A stretch of DNA of 64,000 bases. It comes from Crenobacter oryzisoli (GTDB lineage: Bacteria; Pseudomonadota; Gammaproteobacteria; Burkholderiales; Chromobacteriaceae). The notes under the pieces were generated by a model that saw only the letters and a list, made by a program, of their open reading frames with translations, made no database searches and was not told where the DNA came from. Location: contig NZ_JAUEDK010000009.1 of assembly GCF_030385785.1 (NCBI RefSeq), positions 1-64,000 of the forward strand. The letters run 5' to 3'. The position numbers were made by a program, and so were the translations under genes. Below are positions 1-64,000 of this stretch, piece after piece (the stretch's first letter is position 1; each line of letters opens with the position of its first letter).

Positions 1-1
1 G

Positions 2-289
2 TTTGTGATCGTCGATGGCCATCCGATCCACAAGGCGAAGCTGGTCAGGGACTATGTGGAGAGCTTGGAAGGCAAGCTCAACCTGTTCTACTTGCCGCCT
101 TACTCGCCGCAACTGAATCCGGACGAGCAGGTCTGGGCGCACGTGAAGCGCCAGGTATCAAAGCGTCTGGTGCAAAACCATGAGGAAATGAAGCGGCTAG
201 CAATCGGCGCCTTGCGTCGAATCCAAAAGCTACCCGGGCTGGTGAAATCGTTCTTCCGCCAGCCTGAGTGCCAATATGCCTGCCAGTGA
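2..289 (+). CDS. IS630-family transposase, C-terminal part (5' end outside window)
   Basis: The reading frame is open from the first bases of the window, so the gene begins upstream and only about 95 C-terminal residues are visible. They match the end of the DDE catalytic domain of IS630-type transposases: VDGHPIH carries the second Asp and PPYSPQLNPDEQVW carries the catalytic Glu, about 35 residues apart, followed by the usual basic tail (HVKRQV). It would cut and join DNA at TA targets. Whether the element is intact cannot be judged. No clean IS630 terminal repeat was recognised after the stop. It sits at the outer edge of the accessory segment next to glmS. Confidence 0.85.
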   Translation, partial: FVIVDGHPIHKAKLVRDYVESLEGKLNLFYLPPYSPQLNPDEQVWAHVKRQVSKRLVQNHEEMKRLAIGALRRIQKLPGLVKSFFRQPECQYACQ

Positions 290-666
290 CAATACTTTTG
301 CAAAGCTTAGTATATTCATTAAATGGCTTATTACCTCGCCTCGTGACAGGCTTTATTGTTTCCGATTGATGAATGGCAAAAATGTCCGCACTATGCATTT
401 ATGAAAAATCAATAGGTTGCGGCAACTACTCATCCTCGGTAAGTTTGCACTCTCTGGGGACAGATGCACTTCACAGTTACAAATTTGTTTGCACTCAGCA
501 TTTCTTCTCTCCCCTCCCGAGCCCGCCAACATACCAAAGACATATTATCAACACATAGCCAATCGCCCGAGATCCGACACTTAGCTTCCCTCTGCGCCAA
601 ACAGGCTGTTGAGAGGCACGACCATCTGCCTCCTCCTTGCCGAATACTTCTGTGCCACCAAGACAA
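290..666. other. Intergenic region without a recognisable gene
   Basis: This stretch of about 380 bp lies between the transposase stop and the terminator of the leftward transporter gene. It is more AT-rich than the chromosomal backbone. The only structured element I see is the 17-bp repeat at 343-359, shared with the glmS-proximal transposon-like end. A weak repeat of gtttgcactc occurs at 442-451 and 487-496. The open frames here are short and without family resemblance. Confidence 0.6.
343..359 (+). repeat. Third copy of the Tn7-like end repeat
   Basis: The sequence gtgacaggctttattgt differs at two positions from gtaacagactttattgt at 5353-5369 and is in the same orientation. The identity extends on both sides: tcgt before and ttccgat after, giving 26 bases (341-366) with two mismatches against 5351-5376. 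Placed 5 kb apart, the two copies bracket the whole accessory segment. This could be an internal TnsB-like site or the end of an older, stacked insertion. Confidence 0.6.
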
Positions 667-698
667 ACCGCCCCCCGGTCTGGACCGGCAGGGCGGTG
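667..698 (-). terminator. Rho-independent terminator of the CynX-like transporter operon
   Basis: Read leftwards, the arms ACCGCCC and GGGCGGT enclose an inner CCGGTC-CA-GACCGG hairpin. They are followed by TTTGTCTT. It lies about 30 bp past the transporter stop codon. Confidence 0.65.
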
Positions 699-728
699 AC
701 ATGAATCAACCAGAAGCGCCGCGTGGCA

Positions 729-1955
729 TCAGGCCGGCTTTGGCTCACCCACTTGAATTTCAGCCAGATCCTGCTGAAAACGCTGGTAGCTGGCCGGCGA
801 GAAACGTATTGCTAGTACCAGCATGCCCAGACTGGCAATGGTCATCAGCAACCAGATGTAGGACAGATCATTGAATGCATCACGCAGGCTACCGGCGGTC
901 AGCGGGACCAAGCTGGCAATGATGAAGCCCCCCCCTTGTACGAAGGCAGTAAAGTTTCCGGCCAGGGTCGGGTCTTTCAGGTGGTCCATGGCGACGATGA
1001 TGGATAGTGGGAACAAGAGACCTATGCTGACGCCCAGCAGCGATACGGCAATGTAAGGTGCCTGCAGTGGCGCAACAATCAACATCACGTAGCTCGCGGC
1101 GACTAGCAGCAGCGAGGTAGCCAGCAAGCCACGACGATCGGGGAAGCGGCCAATGACAAGCGACAGCCACAGCGCGGTCAACGCCTCGACAATGGTCAGC
1201 ACCGACAGCAGTAGCCCGGCCGTACCCTTGGCCAGTCCCAGACCGATGTAGAACGGCGAGATCCACGCCATGGCCAGCATGAAGGCGCCGGTGCCGATGC
1301 CGAAGAAAAGTAGCAACGACCAGCAGCGACCAATGCGCCAGAACGGTGCGCTTCGGGCGGTTACTTGTACGCTGCTGCGGCCCTCGTACTGGCTTCGGCG
1401 CGATGCCAGCAGCCAGTACACGGTGGCGGCTACGGCCGGCAGCGACCAGCTGGCCAGGGTGGACAACCAGCCGAACTGGTCTTCGAGCCAGGAAGCGGTA
1501 CCGGAACCAATGGCGGCTCCCACCACGATGCTGTTGGAGTACAGTGCGATGACGCTGCTGGTACTGGCGCCGAAATTGCGCTTGATGAAGCCCGGCAGTA
1601 GCGCCTGGATCACGGCGATGCCCAGCCCTACCAGGGCGGCGCTGGTGAACAGACCATAACTGTTATCGGTCCACAAACGCATCAGGCAAGCGATGGCGAT
1701 GACGGCGCCACCAATGGCAATACCGCCTCCCTCACCCAGTGCCTGGCGGATACGCCCGGCATAGATGGCACCCAACCCCATCATCAAGACCGGGATGGAA
1801 GTCAGCAGGCTGATTCCTACCGATTTGACCCCGGCAAATTGGCTGATGGACTGAACCAGAGGACCAATGGCGGCGATGGCCGGTCTTAGGTTAAGCGACA
1901 GTAGCAGGATAGCAAGCAAGAGGAGGATGCCTGCCGGCTTGGCATGTTGACTCAT
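729..1955 (-). CDS. MFS transporter, CynX/NimT family
   Basis: This is a 408-residue polytopic inner-membrane protein with about 12 hydrophobic segments, the standard size for a major facilitator. The N-terminal segment LNLRPAIAAIGPL is the signature of the CynX/NimT/YeaN branch (cyanate and 2-nitroimidazole transporters). The substrate here cannot be predicted; export or uptake of a small organic compound is likely. The start has AGGA upstream. It is the last gene of a leftward group after the tautomerase (2021-2251) and a small unknown frame (2267-2551), so the three may serve one catabolic or detoxification function under the divergent control region near 2560. Confidence 0.8.
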   Translation of the reverse strand: MSQHAKPAGILLLLAILLLSLNLRPAIAAIGPLVQSISQFAGVKSVGISLLTSIPVLMMGLGAIYAGRIRQALGEGGGIAIGGAVIAIACLMRLWTDNSYGLFTSAALVGLGIAVIQALLPGFIKRNFGASTSSVIALYSNSIVVGAAIGSGTASWLEDQFGWLSTLASWSLPAVAATVYWLLASRRSQYEGRSSVQVTARSAPFWRIGRCWSLLLFFGIGTGAFMLAMAWISPFYIGLGLAKGTAGLLLSVLTIVEALTALWLSLVIGRFPDRRGLLATSLLLVAASYVMLIVAPLQAPYIAVSLLGVSIGLLFPLSIIVAMDHLKDPTLAGNFTAFVQGGGFIIASLVPLTAGSLRDAFNDLSYIWLLMTIASLGMLVLAIRFSPASYQRFQQDLAEIQVGEPKPA

Positions 1956-2020
1956 GACAATTCCTGTTCAAGCAGTGGGTGATCGGCCCGGCTGCTGCAA
2001 GGCGACCGGGCGAGGGTGAA

Positions 2021-2251
2021 TCAATAGGTGTAATCGGGCCGTCTCAGCAGATCCGTCATGCGCGGGACGATCAGCGCCTGGTAGACCTGCTGCTGCCACA
2101 GCGCCGGTTCAACCGGCTGCAGATCGACCGACACGGCCCCGGTAGGGCATGACAGTTCCTGTTGCAGCAACTGCGTGAGCGATTGCTGGATGCGCTCCAG
2201 GTTGGCCGCAGGGATGTCGGCCTTGAAGCAATGGATGACGACATGTGGCAT
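2021..2251 (-). CDS. Tautomerase, PptA-like (4-oxalocrotonate tautomerase superfamily)
   Basis: This is a 76-residue protein beginning Met-Pro, so Pro1 becomes the catalytic N-terminal base after Met removal, as in all tautomerases of this superfamily. MPHVVIHCF, the central SVDLQPVEPALWQQQVY and the C-terminal RPDYTY closely follow E. coli PptA (YdcE; MPHIDIKCF ... KKPGYSM). It would interconvert keto and enol forms of a small aromatic or dicarboxylic substrate in the cytoplasm. It lies 15 bp after the upstream frame and 65 bp before the transporter, probably co-transcribed. The natural substrate is unknown. Confidence 0.82.
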   Translation of the reverse strand: MPHVVIHCFKADIPAANLERIQQSLTQLLQQELSCPTGAVSVDLQPVEPALWQQQVYQALIVPRMTDLLRRPDYTY

Positions 2252-2266
2252 GAGGAGCTCCAGGGT

Positions 2267-2551
2267 TCAGCTCAGTCCAGCGGACTGCATGGCGGCAATG
2301 CCTTCCGGCTTCAGCACGTTGTAATGGCCCACCGCCAGATCGTGCCAGCAGATGTCGAGACCGGCCCGGATGCCCTCCGCGATGAAGGACTCGCCATCAC
2401 CACGAGCCCGCCAAACCAAGATGGCGCAGCGCAGGGGCTTGTCGGCCAGGGTAATCTGGTAATCCGGTGAGTAGATCACGTGGCCTCGATCAGAATGCGA
2501 CCAGCCAAGCCAAAAATGCCAAATGGGTTGACCGCAAATGAGCGGCATCAT
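2267..2551 (-). CDS. Small unknown protein, possible thioesterase C-terminal remnant
   Basis: This 94-residue frame is immediately upstream of the tautomerase. I do not recognise it with confidence. Its second half (PLRCAILVWRARGDG ... ICWHDLAVGHYNVLKPEGI) resembles the last quarter of the thioesterase domains that end peptide synthetases: a strand, then a Trp, then GxHYxxLxxP, which holds the catalytic His. The nucleophile Ser region is absent, so if related it is a remnant. No Shine-Dalgarno is visible for the ATG at 2551. A GTG near 2479 with GAGG in front is an alternative start. A phosphopantetheinyl transferase lies 1.1 kb away. Confidence 0.4.
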   Translation of the reverse strand: MMPLICGQPIWHFWLGWSHSDRGHVIYSPDYQITLADKPLRCAILVWRARGDGESFIAEGIRAGLDICWHDLAVGHYNVLKPEGIAAMQSAGLS

Positions 2552-2560
2552 ACAGTGACT

Positions 2561-2574
2561 GGAATGATCATTCC
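2561..2574. promoter_or_regulatory. Perfect palindrome, candidate operator
   Basis: GGAATGATCATTCC is a perfect 14-bp palindrome 10 bp upstream of the leftward operon start and in the divergent region shared with the reductase at 2752. A second copy of its first ten bases (GGAATGATCA) lies at 2644-2653. Such spacing fits a dimeric regulator; the TetR-type protein at 4550 is a candidate. Confidence 0.45.
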
Positions 2575-2643
2575 AAATTAATTATTCATTTTGCATTTTT
2601 GCTCGCAAAACCACAGAGCATGGACTCATGGTCTGAAACGATC

Positions 2644-2653
2644 GGAATGATCA
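2644..2653. repeat. Second copy of GGAATGATCA operator-like element
   Basis: GGAATGATCA is followed by GGAAT rather than TTCC, so it is a half-perfect match to the palindrome at 2561-2574, 83 bp away. It lies about 100 bp upstream of the reductase start. Confidence 0.35.
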
Positions 2654-2751
2654 GGAATAAAGACATGCCAGCTCCGGCTGGCCTATCAGGCCGCGGATGC
2701 ACTCACAAAAGCGTCGGTTCATCACCGGCAAGACAGATCAAGGACATCACA

Positions 2752-3630
2752 ATGAACAGCACAATCCCCACCACCGTTGCAGTGTTGGGTACGGGCCTGA
2801 TTGGCGCGCCAGTAGCGCGCAATCTGGCAAACAAGGGATTCAAGGTGAAGGTATGGAACCGCACGGCGGCCAAGGCGCAGGCGATCGAGCAGGACAATCT
2901 GCAGGCCTGCGCCAGCGTGGCTGAGGCCGTCAGCGATGCCAGCTACATCGTGACTGTGCTGAAAGACGGCGACAGCGTCGCTTCGGCCATGGCGGCCGGC
3001 AGTGGGCATTTTCTGCCGGGTGCCAAATGGATACAGCTCAGTACGGTGGGGATCGACGCCAGCGTCAGCCTGGCCAGCCTGGCCCTGCAGCAGCAACTGG
3101 TGTACTTCGATGCGCCGGTGCAAGGGACACGTCAACCTGCCGAGCAAGGCCAGCTGATCATTCTGGCAGCCGGACCGCTGACTGAGCGGGAAGCGGTGCA
3201 GCCCTTGTTTGACGCCATCGGCAAACGCACACTTTGGGTAGCCGACAATGCCGGTCAGGCGAGCCGGTTGAAGCTGGCCCTGAACAACTGGGCATTTGCC
3301 CTGACGCATGGGCTGGCAGAGAGCCTGGCTCTGGCCAAAGGTCTGGGAGTAGACCCGGCACTGGTCGTCGACGTGGTCAGCAACGGGCCAATGGATTGTG
3401 CCTATTTCCAGCTCAAGAGCGCAGCCATTCTGGCAGACAACTACACTCCAAGCTTTACGGTTGCCAACGCGGTGAAGGACGGCAAACTCATCGTCGAGGC
3501 TGCTCGCCAGGCAGGTGTGCAGGCCAATGTGGCTGCCGCCGGATTACAACGCTTTGAACGAGCCCTTGCCGCCGGCCATGGTGACAAAGACATGGCCGCC
3601 AGCTTCCTAGCGTCAGACTCCCCTATCTGA
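2752..3630 (+). CDS. NAD(P)-dependent oxidoreductase, beta-hydroxyacid dehydrogenase / 6PGDH-like family
   Basis: This is a 292-residue protein. The N-terminal Rossmann motif VLGTGLIGAPVARNLANKG (about residues 8-26) fits the family, and VWNRTAAKAQAI with an Arg after the second strand suggests NADPH preference. The helical C-terminal domain carries the conserved KLALNNW region with the catalytic Lys. Relatives reduce or oxidise 3-hydroxyisobutyrate, tartronate semialdehyde or succinic semialdehyde, or act as imine reductases; the substrate is not predictable. The start at 2752 was chosen because AAGGA precedes it and the Rossmann fold begins right after; the frame is open further upstream. 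It is divergent from the tautomerase-transporter group. Confidence 0.8.
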   Translation: MNSTIPTTVAVLGTGLIGAPVARNLANKGFKVKVWNRTAAKAQAIEQDNLQACASVAEAVSDASYIVTVLKDGDSVASAMAAGSGHFLPGAKWIQLSTVGIDASVSLASLALQQQLVYFDAPVQGTRQPAEQGQLIILAAGPLTEREAVQPLFDAIGKRTLWVADNAGQASRLKLALNNWAFALTHGLAESLALAKGLGVDPALVVDVVSNGPMDCAYFQLKSAAILADNYTPSFTVANAVKDGKLIVEAARQAGVQANVAAAGLQRFERALAAGHGDKDMAASFLASDSPI

Positions 3631-3646
3631 CCATCGCCTGCTAGTG

Positions 3647-4465
3647 TCAGGGAGTCCACCACCCACGGCCACGCAGATCGACCGAGGTGTATACGCTGCC
3701 CGCTGCAAAGGCAAAATTCACCTCGAACGGCTGAACCCGGTGTTGCCATTCACTGCGAGATGCCGGTGCCAGCCATAGGCGGCCTGCATCCCGTTCCAGC
3801 AGGCAGACTTCGAATTCGGTGAAATCAACGACGCGGCCCAGGCGGTAAGACATGGCCTTGTAGCCGGCCTCTTTGGCCGAAAAGATCAGCGTGGCTACGG
3901 CGGACAGCGCCTCCCGAGGCAAGTACGCACGATCTGCGGCGGTACAGCAGACAGCCAGAATACTGTCCAGCTGATCACCGGTGGCCAGCGGTTCGCAATC
4001 CAGCCCCAGCTCGCCAGGTTCCGCACTGAATGCCACCACTGCTGCAGCTAGATCAGGGCTATGGGTAATGGCCCCCGTGACACCGTCAGGCCACCGGGGC
4101 ATACCAGCTGCATCGCGTCCAACCACCGCGCCATGCATATGCAGGCTGGCCAACGCCTGTTCAGCACACAAACGACCGGCCAGGAAAGATACCTGCCGGG
4201 ACCGGACTACCCTTGCGGGAATCGCAGGGTGCAGGCTGGCGGGCGTAATATCCCCCAGCAAAGCATCCAGCGCCGGCAGCGACAAGGCCGCGATCGCCAC
4301 CTTGCCCATCTGCAGTGGCCACGGTCGCCACAATGCGGCCAGGCTGTTGGTCGCCTCTATGCCCCGGATAGACAGCCCATGCAGCAGCGCGGGCAGCACG
4401 CCCGCCTGCTCAACATCGCTTAACATGCTGTGATAGCCTTTAGCGCTTGCAGACATGCCGGGCAT
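3647..4465 (-). CDS. 4'-phosphopantetheinyl transferase, EntD/Sfp superfamily
   Basis: This 272-residue enzyme would transfer phosphopantetheine from CoA to a Ser of carrier proteins (peptide or polyketide synthetases, or acyl carrier proteins). EntD-type motifs occur in order: GRLCAEQAL, PRWPDGVTGAITHS, LGLDCEP (Mg-binding Asp and Glu) and FSAKEAGYKA (the second acidic/Lys motif). No synthetase is encoded in this window, so its clients are elsewhere or lost. It converges on the reductase gene. Starts at 4465, 4456 or 4426 are possible; 4426 has AAAGG in front, so the N-terminus may be 13 residues shorter. It is divergent from the TetR gene at 4550. Confidence 0.82.
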   Translation of the reverse strand: MPGMSASAKGYHSMLSDVEQAGVLPALLHGLSIRGIEATNSLAALWRPWPLQMGKVAIAALSLPALDALLGDITPASLHPAIPARVVRSRQVSFLAGRLCAEQALASLHMHGAVVGRDAAGMPRWPDGVTGAITHSPDLAAAVVAFSAEPGELGLDCEPLATGDQLDSILAVCCTAADRAYLPREALSAVATLIFSAKEAGYKAMSYRLGRVVDFTEFEVCLLERDAGRLWLAPASRSEWQHRVQPFEVNFAFAAGSVYTSVDLRGRGWWTP

Positions 4466-4549
4466 ACTAACAGAGCATCAGCCAGCTCTCCCGTGGCCGA
4501 ACGGACCAGCGATGATGTCAACGCCACCCTCTCTCATTTGCCGATTACT

Positions 4550-5131
4550 ATGCATACCCCTCATTTTCATCCCGACGACGCAGCCGACGCGGCCATGCGC
4601 ATTTTCTGGCAAAAAGGCTATGCTGCCACGTCGATCCAGGATTTGGTCGAGGGAACCGGCCTGTCGCGCAGCAGCCTATACAACACCTTTGAGAGCAAAC
4701 ACGGCCTGTTTCAGCACGCCTTGCGCCGTTACCACGGGCAGACTGCGGCCAACGTCGCCCTGCTGGCTGAAGATGGCTCTGCCGTAGCTCGCGTGCGCGC
4801 TCTGTTGCAGCAGATCGTCACGAATGAACTGACCGACACATCCTGTTGCGGCTGCCTGGTGGCTAATACTGCACTGGAACTGGGTGGGCGCGACAGCATA
4901 GTGACCAGCTTGCTGGGCGAGCACTTCACTATCCTGGAGACCGCCCTTATCGCCCTGATGCAACGAGGGCAGCAACAGGGGGAAATCGCCTCAGAGAAAT
5001 CGCCCATCGCCTTGGCGCGTTTCATCGTGGCTACCATTCAGGGCCTGCGCGTGCTGGGCCGGGGCTATAGCGGAGCCGAACAGCCGCAGCGCCTGAACGA
5101 CGTCATCGATATCGCCCTTGCCTCCCTGTAA
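4550..5131 (+). CDS. TetR/AcrR-family transcriptional regulator
   Basis: This is a 193-residue regulator. Residues about 8-50 form the N-terminal helix-turn-helix (AAMRIFWQKGYAATSIQDLVEGTGLSRSSLYNTF, split here as the typical ATSIQDLVEGTGLS plus SSLYNTFESKHGLF). The remainder is the helical ligand-binding and dimer domain. A Cys-rich spot (TSCCGCLVAN) near the ligand domain start is common in the group that includes regulators of MFS pumps and reductases. It is divergent from the phosphopantetheinyl transferase by 84 bp and may control that gene, the divergent operons at 2.5 kb, or itself. The upstream open frame to 4430 has no start signal. Confidence 0.85.
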   Translation: MHTPHFHPDDAADAAMRIFWQKGYAATSIQDLVEGTGLSRSSLYNTFESKHGLFQHALRRYHGQTAANVALLAEDGSAVARVRALLQQIVTNELTDTSCCGCLVANTALELGGRDSIVTSLLGEHFTILETALIALMQRGQQQGEIASEKSPIALARFIVATIQGLRVLGRGYSGAEQPQRLNDVIDIALASL

Positions 5132-5151
5132 ACCGAAGGCATACAGAAATT

Positions 5152-5180
5152 TGGACTGCCCCTAGAACGATGGACACTCC
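5152..5180 (+). mobile_element. Possible IS3-family terminal remnant
   Basis: tggactgcccct ... atggacactcc resembles the outer ends of IS3/IS150-group elements (TGxACTGCCCC ... TGGACACT). It is followed by a short interrupted frame and then the terminator at 5283. No transposase is present, so at most it is a relic. Confidence 0.3.
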
Positions 5181-5282
5181 ACTTCTTGGAGAGAAAGTAG
5201 CCTTTTTCTGCCCAAGGCAGAAATGGTGAGTTTGGCCAATACATTGCCTGAAGGATAGAAAGGCGGCAGTAACTCATATATG

Positions 5283-5317
5283 AAGCGAAAAGAGGCCCTA
5301 GGGCCTCTTCGCTTTTC
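5283..5317. terminator. Bidirectional terminator between TetR gene and glmS
   Basis: The perfect 18-bp palindrome AGAGGCCCTAGGGCCTCT is flanked by aagcgaa and tcgctttt. Read leftwards it ends in CTCTTTTCGCTT, fitting glmS. Read rightwards the longer arms end in CGCTTTTC, fitting the regulator gene. If the glmS-proximal transposon-like end is real, glmS transcription now runs through it to this terminator. Confidence 0.65.
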
Positions 5318-5332
5318 TAGCATGACTAGCGG

Positions 5333-5380
5333 ATGACAGACTTCATTGTCTCGTAACAGACTTTATTGTTTCCGATCACA
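5333..5380 (-). mobile_element. Putative Tn7-like transposon terminus at the attTn7 position
   Basis: Reading away from glmS, the sequence starts TGTGATCGG 21 bp after the glmS stop codon. It then carries two direct repeats, ACAATAAAGTCTGTTAC (5369-5353) and ACAATGAAGTCTGTCAT (5349-5333), in exact 20-bp phase. Tn7 ends also begin TGTG, carry repeated TnsB sites of about 20 bp starting GACAAAATAG, and insert 20-25 bp past glmS. No tns gene is visible within the 5.3 kb to the left, so the element is larger than the window, defective or non-autonomous. This is an inference from position and pattern. Confidence 0.55.
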
Positions 5381-5401
5381 AGTCATGAACCTAGCCGGTG
5401 C

Positions 5402-7231
5402 TTACTCGACCGTCACCGATTTAGCCAAGTTGCGCGGCTTGTCCACGTCGGTACCGCGCGCCAGTGCGGCGTGGTAGGCGAGAATCTGTACCGGGATCGC
5501 GTGTACCACCGGGCTCAGCACACCAACGTGGCGCGGAGTGCGGATCACGTGCACCCCTTCCGACTCGCTGAAGTGGCTGTCGGCATCGGCGAACACGAAC
5601 AGCTCGCCGCCGCGCGCACGCACTTCTTGCATGTTCGACTTCACCTTTTCCAGCAGGCTGTCGTTCGGTGCGATCACTACCACCGGCATCGCACTGTCGA
5701 CCAGCGCCAACGGACCGTGCTTCAGTTCGCCGGCCGGGTACGCCTCGGCGTGGATATAGCTGATTTCCTTCAGCTTCAGCGCGCCCTCCAGCGCGATCGG
5801 ATAGTGCAGGCCGCGACCGAGGAACAGCGCGTGGTCCTTGGCGGCAAACTTGTCGGCCCAAGCCTTGATCTGCGGCTCCAGGTTCAGCGCATGCTGCACG
5901 CTGCCCGGCAGGTGGCGCAGGTCGTCGAGATAGCCGGCCTCCTGTTCGGCCGACACACGGCCGCGTACCTTACCCAGCGTCACCGCCAGCGTGAACAGCG
6001 CCACCAGTTGGGTGGTGAACGCCTTGGTCGAGGCAACGCCGATTTCGGCGCCGGCACGAGTGTAGAACACCAGTTCCGATGCACGTGGAATCGCCGACTC
6101 ACGCACGTTGCAGATCGACAGCGCGTACTGGTGGCCGCGCTCCTTGGCGTACTTTAGCGCCTCCATGGTGTCGAGCGTCTCGCCCGACTGCGAGATGGTC
6201 ACCACCAAGTGCTGTGGGTCGGCCCAGGCGTTGCGGTAGCGGTATTCACTGGCGATCTCGACATCGCACTGCACGCCGGCGATGCTCTCGATCCAGTACT
6301 TGGCAGTCAGGCCGGCGTAGTAGCTGGTGCCGCAGGCAATGATTTTCACGCCGGTCAGCTTGGGCAGCAGCGCCTCGGCGTTCTCTCCGAACAGCTGCAT
6401 CGCGAAGCCGGCGTCGAGCACCGCCTCGATGGTGTCGGACAGCGCCTTCGGCTGCTCGTAGATTTCCTTCTGCATGAAGTGGCTGTACGGACCCAGCTCC
6501 AGCGATGCGAGCGACACGTCGGACAGGTGCACCTCGCGCTCGACGACCGCGTCATGCTTGTCGACGATAACGACGCTGTCGCGACGCAGATGACCGATGT
6601 CGCCCTCTTCCAGGAAGATCACCTTGCGGGTGGCCGACAGAATCGCCGACACGTCCGAGGCGATGAAATTCTCGCCCTCGCCCAGGCCGATCAAGAGCGG
6701 ACAGCCCATGCGCGCGCAGACCAGCTCGTCCGGACGGTCCAGCGCGATCACGCCGATCGCGTAAGCGCCGGTCAGCTCGCGCACCGCACGGCGCACCGCC
6801 TCGAACAGGTCGGGGGCATTCTGGTAATGGTGGTGAACGAGATGCGCGATCACTTCGGTATCGGTCTGCGACTCGAAGGTGTAGCCGAGCCCCCTCAGAT
6901 GCTCGCGCTGTTCCTCGTGGTTCTCGATGATGCCGTTGTGCACCACCGCAATCAGGCCGTGCGACACGTGCGGGTGGGCGTTCGGCTCGGTCACGCCGCC
7001 GTGCGTCGCCCAGCGGGTGTGGCCGATGCCGAGCTGGCCGTGCAGCTGCTCGGCGGCCGCCGCCTGCTCCATTTCGGCGACGCGACCGACCCTGCGCACC
7101 CGGCGGATCTTGTCGCCGTCCAGCACGGCCACACCGGCCGAATCATAACCCCGGTACTCGAGGCGCTTGAGGCCGTCTACCAGAACCGGAACGATATCGC
7201 GCTTGGCGATGGCGCCAACGATGCCGCACAT
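5402..7231 (-). CDS. glmS: Glutamine-fructose-6-phosphate aminotransferase (isomerizing)
   Basis: This 609-residue cytosolic enzyme makes glucosamine-6-phosphate from fructose-6-phosphate and glutamine, the first step to UDP-GlcNAc. The start MCGIVGAIA places Cys2 as the N-terminal nucleophile of the class II amidotransferase domain (about 1-220, with HTRWATHG). Two SIS sugar-isomerase domains follow ([22 protein letters not shown] at the C-terminus). The start at 7231 is preceded by AAGGAG and overlaps the stop of the DeoR gene by one base, so the two genes are translationally coupled. Its 3' end is the Tn7 target in bacteria, and here an accessory segment abuts it. Confidence 0.97.
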
Positions 7232-8022
7232 TATTTTCTCCTTGAACTGTCGGTTGGCGAAGGCGCGCAAATCAGCGTAATGCCCTTCGCTTGAATCTTT
7301 TCCCTCGCGTCCACAGCGAGGGCGTCGTCGGTCACCAGGGTGTGGATCTTGTCCCACGGCAACTCGAGGTTGGGAATGCGTCGGCCGATCTTGTCCGATT
7401 CGACCATAACGATCACCTCGCGCGCGACGTCGGCCATGACCCTTGAGAGGCCCACCAGCTCGTTAAAGGTGGTGGTGCCACGCTCCAGGTCGATGCCGTC
7501 CGCGCCGATGAACAGCTGGTCGAAGTCATAAGAACGCAGCACCTGCTCCGCTACCTGCCCCTGGAAAGACTCGGAATGCGGGTCCCATGTTCCGCCCGTC
7601 ATCAGAAGGGTCGGCTCGTTCTCCAGCTCGCGCAACGCGCTGGCCACATTGAGCGAGTTGGTCATCACCACCAGACCACGCTTGTTGCCCAGCAAAGGAA
7701 TCATTGCGCTGGTGGTGGTGCCGCTATCGATGATGATGCGGTTGTGGTCCCGGATCCGTTCGGCGGCAGCTCGAGCGATGGCAAACTTTCGGTTTGAAAC
7801 CTGCTCGACATCCCCTTCGACCACCATCTCGCTGGGTAGCGACACCGCACCGCCGTAGCGGCGCAGCAACAGCCCCCCCGTCTCCAGCAGGGCAAGATCC
7901 TTGCGGATGGTGACCTCGGAAGTCGCGAAACGCCGGGTCAGCTCGTCGACGCTCACCTCGCCCCGTTCCTGCACCAGTGCCGCGATGGCATGGCGACGCT
8001 GCTGGGTATTTCGTTTCGTCAT
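7231..8022 (-). CDS. DeoR/GlpR-family transcriptional regulator of amino sugar genes
   Basis: This is a 263-residue protein. The N-terminal DeoR helix-turn-helix is at about 5-55 ([22 protein letters not shown] ... [12 protein letters not shown]). It is followed by the DeoR sensor domain with the sugar-phosphate binding motif DSGTTTSAM and [10 protein letters not shown]. The family senses phosphorylated sugars; coupling to glmS (TAATG overlap) points to glucosamine-6-phosphate or a related metabolite. Two TTTCGTTTCG repeats overlap its own start and imply autoregulation of this gene and glmS. No Shine-Dalgarno is visible before the ATG, which may itself depend on operator-overlapping sequence. 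Confidence 0.88.
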
Positions 8023-8039
8023 GCATTTGTTTCGTTTCG
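8010..8039. promoter_or_regulatory. DeoR-type operator: two TTTCGTTTCG repeats 20 bp apart
   Basis: TTTCGTTTCG occurs at 8010-8019 and again at 8030-8039, a spacing of exactly 20 bp (about two helical turns). Each copy is itself a duplicated TTTCG. DeoR-family regulators are known to bind such repeated CGAAA elements. The first copy lies over codons 2-5 of the deoR-type gene and the second between its start and the -10 box. Confidence 0.65.
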
Positions 8040-8050
8040 AAAGTTTATAG

Positions 8051-8080
8051 ATGGTAGCAGCGAATGGTCGGGGGAGGCAA
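8051..8080 (-). promoter_or_regulatory. Candidate sigma70 promoter of the deoR-type gene and glmS
   Basis: Read leftwards: -35 TTGCCT (8080-8075), an 18-bp spacer, and -10 TACCAT (8056-8051). The predicted start near 8043 leaves a leader of about 20 nt, in which the operator repeats lie, so a bound repressor would block elongation or clearance. Confidence 0.5.
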
Positions 8081-8143
8081 GACGGCTACCGAGCACGCTG
8101 CTACACGAGGGTTCGGCTCAGAAGCAAAACGCGCACATACAAC

Positions 8144-8179
8144 AAAAAGCGCCCATTTCCCCATCAGGAAACGGACGCC
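8144..8179 (-). terminator. Rho-independent terminator after glmU
   Basis: Read leftwards: GGCGTCCGTTTCC, loop TGAT, then GGGGAAATGGGCGC and TTTTTG. The stem contains two G-T pairs. It separates glmU from the deoR-glmS unit, which therefore needs its own promoter. Confidence 0.65.
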
Positions 8180-8217
8180 GTTGAATGAGCCTTGCCGACG
8201 ACAGCCAGGTCGCGAAA

Positions 8218-9579
8218 TCAGCCTTTCTTTTGCGGACGCTGCCAGCCGGTCAGCGTCACCTGGCGTGCACGCGCCACCGTCAGTGTCTCGGCCGGTGCAG
8301 TCTTGCTGATCACCGAGCCCGCCCCGATCGTCGCCCCGTTCTCCACCGTCACCGGCGCAACCAGCATGGTGCCGGAGCCTATGAAGGCGTTATCGCCGAT
8401 CACCGTCTTAAACTTGTTCACACCGTCGTAGTTGCAGGTGATGGTGCCGGCCCCGATATTGCTGCCGGAGCCGATCGCCGCGTCGCCGATATAGGTCAAG
8501 TGGTTCACCTTGCTACCGACACCGATCTCACTTTTCTTCACCTCGACGAAGTTGCCGATGTGCACCTTTTCGGCCAAGGTGGCGCCCGGACGCAGCCGCG
8601 CGTATGGACCGATCCTGCAGTCGGCGCCGACCACCGCGTCTTCCAGGTGCGAGAACGGCGCGATCTTGGTACCTGCAGCGATACGCACATTCTTCAGCAC
8701 GCAGTGGGCGCCGATCGACACGCCGTCACCCAGCTCGACGGTGCCTTCGAACACGCAGTTCACATCGATCGTCACGTCCTGACCATGACTCAGCGTGCCG
8801 CGCACGTCGATGCGAGCCGGATCGGCCAATGTCACGCCGGCCAGCAACAGTTCGCGCGCCTGATTCTGCTGCAGCACGCGCTCCAGCTCGGCCAGCTGCA
8901 ACTTGTTGTTGACGCCGGCAGCCTGCCAGCTGTCGGCCACACGCACACCGTGCACGGTGATGCCGTCGCGAACTGACAGCGCAATCACGTCGGTCAGGTA
9001 GTACTCGCCTTGTGCATTGCCATTGTTCAACTCGCCCAGCCAGCCGGCCAGCCGCGCAGTCGGCAGCACCAACATGCCGGTATTGATCTCAGTGATCGCA
9101 CGCTGCTCCGGATTACAGTCCTTGTCCTCGACGATCGCCTCGATGCCGTGTGCACCGCGCACGATGCGGCCATAGCCGGCCGGATTGGCCACCACATCGG
9201 TCAACAGCGACGACTCGCTGCCGGCGGCGGCGACCAGGTCAGTCAGCGTCTCGACCCGAGTCAGCGGCACGTCTCCGTACAGCACCAGCGTCTTGCCGGC
9301 CTGTGGCAACAACGGCAACGCCATCTTCAGTGCATGACCGGTACCCAACTGTTCGGCCTGCTCGGCCCACTCGATGTCCGGATCGGTGATCGTCGCGCGC
9401 ACCTGCTCACCGCCGTGGCCGTACACCACCACGATGCGCGCCGGATTCAACGCCCGGGCAGTATGGATCACCCGCGCGAGCATCGGTTCACCACCGATCG
9501 GATGCAGCACCTTGGGCAGGGAGGAATACATGCGCTTGCCTTTACCGGCAGCGAGGATGACGATACTGAGTTGGTCCAT
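8218..9579 (-). CDS. glmU: Bifunctional GlmU: N-acetylglucosamine-1-phosphate uridyltransferase / glucosamine-1-phosphate acetyltransferase
   Basis: This 453-residue enzyme performs the last two steps to UDP-GlcNAc, acetylating GlcN-1-P and then coupling UTP. The N-terminal pyrophosphorylase domain (about 1-228) shows [18 protein letters not shown] and LYGDVPL. The C-terminal left-handed beta helix (about 250-453) shows hexapeptide repeats ([30 protein letters not shown]) and NYDGVNKF with the acetyltransferase residues. Length is normal. It provides peptidoglycan and LPS precursor together with glmS next door. It starts just downstream of the atp terminator; a TATAAT at 9642-9637 inside that region could serve it. 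Confidence 0.97.
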
Positions 9580-9611
9580 GGATCAGGCAAACAACCGGAA
9601 AAAATAAAAGA

Positions 9612-9639
9612 AATGGGCTACCCCGAGGGGTAGCCCATT
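9612..9639 (-). terminator. Rho-independent terminator of the atp operon
   Basis: AATGGGCTACCCC, a two-base loop and GGGGTAGCCCATT form a perfect 13-bp stem, followed leftwards by TCTTTTATTTTT. It lies about 25 bp after the atpC stop. A TATAAT on the same strand (9642-9637) overlaps the edge of the stem and may initiate glmU transcription. Confidence 0.85.
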
Positions 9640-9664
9640 ATAAACCACGAATCGAGTCGTGCTT

Positions 9665-10087
9665 TTAACGCGTACGGCGGCGGAGGTAGTCCAGCGTCTT
9701 CAGCTCGGCGATCGCCACAGCCAACGCGGCATGCGCTGCCGCCGTTGCCTTGTCGTCGACCGCCTTCAGCAGAGCCTCTTCGGCTGCCCGCTTGGCTTCG
9801 TTGGCCCTCGCCTCATCAAGGTCTGCCCCGCGAATGGCGGTATCAGCCAGCACAGTGACCAGGCTCGGCTGCACTTCCATCATGCCGCCGGACACGGCGA
9901 CCAGGACTTCCTTGTCCTGACCCGGCACCGTCAGGCGCAGCACGCCCGGTTTGATGCGGGTCAACAGCGGCACGTGACGCGGGTAGACACCGATTTCGCC
10001 TTCTTCAGCCGGAGCCACCAGAAACTCGGCTTCGCCCGAATAGATCTGCTCTTCGGAGCTAACCACTTCCACCTGCATCTTGGCCAT
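9665..10087 (-). CDS. atpC: F1F0 ATP synthase subunit epsilon
   Basis: This 140-residue subunit is part of the central rotor stalk and inhibits ATP hydrolysis. MAKMQVEVVSSEEQIYSGEAEFLVAP is the beta-sandwich start (here quoted up to EEQIYSGEAEF). GEIGVYPRHVPLLTRIKPG is the family signature, and the C-terminus is the two-helix arm. It is the last gene of atpIBEFHAGDC, 11 bp after atpD, and is followed by a strong terminator. Confidence 0.96.
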   Translation of the reverse strand: MAKMQVEVVSSEEQIYSGEAEFLVAPAEEGEIGVYPRHVPLLTRIKPGVLRLTVPGQDKEVLVAVSGGMMEVQPSLVTVLADTAIRGADLDEARANEAKRAAEEALLKAVDDKATAAAHAALAVAIAELKTLDYLRRRTR

Positions 10088-10098
10088 GAGCCGTCTCC

Positions 10099-11502
<1,404 letters not shown>

Positions 11503-11538
11503 CTAAACTCAATAAACTTTTACAGGCTGTCGCGACGG

Positions 11539-12405
11539 TCAGACCGCTGCGGCACCGGCCACGATTTCGGACAGCTCGGTGGTAATCGCCGCCTGGCGCG
11601 ACTTGTTGTACACAAGCCGCAGCTGCTTGATGGCGTTACCCGCGTTGTCGGTGGCGGCTTTCATCGCCACCATCCGGGCTGCCTGCTCCGAGGCCATGTT
11701 TTCGGCCAGTGCCTGATAAACCACCGATTCCAGATAGCGGCGCACCAGGAACTCCAGAACCGCGAGCGGATTCGGCTCGTACAGATAGTCCCAGGAGTGG
11801 GTGTGCTCGACCACCATGTGTTGCGGGGTCAACGGCAGCAGTTGCTCGATAGCCGGTTCCTGCTTCATCGTGTTGATGAAGCCGGAGTACACGATGTAAA
11901 TCGCATCCAGCTCGCCGTCGGCAAACTTCTTGAACAGCACCGTAAGCGGGCCAATCAGTTTTTCCATCTTCGGCACATCGCCGAGCTGGATCGCGCTGGC
12001 CACGACATTCATCTTGGCGCGCTGGCAGGCCGAGAGGCCCTTCGCGCCCAGGCAGCACACGTCGATGTCGACGTTGGCGTCCTTGAGCTCCTGCACCTTG
12101 CCGAAGAAGCGCTTGAGCGAGTTGGCATTGAGGCCGCCGCACAAGCCCTTGTCGGTGGTGATCAGGATGATGCCAGCACGTTTGATGGTCTCAGGCGTTG
12201 CCAGCAGAGGGTGTTCCACGTCCGTATTGGCCTGAGCAAGGTGCGCCATAACCGTGCGCACCTTCTCGGCGTAAGGACGGGCAGTGCGCATACGCTCTTG
12301 CGTCTTGCGCATCTTCGAGGTCGACACCATCTGCATTGCGCGAGTGATCTTCTGCGTGTTCTGCACGCTTCGGATCTTGGTGAGAATCTCTTTACCGACT
12401 GCCAT
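11539..12405 (-). CDS. atpG: F1F0 ATP synthase subunit gamma
   Basis: This 288-residue rotor shaft subunit has an N-terminal helix MAVGKEILTKIRSVQNTQKITRAMQMVS and a C-terminal helix ending ITTELSEIVAGAAA, which together form the coiled coil inside the alpha/beta ring. The central ITTDKGLCGGLNAN motif is diagnostic. It lies between atpA (54 bp upstream) and atpD (45 bp downstream). Confidence 0.97.
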   Translation of the reverse strand: MAVGKEILTKIRSVQNTQKITRAMQMVSTSKMRKTQERMRTARPYAEKVRTVMAHLAQANTDVEHPLLATPETIKRAGIILITTDKGLCGGLNANSLKRFFGKVQELKDANVDIDVCCLGAKGLSACQRAKMNVVASAIQLGDVPKMEKLIGPLTVLFKKFADGELDAIYIVYSGFINTMKQEPAIEQLLPLTPQHMVVEHTHSWDYLYEPNPLAVLEFLVRRYLESVVYQALAENMASEQAARMVAMKAATDNAGNAIKQLRLVYNKSRQAAITTELSEIVAGAAAV

Positions 12406-12458
12406 GTCCTGAACCTTTCTCTTTGGCTAACTAGTAGTGTCTACGTTGGCCGAAAGAC

Positions 12459-14003
12459 TCAGTTGTAGCTGAAGCCGGCTTTGAACGATTCCATCGCCTT
12501 GACCAGCACTTGCTCGTTGTCGCCCGAGAGGTCACCCTTCTCGTTGACGGCCTTGAGCAGGTCGGCGTTGTTGGCGCGCACGAAAGCCAGGAAGGCTGCT
12601 TCGAAGTCCAGCGCCTTTTTCACCGGCACGTCTTCGTAGTAACCCTTGTTCACCGCCCACAGGGTCAGCGCCATTTCGGCGGTCGACAGCGTGGCGTACT
12701 GCTTCTGCTTCATCAGTTCGGTAACGATTTCGCCGTGCAGCAGCTGCTTGCGGGTCGCTTCGTCCAGGTCCGAGGCAAACTGCGAGAACGCAGCCAGTTC
12801 GCGGTACTGGGCCAGCGCCAGACGGATACCACCGCCGAGCTTCTTGATCACCTTGGTCTGAGCCGCACCACCCACGCGGGATACCGAGATACCGGCGTTA
12901 ATAGCCGGACGGATACCCGAGTTGAACAGGTCGGTTTCCAGGAAGATCTGGCCGTCGGTAATCGAAATCACGTTGGTCGGCACGAACGCGGACACGTCGC
13001 CGGCCTGGGTTTCGATGATCGGCAGCGCGGTCAGCGAACCGGTCTTGCCCTTCACTTCGCCGTTGGTCAGCTTCTCCACTTCGTCGGCGTTGATGCGCGA
13101 AGCACGCTCGAGCAGACGGGAGTGCAGGTAGAACACGTCGCCCGGGTAGGCTTCACGGCCCGGCGGACGGCGCAGCAACAGCGAAATCTGACGGTAAGCC
13201 ACGGCCTGTTTGGACAGGTCGTCGTATACGATCAGCGCGTCTTCGCCACGGTCGCGGAAGTATTCACCCATCGCGCAACCCGAGTACGGGGCGATGAACT
13301 GCAGAGCGGCAGCTTCGGAAGCGGTAGCCGCGACAATGATGGTGTGACCCATCGCGCCGTGCTCTTCCAGCTTGCGTACTACGTTGGCGATCGACGAAGC
13401 CTTCTGGCCGACTGCGACGTAGATACAAATAACGCCGGTGCCCTTCTGGTTGATGATCGCATCCAGAGCCACGGCGGTCTTGCCGGTCTGGCGGTCGCCG
13501 ATGATCAGCTCACGCTGACCACGGCCGATCGGCACCATCGAGTCGATCGACTTCAGACCGGTCTGCATCGGCTGATCTACCGACTGACGCGCGATCACGC
13601 CCGGGGCGATCTTTTCGATCGGCGAGCTGAATTTGGCGTCAACCGGACCCTTGCCGTCGATCGGCTGACCCAGCGCGTTCACCACGCGGCCAACCAGTTC
13701 CGGACCAACCGGCACTTCCAGAATGCGGCCGGTGCAGGTGACTTCGTCACCTTCGGAAATGTGCTCGTATTCGCCCAGTACCACGGCACCTACGGAGTCG
13801 CGCTCCAGGTTCATGGCCAGGCCAAAGGTGTTGCCCGGGAATTCGAGCATTTCACCCTGCATCACGTCTGCAAGGCCATGGATACGAACGATACCGTCGG
13901 TCACCGAGATTACCGTACCTTTGGTACGGACATCGGCGCCTTCGGCCAGGTTCTGAATCTTGGCCTTGATCAGATCGCTGATTTCAGAGGGGTTCAACTG
14001 CAT
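12459..14003 (-). CDS. atpA: F1F0 ATP synthase subunit alpha
   Basis: This 514-residue non-catalytic nucleotide-binding subunit has the N-terminal [16 protein letters not shown] helix that contacts delta, Walker [10 protein letters not shown] near residue 170, and the alpha signature [14 protein letters not shown] carrying the arginine finger. It starts 8 bp after the atpH stop. Length is canonical. Confidence 0.98.
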
Positions 14004-14011
14004 GATCTCTC

Positions 14012-14551
14012 CTAATTCTTGAGGCTAGCCGCCATGTCCTGCAGTTTGCCGCGAATCGACGCATCGATCACGTCGTCGCCGACCAATACTCGGACCCCGC
14101 CAATCAGCTCGGGGGTGACGCGCACATCAAGACGCACGGTCTTACCGTACTTCTTGGAAAGCGTGTCGATGAGTTCGGTCTTCTGCTCATCGGTCATCGG
14201 GAAGGCGGTTTCTGCCAGAGCATCCAGCACACCCTCCGCTTCAGCCTTGAGGAGCTCAAACTGTTCGGCAATTTCCGGCAGCAGCAACAGACGGCCATTG
14301 GCGATGAGCGTGACCACCAGGTTCTTCACCTCGGCATTCACCTGCTCTGCGCCCAGCACGTTCAGCACCAACGCCTCAATCTCTTGAGCGGTATGTTTCG
14401 GCTCGGTGACGAACTTGGTCACCACCGGGTTTTGCACCATGGCAGCGAGCCACGCGAGCGCCTCGGACCAGGCGCCGAGGCGTTGTTGCTCGTTGGCCAG
14501 GCTAAATACCGCTTCGGCGTAGGGCCTTGCTACGGTAGTAAGTTCTGCCAT
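14012..14551 (-). CDS. atpH: F1F0 ATP synthase subunit delta
   Basis: This 179-residue peripheral stalk protein begins [16 protein letters not shown], the typical delta start, and ends with the [20 protein letters not shown] signature (about residues 140-160). The start was set at 14551 from this homology; the frame is open 168 bases further, but that part overlaps atpF. It joins F1 to the b-subunit stator. Confidence 0.96.
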
Positions 14552-14558
14552 GAATTGA

Positions 14559-15029
14559 TTACAACTCCGCTTTGATGGAGGCCAACAGATCGGCGTGCTT
14601 GGTCGCGTCGATTTCCTTGCGCAGGATCTTCTCCGCGCCGGCCACGGCCAGGGTAGCAACCTGTTCGCGCAGAGTTTCCTTCGCGCGCAGGACTTCCTGA
14701 TCGATCTCGGCCTTGGCATCTGCTACCAGACGTGCGCCTTCTTGGCGAGCGGTCTCGCGAGCCTCTTCCACGATCTGGTTGGCACGCTTTTCAGCGCCCA
14801 GCATGATCTCGGTCGATTGCTGACGGGCCTTGTTGAGCTCGTCGGCTACGCGCTTCTCGGCAGCCAGGAGATCCTGTTTGCCTCTTTCCGCTGCGGCCAA
14901 GCCATCGGCGATGCGCTTGGCGCGCTCATCCATCATGTTGGTAAGCGGAGGCCAAACAAACTTCATGGTGAACCACACCAGGATGGCGAAGGTAATCGCC
15001 TGCCCCAGTAGTGTTGCGTTGAATTCCAC
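14559..15029 (-). CDS. atpF: F1F0 ATP synthase subunit b
   Basis: This 156-residue stator subunit has one N-terminal membrane segment ([20 protein letters not shown]) and then a long charged, Ala-rich right-handed coiled coil ([20 protein letters not shown]). It dimerises and bridges the a-subunit in the membrane with delta on F1. It lies 7 bp before atpH. Confidence 0.96.
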
Positions 15030-15076
15030 GCTTGTTTTCCTCCAGTGTGATTACAACAACCGTCCCACTTGGGGAA

Positions 15077-15370
<294 letters not shown>

Positions 15371-15436
15371 TTAAATCTCCTAAGATTTTAAAGCAAGGAT
15401 GGTTGGTAAAAAGGTGAAACGTAAAACGGGTACGAC

Positions 15437-16625
<1,189 letters not shown>

Positions 16626-16651
16626 GCCCTACCAGTCAGAAAAATCACGCG

Positions 16652-16681
16652 ATTATAGGCAGACAGATTGATAAGCGTCAA
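16652..16681 (-). promoter_or_regulatory. Sigma70 promoter of the atp operon
   Basis: Read leftwards: -35 TTGACG (16681-16676), 18-bp spacer, perfect -10 TATAAT (16657-16652). Transcription would start near 16645, about 20 nt before the atpI ATG. Confidence 0.8.
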
Positions 16682-16718
16682 ATCGACGCCTACGCACTTT
16701 TAATACCAAATGAAATAG

Positions 16719-17573
16719 TCACTCCATTGATTTCAATTGGAGTTTTTCCAGTAGCGTCTCGAATTGATCGAGCGATCCGTACTCGATCGTCACCTTGCCT
16801 TTGCCCTGATTGCCATGGCGAATCTGCACCCGGGTGCCAAGTCGCTCGGACAGGCTTTCCGCAAGGCGCGCGATGTCGGGGTCGAGCCGGCGCAGAGGGG
16901 TGGGGATACTGGCCGGCTCGGTCAGCGCCTGCACGCGTCGTTCCATTTCTCGCACCGACCAACCCTGCTCAGCCGCCTGTTGCGCCAATGCAACTTGCTG
17001 CAATACAGGCAAAGTCACCAGCGCCCGTGCATGCCCCATTTCCAGCCGTTTGTCATGAAGCAATTCCTGCACTGGATCCGGCAGTTGCAACAGCCGCAAT
17101 AAGTTGGATACGGCGCTGCGCGAACGACCGACTGCCTGGGCGGTCGCGTCATGGGTAAGGCCGAACTCGTCGATCAGGCGCTTGAGCCCCTTGGCCTCCT
17201 CGATCGGGTCGAGATCTTGGCGCTGGATATTCTCGATCAGCGCCATCGCGAGCGCGGCATCGTCGCTGACCACCTTGATCACCGCCGGGATGTCGGTAAG
17301 ACCGGCCAGTTGGCTGGCACGCCAGCGACGCTCGCCGGCGATCAGTTCGTAATCTCCGAGGCCGATGTCGCGCACCACGACAGGCTGGATCACGCCCTGC
17401 GCGCGGATCGAATCGGCCAACTCGGCGAGGGCCTCATCGCTGATGCGGGTACGGGGTTGATATTTGCCGGGGCGGATTGCCGTGACCGGCAACGAGGTCA
17501 GGCGGTCGTCCGCGGCGTCGGTCGAGCCGAACAGCGCGTCCAGGCCGCGACCGAGTCCTTTGGTTTTGGCCAT
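16719..17573 (-). CDS. parB: Chromosome partitioning protein ParB
   Basis: This 284-residue CTP-dependent clamp binds parS sites near the origin. It starts with the typical MAKTKGLGRGLDALFG leader. The ParB nuclease-like CTPase domain follows (about 25-115) with GERRWRAS, then the helix-turn-helix (LTHDATAQAVGRSRSAVSNLLRLL) and a C-terminal dimerisation tail ending LEKLQLKSME. It lies 4 bp after parA. I did not see a parS consensus in the window. Confidence 0.97.
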   Translation of the reverse strand: MAKTKGLGRGLDALFGSTDAADDRLTSLPVTAIRPGKYQPRTRISDEALAELADSIRAQGVIQPVVVRDIGLGDYELIAGERRWRASQLAGLTDIPAVIKVVSDDAALAMALIENIQRQDLDPIEEAKGLKRLIDEFGLTHDATAQAVGRSRSAVSNLLRLLQLPDPVQELLHDKRLEMGHARALVTLPVLQQVALAQQAAEQGWSVREMERRVQALTEPASIPTPLRRLDPDIARLAESLSERLGTRVQIRHGNQGKGKVTIEYGSLDQFETLLEKLQLKSME

Positions 17574-17577
17574 GGGA

Positions 17578-18369
17578 TCAGTGGGCTGCAGAAAGAGTTG
17601 CGGGTTCGACGCGGGCGATCAGTTCGTCCGCCAGCGCGAGATAGGCTTGCGAGCCGCGCGCAGCGCGGTCGTAGATGATGGCGGGCAGGCCGTGACTCGG
17701 CGCCTCGGCAACGCGCACATTGCGCGGGATCACCGTCTCGAACACTTTGTCCTTGAAATGGCTGAACAGCTGCGCCGACACGTCCTGTGACAGGTTGTTG
17801 CGCGCGCCAAACATGGTGCGTAGCACGCCGATAATGTCGATCCTCGGATTGATCGCGATGCGCACCTTGCGTAGCGTGGCCATCAGATCGGAAATGCCTT
17901 CGAGTGCGTAGTATTCGCAGATCACTGGCACCAGCACACTGTCGGCAGCGACCAGCCCGTTCAGCGTCAACAGCGTCAGCGACGGCGGACAATCGATCAG
18001 CACGTAGTCGTAGTCGTCGAGCACCTCGGATAGCGCATTTTTGAGCCGTGCCTCGCGGGCCAGTTCGTTGACCAGTTCGACTTCGGCGCCGCCGAGTTCA
18101 CGGTTGGCGGGCAGCACGTGGTAGCCGCCCTCCTTCGCTTCGTGACGTGCCTCGGCGACGCTGGCGTCGCCCAACAGCACCTGATAGATACCGGCCGCAA
18201 GCCGGCTCTTGTCGATGCCGCTGCCAGTGGTGGCGTTGGCCTGTGGGTCGAGGTCGACGATCAGCACGCGGCGCCCGCGTTCGGCCAACCCGGCTGCCAG
18301 GTTGACCACAGTGGTGGTCTTGCCGACCCCGCCCTTCTGATTCGCTACCGCGATCACCCGTGCACTCAT
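17578..18369 (-). CDS. parA: Chromosome partitioning ATPase ParA (Soj)
   Basis: This 263-residue ATPase has the deviant Walker [10 protein letters not shown] right after the start ([11 protein letters not shown]), and Walker [12 protein letters not shown]. It forms a nucleoid-bound gradient that moves ParB-parS complexes. The start at 18369 overlaps the rsmG stop (ATGA), indicating coupling; the frame extends upstream inside rsmG but without family similarity. Confidence 0.97.
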
Positions 18370-18992
18370 GCGTTCACCACTCTCACCAGATGTCGTTCGG
18401 CGTCCAGCCCCGGTACGGTCAGCGGCAGCACTTCGGCCACGCGCACATCCGCCGGCAGCAGGGCGATTTCTTCGTAAGGATACACGCCCTTCATTGCCAC
18501 CCACTGGCCACCGTCGGCCAGCAGATGCCGGGTCAGCTTGACGAACTCGGCCAGCTCGGAAAAAGCGCGCGATGTGATGCGGTCGAACTTCTGTTCCGGC
18601 TGGTAATGCTCGACCCGCTCGGTCACCACGGTGACATTAGTCAGGCCCAGTTCGATCACCGCCTGACGCAGGAAGGTGGTCTTCTTGTGATTGGCGTCGA
18701 GCACCACCACGGTCAGGTCGGGACGCGCGATCGCCGCCGGGATGCCCGGCATACCGCCGCCGGAGCCGACGTCGAGCAGGCGCGTGCCACCATCGAGCTT
18801 GGGCATCAGGCTCAGACTGTCGAGCAGGTGGTAGCTGACCATGCGCTCAGCTTCGCGCACCGCAGTCAGGTTATAGGTCTGGTTCCACTTGCCGAGCAGG
18901 GTCAGGTAGCCCTGCAGCTTGTCGATCTGGGCGGCGTCGAGCTCGAGGCCCAGCGCCGCGATCCCTTGTTGCAATTCTTGTGTCGTCGTCAT
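18366..18992 (-). CDS. rsmG: 16S rRNA (guanine527-N7)-methyltransferase
   Basis: This 208-residue SAM-dependent enzyme (GidB) has the [12 protein letters not shown] segment, then [20 protein letters not shown] as the SAM-binding loop, and [10 protein letters not shown]. It modifies G527 of 16S rRNA, and loss gives low-level streptomycin resistance in other bacteria. It is coupled to mnmG by an ATGA overlap at its start and to parA at its end. Confidence 0.97.
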
Positions 18993-20884
18993 GCTGTTTT
19001 TTTCGCGTCGGCAAAGCCACGTTTCAGGTGCACCACCAACAGCGCCACTGCGGCCGGCGTGATGCCAGAGATGCGCGACGCCTGCCCGAGGTTTTCCGGG
19101 CGGTGCTGATTGAGTTTCTGCTGGACCTCCTTGGAGAGACCCTTGACTAGGCTGTAGTCGATGTCGGCCGGCAGCGCGACATCGTCGAGTTGGTCGCGAC
19201 GCGCCAGCTCTTCGTTCTGGCGGTCGATATAGCCTTGATATTTGACCTGAATTTCGACCTGCTCGGCAACCGCCGGATCCTCGACCGCGCCGCCGGCTTC
19301 CGGCAGCGTCATCAGGTCCAGATAGCGCACGTCAGGGCGCTTGAGCAGGTCGGCGAGCGTGTATTCGCGCTCGATCGTCTTGCCGAGCAAGGTTTCCAGC
19401 CGCGCCATGTCGCTTACCTTGTTCGGGTGCAGCCAGGTGCTCTTCAGTCGTGCCTTCTCGGCTTCGACTGCGTCGCGCTTACGACAGTAGCTGTCCCACT
19501 GCACGTCACCGATCAGGCCAAGTTCGCGGCCGATCTCAGTCAGGCGCAGGTCGGCGTTGTCTTCGCGCAACTGCAGACGGTATTCGGCGCGGCTGGTGAA
19601 CATGCGGTACGGCTCGGACACGCCGCGGGTGGTCAGGTCATCGACCAGCACGCCAAGATAGGCCTCGTCGCGGCGCGGCGCCCAGCCTTCTTCCTCGAAG
19701 GCGTAGCGGGCCGCATTCAGGCCGGCGAGCAGGCCCTGCGCAGCGGCCTCTTCATAACCGGTAGTGCCGTTGATCTGGCCAGCGAAGAACAGGCCGGCAA
19801 TCGCCTTGCTCTCCAGCGTGGTCTTCAGCGCACGCGGATCGAAGTAGTCGTACTCGATCGCGTAACCCGGACGCAGGATGTGGGCGTTCTCCATGCCGCG
19901 GATCGAACGCACTGCGGCGAGCTGGATGTCGAACGGCAGGCTGGTGGAGATCCCGTTCGGGTAGAACTCGTGGGTATCCAGGCCTTCCGGCTCCAGGAAC
20001 ACCTGGTGGCTGTCCTTGTCGGCGAAGCGGTTGATCTTGTCCTCGATCGACGGGCAGTAGCGCGGGCCGACCCCTTCGATCACGCCGGTGAACATCGGGC
20101 TGCGGTCGAAGCCGGAGCGGATGATCTCGTGGGTGCGCCCGTTGGTGTGGGTGATCCAGCACGGCAGCTGCTTCGGGTGCATCGCCACATTGCCGCGATA
20201 GGAGAACACCGGCTCCGGCGTGTCGCCCGGCTGTTCTTCCATCACCGAGAAATCGACGCTGCGGCCGTCGATCCGCGGCGGGGTGCCGGTCTTGAGTCGA
20301 CCGACCGGCAGCGCCAAATCGCGCAGCCGCGCGCCCAGCGTCAGCGCGGCCGGGTCGCCGGCACGGCCGCCAGTGTAGTTTTCCAGGCCGACGTGGATCT
20401 TGCCGGACAGGAAGGTGCCGGCAGTCAGCACCACCGCACGGGCGACGAAGCGGATGCCGATGGTGGTGATGGCGCCGGTAACGCGGTCGCCCTCGACGAT
20501 CAGGTCGTCGACCTGCTGCTGGAACAGATCGAGGTTGGGCTGGTTCTCCAGCATGTGGCGGATCGCCGCCTTGTAGCGCACGCGGTCGGCTTGGGCGCGG
20601 GTGGCGCGCACCGCCGGGCCCTTGCTGGCGTTGAGAGTACGGAACTGGATGCCGCCGATGTCGGTGGCGAGCGCCATCGCGCCGCCGAGCGCATCCACCT
20701 CTTTGACCAGGTGCCCCTTGCCGATGCCGCCGATCGACGGGTTGCACGACATCTGACCGAGTGTCTCGATGTTGTGCGTCAGCAGCAGTGTCTTGCGGCC
20801 CATGCGCGCACTGGCGAGGGCCGCTTCGGTGCCGGCGTGGCCGCCGCCCACCACTATCACGTCGTATGTCGTCGGGTAAATCAT
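18989..20884 (-). CDS. mnmG: tRNA uridine-5-carboxymethylaminomethyl modification enzyme MnmG
   Basis: This 631-residue FAD enzyme (GidA) works with MnmE to modify U34 of several tRNAs. The FAD motif [17 protein letters not shown] is at residues 8-24; [16 protein letters not shown] and the PRIDGRS loop follow; [15 protein letters not shown] and the helical C-terminal domain complete it. Full length. First gene of mnmG-rsmG-parA-parB, an arrangement commonly near the replication origin. Confidence 0.98.
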
Positions 20885-21083
20885 GGCTATTCAGCAAAGA
20901 GCGCGTATTGAGGTAACCCGCCATTGTACGCCAATTCGGCGCACCGGGGTAAGTAACTGATTTGACGGCGCTTATCTTGTCATATTCCGGTTACTATTCC
21001 GTCATCATTGCGTCATCGGAGCGACACGGCTGCGTCAAACGGGCCGCCTAGCATGAGTCCAACACCATGAGGAGGACCAAGCC

Positions 21084-21833
21084 ATGCTGTTAAACGAACA
21101 ACAGTCCCCGCGCAAACGCCCCCGGCTGACCGTGCGACTCGCCGACGGCGCCGACGATGTTCGCCGCGCGCAGAAGCTGCGCTACAACGTGTTCGGCGAA
21201 GAAATGGGTGCCAAGCTTGCGTCGGCCCACCTCGGCCTCGATGTCGACGATTACGATGCGTTGTGCGATCACCTGATCGTCGAGGACCCGGCCAGTGGCA
21301 TGGTGGTCGGTACCTATCGGATGCTGCCGCCGGCCGCGGCACGCCGGGCGCCGAGCCTGTACTCGGAACATGAATTCGATCTGTCGCGCCTCGCCAACAT
21401 CCGCGAGCACCTGATCGAGTGCGGCCGTTCCTGCGTACACAAGGACTTCCGCACCGGAGCGGTGATCACGCTGCTGTGGTCGGGCCTCGCCGACTACGTA
21501 CAACAGCAGGGCGGCGCGTACCTGGCCGGCTGCGCCAGCGTCAGCCTGGTCGACGGCGGTCATCAGGCGGTGAGCCTGTACCGTCAGATCGAGGCCCAGC
21601 ACCTGGCGCCGGCAGAATGGCGGGTATTCCCGCACCTGGCGCTGCCGCTTGATCAGGTACAGGACGATGCCACCCCGGCGCCGATGCCGCCGCTGATCAA
21701 GGGCTATTTGCGCGCCGGCGCCTTCGTCGGTGGCGAGCCGGCCTGGGACCCGGACTTCAATTGCGCCGACTTCTTCATGCTGCTGCCGATGGCCAAGCTG
21801 AACCAGCGCTACAACCAGCACTTCGTAGCCTGA
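21084..21833 (+). CDS. olsB: L-ornithine N(alpha)-acyltransferase, OlsB-like (GNAT fold)
   Basis: This 249-residue protein of the OlsB/hemolysin-type acyltransferase family has VRRAQKLRYNVFGEEMGA (family N-terminus), LDVDDYDALCDHLIV, VVGTYRMLPP, and ECGRSCVHKDFRTGAVI as the acyl-ACP binding core. It would transfer a 3-hydroxyacyl chain from ACP to ornithine, giving lyso-ornithine lipid. The partner OlsA is not nearby, so the pathway completes elsewhere. A strong GAGGAGG ribosome site precedes the start. It is divergent from mnmG. Confidence 0.8.
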   Translation: MLLNEQQSPRKRPRLTVRLADGADDVRRAQKLRYNVFGEEMGAKLASAHLGLDVDDYDALCDHLIVEDPASGMVVGTYRMLPPAAARRAPSLYSEHEFDLSRLANIREHLIECGRSCVHKDFRTGAVITLLWSGLADYVQQQGGAYLAGCASVSLVDGGHQAVSLYRQIEAQHLAPAEWRVFPHLALPLDQVQDDATPAPMPPLIKGYLRAGAFVGGEPAWDPDFNCADFFMLLPMAKLNQRYNQHFVA

Positions 21834-21850
21834 GCCCCCTCCCCTGCCCC

Positions 21851-21880
21851 AAGGTTGGCCGAATCGCGTCGGCCGACCTT
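21851..21880 (+). terminator. Probable terminator after olsB
   Basis: AAGGTTGGCCG and CGGCCGACCTT form an 11-bp stem with one mismatch and an eight-base loop, 18 bp after the olsB stop. A T-tract is missing, so the call is weak. Confidence 0.4.
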
Positions 21881-21903
21881 GCCGGTCGCCCCAGGCTGCT
21901 ACA

Positions 21904-22605
21904 ATGCCCGTCATGCAGCCCGTCACTTTCGCGCCGATCGGCGTCATCCACTCCCCTTATAAAGAGAAGTTCGGCATCCCTCGCCAACCCTCGCTGGTGC
22001 CGGCAGCGCGGATCACCCTGGAACTCGTACCCCCGTTCGACCAACCTGACGCGGTGCGAGGCCTTGAGGCATTCTCTCACGTGTGGATCCATTTCGTGTT
22101 CCATGAGACCGCTGCGCGCGGCTGGACTCCGTTGGTACGCCCCCCCAGACTCGGTGGCAACGCCCGGGTCGGCGTATTCGCCAGCCGCTCGACGCATCGC
22201 CCCAATCCGCTCGGCCTGTCGCTGGTCGAACTGCTTGGCGTCGACACCACGAACGGGGTGAGGCTGCTGCTCGGTGGTGCAGACCTGCTCGACGGCACCC
22301 CGGTGCTCGACATCAAACCCTACATCCCGTTCGTCGAGGCTCGCCTCGAGGCCCGCGGCGGTTTCGTCGACGGCCCGCCCCCGGTGCTGCGGGTGGAATG
22401 GAGCGAACGGGCACGCGCCGATCTTGCCGCGGCCGCCGATGTTCCGACGGGTTTTGCCGAACTGATCGAGCAGGTCCTGCAACAGGATCCGCGACCGGCG
22501 TACCAGGACGACCCAGAGCGGGTATACGGCGTACGGCTTGATCGCTTCGATGTACGCTTCCGGGTGGCCGGCAACGACGTGCAAGTGCTTGAAATCTGCG
22601 GCTGA
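21904..22605 (+). CDS. trmO: tRNA (adenine37-N6)-methyltransferase TrmO
   Basis: This 233-residue protein of the TsaA/YaeB family N6-methylates t6A37 in tRNA-Thr using SAM. FAPIGVIHSPYKEKFGIPRQP is the family N-terminus (quoted from IGVIHSPYKEKFGIPRQP); GLEAFSHVWIHFVFHE and ASRSTHRPNPLGLSLVELLG follow, and DIKPYIPF with the C-terminal domain YGVRLDRFDV closes it. The start may be the second Met at 21913. No operon partner. Confidence 0.92.
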   Translation: MPVMQPVTFAPIGVIHSPYKEKFGIPRQPSLVPAARITLELVPPFDQPDAVRGLEAFSHVWIHFVFHETAARGWTPLVRPPRLGGNARVGVFASRSTHRPNPLGLSLVELLGVDTTNGVRLLLGGADLLDGTPVLDIKPYIPFVEARLEARGGFVDGPPPVLRVEWSERARADLAAAADVPTGFAELIEQVLQQDPRPAYQDDPERVYGVRLDRFDVRFRVAGNDVQVLEICG

Positions 22606-22675
22606 TACCCCGAACTTATGTATGGGCCACGGGTCTATCCGGGGCTTATCCATAATTCATAGAAAGAATACCGTC

Positions 22676-23641
22676 ATGACAACTCGCGCCAAGACCACCA
22701 TTCTGGCCTTGTCCCTGGTGTCGCTGCTGGCCGCGCCGTTCGCCGACGCGGCCCGCCTGGGCAAAGGCAAGAGCTATGGGATGCGCCGCGCCGCGCCGAC
22801 CCAGAGCTACCAGCAACCGTACGCAGCACCGGCCCAGCCTGCCACTCCAGCCCCCGCACCTGCCCAGGCCGCACCGCAGCGCAAGGGACCGGGCGTCGGC
22901 ACCGCCATCGCAGCCGGAGCCGCCGGTGCAGTAGGCGGCTACATGCTCGGCAAGGCGATGAGCGGCAATGCCTCCGGCAACGCCGCCGGCCACCCGGCCG
23001 AGCAAGGGCTACCGTGGGGCACCATTGCGCTGTTCGGCCTGCTGATCGTCGGTGGGGTGATGTTCCTGCGCCGCCGCACCGCGCAGGCCATGGCCACCCC
23101 GCCCGCTAGCGGCTATGGCCAGCAGCCCCAGCCGGCCAATGGTTCGTTCCACTACGAACCACAGCAGCCAGCCCAGCCGAGCAGCTACGGCACCATCCCG
23201 AAGATCGGTTCCGGCCTGGGTGCCGGCAGCGGCATCGGCGGCGGTGTGCCCGGCTATTCGCCGGCCAACCAGGGCCGTCTGCCGGATGGCACCGAGGTGC
23301 CGAACTTCCTGCGCCAGGCCAAGGCGACCTTCCTGCACCTGCAGAGCCTGAACTCGCCCGACGCGGTCGAGGAGGTACGCAAGTACATGACGCCGGAGCT
23401 GTTCGCCGCACTGCGCGACGATATCGCCAGCAATAACGAGCTGGCTGACTTCCCGTCGCTCGACTGCCAAGTGATCGAAGCGGTCGAGGAGGCCGGCCGC
23501 TATATTGCCAGCGTGCGCTTCTCCGGGACGGTGAGCGAAAGCGTCAACGCACCGGCCGAACCATTCGCCGAAACCTGGCATTACATCAAGGACGCCAGCA
23601 CGCAAGGCAAGTGGCTGGTGGCGGGCATTCAGCAGGGCTAA
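22676..23641 (+). CDS. Tim44-like domain protein with signal peptide
   Basis: This is a 321-residue protein. A signal peptide (TILALSLVSLLAAPFADA) is followed by a Gln/Pro/Ala-rich linker, a Gly-rich hydrophobic segment (GTAIAAGAAGAVGGYMLG), a clear membrane helix (GTIALFGLLIVGGVMFLRRR, about residues 115-134), a second low-complexity linker, and a C-terminal Tim44-like domain (about 200-321; FLRQAKATFLHLQSLNSPD ... WHYIKDASTQGKWLVAGIQQ). Such proteins are widespread in betaproteobacteria and their role is not settled. The start at 22676 gives the signal peptide; no strong ribosome site is seen. A good terminator follows. Confidence 0.8.
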   Translation: MTTRAKTTILALSLVSLLAAPFADAARLGKGKSYGMRRAAPTQSYQQPYAAPAQPATPAPAPAQAAPQRKGPGVGTAIAAGAAGAVGGYMLGKAMSGNASGNAAGHPAEQGLPWGTIALFGLLIVGGVMFLRRRTAQAMATPPASGYGQQPQPANGSFHYEPQQPAQPSSYGTIPKIGSGLGAGSGIGGGVPGYSPANQGRLPDGTEVPNFLRQAKATFLHLQSLNSPDAVEEVRKYMTPELFAALRDDIASNNELADFPSLDCQVIEAVEEAGRYIASVRFSGTVSESVNAPAEPFAETWHYIKDASTQGKWLVAGIQQG

Positions 23642-23669
23642 GCGCATCGCCTTGCCCCATGCACATCAA

Positions 23670-23694
23670 CGGACGCCTGTGGCGTCCGTTTTTT
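23670..23694 (+). terminator. Rho-independent terminator after the Tim44-like gene
   Basis: CGGACGCC, loop TGT, GGCGTCCG, then TTTTTT: an 8-bp GC-rich stem with a clean T-tract, 28 bp after the stop. Confidence 0.9.
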
Positions 23695-23785
23695 GTTGGA
23701 CAGTTAATTTGACACTTAACTGGGCTACACTGGAATGCATTTTGCTGGAAATAACAATAAAACACAGGATGTGAGGACTGAATCA

Positions 23786-24925
23786 ATGAGCACCCCGCCC
23801 CCCGAGCACGGCTCGCCCGCCACGGCGAACTGCCGTTTCCAGCCTATCTATAGCCTGTCGCACCGGCGCAGCGTGGCACTGGAGGCACTGAGCGCCAGTG
23901 TCGACCAGGATCCGACCTCCTGCCTGCTTTCCAGCTACTGCCGCGAGTTCGCCCTGCTCGAGCGCACGCCGCGCTGGCTGATGATCAAGCCTGCTCCGGT
24001 GAGCTTTGCCAGCGCAGAGGCCCGCGCCGCGCTACTGGAGACGCTGGAGGCGCACCAGCTGCCGTCGCATCGCATCGTCATCGCAGTCAGCGATGCGGCG
24101 CTGGAACAGTCGCCGGAGCTGATCGATGCGCTCGTTGCGCTGAAGCAAGCAGGCTTCCTGCTGGCGATCGACGATTTCGGGGTCGGCCCGACCCAACTGG
24201 CCCGGTTGAGCCAGCTTGAACCGGACCTGGTGAAGTTCGACCATGCACTACTGGAGAACGCCGCCGAGCCGGGGCGTAACCGCAATCTACTCACCAGGCT
24301 GGTGCATCTGATGCACGAAATGGGGGCACTGGTGGTGCTGACCGGGGTGCACAACGAGGACAATCTACTGATCGCGCTCGAGTCCGGCGGCGATCTGGTC
24401 CAGGGTGACTATGTCGCCGAACCGGCCGCCACGCCCGAGGACGACGCCGCGATCACCCCGCGCATCGACGCGCGCTGGGACCAACTGATGAACCGCGAGC
24501 TTCTGACCCGCAAGCTGACCCGTCGCCATCTCGAACTGGCGCGCCAGGCCTTCGTACAGTCGGCAATCGCGCTGATGCAGGGCACGCCGTTCACCCAGGC
24601 CGCCACGCCGATGCTGGCGCTGCCCGATGTGACCCGCGCCTTCCTGCTCGACCAGGAAGGTCGCCAGCTCGGCGGCAACCTGAACCGCCAGCGCAACGGC
24701 AACGGCAACCGCGACGACAAGTTCTCGCCGCTGACCGATACCACCGGCGCCATCTGGTCGCGCCGCGCCTATTTCCAGCACGCGATCGACCAGCCGGGCG
24801 TGCTGTACATGAGCGAACCGTATCTGTCGATGACCGACACGCGACGCTGCATAACGCTGTCGATGGCCATCGAGATCGACGAGACGCTGCACGTGCTGTG
24901 TACCGACCTGTTGGTCCGACACTAA
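23786..24925 (+). CDS. Degenerate EAL-domain protein with C-terminal sensor domain
   Basis: This 379-residue cytoplasmic protein has an EAL fold at residues about 15-215, with EAL at 33-35 and DDFGVG at 129-134. Catalytic positions are lost: the usual Asn is Lys68 (MIKPAP), the Glu of the VLEITE strand is Ala100, and the Glu of the VAEGVE loop is Thr186. It is therefore unlikely to hydrolyse c-di-GMP and may bind it or a protein partner. Residues about 250-379 form a PAS/Cache-like domain, an architecture like YkuI. The start at 23786 has GAGGA upstream; an earlier ATG at 23735 lacks one. Convergent with dolP across a strong hairpin. Confidence 0.82.
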   Translation: MSTPPPEHGSPATANCRFQPIYSLSHRRSVALEALSASVDQDPTSCLLSSYCREFALLERTPRWLMIKPAPVSFASAEARAALLETLEAHQLPSHRIVIAVSDAALEQSPELIDALVALKQAGFLLAIDDFGVGPTQLARLSQLEPDLVKFDHALLENAAEPGRNRNLLTRLVHLMHEMGALVVLTGVHNEDNLLIALESGGDLVQGDYVAEPAATPEDDAAITPRIDARWDQLMNRELLTRKLTRRHLELARQAFVQSAIALMQGTPFTQAATPMLALPDVTRAFLLDQEGRQLGGNLNRQRNGNGNRDDKFSPLTDTTGAIWSRRAYFQHAIDQPGVLYMSEPYLSMTDTRRCITLSMAIEIDETLHVLCTDLLVRH

Positions 24926-24931
24926 AGGGCC

Positions 24932-24975
24932 GGCAACGACAAAGGGCAGCCCAAGGGCTGCCCTTTGTCGTTGCC
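24932..24975. terminator. Bidirectional terminator, perfect 21-bp inverted repeat
   Basis: Arms 24932-24952 and 24955-24975 are perfectly complementary around a two-base loop (core AAAGGGCAGCCC). There is no long T-tract, but the position between the convergent EAL and dolP genes fits a shared terminator. Confidence 0.7.
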
Positions 24976-24998
24976 ATTCCGGCTGAAGGCGAAACCGC

Positions 24999-26527
<1,529 letters not shown>

Positions 26528-26531
<4 letters not shown>

Positions 26532-27670
26532 TGCAGCGCCTCGCTGCCGATCACCGCTAGCGGCTGGCGGCGGACGAACTGGCGATCACGGCCGAGGCGC
26601 AGATCACCGGTGACGCCATCGAGACGCATCCCGGGCGTGGCCCCCTTGCCGGCCAGTTGCACTGCCAGTCGGTAGGCATCGATGCCCAGCGCGTACAGGC
26701 GTTCGGTCTGCCGGGTCAGCGGTTGCGCCGGCCGAGCGTAGCGCTGCACCGCCGGGTGCTGCGGCATCAGGAACCACGGCATGTCGATTACCCGCATGCC
26801 GCGCAAAGCCGGGTCTGGGCTTCGCACATTGATCTGCGAACCGGCGTAGGCCGGTTCGTCCGGGCTGGTCAGTGCGCGCGCCTGCGCGGTCTCGGTCGCG
26901 CCCATCGTGAAGACCAGCGCGTCATGCTGCGCCGCCAGCGCGGTCAGCTGCTCCGGCGCCGCGCGGCTGAGGTCGAACTGCGCTGCGGGCTGTCCGGTCA
27001 GCCGTTGCCACTCGGCTCCGAACGCCTGGCCGAGGCGCTGCGACAGCGGGTCGGCGTTGCCGACCACCAAGGGACTGCTTCGCCCATCGTCGCGAAGCTG
27101 GTCGGCGAGCTGCCGAGCCTCGCCTTCCACCGTCAGCGACAGGCTGTATAGTTTCGGATTGGCCTTGATGCCGGCATCGAGGCTGTTCAACGCCAGTGTC
27201 GGCACGCTCACCAGCGGCGCCACCGCGGCAATCCCCGGCCGGGTCAGCGGCCCGACGATCACGTTAGCGCCCTGCGCCAGCGCCGCGCGGTACTGGGCCA
27301 CCACGGTATTCTCTTCACTGGGGATGAATACCACATTGGCCGCTCGATCGGCTGCCGCGGCTGCGTCGAAACCGCTCTTCACCACCTGAGCCGCCTCGCC
27401 GAGTAGCTTCGACTCGGTCGGCAGCATCAGCACAATCTTTGGCAACTTGGCACTCGGCACTGGCGCGACAGGGGGTAGCGCCTGGCTAGTCGGTGAAAAG
27501 CCGGGGTCGACGGTCTTCGGTGCCGGTGCAGCCGCTTGCAACGGCGCGGCATGGCCGAACGTCTGCAGCGGCATCTGGTTCTGTTGGATGATATAGTCGG
27601 GCGTTTGTGCCACGGCGGCGGTCAGCCACGTCATCGTCACCCCAACCAGCAGTGGAGCCAGCTTTTGCAT
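26528..27670 (-). CDS. lpoA: Penicillin-binding protein activator LpoA-like
   Basis: This is a 380-residue exported protein: signal sequence [19 protein letters not shown], then a periplasmic-binding-fold domain of the LppC/LpoA family ([53 protein letters not shown]). E. coli LpoA stimulates PBP1A. Unlike E. coli LpoA there is no lipobox Cys after the signal and no N-terminal TPR half, so it may be a soluble periplasmic form. A GTG at 27685 would add five residues. Only about 15 bp separate it from the divergent rsmI start. Confidence 0.82.
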
Positions 27671-27685
27671 ACCTCGTTTGCTCAC

Positions 27686-28552
27686 TTGATTGACTCGACC
27701 CGGGATAGTTTCACTCGCGGCACATTATATGTGGTGGCCACGCCCATTGGAAATCTGGCCGACATCAGCGCCCGCGCCCTGGCCGCCTTCCAGGTTGCAG
27801 ATGTGGTGTGCGCCGAGGATACCCGGGTCACCGGCCAGCTGTTGTCCGCCTACGGCATCTCGACCAAGCTGGTCAGCGTGCGCGAGCACAACGAGCGCAG
27901 CATGGCGGAACAGGTAATCCGCTGGCTCGCCGACGACAAGATCGTGGTGCAGGTGTCCGATGCCGGCACGCCGGCGGTGTCCGACCCAGGGGCCCGCTTG
28001 GCCGAAGCGGTGTGGCAGGCCGGCTACCGGGTCAGCCCGGTGCCGGGCGCCAGCGCCGTGATCGCCACCCTGTCGGCCAGCGGCCTGACCACGCCGCGCT
28101 TCCTGTTCGCCGGCTTTCTGTCGGCCAAACCTGGCGAACGCCGCCGCCAGCTGGGTGAATGGCGCGAAGCCGACTACGCGGTGGTGCTGTACGAGGCGCC
28201 GCACCGTATCCTCGACCTGCTCGCCGACATCGTCACCGAGTTGGGCGAGTCGCGCGTGCTGCTGCTCGGCCGGGAGCTGACCAAGACCTTCGAGACGCTG
28301 AAGCGGCTGCCGGCCGCCGAGCTGCTGTCCTGGGTCGAAGCCGACAGCAACCAGCAGCGCGGCGAAATCGTGCTGGTGATCGATGCGGCACCGCCGATGG
28401 CCCAGGATCATGGCCTCGACGCCGAGGCGCAGCGCGTCATCGCGCTATTGGCCGCCGAGCTGCCGACCAAGCAAGCAGCACAGCTGGCTGCACAGATCAC
28501 CGGTGCACCAAAGAAGCTGCTGTACGACCACGCGCTCAGCCTGAAGAATTAA
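27686..28552 (+). CDS. rsmI: 16S rRNA (cytidine1402-2'-O)-methyltransferase RsmI
   Basis: This is a 288-residue SAM-dependent enzyme of the tetrapyrrole-methylase fold. GTLYVVATPIGNLADIS is the N-terminal signature; VVCAEDTRVTGQLL, VSDAGTPAVSDPGARL and PVPGASAVIATLSASGL line the SAM site. It methylates C1402 with RsmH. No ATG fits; the TTG at 27686 is taken because it gives the family length and because upstream sequence belongs to the divergent lpoA. The lpoA/rsmI pair is conserved with E. coli yraM/yraL. Confidence 0.93.
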   Translation: MIDSTRDSFTRGTLYVVATPIGNLADISARALAAFQVADVVCAEDTRVTGQLLSAYGISTKLVSVREHNERSMAEQVIRWLADDKIVVQVSDAGTPAVSDPGARLAEAVWQAGYRVSPVPGASAVIATLSASGLTTPRFLFAGFLSAKPGERRRQLGEWREADYAVVLYEAPHRILDLLADIVTELGESRVLLLGRELTKTFETLKRLPAAELLSWVEADSNQQRGEIVLVIDAAPPMAQDHGLDAEAQRVIALLAAELPTKQAAQLAAQITGAPKKLLYDHALSLKN

Positions 28553-28567
28553 AAGCCCAGCTACTCG

Positions 28568-28596
28568 TTTACAAGCCCACCCTGTTTGGGTAGAAT
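28568..28596 (+). promoter_or_regulatory. Sigma70 promoter of tRNA-Leu
   Basis: -35 TTTACA (28568-28573), 17-bp spacer, -10 TAGAAT (28591-28596). Predicted start is 5 bp or so before the mature tRNA end region. Confidence 0.7.
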
Positions 28597-28607
28597 CGCC
28601 CCCTCTT

Positions 28608-28692
28608 GCCCAGGTGGCGAAATTGGTAGACGCAGGGGACTCAAAATCCCCCGCCGCAAGGTGTGCCGGTTCGAGTCCGGCCCTGGGCACCA
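28608..28692 (+). tRNA. tRNA-Leu (anticodon CAA)
   Basis: This 85-base class II tRNA has acceptor arms gcccagg / cctgggc with encoded CCA at 28690-28692, D arm ggcgaaattggtagac, anticodon stem gggga / tcccc with loop ctcaaaa (CAA at 34-36, reading UUG), a short variable arm, and T arm ccggttcgagtccgg. It stands alone with its own promoter and terminator. Confidence 0.97.
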
Positions 28693-28701
28693 GAATTCGC
28701 C

Positions 28702-28737
28702 AAAAAACCCGTCAAGCTCGCGCTTGACGGGTTTTTT
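28702..28737 (+). terminator. Rho-independent terminator of tRNA-Leu
   Basis: aaaaaacccgtcaagc, loop tcgc, gcttgacgggtttttt: a perfect 16-bp stem with T-tract, 10 bp after the CCA end. Confidence 0.92.
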
Positions 28738-28828
28738 GTTGCTGCCGTGACAAAAACGCGGCCGTGGCGCTGGCATTTCGGCGCTCTGCTTGCTACTCTG
28801 CGCCCATCGTTAGGAAGGAACTCGATTC

Positions 28829-29236
28829 ATGAGCAAGGAAACGGCCCTGGGCGCGGCGCTGAAAGCGGCAGTTCAGACCATGAGCAAGAAGAAACAAACC
28901 GACATGATCGCCGATCATGTCTATGGTAAGTACGACGTATTCCGCCGCTTCCGTCCTCTGGCGATCGGCATTGACCAGGCACTGGTCGCCGAGCTGCCGC
29001 AGTTCGACCCGGCACTGATCGCACGCGTGCTCGCCAACCACTGCCGCCGTCCGCGCTACATCAAGGCGCTGGCACAAGGCGGCAAGCGCTTCGGCCTGGA
29101 CGGCAAGCCGGTCGGACAGGTGACCGCCGAAGAACAGGAAGTCGCCCGCCAGAACCCGGCCCTGCAGCCGCAGGCCAAGCCCGCCGCTACCGATGTGCCG
29201 GCTGCGGACGCGACCCCGGCCAACGACGCCGAATAA
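28829..29236 (+). CDS. ProQ/FinO-domain RNA chaperone, minimal form
   Basis: This 135-residue protein is almost only the FinO domain: ADHVYGKYDVFRRFRPLAIGI, ALIARVLANHCRRPRYIKAL and GGKRFGLDGKPVGQVTAEE. It ends in a short Pro/Ala-rich acidic tail without the C-terminal Tudor-like domain of enterobacterial ProQ, like the minimal ProQ of Neisseria. It likely binds 3' stem-loops of small RNAs and mRNAs. AGGAAGGA precedes the ATG. A hairpin follows. Confidence 0.9.
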   Translation: MSKETALGAALKAAVQTMSKKKQTDMIADHVYGKYDVFRRFRPLAIGIDQALVAELPQFDPALIARVLANHCRRPRYIKALAQGGKRFGLDGKPVGQVTAEEQEVARQNPALQPQAKPAATDVPAADATPANDAE

Positions 29237-29255
29237 GCGTTTGCGCCCCCCCTCC

Positions 29256-29289
29256 ACGGGTCGGTTATGCTGAAGCATAACCGACCCGT
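29256..29289 (+). terminator. Hairpin after proQ-like gene
   Basis: acgggtcggttatgc, loop tgaa, gcataaccgacccgt: a perfect 15-bp stem followed by tgtcctttct. The T-tract is imperfect. It abuts the tatD start at 29307. Confidence 0.65.
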
Positions 29290-29306
29290 TGTCCTTTCTA
29301 TCCCCC

Positions 29307-30095
29307 ATGTTCTCGGCCAACCCTGACCCTGCCCTGCTGATCGACAGCCACTGCCACCTCGACGCAGCCGAATTCGACGGAGAACGCGACGCGGTGGTCG
29401 CTGCCGCACACGCCGCTGGCGTCGGGCAGATCGTGGTGCCGGCGGTGCACGTCGCCAACTTCGAAAGCACCTTGGCGATGCGCGAACGCTACGGTTGCTG
29501 GATTGCGTTCGGCCTGCATCCGATCTACGTCGACCAGCACCTCGACGAACACCTCGAGCAGCTCGACGACTGGTTGACCCGGCACCGTCCGGTTGCGCTT
29601 GGCGAGATCGGCCTCGATTTCTATCTGCCCGAACTCGACCCGGCCCGCCAGGAATGGCTGTTTGTCGAACAGCTCAAGCTCGCACGACGCCACGACCTGC
29701 CGGTTTTGCTGCATGTGCGTCGCTCGCAGGACCGTCTGCTGAAATACCTGCGCCAGTACCCGGTGGTCGGCGGCATTGCACATGCGTTCAACGGCAGTAC
29801 CGAGCAGGCCGAAGCCTTCCTCCGTCTGGGCCTCAAGCTCGGCTTCGGCGGCGCGATGACGTTTCGCGGCTCGCAGCGCATCCGTCGCCTGGCGGCCAGC
29901 CTGCCGGACAGCGCACTGGTCCTGGAAACCGACGCGCCGGACATCCGTCCGGAATGGGCGCAGGACGTTCCGAACCAGCCGGCCAACGTGGCGCGCTTCG
30001 CCACGGTGTTGGCCGAATTGCGCAACAGCACGCCTCTGGAAATCGCTCGGCTTTCGAGTGCCAATGTCCTCGCCACCCTCAAGCTCTCATTCTGA
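29307..30095 (+). CDS. TatD-family metal-dependent hydrolase
   Basis: This 262-residue TIM-barrel protein has IDSHCHLD (metal-binding His pair), ALGEIGLDFYLP, LLHVRRS, AHAFNGS and LETDAPDIRPE, the canonical TatD set with the last Asp. TatD proteins are 3'-5' exonucleases or deoxyribonucleases; the paralogue (TatD, YcfH or YjjV) cannot be fixed. The ATG at 29307 is preferred over an in-frame TTG at 29289 that lies in the hairpin. It is not linked to tatABC here despite the name. Confidence 0.9.
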   Translation: MFSANPDPALLIDSHCHLDAAEFDGERDAVVAAAHAAGVGQIVVPAVHVANFESTLAMRERYGCWIAFGLHPIYVDQHLDEHLEQLDDWLTRHRPVALGEIGLDFYLPELDPARQEWLFVEQLKLARRHDLPVLLHVRRSQDRLLKYLRQYPVVGGIAHAFNGSTEQAEAFLRLGLKLGFGGAMTFRGSQRIRRLAASLPDSALVLETDAPDIRPEWAQDVPNQPANVARFATVLAELRNSTPLEIARLSSANVLATLKLSF

Positions 30096-30194
30096 AGATC
30101 GCTTATACCAATTGAAATACCAATTAAAACGTCACTAAAATCTGGTTTAATACCGGCGTTTGCTTATGAATCACCAGGTATTTAAGCCGCCAAC

Positions 30195-31826
30195 ATGCGT
30201 AATCTCACCATCGCCAGCCGCATCGGCCTCGGCTTCTTCCTATTGCTCGTTATGCTTGCCGGCGCCGGCCTGGTCAGCCATCTCGGCTTGAACCGAGTCG
30301 AACAACGCGTCGACGGCGTGGTATCGCAGGATCTGCGCTTCTACAACGCGCTGGTCGATGCTCGCTATCACATGGGCAATCTGCGCCGTTTCGAAAAGGA
30401 CAGCTTTATCAACCTGGCCGTCACGGCCAAGCGCGATAGTTACGAGCAAAAATGGCAGGCCAGCCTGAAGAGCGCCAACGACGCGATCGACCGCGCTGCC
30501 ACGCTGCCTTTGCCCCCCGAGCGGGCCGATCAGGTCGCGGAAGTACGCCGTCGGCTGGCCGCCTACGCCGATGGAGCCAACAGCGTGTTCGCGCGCGTTA
30601 ACAATGGCGCCATCACCACGACCGCCGACGCCAACATGGCCATCGACCAGTACAAGGTCCAGGTCCACGCGATGGAAGACTCGCTCAACCAGCTGACCGA
30701 CCAAGCCCGCCAAAGCGCCGACCGGCTCGAAGCAAACATCATCGACAGCACCAGCCAGGTACGCATGCTGTTGCTGACGCTGGTCGCAATCGGCATCGTC
30801 GCAGGCACCCTGCTCGCCTTCGCCATTGTGCGGTCGATTCGTGCCCCGCTTGACCGCATCGCCACGATCAGCCAGGAGTTGGCCGAACGCCGTGACCTGA
30901 ACACGCAGCTGCCACAGCTCGGCAACAACGAGGTGGGCCGTACCGCCGAGGCGTTCAACGCGGTACTTGGGACGATGCGCGCCTTGATCCAGGAATCACA
31001 CCTGCACTCGGCACAGTTGGTCGATGCCGCCCAACAACTGGACGGCGTCGGCAGCCAACTGAGCAACTCGGTCGACTCACAGGCACAGGCCGCCTCGGTC
31101 AGCGCCGCCGCGGTCAAGCAGATGACAGTCAGCATCAACCATGTCGCCGGCAGCACCCACGGCGTCGAGAGCAAGGCACGCGAGGCCAATGAGATGGCGA
31201 CCCGTGGTAGCGAACTGGCCGAACGCGCCACCGGCCAGATCTACCAGATCGCGCAAAGCATCGGCGACACCACCGACCGGATCGACCAGCTCGAGCGACG
31301 CTCCGGCGAGATCGGCACCATCGTCCAGGTGATTCGCGACATCGCCGAGCAGACCAATCTGTTGGCGCTGAACGCGGCGATCGAGGCTGCTCGAGCCGGC
31401 GAGACCGGCCGCGGCTTCGCCGTGGTGGCGGACGAGGTGCGCAAGCTGGCCGAACGCACCAGCGCGGCGACCAGCGAGATCGCGGCGCGCATCGATGGCG
31501 TGCAGGACGACACCCGCTCGGCGGTCGCCAGCATGCACGAAGCGCGCCGACGCATCGACAGCGGCGTAGAAGGGACCGAGCAGGTGCAGCAGGCACTGAC
31601 GGCGATCCGTACCCTATGCGGCCAATCGGTCGACAGCATCGCCGACATCGCCACGGCGATCCAGGAGCAGAGCCAGGCCAGCCACGATATTGCCCGCAAC
31701 GTCGAACAGATCGCGCAGATGAACAGCGGCAGCAGCCACTCGGCGCAACAGGCTCATCAACTGGTACTAGAGTTGACCCGGCTTGCGCAGGCGCTCGACG
31801 GTGGCCTGAACCGCTTCAAGGTCTGA
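30195..31826 (+). CDS. Methyl-accepting chemotaxis protein
   Basis: This is a 543-residue inner-membrane receptor. Membrane helix 1 (about 11-31) is followed by a four-helix-bundle periplasmic sensor (about 32-190), helix 2 ([21 protein letters not shown]), HAMP (about 215-270) and the signalling domain with the invariant hairpin tip [20 protein letters not shown]. The sensor resembles the 4HB_MCP type; the ligand is unknown. No CheA-binding pentapeptide is seen at the C-terminus. It stands alone; the upstream 100 bp is AT-rich and carries two ACCAATT copies. A terminator follows. Confidence 0.93.
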
Positions 31827-31850
31827 TCTTCCGAGCGCCCAGAAACGACA

Positions 31851-31876
31851 ACGCCGCCCGATCGGGCGGCGTTTTT
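31851..31876. terminator. Bidirectional terminator between MCP gene and the tat/his run
   Basis: ACGCCGCCC, loop GATC, GGGCGGCGT then TTTTC. Reading leftwards the same hairpin ends GGCGGCGTTG. It separates the convergent chemoreceptor and DUF2069 genes. Confidence 0.85.
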
Positions 31877-31899
31877 CATGGTCGGAAGCGCTGAACGGT

Positions 31900-32253
31900 T
31901 TAACCGGCAGCCAGTTCGCGGCGCTTCTCGCGCACGTAGCCGACCACGCCGACGAAGAACAGCACGGTCAGCGCCACTTCGGCGAGTGCCAGCTGCTGCG
32001 CGAGACCGCGGTCGGCCCAGCCACGCATCACCCCCTCCATGAAGAAGGCCAAGATGAACATGCTTGACCACTGGTAGGTGTAGACCCGCTCCTTCAGGAT
32101 CCCCATCAAGGGCAGCAACAGCAGCGCCGCTTTCAACGCCAGGAACGAACCGCCCGGGCGTAACGGCGCGAGCCACAGCTCCCAAGCCAGCGACAGGAAA
32201 ATCAGCGCGAGCAGCGCCAGCACCGCAAGCCAGTGAAACGGCCGGGAACTCAT
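31900..32253 (-). CDS. DUF2069 membrane protein
   Basis: This 117-residue protein has four hydrophobic segments (WLAVLALLALIFLSLAWELW, LKAALLLLPLMGIL, SSMFILAFFMEGVMRGW, LAEVALTVLFFVGVVGYV) and a basic C-terminus. It matches the DUF2069 family of small proteobacterial membrane proteins of unknown role. It is coupled to tatC by an ATGA overlap, so it is the last gene of the his-tat transcript. Confidence 0.82.
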   Translation of the reverse strand: MSSRPFHWLAVLALLALIFLSLAWELWLAPLRPGGSFLALKAALLLLPLMGILKERVYTYQWSSMFILAFFMEGVMRGWADRGLAQQLALAEVALTVLFFVGVVGYVREKRRELAAG

Positions 32254-32993
32254 GCCTGTTCCGCCTCGCTATCGTCGCGCTTGATCGGCTTGCCGAGGAA
32301 CACCGACATCACGATGCCCGCCTCGTAGAGCAGCCACAACGGCACCGCCAACATGGTCTGCGATAACACATCCGGCGGGGTTACGATCGCTGCGATCACG
32401 AAGGAAGCGACGATCACGTAGGGCCGCCCCTGGCGCAGCGTTGCGACCGACACCACTCCCATCTTGGTCAGCAAGATCACGACCACCGGCACCTCGAAGG
32501 TGACACCGAACGCGATGAACATGCCGAGCACGAACGACAAGTACTTGTCGATGTCGGTCATCATCGACACCCCGCTCGGGGTCACCGAGCTCATGAAGTG
32601 GAACACGATCGGGAACACGAGGAAGTATGCAAAAGACATACCCACGAAGAACAGTACCACGCTCGCCACCACCAACGGCAGCACCAGACGCTTCTCGTGG
32701 GTGTACAGCGCCGGCGCGACAAAGGCCCAGACCTGGTACAGCGTGTGCGGCAGCGAGATCAGGAACGCCACCAGCATGGTGACCTTCAGTGGCACGAAGA
32801 ACGGCGCGGTCACATCGGTGGCGATCATGCGGCTACCGGCTGGCAGCACGTCCATCAACGGTTTGGCGAGCAGATGATAGATGTCGCCCGACCAGTGGAA
32901 CAGGCCGAGAAACACGATCAATAGGCCGAGCAACGCCCGTACCAGACGGGTGCGCAGCTCGATCAGGTGGGCAAGGAGCGGTTGTTCGTTCAT
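32250..32993 (-). CDS. tatC: Sec-independent protein translocase subunit TatC
   Basis: This 247-residue membrane protein with six helices is the receptor for twin-arginine signal peptides. The N-terminal LLAHLIELRTRLVRALLG and the first periplasmic loop with LAKPLMDVLPAGSRMIAT are diagnostic, and FGVTFEVPVVVILL is the conserved fourth-helix region with the functional Glu. It overlaps tatB and the DUF2069 gene by ATGA. Confidence 0.97.
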   Translation of the reverse strand: MNEQPLLAHLIELRTRLVRALLGLLIVFLGLFHWSGDIYHLLAKPLMDVLPAGSRMIATDVTAPFFVPLKVTMLVAFLISLPHTLYQVWAFVAPALYTHEKRLVLPLVVASVVLFFVGMSFAYFLVFPIVFHFMSSVTPSGVSMMTDIDKYLSFVLGMFIAFGVTFEVPVVVILLTKMGVVSVATLRQGRPYVIVASFVIAAIVTPPDVLSQTMLAVPLWLLYEAGIVMSVFLGKPIKRDDSEAEQA

Positions 32994-33559
32994 GAATGAG
33001 ACGGAGGGGCCGGAGGAACGGCCGGCTGCGGGGTGGACGGCGTGTCGGAGGACGGCGACGTGACGGCCGATGTAGGCATCACGTAAGCGGACGGGTCGAT
33101 CAATGGCGCAGCCATTGCCATCGACGGTGCGACCACAGTCGGTACCGTTGGCGTGGCAACGGGCACATCGGCGGTCTGAATCTCGCCAGCCGCACCATGC
33201 AGGTTGGTATCGGCCGCGTGCACGGCATCGGCGACGCTGTCTTTCACCTCACCGAGCGCCTGCTCGGCCGTGGCTAGCTCGCCGCGCAACGTATCGGCGC
33301 TCGCCTTGACCTCGGCCAGCTCGGACTCGATGCGCCGCTGAAAGGTCTGGGCGGCGTCCTGGATGTCGCTTTGCAGCTCAGCCAGACCGGACAGGTTGGT
33401 TTCGCGCTGGATGTCGGACTTGACGCTAGTGACAAAACGCTGCAACCGCGCCACCAGTGCACCGACCGTACGGGCCACCGTCGGCAGACGCTCGGGGCCG
33501 AGCACCACCAACGCCACCACCCCGATCAGCAGCAGTTCGCCAAAACTGATATCGAACAC
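32990..33559 (-). CDS. tatB: Sec-independent protein translocase subunit TatB
   Basis: This 189-residue protein has an N-terminal membrane helix FDISFGELLLIGVVALVVLGPERLP with the TatB-type Glu8 and Gly-Pro hinge (quoted as GELLLIGVVALVVLGPERLP). An amphipathic helix and a long charged coiled coil follow, then a Pro/Thr-rich tail of about 60 residues (PSSDTPSTPQPAVPPAPP). With TatC it forms the substrate-binding complex. It lies 9 bp after tatA. Confidence 0.95.
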   Translation of the reverse strand: MFDISFGELLLIGVVALVVLGPERLPTVARTVGALVARLQRFVTSVKSDIQRETNLSGLAELQSDIQDAAQTFQRRIESELAEVKASADTLRGELATAEQALGEVKDSVADAVHAADTNLHGAAGEIQTADVPVATPTVPTVVAPSMAMAAPLIDPSAYVMPTSAVTSPSSDTPSTPQPAVPPAPPSHS

Positions 33560-33568
33560 AGCAGTGGC

Positions 33569-33778
33569 TTACTTCTTCTCGGCTTCGCCGTCGATCACGC
33601 GGCCGCTGTTTTGCTGCTCGGCAGCGTCGGCCTTCTCGTTCTCGCCCTTCATGCCTTCCTTGAAGCCACGCACCGCGCTGCCCAGGTCTTCGCCGACATT
33701 GCGCAGCTTCTTGGTGCCGAACACCATCACAACCACCAGCAGCACAATCAGCCAATGCCAAATGCTAAACGAACCCAT
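33569..33778 (-). CDS. tatA: Sec-independent protein translocase subunit TatA
   Basis: This is a 69-residue pore-forming subunit: short membrane helix [15 protein letters not shown], hinge, then amphipathic helix [19 protein letters not shown] and an acidic tail. It lies 64 bp after the HIT-protein gene and 9 bp before tatB, giving the order tatABC. Confidence 0.96.
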
Positions 33779-33842
33779 GGTACTTCCTTCCTCAATATTA
33801 CCGGGCCCCCGGCACCCTGCCCGACCCGTTCAATCTTCTGCC

Positions 33843-34166
33843 TCAGCCCTTGTGCCCGAAGACGTGGATGTGCAGATGGAACACTTCCTGGCCGCCGCCG
33901 CGCCCGGTGTTGATGCCGGTCTTGAAGCCATGCCCGAGGCCTTGCTCGCTCGCGAGTTTCGGCGCCAGCGCCAGCATCTTGCCGAGCAGTGCTTCGTCGG
34001 CCGCTTCGGTCGTCGCGAGCGAGGTGATATGCCGCTTCGGGATGATCATGAAATGCACCGGTGCGATCGGACGGATGTCGTGGAAGGCAAACACTTCGTC
34101 GTCCTCGTACACCTTGCTGGCCGGCAGTTCGCCCGCCGCGATGCGGCAGAACAGGCAGTCGCTCAT
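33843..34166 (-). CDS. HIT-family nucleotide phosphoramidase (HinT-like)
   Basis: This 107-residue protein has the Cys-containing start MSDCLFCRIAAGELPASKVYE, FAFHDIRPIAPVHFMIIPKRH and the HIT triad HLHIHVFGHKG at the C-terminus. HinT hydrolyses AMP-N-linked substrates. The hisE-HIT-tatA order is usual in betaproteobacteria. The start was set at 34166 by homology. Confidence 0.93.
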   Translation of the reverse strand: MSDCLFCRIAAGELPASKVYEDDEVFAFHDIRPIAPVHFMIIPKRHITSLATTEAADEALLGKMLALAPKLASEQGLGHGFKTGINTGRGGGQEVFHLHIHVFGHKG

Positions 34167-34180
34167 CGTGATCCCCTCAA

Positions 34181-34507
34181 TCAGTTCTTGGGACGCGACG
34201 CTTTTTCGTCGAGCCCGGAAATGCCTTCGCGGCGCCTCAGTTCGGCCAGCACGTCGTCCGGACGCAGGCCGTGATAGGTCAGCAGCACCATCGTATGGAA
34301 CCACAGGTCAGCCACCTCGCGCACCAACGGCAGTTTTTCGCCGTCCTTCGATGCCATCAGAACTTCGGCGGCCTCCTCGGCCACTTTTTTCAGGATCGCG
34401 TCCTCGCCCTTGTGAAACAGCGAGGCAACGTACGAACTCTGTGGGCTGGCTTCGCGGCGCGCCTCCAGCGTGTCCGCGATCGATGCGAGAATCTCGGCGG
34501 AGACCAT
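34181..34507 (-). CDS. hisE: Phosphoribosyl-ATP pyrophosphatase
   Basis: This 108-residue MazG-fold enzyme performs step 2 of histidine synthesis. [29 protein letters not shown] carries the Glu-rich metal site (EEAAE), and [15 protein letters not shown] completes it. It is separate from HisI, as in betaproteobacteria. A gap of 113 bp to hisI contains no gene but ends in AGGAAAGGA ahead of this start. Confidence 0.95.
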
Positions 34508-34620
34508 GCTTATCCTTTCCTGGCACCGGCCCACGCCGATGCGTCTCAGTCTGTTCGTTACAAATATCTGATGATCTAAAACAATTCTACCCGGCAACGC
34601 AGAGGACGTCTCGTCCCGAC

Positions 34621-35016
34621 TCAGTGGCCGTGGCCGTGCGCGTAGATCGACTTCGGGTCCTTCAACACCTCGTCGACGACGACCCACTCACCATCCTCGA
34701 AACGACGGTAGAAGCAGCTCTCGCGACCGGTATGGCAGGCGATACCCCCTTGCTGCTCGATCTGCATGACCACCACGTCACCGTCGCAGTCGAGGCGCAG
34801 TTCCTTGACCGCCTGCAGGTGGCCTGACTCTTCACCCTTCTTCCACAAGCGGCTGCGCGAGCGGCTCCAGTAATGGGCGATCTTGGTATCGGCGGTCAAC
34901 GCCAGCGACTCGCGGTTCATCCACGCCACCATCAGCACCCGGCCGGTCTCGGCGTCCTGCGCAATCGCCGGCACCAGACCATCCTGGTCCCACTTCACTT
35001 CATCAAGCCAATTCAT
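34621..35016 (-). CDS. hisI: Phosphoribosyl-AMP cyclohydrolase
   Basis: This 131-residue enzyme performs step 3 of histidine synthesis. [21 protein letters not shown] is the start signature (from [17 protein letters not shown]); [13 protein letters not shown] supplies Mg-binding Asp residues, and [15 protein letters not shown] the zinc Cys residues. The start at 35016 fits homology and has AAAAGG upstream. A 133-bp gap to hisF holds only a weak hairpin. Confidence 0.95.
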
Positions 35017-35149
35017 CCGCAAAAACCTTTTTAGCCACAGAACCCACAAAATCCCCAGACCAGAAAAGAAGCCTGCTTCGGCAGCACCACAGACACGGGG
35101 TTTGCTTCTCTTTACCGCAGTTCAGTGGCCCCTGTGACACAACCTCTTT

Positions 35150-35917
35150 TTAAAGCCGTACTTCGATCCCGGCTGCCTGCATCGCCAGCTTCGCTTCGCG
35201 CACGGTGTACTCGCCGAAGTGGAAAATGCTCGCCGCCAACACCGCGTCGGCGTGGCCTTGCTTCACGCCGTCGACCAGATGCTGAAGATTACCGACGCCA
35301 CCCGACGCAATCACCGGGATGTCGACCGCATCGGACACCGCGCGGGTCAGCGACAGGTTGAAGCCGATCTTGGTGCCGTCGCGGTCCATGCTGGTCAACA
35401 GAATCTCGCCTGCGCCGTACGCCTGCATCTTTCTTGCCCATTCGACCGCATCGAGGCCGGTCCGGTTTCGTCCGCCGTGCGTGAAAACCTCCCAGCGGTC
35501 GTTGTCCGGCGTCACGGCCTTGGCGTCGATCGCCACCACGATGCACTGGCTGCCGAAGCGGTCGGACGCCTCGCGCACCAAGTCGGGGTTGGTCACTGCC
35601 GAGGTATTGATGCTGACCTTGTCCGCGCCGGCGTTGAGCAGGCGACGGATATCATCGACACGGCGCACGCCGCCGCCAACGGTCAGCGGGATGAACACTT
35701 GCGAGGCGACCGACTCGATCACGTGCAAGATCAGGTCGCGGTCGTCGCTACTGGCGGTGATGTCGAGGAAGGTCAGCTCGTCGGCGCCTTCATCGTTGTA
35801 GCGTCGCGCGATGTCGACCGGGTCGCCGGCGTCTCGCAGCCCCTCGAAGTTGACGCCCTTGACCACGCGACCGGCGGTGACATCGAGGCAAGGGATGATG
35901 CGTTTGGCTAGGGCCAT
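35150..35917 (-). CDS. hisF: Imidazole glycerol phosphate synthase, cyclase subunit
   Basis: This is a 255-residue TIM barrel. [21 protein letters not shown] has the catalytic Asp (CLDV; here residue 12), [13 protein letters not shown] and the second catalytic Asp in [12 protein letters not shown] follow. It joins HisH to make imidazole glycerol phosphate and AICAR. 79 bp after hisA. Confidence 0.97.
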
Positions 35918-35996
35918 GATGGGATACTCACAGTGCAGGGGCGCAGGGTTGGCCGAACACCGGCCCTCCCTGCGCCCCGATCGGGTGATGCTTGAA

Positions 35997-36740
35997 TCAG
36001 GCTTCGGACAGCTCGTCGGCCAGGGCCTGGGCCTGCGCGAAATCGATGCTGCCTTCGTAGATGGCACGACCGGTGATCGCGCCCTCGATGCCCTCGCCCT
36101 CGACCGCGCACAGACCGCGCACGTCGTCGAGATTGGTCAGACCGCCCGAGGCGATCACCGGCACGGTCAGCGCCTGCGCCAGCTTCACGGTGGCGTCGAT
36201 GTTGACACCATTCATCATGCCGTCGCGACCAATGTCGGTGTAGATCACCGAGGCCACGCCGTAATCCTGGAAGCGCTTGGCCATCTCGATCACGTCATGG
36301 TTGGTGACCTTGGCCCACCCGTCGATCGCCACTTTGCCGTCCTTGGCATCGAGGCCGACGATCACCTGGCCCGGGAAGGCGTCGCAGGCGTCGTGCAGGA
36401 AGCCCGGGGTCTTCACCGCCGCGGTGCCGATGATCACGTATTCGAGGCCCAGATCGAGGTACTTTTCGATGGTGTCGAGGTCGCGGATGCCACCGCCGAG
36501 TTGCACCGGCATGTCGTTACCGACGGCGGCCAGGATCTCGCGGATCACCGACAGATTCTTCGGCTTACCGGCGAACGCGCCGTTCAGATCCACCAGATGC
36601 AGCCGGCGTGCGCCCTGATCGCGCCAATGCAGCGCGACCTTGACCGGGTCGTCGGAGAATACGGTGGCGTCGTCCATCACGCCTTGTTTGAGGCGGACAC
36701 ACTGACCGTCTTTCAGGTCGATAGCGGGGATGAGCAGCAT
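35997..36740 (-). CDS. hisA: Phosphoribosyl-ProFAR isomerase
   Basis: This is a 247-residue TIM barrel related to His[20 protein letters not shown] carries the catalytic Asp, [16 protein letters not shown] and [15 protein letters not shown] the second. Step 4 of the pathway. 23 bp after hisH. Confidence 0.97.
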
Positions 36741-36763
36741 GATGCGTTGCGTCGTTCTAGAAG

Positions 36764-37405
36764 TTAAACAGTGCCGTCCCAGGCGAGGAAATTCTTCATC
36801 AGCTGAAGACCCGCGCGGTGGCTCTTTTCGGTGTGAAACTGGGTCGCGAACACATTATCGCGTCCGATGATGCATGAGAAGCGCTCAGGGTACTCGCTCT
36901 CGGCGAGGCTCAGGTCGGCCTCGGCCGGCGCAAAATAGTAGCTGTGCACGAAATAGAAGCGCTCGCCGTCTGCCACGCCGGCAAACAGCGGGTGCGGCCG
37001 GGTCTGATACACCCGGTTCCAGCCCATGTGCGGCACCTTCAACCGTTCACCCTGGGCGTCGGTCAGGCCGCGGGCAAAGCGCTTCACCTCGCCGCGGAAC
37101 AGGCCGAGGCCGGGTGTATCGCCCTCCTCGCTGTGCTCGAGGAGCAGCTGAGCGCCGACGCAGATGCCGAAGAACGGCTTCGTCGCCGCACTCTCGCGCA
37201 CGGCCTCGGCCAAGCCATGGGCGTTCAGCTCGCGCATGCAGTCGGGCATCGCACCCTGGCCGGGAAACACCACCTTATCGGCACGAATCACTACGTCCGG
37301 GTCGCTGGTCAGCAAGACCTCAGCACCGACTTCGTTGACGGCTTCGATCGACTTGAGCACCGAATGCAGGTTGCCCATGCCGTAATCAATAACGGCGACT
37401 TTCAT
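36764..37405 (-). CDS. hisH: Imidazole glycerol phosphate synthase, glutaminase subunit
   Basis: This is a 213-residue class I glutamine amidotransferase: [16 protein letters not shown] at the start, the oxyanion segment [10 protein letters not shown], catalytic Cys in [18 protein letters not shown], and the His-Glu pair in [14 protein letters not shown]. It supplies ammonia to HisF. The start at 37405 is set by the conserved first strand; it follows the broken VOC gene by 2 bp. Confidence 0.97.
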
Positions 37406-37407
37406 GT

Positions 37408-37676
37408 TCAATGTGTCAGGTTCGAGGTGTAGCAAAACTCCAGCGCAATCCCGCTGGGGTCGGTAAAAAACACCGCGTCATAGCTGTCGCTGTAACGCGG
37501 ACACTCGGCCGGCGACTCGGTCGCCGTTGCGCCCTGCACCAGCAAGACCACCGCATACCGCGCATCGCGCGGCGACCAGCCCATAGCGACATCAGCCGGT
37601 CGTTGCACGTCAAGCTCTCGTTCAGATCGCGCACGCGCAGGCAAAGATGGTTCAGCCCCGGCGCGATCGTGCTCAT
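37408..37676 (-). pseudogene. Broken glyoxalase/VOC-superfamily gene inside the his operon
   Basis: The ATG at 37676 overlaps the hisB stop (ATGA) and reads [20 protein letters not shown], a typical VOC-domain start. After about 28 codons the similarity moves to another frame (AMGWSPRDARYAVVLL), and that frame then jumps to the end of the fold (CPRYSDSYDAVFFTDPSGIALEF). The middle of the domain, about 50 residues, is missing. A frameshift near 37595 plus an internal deletion therefore disables it. The intact start junction suggests that it was once a working, translationally coupled member of the operon. Confidence 0.75.
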
Positions 37677-38266
37677 GCGGTCAGCGTGCCCTTGGTCGAC
37701 GGGGTGATGCCCGCCATGCGGTCGTCGAACTCGCAAGCCATGCGCAGCGCGCGGCCGAAGGCCTTGAATGCGGTTTCGGCCTGGTGATGGCTGTTCACCC
37801 CGCGCAGGTTGTCGATATGCAGCGTCACCATGCTGTGGTTGACGAAGCCGTGGAAGAACTCGCTGAACAGGTCGACGTCGAAACCGCCGATCGCGGCACG
37901 GGTGAAATCGATGTGGTATTGCAGCCCCGGCCGGCCGGACAGGTCGATCACAACGCGGCTCAGCGCCTCGTCGAGCGGCACGTAGGCGTGGCCGTAACGG
38001 CGGATGCCCTTCTTGTCGCCGATCGCCTTGGCAAAGGCCTGGCCGAAGGTAATGCCGATATCTTCGACGGTATGGTGCGCATCGATGTGCAGGTCGCCCT
38101 TCGCGACGATGTCGATATCGATCAGGCCGTGACGAGCGATCTGGTCGATCATGTGGTCGAGAAAGGGCACGCCGGTGTCGAAACGGCCGACGCCGGTACC
38201 ATCGAGGTTGATCGAAACGGTGATCTGGGTTTCCAGCGTGTTGCGGGTTACGGTAGCGGTACGCAT
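37673..38266 (-). CDS. hisB: Imidazoleglycerol-phosphate dehydratase
   Basis: This is a 197-residue monofunctional form (no N-terminal phosphatase). [16 protein letters not shown] and [20 protein letters not shown] supply Mn-binding His residues; the repeat HGFVNHSM ... [16 protein letters not shown] supplies the second set. Step 6 of the pathway. The ATG at 38266 comes two bases after the hisC stop; an in-frame TTG at 38278 is less likely. Confidence 0.97.
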
Positions 38267-38267
38267 T

Positions 38268-39341
38268 TCAAAGGCCAAAATAGTCGTTCAGCACGGCCAG
38301 CACCGCACTGTTCTCGTCGGGCGTGCCGACGGTGAAGCGCAGGCAATGCGCCAGCAGTGGGTGGGAACCGTGCAAGGTCTTGATCAGAATCTTGCGCTGT
38401 TTCAGTGCATCGAACAGCGCGGGGGCGTCCGGTACTCGGGCGGTGACGAAGTTGGCCTCGGACGGGAACACCGTCACACCGGCAAAGCCGGCCAGCGCAT
38501 CGGCCAACTTGGCCCGCTCGCTGCGCAGTGTCTCAGCCTGGCCATCGAACACCGCCCGCTGTTCAAGCGCAAAGCGCGCGGCAGCCAGCGTCAGCACGTT
38601 GACGTTATAGGGTGGGCGCAGCTTGTCGAGCTCGGCAATCCACGCCGCGCTGCCGGCGGCATAACCGAGCCGGATGCCCGCGAGCCCAAGCTTCGACAGC
38701 GTGCGCATCACCAGCAGCTTGTCGACCGAGCCGGCAAGGCTCATAAAGCTGTCGTCGGCGAAGGCCTGATACGCTTCGTCGATCACAACCAGTCCTGGCG
38801 CAGCGTCGAGGATAGCCTCGACATCGCTGCGCGCGAATCGGTTGCCAGTCGGATTGTTCGGATATGCCAGGTAGACCACCGCCGGCCGGTGCTCGGCGAT
38901 GGCGGCGAGCATCGCCGGCAGATCGAGGCTGAAGTCGGCCTTCAGCGGCACGCCGACGTAGTCGAGGCCGGAGAACAGCGCGTTCATCCTGTACATCACG
39001 AAAGACGGCTCCGGGGCGACCACGCTCGCGCCGGGACGCGCCACGGCCTGGCTGATCAGCGTGATGATCTCGTCCGACCCGTTGCCGAGCAACACTGCAG
39101 CGGAATCGGGAATGCCGAAGGCACGCTTCAGTTCGTCCTTCAGGCCCGCGCCGCTCGGGTCAGGGTAGCGGTTGATCGCGACCTCGGCCAAGCGCCGGCC
39201 CAGTTCGGCTGCCAGCGAGTCCGGCAGGCGATAGGGATTCTCCATCGCGTCGAGCTTGATATAGCCCGTCGCATCGGCGACATGATAGGCGCCGATGGCG
39301 AGGATTTCCGGGCGAACCCAAGCAGCTACAGACTGTTTCAT
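38268..39341 (-). CDS. hisC: Histidinol-phosphate aminotransferase
   Basis: This is a 357-residue PLP enzyme of fold type [13 protein letters not shown] at the N-terminus, [12 protein letters not shown] for the cofactor ring, VIDEAYQAF, and [14 protein letters not shown] with the Schiff-base Lys. GGGA lies ahead of the start at 39341. A gap of 100 bp to hisD shows no gene. Confidence 0.96.
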
Positions 39342-39441
39342 TTCCCTGTCCGCGGGCCATCTTGGCGGCACCGCTGTCTATACATCGTTGACTTGTCTAG
39401 GTTTTCATCCTACCGCGTTCAAGGCAACGCCGCCAAGGCAT

Positions 39442-40734
39442 TCAATCTTTCAGGCGCAGCTCGGCGGCGCGGGCGTGCGCAGTCAGCCCTTCGCCATGTG
39501 CGAGCAGGCTGGCGATACGACCGAGCGGCTGTGCTCCGGCCTCGGACACGCGGATCAGGCTGGTGCGCTTCTGGAAGTCATACACGCCCAGCGGACTGGC
39601 GAAGCGCGCAGTGCGGCTGGTCGGCAGGACGTGGTTCGGGCCGGCACAGTAATCGCCCAGACTCTCCGAGGTGAAACGCCCCATGAAGATGGCGCCGGCA
39701 TGCTTCAGCTTCGGCAGCCAAGCATCCGGATCAGCCACCGACAGCTCCAAGTGTTCTGGCGCGATGTAGTTGGCGATCTCGCAGGCTTCGTCCAGGTCGG
39801 CCACCTCGATCAGCGCACCGCGGTTGCCCAGCGATGCCTCGATGATGGTCCGGCGCGGCATCGTCGGCAGCAGCTTGGCGATGCTGGCCTCGACCCGGTT
39901 GAGGAATTCGGCCGACGGCGCCAGCAAGATGGCCTGGGCGATCTCGTCGTGCTCGGCCTGGCTGAACAAGTCCATCGCGATCCAGTCCGGATCGGTCTCG
40001 CCGTCGCACACCACTAGGATTTCCGACGGGCCGGCCACCATGTCGATGCCGACCACGCCGAACACGCGGCGCTTGGCCGCGGCCACGTAGGCGTTGCCCG
40101 GGCCGGTGATCTTGTCGACCTGCGGAATCGTCTCTGTGCCGTAGGCGAGTGCGGCCACGGCCTGCGCCCCGCCGGCGGTGAACACCTTGTCGACGCCGGC
40201 GATGTACGCGGCAGCCAGCACCAGGTCGTTCCTCTCGCCGTTCGGCGTCGGCACCACCATGATGATCTCGCCGACACCGGCTACCTTGGCCGGCAGCGCG
40301 TTCATCAGCACCGACGAAGGATAAGCGGCCTTGCCCCCCGGCACGTAGATGCCGACGCGGTCAAGCGCGGTGACCTGCTGTCCGAGCAGCGTACCGTCCT
40401 CGTCCTCGTAGCTCCACGACGCCATCCGCTGTTTCTCATGGTAGCGAGTAACTCGCGCCGCGGCGGCCTCCAGTGCCTCGCGCAGTGCCGCCGGCAGACG
40501 CTCGTGGGCCGCCTTCAGCTCGTCGCGGCTCAGCGTCAGGTCGGCGATGCTCTCGGCGTGCATGCGGTCGAAGCGGTTGGTGTACTCGACCACCGCCGCA
40601 TCGCCGCGAGCCTTCACGTCGTCGCAGATCGCGGCCACTGCCGCATCCACGGCCGGGTCCTGTGCGGTTTCGAACGCCAGTAGCGCCTTCAGGCGCTCGG
40701 CAAAGTCGGACTGGGATGAAGCTAGACGCAGCAT
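39442..40734 (-). CDS. hisD: Histidinol dehydrogenase
   Basis: This is a 430-residue zinc and NAD enzyme for the last two steps. [52 protein letters not shown] and [12 protein letters not shown] include the zinc-site Gln and His and the catalytic Glu/His set (APEHLEL near the C-terminus). 10 bp after hisG. Confidence 0.97.
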
Positions 40735-40744
40735 GGCATTACCT

Positions 40745-41386
40745 TCAGGCCGGCACCGCCGACGCGAAGGCGTCGAGCACCGGCTGGATCGTGTCGTATT
40801 TCAGTTTCAGCGCGGCCTGGTTCACCACCAGACGCGAGCTGATGTCGGCGATGTGTTCCACCGCTTCCAGGTTGTTCGCCTTCAGCGTGCCGCCGGTCGA
40901 CACCAGGTCGACGATGGCGTCGGCCAAACCCACCAGCGGCGCCAGCTCCATCGAGCCGTACAGCTTGATGATGTCGACGTGGACGCCCTTGGCCGCGAAG
41001 TGCTCGCGGGCGATCTGCGGGTATTTGGTCGCCACCTTCAGGCGGGCGCCCTGTGTCACCGCCGCGTGGTAGTCGAAGCCCTTCTTCACCGCCACCATCA
41101 TCCGGCACTTGGCGATATTGAGGTCGATTGGCTGGTAGAGGCCGGCACCGCCGTGCTCGATCAGCACATCGCGGCCGGCGATGCCGAGATCGGCCGCGCC
41201 GTACTGCACATAGGTCGGCACGTCCGAGGCGCGCACGATCACCAGCTGCACGTCCTCACGGTTGGTGCCGATGATCAGCTTGCGCGAGGACTCCGGGTTC
41301 TCCGCCGGTACAATGCCGGCGGCCGCCAGCAGCGGCAGCGTTTCGTCAAAAATCCGCCCCTTGGAAAGGGCAATGGTCAAAGTCAT
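40745..41386 (-). CDS. hisG: ATP phosphoribosyltransferase, short form
   Basis: This 213-residue enzyme performs step 1 of histidine synthesis. [32 protein letters not shown] and the PRPP loop [19 protein letters not shown] are present. It lacks the C-terminal regulatory domain of the long form, so it needs the HisZ subunit, which is not in this window. The ATG at 41386 is chosen; a TTG at 41401 is also in frame. Only 24 bp separate it from the PilZ gene upstream, leaving no room for a his leader peptide and attenuator. Confidence 0.95.
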
Positions 41387-41410
41387 GAGGCGTTCAATCA
41401 AAAACAGTAA

Positions 41411-42187
41411 TTAACCCACCAGGCTGCGTCGCTCTCGGTCGAGCTGGGCAACGAAGCGTTGTACCAGCGACTCCGTCGCATTGGACAGGGAGACGAAGGC
41501 ACAGCCCAGGCGCAACACCTGCTTGCCGTTGCGTTGCAGCACCGGCTGGTGGTGGCGGATTTCCAGGTCGACTCGCAGCACACCCAGCGGCTTGAGGTCG
41601 ATCTGACAGCCGGAGAAGACGGTACCGATCTCGTAGCCGGCATCGCTGGTATCGGGTAGCCACAGGCCGACCCCGCCCAGACTGATATCGAACAGCGGCA
41701 GCACCACCGGCCCGGCGGCATGATCGGCGATCTGGCACTCGATCGGCGCGCTGACCCGGGTCGGGACACGGAAGAATTCGCGACGCTGCAACTTGATCAC
41801 TTCGGGGGGCAGTGCTACTTCAAACGCTGGGCGGCCATCGAAGTTGACCTCGCGAACCCGGCCGGTCGAGAACTGGGTCTTTACCCCTTCCGGCGCGCAG
41901 ACAAATATTTGGCGATCGCTCGCCAGCAACTGCCGGTTGGCTTCGGCGTCGCCCCCCCAGTCGAAGACCAGCGTGCCGTTGCGCTGGTCAACTTCGAGCA
42001 GTCGGGTCAGGATGAAGGTTTTGCCGTGGTTGGAGAACACGGTCAGCATTTGCCCCGCGTTGACGATGCTCTTCAGATGATGGGCCACGCTAACCGGCGT
42101 GCTCAGCGTGAAGCGGGCAAGATCGAGCTGCTCGTCACTATCGGCGGTCAGCAATTGGGAAACAGTTTCTTCGGTCACTTGAGTCAT
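41411..42187 (-). CDS. PilZ-domain c-di-GMP-binding protein, YcgR-like
   Basis: This is a 258-residue protein: an N-terminal YcgR_2/PilZN domain (about 20-120, LARFTLSTPVSVAHHLKSIV) and a C-terminal PilZ domain (about 130-240) with both c-di-GMP motifs, RREFFRVP (RxxxR type) and DISLGGVGL (DxSxxG type). In enterobacteria YcgR brakes the flagellar motor. Its position directly upstream of hisG and after sco1 is not functionally obvious. Confidence 0.88.
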   Translation of the reverse strand: MTQVTEETVSQLLTADSDEQLDLARFTLSTPVSVAHHLKSIVNAGQMLTVFSNHGKTFILTRLLEVDQRNGTLVFDWGGDAEANRQLLASDRQIFVCAPEGVKTQFSTGRVREVNFDGRPAFEVALPPEVIKLQRREFFRVPTRVSAPIECQIADHAAGPVVLPLFDISLGGVGLWLPDTSDAGYEIGTVFSGCQIDLKPLGVLRVDLEIRHHQPVLQRNGKQVLRLGCAFVSLSNATESLVQRFVAQLDRERRSLVG

Positions 42188-42219
42188 CCAGGCTCGTCAG
42201 ACAATCGGCGGCGAACAGT

Positions 42220-42810
42220 TTAGCGCAACAGCAGCTGAATATCATTGGCGAGTTGCCCGGCGGGCGCGCCATACGGCTCATAAGCCCGCAACCGGCCCTC
42301 CCGGTCGAACAGGTAGCTGCCCGCACTGTGATCGACGGTGTAGCCCCCTCCTTCGGTCGGCTGTTTCTGCGCCACGATCTTGAACTGGCTGGTAACCTTT
42401 TCGATCTGACCCGGATTACCGGTCAGCCCGACAAAGCTCGGGTCGAAATGCGGTACGTAGCTAGCCAGCACTGCCGGAGTGTCCCGCTCGGGGTCCACGG
42501 TCACGAACAGCACCTGCACATTCTTGGCCCCCGCCCCCAACTGCTTCATCGCATTGGCAAATTCGAACATCGTGGTCGGGCACACATCGGGGCAATGGGT
42601 ATAGCCGAAGAACAGCGCTACCACCTTGCCCTTGTAGTCGGACAACGAACGCGATTTGCCGGTCTGATCGGTCAGCGTGAAATCGCCGCCGAAGTCCACG
42701 CCGGCGATGTCCGTGCCCTTGAACGGCAGGGCGGGCGGTTTGCTCGGGCCACAGGCGACAAGACCGGCCAATAACAGGCCGGCCACAAGAAAACGGAAAA
42801 CAGTACGCAT
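42220..42810 (-). CDS. SCO1/SenC copper chaperone for cytochrome oxidase
   Basis: This is a 196-residue lipoprotein (lipobox LVAC near residue 20) with a thioredoxin fold: YTHCPDVCP supplies two copper Cys and VDHSAGSYLFD the copper His. It loads or reduces the CuA centre of CoxB. The start ATG overlaps the ctaB stop by one base (TGATG). Last assembly gene of the cox cluster. Confidence 0.94.
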   Translation of the reverse strand: MRTVFRFLVAGLLLAGLVACGPSKPPALPFKGTDIAGVDFGGDFTLTDQTGKSRSLSDYKGKVVALFFGYTHCPDVCPTTMFEFANAMKQLGAGAKNVQVLFVTVDPERDTPAVLASYVPHFDPSFVGLTGNPGQIEKVTSQFKIVAQKQPTEGGGYTVDHSAGSYLFDREGRLRAYEPYGAPAGQLANDIQLLLR

Positions 42811-43709
42811 CAACTGACGGGAATAAAGAGGTAATGGTCAAGCAGTAACGCTGCGAACAACCAGGTCAGATACCAGATCGACCACAAGAAAGTGAGCCGC
42901 GCCAAAGCATCAGCATACTGGCGATGCAGACGACCAGCAAGGTAAAGGAAGCGTGCGTTCAGGCCCAGCGCCAGTACCAGATATAGGCAGCCGGCCTCGC
43001 CGAGGGCCACCGGCAGCAGGGTTACCGCCGCGAGCAGCCAGGTATAAAGCAGCACCGACAGCGTGGTGAAGCGCTCGCCATGAGTGACAGGCAGCATCGG
43101 CAGCCCGGCCGCTCGGTAATCGTCGCGACGGTACAGCGCCAACGCCCAGAAGTGCGGCGGTGTCCAGGTATAGATGATCAGGAACAACACCAGCGCGGTC
43201 GCACCGATTTCGCCGTTGACGGCCGCCCAGCCGAGCACCGGCGGCATCGCGCCGCTGGCACCGCCGATCACGATATTTTGGGGTGTGTTCGGTTTTAGCA
43301 GCAGCGTATAGACAATCGCGTAGCCAACGAAGGTGCCGAACGTCAGCCAAGCTGTCAGCGGATTTACCAACGCGACCAGGAGCGCCATGCCTAGACCGCC
43401 GGCGGTCAGTGCAACGACCAGGATCTCAACAGGGTCCAGTTCGCCACGTGCACTGGCACGCCAGGCGGTGCGACGCATACTGGCATCGATGGTGCGTTCA
43501 ACCAGGCAGTTGACCATCGCCGCCGAACCTGCCACCAGTGCGATGCCGAGCGTCGCCGGCAATACCACGCGCCAGTCGGGCAGCCCGGACGACGCGAGGA
43601 ACATGCCGATCACCGCGCAAAATACGATCAGGCTCACCACCCGCGGCTTGGTCAGATGCCAAAGCGCGCGAGCATGTTGTTGAGCCTGCTGTAGGACCAG
43701 AGTGCTCAT
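42810..43709 (-). CDS. ctaB: Heme O synthase (protoheme IX farnesyltransferase)
   Basis: This is a 299-residue polytopic UbiA-type prenyltransferase: [35 protein letters not shown] (first Asp-rich motif, NxxxDxxxD variant) and [21 protein letters not shown]. It converts heme B to heme O for the a-type oxidase. The start at 43709 overlaps the ctaA stop (TGATG). Confidence 0.95.
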
Positions 43710-44764
43710 CAGCCTTCCTTCCCGTGCGTCCATCGCCCAAGTCCTGCCCAGCGAGCCCAGCCATGGTGCCCCTCTACTCCCCGGCCTTGCCCATGGAAGG
43801 CCCGGACCTCGTCCAACCGACTTTTCGATCGACCGGCAACGAGCATGGTGACAGTCAGCAACAGCATCGCACCCGCATTGTGCGCCACAGCCACTGGCAG
43901 CGGCAGATAGGCGAGCACATTGGTGACTCCCAACACGATCTGCACAGCCCACACCAGAATCAATAGCAGCAGGCGCGGCCTAAGTTCGGCCAGCCGCCAG
44001 CCCAGCCAGACATAGCGCCAGAGTGCCAGCGACACCACGAGGGCACCGAGCCGGTGCATCCAATGGATTGTGACGAGATTGGCAGGATCGAGTGGCGCGC
44101 CGTCAGGTGTCTCGCCCAGCTCGCGGAAGAGATGGAAGGCGTGGTCAAAGCGCAAAGCGGGTACCAGCTCGCCATTGCAGGACGGAAAGCCCTGACAGGC
44201 CAGCGCAGCATAATTGGCCGACGTCCAACCGCCGAGCAGAATCTGGCCCAACACCAGCGCCACCAACAGCCAGCCGGCGTGCAGGACGACGCGCGACACC
44301 TCGACCCGGTCCAATCGGGAGGACAGGGCCAACCAGCCGAGCATCGCGACGATGGTCATGCCAACCAGCAGATGCGAGGTGACGATCGCCGGCTTGAGCA
44401 GCAACGTCACCGTCCACATCCCGAGCATGCCCTGCAGCAGCACCGCACCGAGCAGGAAACCGGCAGCAAGCCGCTGCTGTCGTCGCCGTAAAGCGAGCAG
44501 TGCGATCACCACGATCAAGAGCCCCAGCGTACTGGCTGCGTAACGGTGGATCATTTCCTTCCACGCCTTGGCAAAGCTGACCGGCCCGCCAGGGTCGGTG
44601 CTCATCGCCTCGCTGATCGGAACGGCAGCATGGGCCGGCGACAACTGCCCATAGCAACCCGGCCAATCCGGGCAACCAAGGCCGGCGTGCGACAGACGGA
44701 CATAGGCGCCGAGCGGTACCACCAGCAGCGCCAGCAGAAAAGCCAACCAGATCCAGCGTTTCAT
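43709..44764 (-). CDS. ctaA: Heme A synthase
   Basis: This is a 351-residue membrane protein with eight helices and internal twofold symmetry: [20 protein letters not shown] with two Cys, EMIHRYAAS (heme His), VTSHLLVGM, and the second-half counterparts [11 protein letters not shown] and [10 protein letters not shown]. It oxidises heme O to heme A. The C-terminus has an unusual Gly/Arg-rich tail of about 40 residues. A GTG at 44770 is an alternative start. Confidence 0.94.
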
Positions 44765-44810
44765 ACCCACCCCCTTTGCCCAACGCCGCGACCTAATACC
44801 GATCGCAGGC

Positions 44811-45329
44811 TCAACCCAGCCCGTTGTTGGTCTTCAGCACCCGCGCCAGTTCGTGTATCACCCGGGTCGGGTCGGCCGAATCCGGATAGAACATCACTTG
44901 GTTGCCGAGCGGATCGACCAGGTAGTAACCGGGCCGACCCGCCAGCCGACCCAGACCATTGTTAGCCACCAGAGTCACCACCCCGTTCTCGTCGGAGCGG
45001 GGAGCCACGACGGATGGCTGCTGCAACCTCACCCGCACCAGCCGGTCGGCCGCCTCGCCCTGTGCGGCCTGGATTTGTTTCAGGACGAAACGACGCCTTT
45101 GACAGATCGAATCGCACGCAGCCGGCTCGACGCTGACCAGCGCCCATCGTTGTCTCGGCCAGCCGGACTCCCGGCTGGCCACAAACGGCTCGGTCGGCAA
45201 CAACTGGCCGTAGCTGCGCCCTCCTTCGACCCAGCCACTGCGATACAGCCCCCAGGACGCCAGCACCGGGCTTATGCATAGCAGTGTCATCATCGTGAGC
45301 TTGAGGCGGGCGCGGCGTTGATTAGGCAT
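44811..45329 (-). CDS. Membrane-anchored SCO-like protein of the oxidase cluster
   Basis: This 172-residue protein has one N-terminal membrane anchor (LTMMTLLCISPVLASWGLY) and a periplasmic domain with thioredoxin-like layout: WALVSVEPAACDSICQRRRF has a Cys-x3-Cys spaced as in SCO proteins, and NNGLGRLAGRPGYYLVDPLG follows, but the downstream His is replaced. Similar proteins sit between SURF1 and ctaA in betaproteobacterial cox clusters. It may hold copper or assist assembly; the function is not known. It overlaps the SURF1 stop by 8 bp. Confidence 0.7.
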   Translation of the reverse strand: MPNQRRARLKLTMMTLLCISPVLASWGLYRSGWVEGGRSYGQLLPTEPFVASRESGWPRQRWALVSVEPAACDSICQRRRFVLKQIQAAQGEAADRLVRVRLQQPSVVAPRSDENGVVTLVANNGLGRLAGRPGYYLVDPLGNQVMFYPDSADPTRVIHELARVLKTNNGLG

Positions 45330-46020
45330 GGCGACGTCTCCACAGGGTGATGGCGGCCGCGCACAGGCAGAGCCCGAGCAACAGCCATTGCAGCGCATAG
45401 GCATAATGGCGCTGTGGACTGAACTGGGGTCGACTGGGCAGGGCCGCCAGCGGCGGCTCGACTTGGCTCAGCGCCACCAGCCCCTGACGCAACGGTACGC
45501 CGAGCCGGGTGGCAAGCTCCACGGTGTCGAGTACATCGACCCGGCCCGCTACGCCATGTACCGCGCCCGGCAAGGTGAAATGCTGCGGCATCGGTAGCCA
45601 GCGTCCGGTCTGCTCTCCAGACAATGGCGGCAACGACTCACCGGCCCGAGCGACCGGCAGCCAGCCACGCTCGACCAGAACGGCGCTGTTGTCCGCCAGT
45701 TTCATGACCTGAATGACCCGCACTCCGGGCTGGTCGTCACGGTAGACGTTGTTGAGCAGAATGACCGGTCCCACCGCTTGACCGCGCAACCAGACCGGCT
45801 GCCAACCGGGGTAGGCATCCAGCGGCAACTCGGCCAAAGCCAGGACACCATGACGGGTGAGCTGATCGAATTGAACCAGCGTCGCAGCGCGCTCTTGCCC
45901 ACGCTGCCACTGCCATACCGCCAGGGCAAACGGCAACAACGCGATCAGCGATAACAGCCAAACCAACCAAGAAGAACGCCTCGGTCTAGACTGGGACAAG
46001 GCCCCATTGGGAGAAGTCAT
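45322..46020 (-). CDS. SURF1 family cytochrome oxidase assembly protein
   Basis: This is a 232-residue protein with two membrane helices (WLVWLLSLIALLPFALAVWQ and YALQWLLLGLCLCAAAITLW) flanking a periplasmic domain: VWLRGQAVGPVILLNNVYRD, VLVERGWLPVA and RHYAYALQW are SURF1 hallmarks. It helps insert heme a into CoxA. Its ATG (46020) shares bases with the divergent DUF2909 ATG (46019) in one CATG, and no ribosome site is seen for it; starts at 46038 or a TTG downstream are alternatives. Confidence 0.88.
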   Translation of the reverse strand: MTSPNGALSQSRPRRSSWLVWLLSLIALLPFALAVWQWQRGQERAATLVQFDQLTRHGVLALAELPLDAYPGWQPVWLRGQAVGPVILLNNVYRDDQPGVRVIQVMKLADNSAVLVERGWLPVARAGESLPPLSGEQTGRWLPMPQHFTLPGAVHGVAGRVDVLDTVELATRLGVPLRQGLVALSQVEPPLAALPSRPQFSPQRHYAYALQWLLLGLCLCAAAITLWRRRHA

Positions 46021-46216
46021 GAAACTGTTCGTCATGCTCATGCTGTTTGCCATCGTGCTCACGTTGTTCTGGGGCCTGACCGGAGTCCTGAAAGGCACCC
46101 CGGGCTCTACCCGCGCGGTACGGTCACTGACATTGCGCATTGGCTTGTCGCTTGGCTTATTCCTACTGCTGCTCATTGGCGGCTGGCTGGGCTGGTGGCA
46201 CCCTCACGCCCTATAA
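46019..46216 (+). CDS. DUF2909 twin-transmembrane protein
   Basis: This 65-residue protein has two membrane helices (LFVMLMLFAIVLTLFWGLTG and IGLSLGLFLLLLIGGWLGWW) joined by a basic linker with RAVRSLTLRIGLS, the DUF2909 pattern. It is the only rightward gene in the oxidase cluster, convergent with coxC and divergent from SURF1. GGGAGAAG stands 5 bp before the ATG. Role unknown, presumed oxidase assembly. Confidence 0.83.
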   Translation: MKLFVMLMLFAIVLTLFWGLTGVLKGTPGSTRAVRSLTLRIGLSLGLFLLLLIGGWLGWWHPHAL

Positions 46217-46225
46217 ACGAGCCGC

Positions 46226-47083
46226 CTACAGCCAGTACACGAACACGAACAGCAGCAACCAGACCACGTCGACAAAGTGCCAGTACCAGGCCGCCGCTTC
46301 GAAGGCAAAGTGATTGTGTTCGTCGAAGTGGCCGCGCAACACCCGCAGCAGCACCACGAACAGGATGATGGTGCCAAGCAGCACGTGCAGGCCATGGAAG
46401 CCGGTCAGCATGAAGAACGTCATGCCGTAAGCACCGGCGGCCAGGGTCAGGTTGAGCTCGGTGAAAGCGTGGTGATATTCGACGAACTGCAGGGTTAGGA
46501 AGCTCGCCCCGAGCAGCACGGTCAACGCCAGCCCGGCTGCCAGCTGCTTGCGCTTGCCCTGAATCAGTCCCCAGTGCGCCCAAGTCACCGTGGCGCCCGA
46601 GGTGAGCAGCAGCAGGGTGTTGATCGCCGGCAATCCCCATGCGGCGACGGCTTCATAGTGCTGGGTGATGCCCGGCCCGGTAGACAGCGGCCAGGCCGCA
46701 GTAAAGTCCGGATAGAGCAGCTTGTGGGCCATGTCACCCAGTTCCGGCACCGAGATGGTCCGCACATAGAACAGCGCGCCGAAGAAGGCGGCGAAGAACA
46801 TCACCTCGGAAAAGATGAACCAGCCCATCCCCCAGCGGAACGACATGTCCTCTTTGCCGTGATAGGCGCCGTTGAGACTTTCTCGGATCACATCGCCGAA
46901 CCAGCCGAACAGCATCCAGAGCAGGATCGCGAAGCCGAGCGCCAGCAACACCTTGCCGACGCCCAGGCTGTTGACGGTCAGCGCCGCTCCCAGCCCCAGG
47001 CAGAACAGCGCGGCCGAGCCGACCAAGGGCCAGCGCGACGGCGACGGTACGAAATAGTGGGTTTGTTCGGTGGTTTCCATCAT
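46226..47083 (-). CDS. coxC: Cytochrome c oxidase subunit III
   Basis: This 285-residue membrane protein has seven helices: HYFVPSPSRWPLVGSAALF, WGMGWFIFSEVMFFAAFFG (with the conserved Glu), GFHGLHVLLGTIIL and AAWYWHFVDVVWLLLF. It stabilises subunit I and its proton uptake. AAGGA precedes the start; a second ATG follows at 47080. Confidence 0.96.
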   Translation of the reverse strand: MMETTEQTHYFVPSPSRWPLVGSAALFCLGLGAALTVNSLGVGKVLLALGFAILLWMLFGWFGDVIRESLNGAYHGKEDMSFRWGMGWFIFSEVMFFAAFFGALFYVRTISVPELGDMAHKLLYPDFTAAWPLSTGPGITQHYEAVAAWGLPAINTLLLLTSGATVTWAHWGLIQGKRKQLAAGLALTVLLGASFLTLQFVEYHHAFTELNLTLAAGAYGMTFFMLTGFHGLHVLLGTIILFVVLLRVLRGHFDEHNHFAFEAAAWYWHFVDVVWLLLFVFVYWL

Positions 47084-47180
47084 CGCCCGGTCCTTTTCAA
47101 GGAACACGATCCCGGCCCTGCCGGCCGGCTCCGTTTGCTCACGCCTGCCTGATGACACTGCTGCCTGTCGACGCGCCCCG

Positions 47181-47363
47181 CTACGGTTCGGCCAGGCTGC
47201 TGGCGAGCCAATACAGCACCCCGAGCAGGCACAGCGCGACCACGATCGCCGTGATGATCAGCTGCGGCACCGACAGCCCGCTGTCCTGTTCTTCCGCATT
47301 GCGTCTGCGACGCACGCCGAAAAAAGCCGCCAACACGGCCCGGACTCCTGCCAGCAGTTTCAT
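47181..47363 (-). CDS. DUF2970 small membrane protein of the cox cluster
   Basis: This 60-residue protein begins MKLLAGVRAVLAAFFGVRRR and has one C-terminal membrane helix (PQLIITAIVVALCLLGVLYW). It matches DUF2970, found between ctaG and coxC in betaproteobacteria. Coupled to ctaG by an ATGA overlap. Probably an accessory oxidase subunit or assembly aid. Confidence 0.82.
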   Translation of the reverse strand: MKLLAGVRAVLAAFFGVRRRRNAEEQDSGLSVPQLIITAIVVALCLLGVLYWLASSLAEP

Positions 47364-47896
47364 AATCCGCCCTGCCCCGGCACCTCAAAGATCGAGTACG
47401 CCAGCGTAATCGTGCTGATATCGCGCGGCATCTTGGGATCGACCACGAACACCACCGGGAAGCGCTTGGTCTGTCCTGGCTCGAAGCTCTGTTGCTTGAA
47501 ACAGAAGCAGTCGAGCTTTTTCACATACTCTCCGGCCGCGGCCGGCAGGTAACGGGGGACGGCTTGACCGACCATGCGCCGATCCGATGCGTTGGTGATT
47601 TCATAATCGACGCGGATGAACTCCCCGGTCTTCACTTTCAAGTGCGAGGTCAGCGGCCGCACTCGCCAGGGAAGCCCAGCCTGCACCATCGAGTCGAAGG
47701 TCATCTCAATCTGTGCTCCTGCTGCGCCGGCTTGCATTGGCGCCGCATCGGCGACCGCTATCTGATTGAGCCCGGTTGCCTCGCAGATCACTCGGTACAT
47801 CGGCACCAATGCCCAGGCGAAACCAAACATCACGAGCGCGATGATTGCGAGCTTCTTCAGCAGAACCAGGTTGACCGAATGCTGGCTGCTTTCCAT
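47360..47896 (-). CDS. ctaG: Cytochrome c oxidase assembly protein CtaG/Cox11
   Basis: This is a 178-residue protein with a single N-terminal helix and a periplasmic immunoglobulin-like domain: PMYRVICEATGLNQ supplies one conserved Cys and KKLDCFCFKQQSFEPGQTK the copper-binding CFCF pair. It delivers CuB to subunit I. The start at 47896 has GAGGG 7 bp upstream; the ATG six bases earlier lies too close to it. Confidence 0.94.
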   Translation of the reverse strand: MESSQHSVNLVLLKKLAIIALVMFGFAWALVPMYRVICEATGLNQIAVADAAPMQAGAAGAQIEMTFDSMVQAGLPWRVRPLTSHLKVKTGEFIRVDYEITNASDRRMVGQAVPRYLPAAAGEYVKKLDCFCFKQQSFEPGQTKRFPVVFVVDPKMPRDISTITLAYSIFEVPGQGGL

Positions 47897-47906
47897 GATC
47901 ATGCCC

Positions 47907-49535
47907 TCAGTGGTGCTTGCCACCCTTCATCGCGCGGATCGCACCGTTCTCAGCGACCTCCAGCTCCGGCGCCTCTGCGAAGCTGTGGTACGGCGCCGGC
48001 GTCGGAATCTGCCACTCCAGCGTGTCGGCTCCCTCCCACGGTTTCTGCGGCGCAGGTTCTCCGCGCCTGATCGACACCAGCATGTTGTAGAGGAAGATCA
48101 GCTGGCCAAGACCGAAGAAGAAAGCGCCAACGCTGGCGATCTCGTTGAAGGTGGTGAACTGCAGCGCGTAGTCGGGAATCCGGCGCGGCATGCCGGCCAA
48201 GCCCAGGAAATGCATCGGGAAGAAGGTGACGTTGAACCAGATCAGCGACCACCAGAAGTGCACCTTGCCGAGCCGCTCGTTGTACATCTTGCCGGTCATC
48301 TTCGGAAACCAGTAGTAGATCGCCGCGAACAGGCTAAACAAGGCACCGGCCACCAACACATAGTGGAAGTGCGCCACCACGTAGTAACTGGCATGCAGTG
48401 CGATATCGACCGCCGCCACCGACAGGGTCACGCCGGACAAGCCGCCGATGGTGAACAGCATGATGAAACCGATCGCGAACAGCATCGGCGTCTCAAAGGT
48501 CATTGAGCCTTCCCACATGGTGGCGATCCAGTTGAACACCTTCACCCCGGTCGGCACCGCGATCAGCATGGTCGCGTACATGAAGAACAACTGGGCGGTT
48601 GCCGGCATGCCAGTGGCGAACATATGGTGCGCCCAGACCATGAAGGACAGGATGCCGATCGAGCTGGTGGCGTACACCATCGAGGTATAGCCGAACAGCG
48701 GCTTGCGGGCGAAGGTCGGGATCACGTGGCTGATGATGCCGAAGGCCGGCAGCGCCATGATGTAGACCTCGGGATGGCCGAAGAACCAGAACACGTGCTG
48801 GTAGAGGATCGGATCGCCGCCGCCGGCCGCGTTGAAGAAGTGGGTGCCAAAGTGGCGGTCGGTCAGCACCATAGTGACGGCACCGGCGAGCACCGGCATC
48901 ACCGCGATGATCAGGTAGGCGGTGATCAGCGTCGCCCAGGCGAACATCGGCATCTTCATCAGCGTCATGCCCGGCGCGCGCAAGTTGAGGATGGTAACGA
49001 TGATGTTGATCGAGCCCATGATCGAGCTGATCCCCATGATGTGGATGGCGAAGATAGTCATGTCCATGCCCATGCCCATCTGCGTCGACAGCGGCGCATA
49101 CAGCGTCCAGCCGGCAGCAGCCGCACCGCCCGGTACCGCGAACGACGCCAACAGCAATAACGCCGCAGGCGGCAGCAACCAGAAGCTCCAGTTGTTCATG
49201 CGCGCAAACGCCATGTCCGGCGCGCCGATCATCAAGGGCAGCAACCAGTTGGCCAGGCCCGTGAACGCCGGCATGATCGCGCCGAACACCATGATCAGGC
49301 CATGCAGCGTGGTGAACTGGTTGAACAGCTCGGGCTGGAAGAACTGCAGGCCGGGATGGAATAGCTCGGCGCGGATACACAGCGCCATCACCCCGCCCGA
49401 CAGAAACATGGCGAAACTGAACCACAGGTACAAGGTGCCAATGTCCTTGTGGTTGGTCGCGGTCAGCCAACGCGACAGCCCGGACGGTTTGCCGTGCGAA
49501 TGCGGGGCGTGCTGGGTATCGGTAACGGTTGCCAT
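47907..49535 (-). CDS. coxA: Cytochrome c oxidase subunit I (aa3 type)
   Basis: This is a 542-residue, twelve-helix catalytic subunit. Heme a ligand His in QFTTLHGLIMVFGAIMP, the D-channel Asn region, CuB ligands in FWFFGHPEVYIM (with the His-Tyr crosslink motif) and AHHMFATG, and the paired His of VVAHFHYVLV for hemes a and a3 are all present. It reduces O2 and pumps protons. GGAG precedes the start; 13 bp after coxB. Confidence 0.98.
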   Translation of the reverse strand: MATVTDTQHAPHSHGKPSGLSRWLTATNHKDIGTLYLWFSFAMFLSGGVMALCIRAELFHPGLQFFQPELFNQFTTLHGLIMVFGAIMPAFTGLANWLLPLMIGAPDMAFARMNNWSFWLLPPAALLLLASFAVPGGAAAAGWTLYAPLSTQMGMGMDMTIFAIHIMGISSIMGSINIIVTILNLRAPGMTLMKMPMFAWATLITAYLIIAVMPVLAGAVTMVLTDRHFGTHFFNAAGGGDPILYQHVFWFFGHPEVYIMALPAFGIISHVIPTFARKPLFGYTSMVYATSSIGILSFMVWAHHMFATGMPATAQLFFMYATMLIAVPTGVKVFNWIATMWEGSMTFETPMLFAIGFIMLFTIGGLSGVTLSVAAVDIALHASYYVVAHFHYVLVAGALFSLFAAIYYWFPKMTGKMYNERLGKVHFWWSLIWFNVTFFPMHFLGLAGMPRRIPDYALQFTTFNEIASVGAFFFGLGQLIFLYNMLVSIRRGEPAPQKPWEGADTLEWQIPTPAPYHSFAEAPELEVAENGAIRAMKGGKHH

Positions 49536-49548
49536 CTGGGTCGCTCCT

Positions 49549-50667
49549 TTAAACCTTGCCGCCACGGGCCGCCTTGACGTCCTTGGGTTGGATCACATCG
49601 CCGGTGTGGTTGCTCCAGGCATTACGCTCGTAGGTAATCACCGCTGCGATATCGGTATCGGACAGCTGCTTACCCCACGCCGCCATCGCCGGGTTCTTCT
49701 GGCTACCGTTCAGCACGATGTGGATATGCGCTGCCTTGTCGGTGGTGACAATCTTGGAGCCGTCGAGTGCCGGGAAGGAGCCCGGGATACCCTTACCTGT
49801 CGCCTGGTGACAGGGCACGCAGTTCTGCTGGTAGACCTTCTCGCCGCGCGCCTTCAGATCCTCGAGCTTCCAGATCTTGTTCGGGTCGTCGGCCATGGCT
49901 GCGACCGCCTTTTTCTTGTCGGCCAGCCATTTGTCGTAGTCGGCAGGGCTCTTGGCGATCACGACGATAGGCATGTAGCCGTGGTCTTTGCCGCACAGCT
50001 CAGAACACTGGCCGCGATAGGTGCCGGGAGTGTCAACCTTGAACCAGGTGTCACGCACGAAGCCGGGAATCGCGTCCTGCTTCACGCCCAGCGCGGGCAT
50101 CCACCAGGAATGGATCACGTCGTTGGCGGTCAACAGCAGCCTTACCTTCTTGCCAGTCGGCACCACCAACGGTTCGTCGACCTCCAAGAGATAGTTGACC
50201 GGCTTGGCGGAGACACCCTGGATCGCGCTCTGCGGCGTGGCAAGATGGCTGACGAAACCGAAGTTGTCGTCGAGGTAGTCATAGCGCCACTTCCACTGGT
50301 AGCCGGTGACCTTGATCGTCATGTCCTCGCCGCGGGTACTCTTCTGGGCAAGCACGGTACGGGTCGCCGGCCACGCCATGCCGACCAGGATCAGGAAAGG
50401 GACGACGGTCCAGATGACCTCGACCGTGGTGTTTTCGTGGAACAGCTTAGCGGTGCGCCCGGCCACCTTGCGATGGCGGATAATGGCATAGAACATCACC
50501 CCGAACACCACCAGCGCAATCGTGCCGGTGATGATCAAGAGCAACGTATGCAGTCCGTAGATGTCGCGGGCAATCGAGGTGACCGGCGACTGCAGATTGA
50601 CCTCGGCCGCCTCGGCCGAGGTCGCCAGCATACCGAGCATTACCGTGAAAAATCGCAGAAAAGACAT
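49549..50667 (-). CDS. coxB: Cytochrome c oxidase subunit II with fused cytochrome c domain
   Basis: This is a 372-residue protein: signal peptide, two membrane helices (LHTLLLIITGTIALVVFGVM; VEVIWTVVPFLILVGMAW), and a cupredoxin domain with the CuA site CSELCGKDHGYM. An extra C-terminal domain carries a c-type heme motif (CVPCH) and an axial Met region (NPAMAAWG). The fusion makes a caa3-like oxidase able to accept electrons through its own heme c. First gene of the cox operon. Confidence 0.95.
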   Translation of the reverse strand: MSFLRFFTVMLGMLATSAEAAEVNLQSPVTSIARDIYGLHTLLLIITGTIALVVFGVMFYAIIRHRKVAGRTAKLFHENTTVEVIWTVVPFLILVGMAWPATRTVLAQKSTRGEDMTIKVTGYQWKWRYDYLDDNFGFVSHLATPQSAIQGVSAKPVNYLLEVDEPLVVPTGKKVRLLLTANDVIHSWWMPALGVKQDAIPGFVRDTWFKVDTPGTYRGQCSELCGKDHGYMPIVVIAKSPADYDKWLADKKKAVAAMADDPNKIWKLEDLKARGEKVYQQNCVPCHQATGKGIPGSFPALDGSKIVTTDKAAHIHIVLNGSQKNPAMAAWGKQLSDTDIAAVITYERNAWSNHTGDVIQPKDVKAARGGKV

Positions 50668-50791
50668 GGGTTCCCCCTGCTTTGCGGGCCCAAGGGGGCC
50701 CAAGCCGACCACCGTCCGAACCACCGGCACATCGTGAAATGATGTTAATGGTGGCTCTTAATCCGCTCATTAATGACGTCGAGCTTTTCTG

Positions 50792-50819
50792 ATACTAGGC
50801 TGTAAGTTCGATAAAACAA
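50792..50819 (-). promoter_or_regulatory. Candidate promoter of the cox operon
   Basis: Read leftwards: TTGTTT (50819-50814), 16-bp spacer, TAGTAT (50797-50792), about 125 bp before coxB. The match is moderate; other start sites are possible in the 254-bp divergent region. Confidence 0.3.
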
Positions 50820-50921
50820 GCTGCAATGATGTTGCCATCCCACAGCGGCTTCGCCGGGCGCGTTTGCCGGCCGGCGTGAGGCGGCCGTACACTGCTCCTC
50901 CGTCCCGCTCAGGAGAAAGCG

Positions 50922-51239
50922 ATGAACGCACGCCTTTTGGCGATAGCCGGCATCAGCACCGGCCTGTTGGCCGGTTGCGCCAACATGATGTCCGGCACCA
51001 ATGCCACCTACGCTGGCGCTTACGGCGCCAAATGGTTCGAGCAGGCGGGCTATCCGCTCAATGGGCTACTGCAGTGTCAGGTGATCGACCCCAAGGCCGG
51101 CAGCGTCAACTGTAGCGGGGTGACTCTGCGCGGCGAGCAGGCGGTGATGACTGGCGATCTCAACAAGCCGACTGGCGGCGGTTCCCCATTTGTCGGTACC
51201 GTCGGCGGACGCGAAGTGTTCCGCGAGATCATGCACTGA
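50922..51239 (+). CDS. Small putative outer-membrane lipoprotein
   Basis: This 105-residue protein has a clear lipoprotein signal: LLAIAGISTGLLAGC with Cys at about residue 18, and Ala after it. The mature part (MMSGTNATYAGAYGAKWFEQ, LLQCQVIDPKAGSVNCSGV) contains two further Cys that could pair. No family recognised. AGGAGAAA precedes the ATG. Divergent from the cox operon, convergent with xpt. Confidence 0.72.
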   Translation: MNARLLAIAGISTGLLAGCANMMSGTNATYAGAYGAKWFEQAGYPLNGLLQCQVIDPKAGSVNCSGVTLRGEQAVMTGDLNKPTGGGSPFVGTVGGREVFREIMH

Positions 51240-51257
51240 CAGCGCGTTTGCATGCGC

Positions 51258-51293
51258 AAACAAAAACGGCACCCGCAGGTGCCGTTTTTGTTT
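51258..51293. terminator. Bidirectional terminator between lipoprotein gene and xpt
   Basis: aaacaaaaacggcacc, loop cgca, ggtgccgtttttgttt: a perfect 16-bp stem with A- and T-tracts on both sides, suited to both convergent genes. Confidence 0.9.
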
Positions 51294-51309
51294 GGCCTGA
51301 TCGATGTAC

Positions 51310-51882
51310 TCAGGCGAATTCGATCTTGCCGTCGGCGATCGACTTGAGCACCGCCAGCGACTCGAGGCGTACCCCGGCGTCGCGGATCAGCTTGCCGCCG
51401 CCCTGGAAGCCCTTCTCGATCACAATGCCGACGCCGGCCGGTTCCGCCCCTGCCTGCTTGACGATATCGATCAGGCCACGGGTGGCATGGCCGTGCGCGA
51501 GAAAGTCGTCGATGATCAGCACCCGCTCACCCGGTTTCAGGTAGCGGCGCGACACACGTACCTTGTAGACCTGCTGCTTGGTGAACGAGTACACCTCGGT
51601 CTCGAACGCGTCGGCATCGAGGTTAAGACTCTGGGTCTTTTTCGCGAACACCACCGGTGGGTAACCAAAATGGCGAGCTGCCATCGCCGCCACCGCAATG
51701 CCGGATGCTTCGATGGTCAGGATCTTGTCGATCTTCACACCGGCGAAGCGGCGGGCGAACTCCGCCCCCATCGCATCGAGCAGCTCGACATCGAGCTGAT
51801 GATTGAGAAAGTTGTCGACCTTCAGAACGAAACCATCCAGGAGTCGGCCTTCGGTCAGGATCTTGTGCTTGAGCTGTTCCAT
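51310..51882 (-). CDS. xpt: Xanthine phosphoribosyltransferase
   Basis: This is a 190-residue type I phosphoribosyltransferase for purine salvage (xanthine to XMP). [20 protein letters not shown] is the Xpt start; [12 protein letters not shown] and the PRPP loop [17 protein letters not shown] follow. It resembles the Bacillus-type Xpt more than E. coli Gpt. No purine riboswitch is seen in the 80 bp ahead of it; it follows bioD on the same strand. Confidence 0.93.
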
Positions 51883-51963
51883 GCTGGGTGCGGCAAAATT
51901 CAGAATTGAATCATGAAATTGTAACGCATGCACCCCGGCCCTGTCGGACGACAAATCTTCTTA

Positions 51964-52596
51964 TTAAGATTTTTGCTCGAAAGGAATTTCCAGCAGCAGT
52001 GGAGCATGGATATGCGCCTTTAAGGTTGCCAGATTGTCCTCGTAGGCCGGTTGATCGGGCACAATCCGATTGGCGACCCAGCCGGCCAGCGGCAGACCTG
52101 ACGCCTCAATGGCCTGCGCAGTCAAGAGCGCATGGTTGATGCAGCCAAGCCGCATCCCGACCACCAAGATGATCGGCAGGTCCAGCGCCCACGCGAGATC
52201 GCGCATGAACAGCGTGTCGGACAGTGGCGCGAACCAGCCGCCTGCGCCCTCTACCAGCACCAGGTCGGCCTGTTCAGCCAATGCTAGGTAGTGCGCCTTG
52301 ATCGTGTCGAGCGAGATGGCTACGCCGGCCTCGCGCGCGGCGATATGCGGGGAGACCGGCGGCAGGAAGCGATACGGGTTCATCAGTTCACGGTCGGTCT
52401 GCCCGCTGGCGGCGACCAAGCGCTCGACGTCGTCGTTGACCCAACGACCGTCCGGCAGAACCTCGCAGCCGGCAGCGATCGGCTTCATCGCCATCACTCG
52501 CTTGCCCTCGCTCCGCCACTGCTCAATCAGCCGCACCGCCGCGTGTGTCTTGCCGATTTCGGTATCGGTGCCGGTGATGAAATAGCCTTGGGCCAT
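51964..52596 (-). CDS. bioD: Dethiobiotin synthetase
   Basis: This is a 210-residue ATP-dependent enzyme of biotin synthesis: YFITGTDTEIGKTHAAVRL is the P-loop region, MKPIAAGCE supplies substrate Lys, and LVEGAGGWFAPLSD the second loop. The other bio genes are not adjacent, so bioD is isolated here, upstream of xpt. Confidence 0.95.
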   Translation of the reverse strand: MAQGYFITGTDTEIGKTHAAVRLIEQWRSEGKRVMAMKPIAAGCEVLPDGRWVNDDVERLVAASGQTDRELMNPYRFLPPVSPHIAAREAGVAISLDTIKAHYLALAEQADLVLVEGAGGWFAPLSDTLFMRDLAWALDLPIILVVGMRLGCINHALLTAQAIEASGLPLAGWVANRIVPDQPAYEDNLATLKAHIHAPLLLEIPFEQKS

Positions 52597-52679
52597 GGCG
52601 GAAGCACTCCTGCGGAGACAGAAAGGCCGTCAGCTTGAGCCAAACCCGCCCCGCTGGCAAGCCGTCAAACGGACGCACG

Positions 52680-52706
52680 AAAGCAGGCCCTTGTGGAGCC
52701 TGCTTT
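52680..52706 (-). terminator. Terminator after leuA
   Basis: AAAGCAGGC and GCCTGCTTT form a 9-bp stem around a 9-base loop, about 57 bp past the leuA stop. The downstream T-run is short (TTTC). Confidence 0.6.
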
Positions 52707-52763
52707 GACCAGCGAACGGCGGATCACGCGGTCCCGGCAATGTTCAGGTGTCGCGGATTGCGC

Positions 52764-54554
52764 TTACACCGAGGTTTGCGGATTCGGACGTTCTGCCCGG
52801 CTATGCAATTTGTTCAGTGCCGACAGGTAGGCCTTGGCGCCGGCGACGATCACGTCGGTGTCGGCCCCCTGACCGGACACGATGCGGCCATCGCGTGACA
52901 GGCGTACCGTCACCTCGCCCTGCGATTCGGTGCCCTTGGTCACCGCGTTGACCGAATAGAGTTCCAGTTCGGCCGCGCTGTGGACCACGCTCTCGATGGC
53001 CTTGAAGGTGGCATCGACCGGGCCGGAGCCAACCGACTCGGCGCGCTTCTCTTCACCCTGCGCGATGAACACGATCTCGGCGTGCGGCGCTTCACCGGTC
53101 TCGGTGTGGATCTTCAACGACACGAAGTTGAAGTCCTCCTGGCCGAGCGACACCATCTCGTCCGACACCAGCGCGTGCAGGTCCTCGTCGAAGATCTCGC
53201 GCTTCTTGTCGGCCAGCTCCTTGAAGCGAGCGAACGCGGCATTCAGCGCCTCCTCGCTGTCGAGATGAATGCCCAGTTCGGCGAGCTTGGTGCGGAACGC
53301 GTTGCGGCCGGACAGCTTGCCGAGGGTCAGGCGGTTGGTGCTCCAGCCAACACTCTCGGCCGACATGATCTCGTAGGTTTCACGGTGCTTGAGCACGCCG
53401 TCCTGGTGAATGCCCGACTCGTGGGCGAAGGCATTGGCACCGACGATGGCCTTGTTCGGCTGCACCGGGTAGCCGGTGACGGTGGACACCAGCTTGGAAG
53501 CCGGCACGATCTGGGTGGTGTCGATACGGGTATCCACGTTGAAGATGTCACGACGGGTCTTCACCGCCATCACGATTTCTTCCATCGCCGCGTTGCCGGC
53601 ACGCTCGCCAAGGCCGTTAATGGTGCACTCCACCTGGCGGGCGCCGCCGAGCACCGCAGCCAGGCTGTTGGCCACCGCCATGCCCAGGTCGTTGTGGCAG
53701 TGCGCCGACCAGATCACCTTGTCGCCGCCCGGAGTCTTGGCGATCAGCTCGCGGAAGAACGCTTCAGTCTTCTGCGGCACCGCGTAGCCGACCGTATCCG
53801 GCACGTTCAAGGTGGTGGCACCGGCCTTGATCACCTCGCCGAAGATGCGGGCGAGAAAATCGATATCGGAACGCAACGCATCTTCGGCCGAGAATTCGAC
53901 GTCGTCGGTGTATTCGCGCGCCAAGGTCACCGCCTTCACCGCCGCCTCGACCACCTGATCCGGGCTCATGCGCAGCTTATGCTCCATGTGGATCGGGCTG
54001 GTAGCGATGAAGGTGTGGATGCGGCCACGCGCGGCCGGCTTGATCGCCTCGCCGGCGGCACGGATGTCGCGCTCGTTGGCACGGGCCAGGCTACAGACGG
54101 TCGACTCCTTGATCACCTCGGCGATCGCACGGATTGCGTCGGCATCGCCTGGGCTCGCCGCAGCGAAACCGGCCTCGATGATGTCGACGCCGAGCCGCTC
54201 CAGCTGGCGCGCGATGCGGATCTTTTCTTCCTTGGTCATCGACGCGCCCGGGCTCTGCTCGCCGTCGCGCAAGGTGGTGTCGAAGATGTACAAGCGATCG
54301 CTCATGATAGGTGACTCTCCCTGTCCCGATCGGGTCCCACCGATCAGATAATCGTTGAAGTTGAACGATTTACCGACTCCCGCCGCGAGCAGGGCCAGTT
54401 TATTTAATTGCGCCAAGGGCAGACTGCCGCGTTCGCGCCACTTGTAAACAGCGGCACGCGACACCGGATCGTCGGGGAAGGCCCGATTGAGCTCGTCGGC
54501 CAGCTTGCCCGGGCCGCCGAAGTCTGCGATCAGTCGTTCGATGTCGAGTTGCAT
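52764..54554 (-). CDS. leuA: 2-isopropylmalate synthase with in-frame N-terminal helix-turn-helix extension
   Basis: From the ATG at 54305 the frame encodes a normal 513-residue Leu[21 protein letters not shown], then [16 protein letters not shown] (metal His), [18 protein letters not shown], and a C-terminal leucine-feedback domain. The same frame is open a further 249 bases to an ATG at 54554 with AAGGG 6 nt upstream, adding about 83 residues that read as a Cro/YdaS-like DNA-binding fold ([40 protein letters not shown]). A promoter starts transcription about 23 nt before 54554, so the extension is transcribed. The internal start has GGGAG 11 nt upstream, so both a 596- and a 513-residue product are possible. 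Confidence 0.9.
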
Positions 54555-54583
54555 GTCACACCCTTGCGTTGTCATTGAGATCG

Positions 54584-54613
54584 AGAATAGGGAAAAGTTG
54601 GACATCTGGTCAA
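54584..54613 (-). promoter_or_regulatory. Sigma70 promoter of leuA with operator over the -35 box
   Basis: Read leftwards: -35 TTGACC (54613-54608), 18-bp spacer, -10 TATTCT (54589-54584), predicted start near 54577. The repeat ttggacatctggtcaa (54598-54613) covers the -35 box and most of the spacer, a classic repressor position. Confidence 0.75.
54598..54613. promoter_or_regulatory. leuA operator copy 1
   Basis: ttggacatctggtcaa: arms TTGGAC and GTCaA around a 5-base centre, imperfectly palindromic. It shares 13 of its first 14 bases with copy 2. Confidence 0.6.
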
Positions 54614-54670
54614 CCAGTTTTCAGAATTTTTCCATAAAAACCGTAAAACACCGTGTCTAACACGCAAATA

Positions 54671-54687
54671 TTGGACATATGGTCCAA
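54671..54687. promoter_or_regulatory. leuA operator copy 2
   Basis: ttggacatatggtccaa: perfect 6-bp arms TTGGAC / GTCCAA around ATATG. Its centre lies 73-74 bp upstream of copy 1, close to seven turns of B-DNA, so two bound dimers would face the same side and could loop. Confidence 0.6.
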
Positions 54688-54728
54688 TTTATTTCCCAAG
54701 AGGGCGCCCTGCGGACCTCCAGACGCAA

Positions 54729-54754
54729 AAAAAGGGCGGCTCACGCCGCCCTTT
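54729..54754 (-). terminator. Rho-independent terminator after pssA
   Basis: Read leftwards: AAAGGGCGGC, loop GTGA, GCCGCCCTTT then TTTT. Strong, 22 bp past the pssA stop; it insulates pssA from leuA. Confidence 0.92.
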
Positions 54755-54775
54755 CGGGAAATTAAATACACCGCT

Positions 54776-55549
54776 TCACACCGCCGGACGCCCGGGCGTC
54801 TGCTTGCCATTGCGCCCCATGCCGAGCAGCGCCATCACATAACCGGACAGGCCGTAACCGACGAAGAAGCCGAACAGCACCAGCGGCGGCTCGGACACGA
54901 TCAGCAGGATACCGATCACCACCACCAGCAATGCCATGAACGGCACCTTACGGCGCACGTGGATCTCCTTGAAGCTCCAGAAGCGCACATTCACCACCAT
55001 CGAAATGCCGGCGAACGCGGTGAAGCCCAGCGTGACCCAATTTAGGTACGGCAGATCGGTGTACTGATAGGCATGGCAGATCCACACCAGCCCCGCTACC
55101 AGCGCCGCTGCCGCCGGACTCGGCAGACCGGTGAACCAGCGCTTGTCGGCCGTGCCGAGCATCGTGTTGAAGCGCGCCAGGCGCAGCGCAGCGCATGCGC
55201 AATAGATGAACGCGACCATCCAGCCTAGCTTGCCCAGATCCTTGAGCATCCACTCGTAGGCGATCAGCGCCGGTGCCACGCCGAAGCTAACCATATCGGA
55301 AAGACTGTCGAACTCGGCGCCGAAGGCGCTCTGGCTATGCGTCAGCCGCGCCACCCGACCGTCCAGGCCGTCCAGGATCATCGCGAGGAACACCGCCACC
55401 GCCGCCACCTCAAACTTGGTGTTCATCGCCTGCACGACGCCGTAGAAGCCGGCGAACAGCGCCGCCAGCGTAAACAGGTTGGGGAGAAGATAAATGCCCT
55501 GGCGCCGGAGCGTTGGCTTTTCCGGTCTGAGGGAGTCAGGAGTCTGCAT
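54776..55549 (-). CDS. pssA: CDP-diacylglycerol-serine O-phosphatidyltransferase
   Basis: This is a 257-residue membrane enzyme. The CDP-alcohol phosphatidyltransferase motif DGLDGRVARLTHSQSAFGAE followed by FDSLSD supplies the three catalytic Asp. About eight membrane helices (LLPNLFTLAALFAGFYGV; VPFMALLVVVIGILLIV). It makes phosphatidylserine, the substrate of the divergently encoded psd. The start at 55549 is set by the typical basic N-terminus. Confidence 0.95.
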   Translation of the reverse strand: MQTPDSLRPEKPTLRRQGIYLLPNLFTLAALFAGFYGVVQAMNTKFEVAAVAVFLAMILDGLDGRVARLTHSQSAFGAEFDSLSDMVSFGVAPALIAYEWMLKDLGKLGWMVAFIYCACAALRLARFNTMLGTADKRWFTGLPSPAAAALVAGLVWICHAYQYTDLPYLNWVTLGFTAFAGISMVVNVRFWSFKEIHVRRKVPFMALLVVVIGILLIVSEPPLVLFGFFVGYGLSGYVMALLGMGRNGKQTPGRPAV

Positions 55550-55699
55550 CTTCACTTTCCGCAGAAGACAACGGCGCCACGGCACCGTTGCGGTTGGTAT
55601 CAATAACTTACTATTGTAACGCGAGCAGCGCGCCGAGCGCGACCGGCAGGCGGATAGGCTATACTTTGCTGCTTTGACCGAATTCTTGGGAATCTACCC

Positions 55700-56539
55700 T
55701 TGTCCGAGCGCCTTTTCGTCCAGCTGCAGCACCTGCTGCCCAAGCTTCTCATCACACGCCTGTTCGGCTTTGTCGCGCGTCGGCGCGCCGGTGCGCTGAC
55801 GCAGTGGATGATACGCCGCTTCATCGCCAAATACGGCGTTGACATGTCGGAGGCGGCCGAGCCCAATCCGCACGGCTACACCCGCTTCAACGATTTCTTC
55901 ACCCGGGCACTGAAGCCGGGTTTGCGTCCGCTGGCGGCGACGCAGCTGGTCTGTCCGGTGGACGGCGCGATCAGCCAGTTCGGCCGCATCGAGCGCGATC
56001 AAATCTTCCAGGCCAAAGGCAAGTCCTATAGCAGCGGCGCCCTACTGGCCAGCGATGCCGCGCAAGCCCGCCAGTTCGACGACGGCCTGTTCGCCACCAT
56101 CTACCTGAGTCCGCGCGACTATCACCGCATCCACATGCCGTGTGACGGCCGCCTGCTCTCGATGAGTTATGTGCCGGGCGAACTGTACTCGGTCAACCCG
56201 GCCACCGCACGTGGCGTCGACGGCCTGTTCGCCCGCAACGAACGCGTGGTCTGCCACTTCGACTCCCCACACGGCCCGTTCGCCCTGGTGCTGGTCGGCG
56301 CCACCATCGTCGGCAGCATGGAGACGGTGTGGCACGGCGTAATCAACCCGCCGCGCAGCGCCAATGTGCGGCGCTGGGACTATCGCGACCAGAACATCAC
56401 TCTGAAGAAGGGCGAGGAGATGGGGCGTTTCCTGCTAGGCTCGACCGTGGTGCTGCTATTCCCGAAGGGTCCGCTCACTTTCAATGCCGACTGGGCGCCG
56501 GCACGCGCAGTGCGAATGGGCGAGGCGATGGCCGACTGA
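55700..56539 (+). CDS. psd: Phosphatidylserine decarboxylase proenzyme
   Basis: This is a 279-residue proenzyme. GYTRFNDFFTRALKPG and LSPRDYHRIHMPCDG (catalytic His) precede the self-cleavage motif LGST (in FLLGSTVVLLFP), where Ser becomes the pyruvoyl group of the small alpha chain. It makes phosphatidylethanolamine in the inner membrane. No ATG fits; the TTG at 55700 begins right at the family N-terminus (SERLFVQLQHLLPK). Divergent from pssA by 150 bp with a TATACT at about 55664. Confidence 0.94.
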   Translation: MSERLFVQLQHLLPKLLITRLFGFVARRRAGALTQWMIRRFIAKYGVDMSEAAEPNPHGYTRFNDFFTRALKPGLRPLAATQLVCPVDGAISQFGRIERDQIFQAKGKSYSSGALLASDAAQARQFDDGLFATIYLSPRDYHRIHMPCDGRLLSMSYVPGELYSVNPATARGVDGLFARNERVVCHFDSPHGPFALVLVGATIVGSMETVWHGVINPPRSANVRRWDYRDQNITLKKGEEMGRFLLGSTVVLLFPKGPLTFNADWAPARAVRMGEAMAD

Positions 56540-56577
56540 ACGGCCCGCCACCCGACTCGCACCTGAGGCGCTCTTAC

Positions 56578-56609
56578 AAAAAAAAGCCGGGATCGCTCCC
56601 GGCTTTTTT
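56578..56609. terminator. Bidirectional terminator between psd and ilvC
   Basis: AAAAAGCCGGGA, loop TCGC, TCCCGGCTTTTT: a 12-bp stem with A- and T-tracts on both sides, between convergent genes. Confidence 0.92.
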
Positions 56610-56627
56610 ACTTGCTTTGAATCAGGC

Positions 56628-57653
<1,026 letters not shown>

Positions 57654-57744
57654 CTATATATTTCGGGGCACCGCCGTCGGGCGGCGCCCAAGTTTGCTAA
57701 TGCGTTACGGCTATCCGGCGGGAACCAGCCCCGCCGCCGACGAC

Positions 57745-58236
57745 TCAGATTTTCAGAATCCGCTCGCCGCGACCGATCCCCGATGCACCAGTACGGACCG
57801 TTTCCAGGATCACTGTACGGTCGACCGCCTCGATAAAGGCGTTGAGCTTGTCGCTGGTGCCGGTGAGCTCGAGGGTGTAGGTCTTCTCGGTCACGTCGAT
57901 GATGCGGCCGCGGAAGATGTCCGCCATCCGCTTCATCTCTTCACGATCCTTGCCTGTCGCGCGCACCTTGATCAGCATCAGTTCGCGCTCGATATGCTCG
58001 GACTCGTTCAGGTCGATCACCTTGACCACCTCGATCAGCTTGTTGAGCTGCTTGGTGATCTGTTCGATCACATCGTCGGAGCCGTGGGTGACGATGGTCA
58101 TACGTGACAGTGTCGCATCCTCGGTGGTGGACACGGTCAGCGAATCGATGTTGTAACCGCGGGCCGAAAACAGGCCCACGACGCGGGACAAGGCGCCCGC
58201 TTCGTTTTCAAGCAAAATGGAAAGAATATGTCGCAT
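57745..58236 (-). CDS. ilvN: Acetolactate synthase small (regulatory) subunit
   Basis: This is a 163-residue regulatory subunit. It has an N-terminal ACT domain (RHILSILLENEAGALSRVVG, valine site) and a C-terminal domain (GRIIDVTEKTYTLELTGTSD). It confers feedback inhibition and activates the large subunit. It resembles the IlvH/IlvN type III group. 17 bp after ilvB. Confidence 0.96.
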   Translation of the reverse strand: MRHILSILLENEAGALSRVVGLFSARGYNIDSLTVSTTEDATLSRMTIVTHGSDDVIEQITKQLNKLIEVVKVIDLNESEHIERELMLIKVRATGKDREEMKRMADIFRGRIIDVTEKTYTLELTGTSDKLNAFIEAVDRTVILETVRTGASGIGRGERILKI

Positions 58237-58253
58237 GTTCAGGCCGTCCTCGA

Positions 58254-60017
58254 TCAGCACAGGTTGCCGTAGTCACGTTCGGACTCGGCCGCTTGCGCAT
58301 CGCGCATGTGCGGCGGCAGGTCCATCTCGTCCAGGCCCTTGCCGTTACCGACCATCGGGTAGACGTTTTCCGACTGATCGGTCAGGAAGTCGAGGAATAC
58401 CAAACGCTCTTTCAGCTTCGGCCCGAACGCTTCGCGCAGCACCGGCTCGACGTCGGACGGCTTTTCCACCTTGAAGCCGACGTGGCCATACGCTTCGGCC
58501 AGTTTCACGAAGTCCGGCAGCGCATCCATGTACGACTCGGAATAGCGGTTGCCGTAGAAGATCTCCTGCCACTGGCGCACCATGCCCAGGTAGCGGTTGT
58601 TCAGGTTCACCAGCTTGACCGGGATGTGGTACTGGTGACAGGTCGACAGCTCCTGGATGTTCATCTGGATCGACGCTTCGCCGGTGATGCAGGCGACTTG
58701 CGCGTCCGGATTGGCCAACTGGGCGCCCATCGCGTACGGCAGGCCGACGCCCATGGTGCCGAGGCCGCCGGAGTTGAGCCACTGCTTCGGACGGTCGAAC
58801 TTGTAGTACTGCGCCGCCCACATCTGGTGCTGGCCGACGTCGGAGGTGATGATCGCGTTGCCGCCGGTCACCTCGAACAGCGTCTCCACCACGTACTGCG
58901 GCTTGATGATCTCGTTGCTGGTCGCGTAGCGCAGCGAGTTCGGCGCGCGCCAGGCGTCGATCTGGCGCCACCAGGCGGCCAGCGGCTCGGCGGCCGGCTT
59001 GGCGCCGGTGGCCTTCAGCACGTCGAGCATCTCGCGCAGCACCAGCTTCACGTCGCCGACGATCGGGATGTCGACCTTGACGCGCTTGGCGATCGAGGAC
59101 GGGTCGACGTCGATGTGGACGATCTTTTTCGGCACGGCGGTGAACTTGGACGGCACGCTGATCACGCGGTCGTCGAAACGCGCGCCGATCGCGATCAGCA
59201 CGTCGCAGTTCTGCATCGCCATATTGGCTTCGTAGGTGCCGTGCATGCCGAGCATGCCGAGGAACTGCGGGTCGGTACCCGGATAGGCGCCCAGGCCCAT
59301 CAGCGTGTTGGTACAAGGCAGGCCCAGCGAGCGCACCAGTTCGCGCACCTCGTCGGCAGCGTTGCCCAGCACCGCGCCGCCACCCACGTAGATGAACGGG
59401 CGCTTGGCTTCGGCCAGCAGGCTGACCGCCTTCTTGATCTGGCCCGGGTGACCGCGGGTCACCGGGGTATAGGAACGAATGTTGACGCTATCCGGCCAGT
59501 GGAACTCGGCCAGAGTCTGCTGCACATCCTTCGGGATGTCGACCACCACCGGGCCGGGACGGCCGGTCTTGGCGATGTAGAATGCCTTCTTGATGGTGGA
59601 CGCCAGCTCGGCGATGTCCTTGACCAGGAAGTTGTGCTTCACACACGGCCGCGACATGCCGATCATGTCGACTTCCTGGAAGGCATCCAGGCCGATGGCC
59701 GGGGTGCCGACCTGGCCGGAGATCACCACCAGCGGGATCGAGTCGAGATAGGCGGTGGCAATGCCGGTGAGGGCATTGGTCGCGCCGGGACCGGAGGTCA
59801 CCAGCGCCACGCCGACCTTGTCGCTGGAGCGCGAATAAGCATCGGCGGCATGCACCGCTGCCTGCTCGTGCCGCACCAGCACGTGTTTGAATGCATCTTG
59901 CTTGAAGATGGCATCGTATATTTCGAGTACCGCACCACCAGGGTAGCCGAAGACGAATTCAACGCCTTCTTCCTGGAGACTGCGGACGACGATTTCCGCG
60001 CCCGAGATCTGCATCAT
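58254..60017 (-). CDS. ilvB: Acetolactate synthase large (catalytic) subunit
   Basis: This is a 587-residue TPP enzyme. FGYPGGAVLEIYDAIF with VRHEQAAVHAADAYSR (catalytic Glu), VTSGPGATNALTGIATAYLD, the FAD segment, and the TPP motif GEASIQMNIQELSTCHQYHI are present. The TPP motif usually reads GDGSF; here it begins GEAS, a common variation in this class. AGAGG precedes a double ATG. First gene of ilvBNC. Confidence 0.96.
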   Translation of the reverse strand: MMQISGAEIVVRSLQEEGVEFVFGYPGGAVLEIYDAIFKQDAFKHVLVRHEQAAVHAADAYSRSSDKVGVALVTSGPGATNALTGIATAYLDSIPLVVISGQVGTPAIGLDAFQEVDMIGMSRPCVKHNFLVKDIAELASTIKKAFYIAKTGRPGPVVVDIPKDVQQTLAEFHWPDSVNIRSYTPVTRGHPGQIKKAVSLLAEAKRPFIYVGGGAVLGNAADEVRELVRSLGLPCTNTLMGLGAYPGTDPQFLGMLGMHGTYEANMAMQNCDVLIAIGARFDDRVISVPSKFTAVPKKIVHIDVDPSSIAKRVKVDIPIVGDVKLVLREMLDVLKATGAKPAAEPLAAWWRQIDAWRAPNSLRYATSNEIIKPQYVVETLFEVTGGNAIITSDVGQHQMWAAQYYKFDRPKQWLNSGGLGTMGVGLPYAMGAQLANPDAQVACITGEASIQMNIQELSTCHQYHIPVKLVNLNNRYLGMVRQWQEIFYGNRYSESYMDALPDFVKLAEAYGHVGFKVEKPSDVEPVLREAFGPKLKERLVFLDFLTDQSENVYPMVGNGKGLDEMDLPPHMRDAQAAESERDYGNLC

Positions 60018-60062
60018 TGCCTCTTGATTTAATATGAGATTAATCCCAATGTTATGAGTTCG

Positions 60063-60092
60063 AACTTAGCTTATCTGTGAAAGTTCGGTCAA
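60063..60092 (-). promoter_or_regulatory. Sigma70 promoter of ilvBNC
   Basis: Read leftwards: -35 TTGACC (60092-60087), 18-bp spacer, -10 TAAGTT (60068-60063), about 45 bp before the ilvB start. No leader peptide rich in Val, Ile or Leu is visible between them. Confidence 0.6.
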
Positions 60093-60211
60093 GCGCTTTT
60101 GCGCACCTGCAAATCCCCGCCAACGCTTAAAAATCAGTGCTTTCAAGCAGCGCTACCCGACTGCCAACGGGTTTGTTAAGATGGTCCGTTGGCATTGAAA
60201 TTGCTAGTCAA

Positions 60212-60778
60212 ATGGCATCTCGCAAGGAAATGGCCGACTTTCTTCAGTCGGTAGAACGTCGTGCCTTCAAACAGGCGCTGTACGCGGTCCAGGACGAGAA
60301 TAATGCTCTTGACATTGTTCAGGACTCGATGATGAAACTGGCCGACCGTTACGCGCACGCGCCGGCGGCAGAGTTGCCATTGCTGTTTCAACGCATCCTG
60401 CAGAACACCATCCGCGACTTCTACCGGCGCAGCAAGGTGCGACGCTTCTTTATCACGCTGTTCTCCGCACTGGTCCCGGCCCGCCAGGAAGATGAGGGCC
60501 TCGACCCGCTCGAGGTGCTGAACGTCGAATCGGACGAGACGCAGACCAATCCCGAGACCTGGCTGGCACGCAAGGAAGTGAGCCAGCTGATCGAGGGCGC
60601 GATCTCACTGCTGCCCAATCGTCAACGTGAGGCGTTCCTGCTGCGTTACTGGGAAGGACTGGACGTGGCGGAAACAGCCGAAGTGATGGGCTGCTCACAG
60701 GGCAGCGTGAAGACCCACTGCTCTCGCGCTACCCATACGCTGGCCACCATCCTGCAGCAGAAGGGAGTCACGCTATGA
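60212..60778 (+). CDS. RNA polymerase sigma factor, sigma70/ECF-like
   Basis: This is a 188-residue sigma factor with only regions 2 and 4. Region 2 (about 5-75) includes ENNALDIVQDSMMKLADRY. Region 4 (about 125-180) includes LLPNRQREAFLLRYWEGLDV and SQGSVKTHCSRATHTL as the helix-turn-helix. The DUF3619 protein that overlaps it (ATGA) has one membrane helix and may act as the anti-sigma factor. This sigma-DUF3619-DUF3106-RDD block is conserved in betaproteobacteria; the regulon is unknown. Confidence 0.88.
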   Translation: MASRKEMADFLQSVERRAFKQALYAVQDENNALDIVQDSMMKLADRYAHAPAAELPLLFQRILQNTIRDFYRRSKVRRFFITLFSALVPARQEDEGLDPLEVLNVESDETQTNPETWLARKEVSQLIEGAISLLPNRQREAFLLRYWEGLDVAETAEVMGCSQGSVKTHCSRATHTLATILQQKGVTL

Positions 60779-61152
60779 ATCATGATGCCCACGATGACCG
60801 TTTGCCAAACCAGCTGACCCGCGCGCTCGATGCGCCAACCGACGCGCTGACGCTGCGTCAGCTAGAACGCTTGAAGCGCGCCCGCCAAGCGGCGCTGGCA
60901 CGTTATGACATGCGCGCCGAAGAACCGGTCCGCCTGGCCGAGACCGCCGGCCTCTGGCTGAGCCACCACGCCCGGCTGGTACGCCGCGGCGGCGCCGCTC
61001 TGCTCGGCCTACTAGCACTGGCCAGCTCGCTGTGGTTGGCCGAAAGCCAGCTCACCGTCGACGAGAGCCCGACCGAAGCCTCGCTACTGTCCCATGAGCT
61101 CCCTCTGGAGGCATTCCTTGAGCCGACGTTCAGCCGTGCCGTCGAGCAGTAA
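60775..61152 (+). CDS. DUF3619 membrane protein, possible anti-sigma factor
   Basis: This is a 125-residue protein: a cytoplasmic N-terminal half (LPNQLTRALDAPTDALTLRQLERLKRAR), one membrane helix (GGAALLGLLALASSLWLA, about residues 78-96) and a short periplasmic tail. It is coupled to the sigma gene by ATGA and overlaps the next gene. The layout (sigma, then single-pass protein) is that of anti-sigma factors, but no zinc motif is present. The anti-sigma role is inference. Confidence 0.78.
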   Translation: MNHDAHDDRLPNQLTRALDAPTDALTLRQLERLKRARQAALARYDMRAEEPVRLAETAGLWLSHHARLVRRGGAALLGLLALASSLWLAESQLTVDESPTEASLLSHELPLEAFLEPTFSRAVEQ

Positions 61153-61528
61153 GCCCGGCCTCTTTGCCGCCCTCCTCCTGGCCGGGCTCTTCGCTATGCC
61201 GCTGACCGGCTGGGGCACACCCCCCGCGTCGCCGAGCTGGATGCAGCTGTCGGCCGAGCAGCGCGCTGCGCTGACACCGCTGGCGCACGACTGGGATCGC
61301 TACTCGCCGGCCAAGAAACAGCAGATGCTCAACCTGGTCGACGACTATCAGGGTCTCGACGCCGTGCAGCGCCAACGCATGCAGCAGCGGCTGAAAAGCT
61401 GGTCAGAGCTTACCCCGCAGCAGCAGGAAGAGGCGCGCAACAACTGGAAGCACCTGCAGGAGCTACCACCGGCCGAGCGCGCCGCCGCCATCGACCGCCT
61501 GAAGGCGCACTCCGCCACCACCCCCTGA
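61118..61528 (+). CDS. DUF3106 exported protein
   Basis: This is a 136-residue protein with a signal peptide (FAALLLAGLFAMPLTGWG) followed by repeated short helices (WMQLSAEQRAALTPLAHDWD, LKSWSELTPQQQEEARNNW), the DUF3106 pattern reminiscent of CpxP-like periplasmic modulators. The start TTG at 61118 is preferred because GGAGG lies 6 nt upstream; the ATG at 61094 has no ribosome site and overlaps the previous gene by 59 bp. Confidence 0.8.
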   Translation: MSRRSAVPSSSKPGLFAALLLAGLFAMPLTGWGTPPASPSWMQLSAEQRAALTPLAHDWDRYSPAKKQQMLNLVDDYQGLDAVQRQRMQQRLKSWSELTPQQQEEARNNWKHLQELPPAERAAAIDRLKAHSATTP

Positions 61529-61543
61529 CCCGCGACGAGCCTC

Positions 61544-62053
61544 ATGAGCGAAACCTATCTGTTCCCCGGCTGGTGGCGGCGTCTGGCCAGCCTACTCTAC
61601 GAACTACTGCTGATCACCGCCGTGCTACTCGGTGCCAGCGCCGCATACACCCCGCTAATCACCTGGCTCGGCCACTCGCCGCTGCTCGACCTGGGCCAGC
61701 AGCTATGGCAGGTGCTGCTGCTGTTCGGCTATTTCGGCTATGCCTGGACTCGCTCCGGCCAGACGGTGGCGATGAAGACCTGGCGATTGAAGCTGATCGG
61801 AGCGCACGGCGCACCGCTTGACTGGCCCCGCGCCGCGCTGCGCTACCTGATCGCGCTGGCTCTGTTCGCCGGCATGCCGCTGATCGCCTACAAGGGCTTG
61901 GCCGTAGAGCTTGGCGCCGGCAAGCATGCGCTGACCGCTGCGCTCTTGTGGTGGATCGTACCGCTCGGCTTCGCCTATTTCGACCCGGAAAAGCAGTTCC
62001 TGCACGACCGCCTCGCCGGCACCCGGCTGGTGCGCGTCAAGCCGACACGCTAA
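61544..62053 (+). CDS. RDD-family membrane protein
   Basis: This is a 169-residue protein with three or four membrane helices (LASLLYELLLITAVLLGASA, LLLFGYFGYAW, ALRYLIALALFAGMPL, ALLWWIVPLGFAYF). The family residues appear as WRRLASLLYE (Arg, with Tyr-Glu where RDD has Asp) and FLHDRLAGTRLV (Asp-Arg-Leu-Ala-Gly-Thr). Last gene of the sigma-factor block, 15 bp after DUF3106. Role unknown. Confidence 0.85.
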   Translation: MSETYLFPGWWRRLASLLYELLLITAVLLGASAAYTPLITWLGHSPLLDLGQQLWQVLLLFGYFGYAWTRSGQTVAMKTWRLKLIGAHGAPLDWPRAALRYLIALALFAGMPLIAYKGLAVELGAGKHALTAALLWWIVPLGFAYFDPEKQFLHDRLAGTRLVRVKPTR

Positions 62054-62196
62054 GAGCCCCCATGCCGCCGCCATTCGGGCAGCATCGCCTTCGGCGCGAT
62101 CGGCTACATGCCGATCAGGCTGTTGATCGGATCGCGCCGACTGCCGACGCTGCTCCCTGAGCGCGACCTGCTCCTGTAAGCCGATTCGATCAACGA

Positions 62197-62226
62197 AAAA
62201 CGGGCGCGCCTTGGCGTGCCCGTTTC
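62197..62226. terminator. Bidirectional terminator between RDD gene and guaD
   Basis: AAACGGGC and GCCCGTTT enclose an inner partially paired GCGCC/TTGGCGT segment. A-tract on one side and TTTCGTC on the other. It separates the convergent genes. Confidence 0.75.
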
Positions 62227-62260
62227 GTCACCCCACAGCTACGGCGGGACTCAGGTTCAC

Positions 62261-63565
62261 TCAGTCGCGGCCGTACACCTTGTTGCCGGCGACGTAGGTG
62301 GCGGCGATCGCGCGGTCGTCGCCCATCGTCATCTGGATGAACAGCGCCTCTTCGATGTCTTTGCAGTACTTCATCCGGTAGTCGATGATCGGCGTGCTGT
62401 GCAGATCGATCACCGCAAGATCGGCCTCGAAGCCCGGAGCGATGGTGCCGATCTTGTCGGCAAGACCGAGTGCCTCGGCGGTGCCGCGGCTGGCCAGGTA
62501 GAACGCATGGCCAGCCGACAGCGCATTGCCGTTCAGTTGGGCGGCCTTGTACGCCTCGTTCAGCGTCTGCAGCATCGAGAAGCTGGTGCCGGCGCCCAGG
62601 TCGGTCGCGAGACCCACGCGGATCGGACGGCTCGGGTCCTTGGCCTTCTTGACGTTGAACGCGCCGGAGCCCAGGAAGAAGTTGGACGTCGGGCAGTGCG
62701 CGACGGCCGCCTTGGTGTCGGCGAAGATGTCTAGCTCTTCGTCGGTCAGGTGGATGCCGTGGCCGTAGATCGCGCGCTCACGCATCAGGCCGTACTTGTG
62801 GTACACGCTGGTGTAGCTGCCGCATTCCGGATACAACGACTTCACCCACTCGACTTCGTTGACGTTCTCGGACACGTGCGACTGGATCAGCGCGGTCGGG
62901 AAGTCGCGGGCCAGCTGGCCGACCATCTCGAGCTGTTCCGGGGTCGAGGTCGGCGCGAAGCGCGGGGTGATCACGTATTCGTTACGGCCGTTGCCATGCC
63001 ATTTCTTGGCGAGCGCGGCCGATTCGTCGTAGGCGCGCTGCGGGGTGTCGAGCAGCGCTTCCGGCGCGAAACGGTCCATGCAGATCTTGCCGGCCTGCAC
63101 GCGCATATTGTAGCGGCTGGCCACCTCGAAGAACGCGTCGACCGACTGCGGGTAGACGGTACAGTAGACGGTGGCGCTGGTGACGCCGTTCTTCAGCTGT
63201 TCGCGCAGGAACACCTCGGCCACCTCGGTGGCGTGCTCCTTCTGGGCGAACTGCTGCTCGGCGATGAAGGTGTAATTGTTGAGCCAGTCGAGCAGCTGCT
63301 CGCCGTAGGCGCCGATGATCTGGGTCTGCGGGTAGTGCACGTGGCTGTCGATGAAGCCAGGCACGATGATGCTGTTCTTGTATTCGGTAACCTCTACGCC
63401 GGCCGGCAGCGCTGCAATCAGGTCACTCGCCTTGCCCACCGCGGTGATCTTGCCACCGTCCATTACGATCAGCGCGTCGGACTCGTAGACCATACAGTCC
63501 TTGAGGTCGCGCTGGAATGGATCGTCCTTGAAGGTCAGCATTGCGCCACGAATCGCAGTCTGCAT
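62261..63565 (-). CDS. guaD: Guanine deaminase
   Basis: This is a 434-residue amidohydrolase converting guanine to xanthine. IVPGFIDSHVHYPQT supplies the zinc His pair, LIQSHVSENVNEVEW the third His and Glu, YGHGIHLTDEEL the next His, and LATDLGAGTSFSMLQTL the catalytic Asp. AAGGAGCAAGAA precedes the ATG at 63565, and a TATTAT lies just upstream. With xpt elsewhere in the window it supports guanine salvage and catabolism. Confidence 0.94.
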   Translation of the reverse strand: MQTAIRGAMLTFKDDPFQRDLKDCMVYESDALIVMDGGKITAVGKASDLIAALPAGVEVTEYKNSIIVPGFIDSHVHYPQTQIIGAYGEQLLDWLNNYTFIAEQQFAQKEHATEVAEVFLREQLKNGVTSATVYCTVYPQSVDAFFEVASRYNMRVQAGKICMDRFAPEALLDTPQRAYDESAALAKKWHGNGRNEYVITPRFAPTSTPEQLEMVGQLARDFPTALIQSHVSENVNEVEWVKSLYPECGSYTSVYHKYGLMRERAIYGHGIHLTDEELDIFADTKAAVAHCPTSNFFLGSGAFNVKKAKDPSRPIRVGLATDLGAGTSFSMLQTLNEAYKAAQLNGNALSAGHAFYLASRGTAEALGLADKIGTIAPGFEADLAVIDLHSTPIIDYRMKYCKDIEEALFIQMTMGDDRAIAATYVAGNKVYGRD

Positions 63566-63884
63566 TTCTTGCTCCTTGTATAATATTGTCATTACTCGCA
63601 TGGAATTTACTTCCCATCCAGGTTTCCATGCCATTCGGCCCCGATCCAGCTTTCCACTATTCCTTTGATATCACGGCGAATTTCACGTCGAAGTGGTTGA
63701 GCCGGGGGTAGAAGTCGTCTCCACCCGAAGCATGCCACGAATTATTGCTTCATATCAAAATTCTTTGTGTTGATTTATACCTATATAAGTTGCTTTCGAT
63801 TGAATAATTTATCTGTTGCTAAAGTGTTCCAATCTGCTTTAAATAGCGCTTTCCCACCCAAGAACCATAAGCAGTCAGAGAGCC
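63566..63884. other. Divergent control region between guaD and a MarR-type gene
   Basis: These 319 bp hold no gene. The half nearest guaD is GC-rich. The stretch from about 63740 to 63850 is strongly AT-rich with several -10-like boxes (TATATA near 63781, TTATCT near 63811). I see no strong palindrome. The MarR-type regulator may act here on both genes. Confidence 0.55.
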
Positions 63885-64000
63885 ATGTCCAATAAAACAG
63901 ACCACGTTGACCACATCGTCGCCCGCTGGCGTGAGGTCCGCCCGGATCTGGACCCTTCCAGTACCGAAGTCATCGGACGCATCGTCCGTCTCGAATATTT
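63885..64000 (+). CDS. MarR-family transcriptional regulator, N-terminal part (runs off window end)
   Basis: Only the first 38 residues are in the window: MSNKTDHVDHIVARWREVRP, then DLDPSSTEVIGRIVRLEY. This is the usual N-terminal dimer helix of a MarR subgroup (D-H-I-xx-W-xx-x-RPDLDxxxxEVIGRixRL). Divergent from guaD. The DNA-binding domain lies outside, so its function is a family-level call. Confidence 0.75.
   Translation, partial: MSNKTDHVDHIVARWREVRPDLDPSSTEVIGRIVRLEY

Follow-up and report, generated by a model that had tools for sequence, protein, structure and literature searches.

Known Tn7-like systems and the glmS attachment site

Arrays of sites of about 20 bp are described as a general property of Tn7-like elements, and several ends at one locus can arise when such elements insert next to or within one another (PMC8649781). 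Insertion of Tn7 itself about 20 bp past the glmS stop codon is described in PMC2918618. In the account given in PMC11406308, the right-end sites of Tn7 overlap, the left-end sites are spaced, and the element shows target immunity. Tn7-like loci with a dual tniQ-tnsD arrangement have also been described (PMC10293859). Literature searches on Tn7-like elements combined with Chromobacterium or with Vogesella found no paper in the collection searched.

The DNA analyzed here, referred to as the window, is a stretch of 64,000 nucleotides from Crenobacter oryzisoli (Chromobacteriaceae). It was compared with 60 related genomes, and the transposon ends found past glmS were sorted by eye into several types: type A is that of the window beside glmS, type B is represented by GAATAAAGTTCGTCGG, and type D by TGACAAATATGTTTGCACT. 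The locus is very probably a collapsed Tn7-like island, in which a glmS-homing type A end at 5331-5378 stands beside stacked type A and type D insertions whose middle was later lost.

The type A end beside glmS

The features on the glmS side of the locus are as follows.

5402-7231, minus strand: glmS, the attachment-site gene (open frame; full-length family matches 82-95% identical; stop codon at 5402-5404)
5379-5383, minus strand: flank ACTTG, candidate 4-5 bp duplicated target (compare CTTG/ACTTG in G080 and CTAG/ACTAG in G033)
5331-5378, minus strand: glmS-proximal end of a type A Tn7-like element (profile of relatives, 20-bp phase, same glmS spacing as in relatives)
5353-5367 and 5333-5347, minus strand: two phased putative TnsB sites of the type A end

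Read away from glmS on the minus strand, TGTGATCGG (5380-5372) starts 21 bp past the stop codon and is followed by two 17-bp repeats, ACAATAAAGTCTGTTAC (5369-5353) and ACAATGAAGTCTGTCAT (5349-5333), in a phase of exactly 20 bp. This arrangement had been noticed in the original prediction, and it held when the coordinates were re-read and when the window was searched on both strands with a type A right-end profile (48 columns, built from eight ends of relatives with the window sequence excluded). The interval 5331-5378 (minus strand) ranked first with 63.4 bits, followed by 321-368 (minus strand) with 29.3 bits; sites elsewhere in the window, not overlapping these two, scored at most 8.3 bits. 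The element had been predicted to start at TGTG. Comparison with relatives places the terminus two bases further in, at TGATCGG (5378), which is 23 bp past the stop codon. On sequence grounds, 5331-5378 is the end of a glmS-homing Tn7-like transposon. The prediction of such an end at the glmS attachment site was borne out: in the relatives G033 and G080, the same end belongs to elements that have an inverted left end and carry tnsABC, tnsD and tniQ.

The degenerate 16-mer ACAATRAAGTCTGTYA has two exact matches in the 4.93-Mb assembly, both of them the glmS-side repeats. One further site appears with one mismatch (window 344-359) and one with two mismatches (contig C31), and these are the only type-A-like sites elsewhere in the assembly at up to two mismatches. 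At up to three mismatches, 42 genome matches were obtained versus 38 for the reversed control, so that only the best matches are meaningful. The C31 locus (C31:79618-79768, L012:13618-13768) holds a diverged glmS-side end with a hairpin, 75% identical over about 150 bp. It stands apart from glmS, flanked by pntB and a gene for a LuxR/MalT-like regulator (both named by eye from translations).

Type A elements in relatives

Complete type A elements are found in two relatives. In G033, a type A end at the same glmS spacing has an inverted copy 30.8 kb away, and in G080 (Vogesella oryzae, locus L135, Chromobacteriaceae) the inverted copy lies 27.2 kb away. The flanks of the two elements share CTAG and CTTG, respectively, and the fifth base, A, could be part of the duplication or of the left terminus. 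Both elements (27-31 kb) encode homologues of TnsA, TnsB, TnsC, TnsD and TniQ. The TnsD of G033 matches Pfam PF15978 (1.9e-38). When TnsA, TnsB and TnsC of G033 were scanned as single sequences (TnsB by the last 468 of its 675 residues), Pfam recognized none of them at 1e-3, and their NCBIfam matches were all weak and unrelated. When homologues were combined into profiles, Tn7 proteins in the PDB were reached at 1e-10 for TnsA (15 sequences), 6.5e-9 for TnsB (3 sequences) and 1.8e-4 for TnsC (12 sequences), the last also matching V. cholerae TnsC at 4.1e-5. An AlphaFold2 model of the TnsA homologue of Pseudomonas fluorescens (mean pLDDT 89.9) found Tn7 TnsA as its best Foldseek matches (1.4e-12).

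When named genomes were searched with the type A/B TnsB alignment, 19 loci emerged, among them loci in Vogesella, Trinickia and Pseudomonas. Of the 19, four (L139, L140, L147, L151) include the 3' end of glmS in the fetched DNA, and a phased array lies just past glmS in all four. The array of P. fluorescens (L140) starts with TGATCGTAAACATTAAAGTCTGTC, near the window's TGATCGGAAACAATAAAGTCTGT. With three Tns sets, at least 29 kb was followed in each of eight genomes whose type A or A-like end stands at glmS or close to it (G026, G029, G033, G063, G065, G067, G071, G080), and Tns matches were obtained in two, G033 and G080. Judged by such matches, type A ends without tns genes are common in relatives.

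Several relatives carry more than one end at this site. Two type A ends stand 113 bp apart beside glmS in G026 (L033:3900-4150), each with a hairpin and with no body between them. In Vogesella oryzae (L106, L135), a type A element directly abuts a second type A end, and this same-lineage tandem stands despite the target immunity described for Tn7 (PMC11406308). A 3.7-kb type B mini-element adjoins the type A element of G033 (L032:15500-19300), and by eye its cargo resembles a NUDIX protein together with a phosphoribosyl-pyrophosphate synthase.

Family survey, type D elements and hybrid intervals

Used as a DNA query, 5200-5401 found matches in 8 of 61 genomes, the source genome counted. For the survey of repeats, the region within about 110 bp of the glmS stop was considered in 59 of the 61 genomes, with G064 (no glmS match) and G010 (partial match) dropped; the flank L048, a duplicate of L033, was also left out of the repeat count. 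A repeat of at least 13/17 at lags of 17-24 was present just past glmS in 36 of the 59 genomes, with a lag of exactly 20 in 33, whereas control windows further downstream gave 10/750 by the same criterion. Other family members, for example G009, G081, G082 and G084, have a terminator-like hairpin past glmS and no repeats. In the original prediction, repeats beside glmS in relatives without the window's accessory genes were to speak against a transposon end. Such relatives exist in part: those with other cargo carry the repeats, as is expected of transposon ends, and others are without repeats.

The type D lineage is represented with its transposition genes in G023, where tns genes lie between type D ends flanked by a perfect 5-bp duplication, GAAAA. 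Pfam identifies its TnsA (PF08722, 1e-19), its TnsC (by AAA and TniB domains) and two proteins of TniQ or TnsD type; its TnsB, unnamed by Pfam, is 28-31% identical to the TnsB of the C27 locus in the window's own genome. A 7.9-kb type D element with a perfect 5-bp duplication, GTTGT, lies at glmS in G001, a member of the window's genus. Of tns genes, it was found to keep just an initial piece of a TniQ (79% over 78 aa), inside the right end. The cargo of this element (L096) looks redox- or metal-related, with SCO1-, TlpA-, CcdA- and MerR-like proteins (named by eye).

Junctions from a left end to the next right end occur in G011, G033 and G080, so that repeated insertion beside glmS is part of the family history. 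Among the typed cases, the next left end past glmS matches the right end in six genomes (G001, G011, G013, G023, G033, G080), gives a hybrid in two (G000, G063) and is unclear in one (G015). The interval in G063, the second hybrid, is 8.7 kb long, with a type A right end on one side and a type B left end on the other.

The segment between the ends and its far side

The segment to the left of the type A end carries the following cargo.

729-5131, both strands: cargo overall (open frames, Pfam)
729-1955, minus strand: MFS transporter
2021-2251 and 2267-2551, minus strand: two small proteins with no Pfam match
2752-3630, plus strand: NAD-binding dehydrogenase
3647-4465, minus strand: 4'-phosphopantetheinyl transferase
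ending at 5131, plus strand: TetR regulator

Homologues of these cargo proteins were found in none of the 14 relative flanks searched. The Tns sets of G033, of G023 and of C27 gave no tblastn match in window 1-5404, and the type A left-end and type D right-end profiles found no end of their own kind in 500-5300. On the far side of the cargo, three features follow one another up to the start of the contig.

367-496, plus strand: type D left end (putative TnsB sites 374-393, 439-452 and 477-496; alignment with G001, G011 and G023)
321-366, minus strand: decayed older type A end, abutting the type D end (right- and left-end profiles)
2-289, plus strand: partial IS630-type transposase (DDE_3), broken and running off the contig start (Pfam DDE_3, 5.7e-19)

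The type D left-end profile, built from relatives only and run on both strands, scored 87.5 bits at 367-492 (plus strand), and the next best site in the window scored 11.8 bits. The end aligns with those of G001, G011 and G023 over three dispersed sites at conserved spacing, and the outer two sites (374 and 477 in the window) are 103 bp apart in all four. At up to three mismatches, this end is the only place in the genome where TGACAAATATGTTTGCACT matches, and the control has 0. The flank of the type D end is ATCGG, and it continues into the decayed type A end. This outer end is without its first bases, and the profiles identify it alike in either polarity, with 29.3 bits for the 48-column right-end profile (321-368) and 32.9 bits for the 56-column left-end profile (313-368). 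The first base of the window is also the first base of the contig, which starts 366 bp from the type D end and hides its outer side.

The original prediction had taken the left segment for a Tn7-like element or a derivative of one, to be recognized by an inverted copy of the repeats and a target duplication. The far end proved to be of a different lineage, and its flank, ATCGG, is no second ACTTG. No matching inverted type A end was found in the genome; the prediction had named this outcome as a refutation, yet the glmS-side end is real. A single intact element spanning 367-5378 is ruled out by this heterologous far end and the missing duplication.

Tns genes in the own genome

The tns genes had been expected either outside the window or lost. 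They are indeed absent beside the end, and they are not merely outside the window: with the type A/B TnsB profile, no close TnsB was found anywhere in the assembly, which is rated 100% complete. The only match was the TnsB of contig C27 (4.5e-8), whereas the positive controls G013, G033 and G080 all gave E 0. The TnsB of G023, used as a query, likewise found only the C27 TnsB (29% identity, E 1e-61). A search of the genome for type A TnsA, run without a control, gave no match. Since the genome holds no close type A/B TnsB and the C27 protein is only distant, the remnant in the window is probably unable to move, unless type D ends serve as substrates for the C27 proteins. The set on contig C27 (L010:17070-19998, L011:1-2904) is complete, with tnsABC and tniQ, and belongs to a further Tn7-like lineage; it lies downstream of an open frame of 1424 aa that is on the opposite strand.

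Origin of the locus

In the favored account, a type A element would have inserted 23 bp past the glmS stop, with TnsD reading the 3' end of glmS and TnsB binding the phased sites of the type A end. The site would have been reused in order, first by the older type A element, then by the type D element, and last by the newest type A element beside glmS. The middle of the array would then have been lost, and with it the left end of type A, the right end of type D and the tns genes. Left in place would be glmS, the type A end, 5 kb with cargo, the type D left end, the old type A end and the IS630 remnant. In favor of this account are the end profiles, the intact type A and type D elements of relatives, the junctions in G011, G033 and G080, the hybrid interval of G063, the Tn7 matches of the type A TnsABC proteins and the arrays at four of the 19 TnsB loci. 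Several points count against it. The flank ATCGG puts the type D insertion a few bases farther from glmS than in G001, G011 and G023, and no deletion breakpoint was found in 500-5300. The outer type A end lacks its first bases and fits either polarity, the contig start hides the outer side of the type D end, and a distant TnsB is present on C27.

Because the outer type A end (321-366) can be read in either polarity, inversion is a live alternative, although an unlikely one. The outer end would then be a left end, the junction at 366/367 would be left-to-left, and the array would have been rearranged by inversion and not by deletion alone. The end retains TAAGCC, positioned as in the left ends of the G033 and G080 type A elements, in keeping with its left-end profile score. 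However, it also retains CACGAGG and GAGGTAAT as in right ends, in keeping with its right-end score, and the readable junctions of G011, G033 and G080 run from a left end to a right end.

It is considerably less probable that 367-5378 is one mobile unit with one end from each lineage, which a transposase accepting both would move in one piece. The ends of types A and D are alike to the extent that the type A end receives 25.7 bits from the type D right-end profile (self scores 76-95), and hybrid intervals are seen twice, in G000 and G063. Nevertheless, the flanks ACTTG and ATCGG show no duplication, and the tns set of G023, which alone among the relatives has tns genes beside type D ends, is only about 23-28% identical, where aligned, to the type A sets of G033 and G080. 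The idea that the repeats serve glmS as a regulatory or terminator feature of the host and have nothing to do with transposition could draw on their presence beside glmS in many family members with different neighbors, together with the frequent hairpin, but it is ruled out almost entirely by the family members without repeats and the target duplications in G001 and G023, as well as by inverted copies 7.9 to 31 kb away, tns genes between ends, and close relatives of one genus that differ in end type (G000 type A, G001 type D).

Terminator hairpins at the glmS-side ends

One more feature of the locus lies just inside the type A end.

5290-5309, no strand assigned: terminator-like hairpin AAGAGGCCCTAGGGCCTCTT, aligned with the type A hairpins of relatives

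A terminator-like hairpin 40-170 nt past the glmS stop is present in 31 of 35 flanks with an array, which were picked by the authors (33 in which a lag-20 repeat reaches at least 13/17, and in addition G025 and G068 at 12/17), versus 8 of 470 background windows, a set that includes the duplicate L048. The hairpin is also present in 20 of the 24 flanks without a clear lag-20 array, a comparison list in which G020, G070 and G074 (lag 24) and all weaker flanks were placed; a glmS gene that normally has its own terminator would give this result. In G023, a native-looking terminator hairpin lies outside the element, past its far end and adjoining the duplication, and a different hairpin lies in the element's own end. 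From this arrangement we infer that the element brings a replacement terminator. It is quite possible, though tentative and read from the sequences, that in several Tn7-like lineages the glmS-side end has a terminator of its own close inside it, which would replace the displaced native one, and that orphan ends of decayed elements persist as a working glmS terminator for the host. Tn7 itself is said, in the title of a 1986 paper, to insert at the E. coli glmS terminator. Literature searches on terminators in such ends, at the level of result listings, found no paper.

Significance and comparison with known systems

The glmS site of Chromobacteriaceae is a heavily used landing place, at which different Tn7-like lineages stack and fuse, and cargo stays fixed in the chromosome once the transposition genes are gone. 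The newer findings are TnsABC proteins diverged past single-sequence Pfam detection, for whose TnsABCD family end profiles are now given, and hairpins just inside most glmS-side ends. The latter lead to a testable idea, namely that the ends supply a replacement terminator for glmS, whose enzyme serves cell-wall sugar synthesis.

The locus in the window is a new instance of an already known kind, the collapsed Tn7-like island. As described for E. coli Tn7 (TnsABCD, attTn7), insertion lies about 20-25 bp past the glmS stop (PMC2918618, PMC11406308), phased TnsB-type sites of about 20 bp stand on the glmS side and spaced sites in the left end (both putative here), and homologues of TnsA, TnsB, TnsC and TnsD occur in relatives that share the window's end. 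Unlike Tn7, the window's end has only two clear sites and all tns genes of the window are gone, while the intact elements of G033 and G080 carry TniQ besides TnsD and have TnsA, TnsB and TnsC that single-sequence Pfam searches miss. Each of these two elements has one TnsD-type and one TniQ-type gene, which resembles the dual tniQ-tnsD loci as described in PMC10293859. The layout also resembles that of Tn7-like islands with several ends at one attachment site, where the ends are attributed to adjacent insertions (PMC8649781); in contrast to these, the ends in the window come from two lineages, with a hybrid segment between them.
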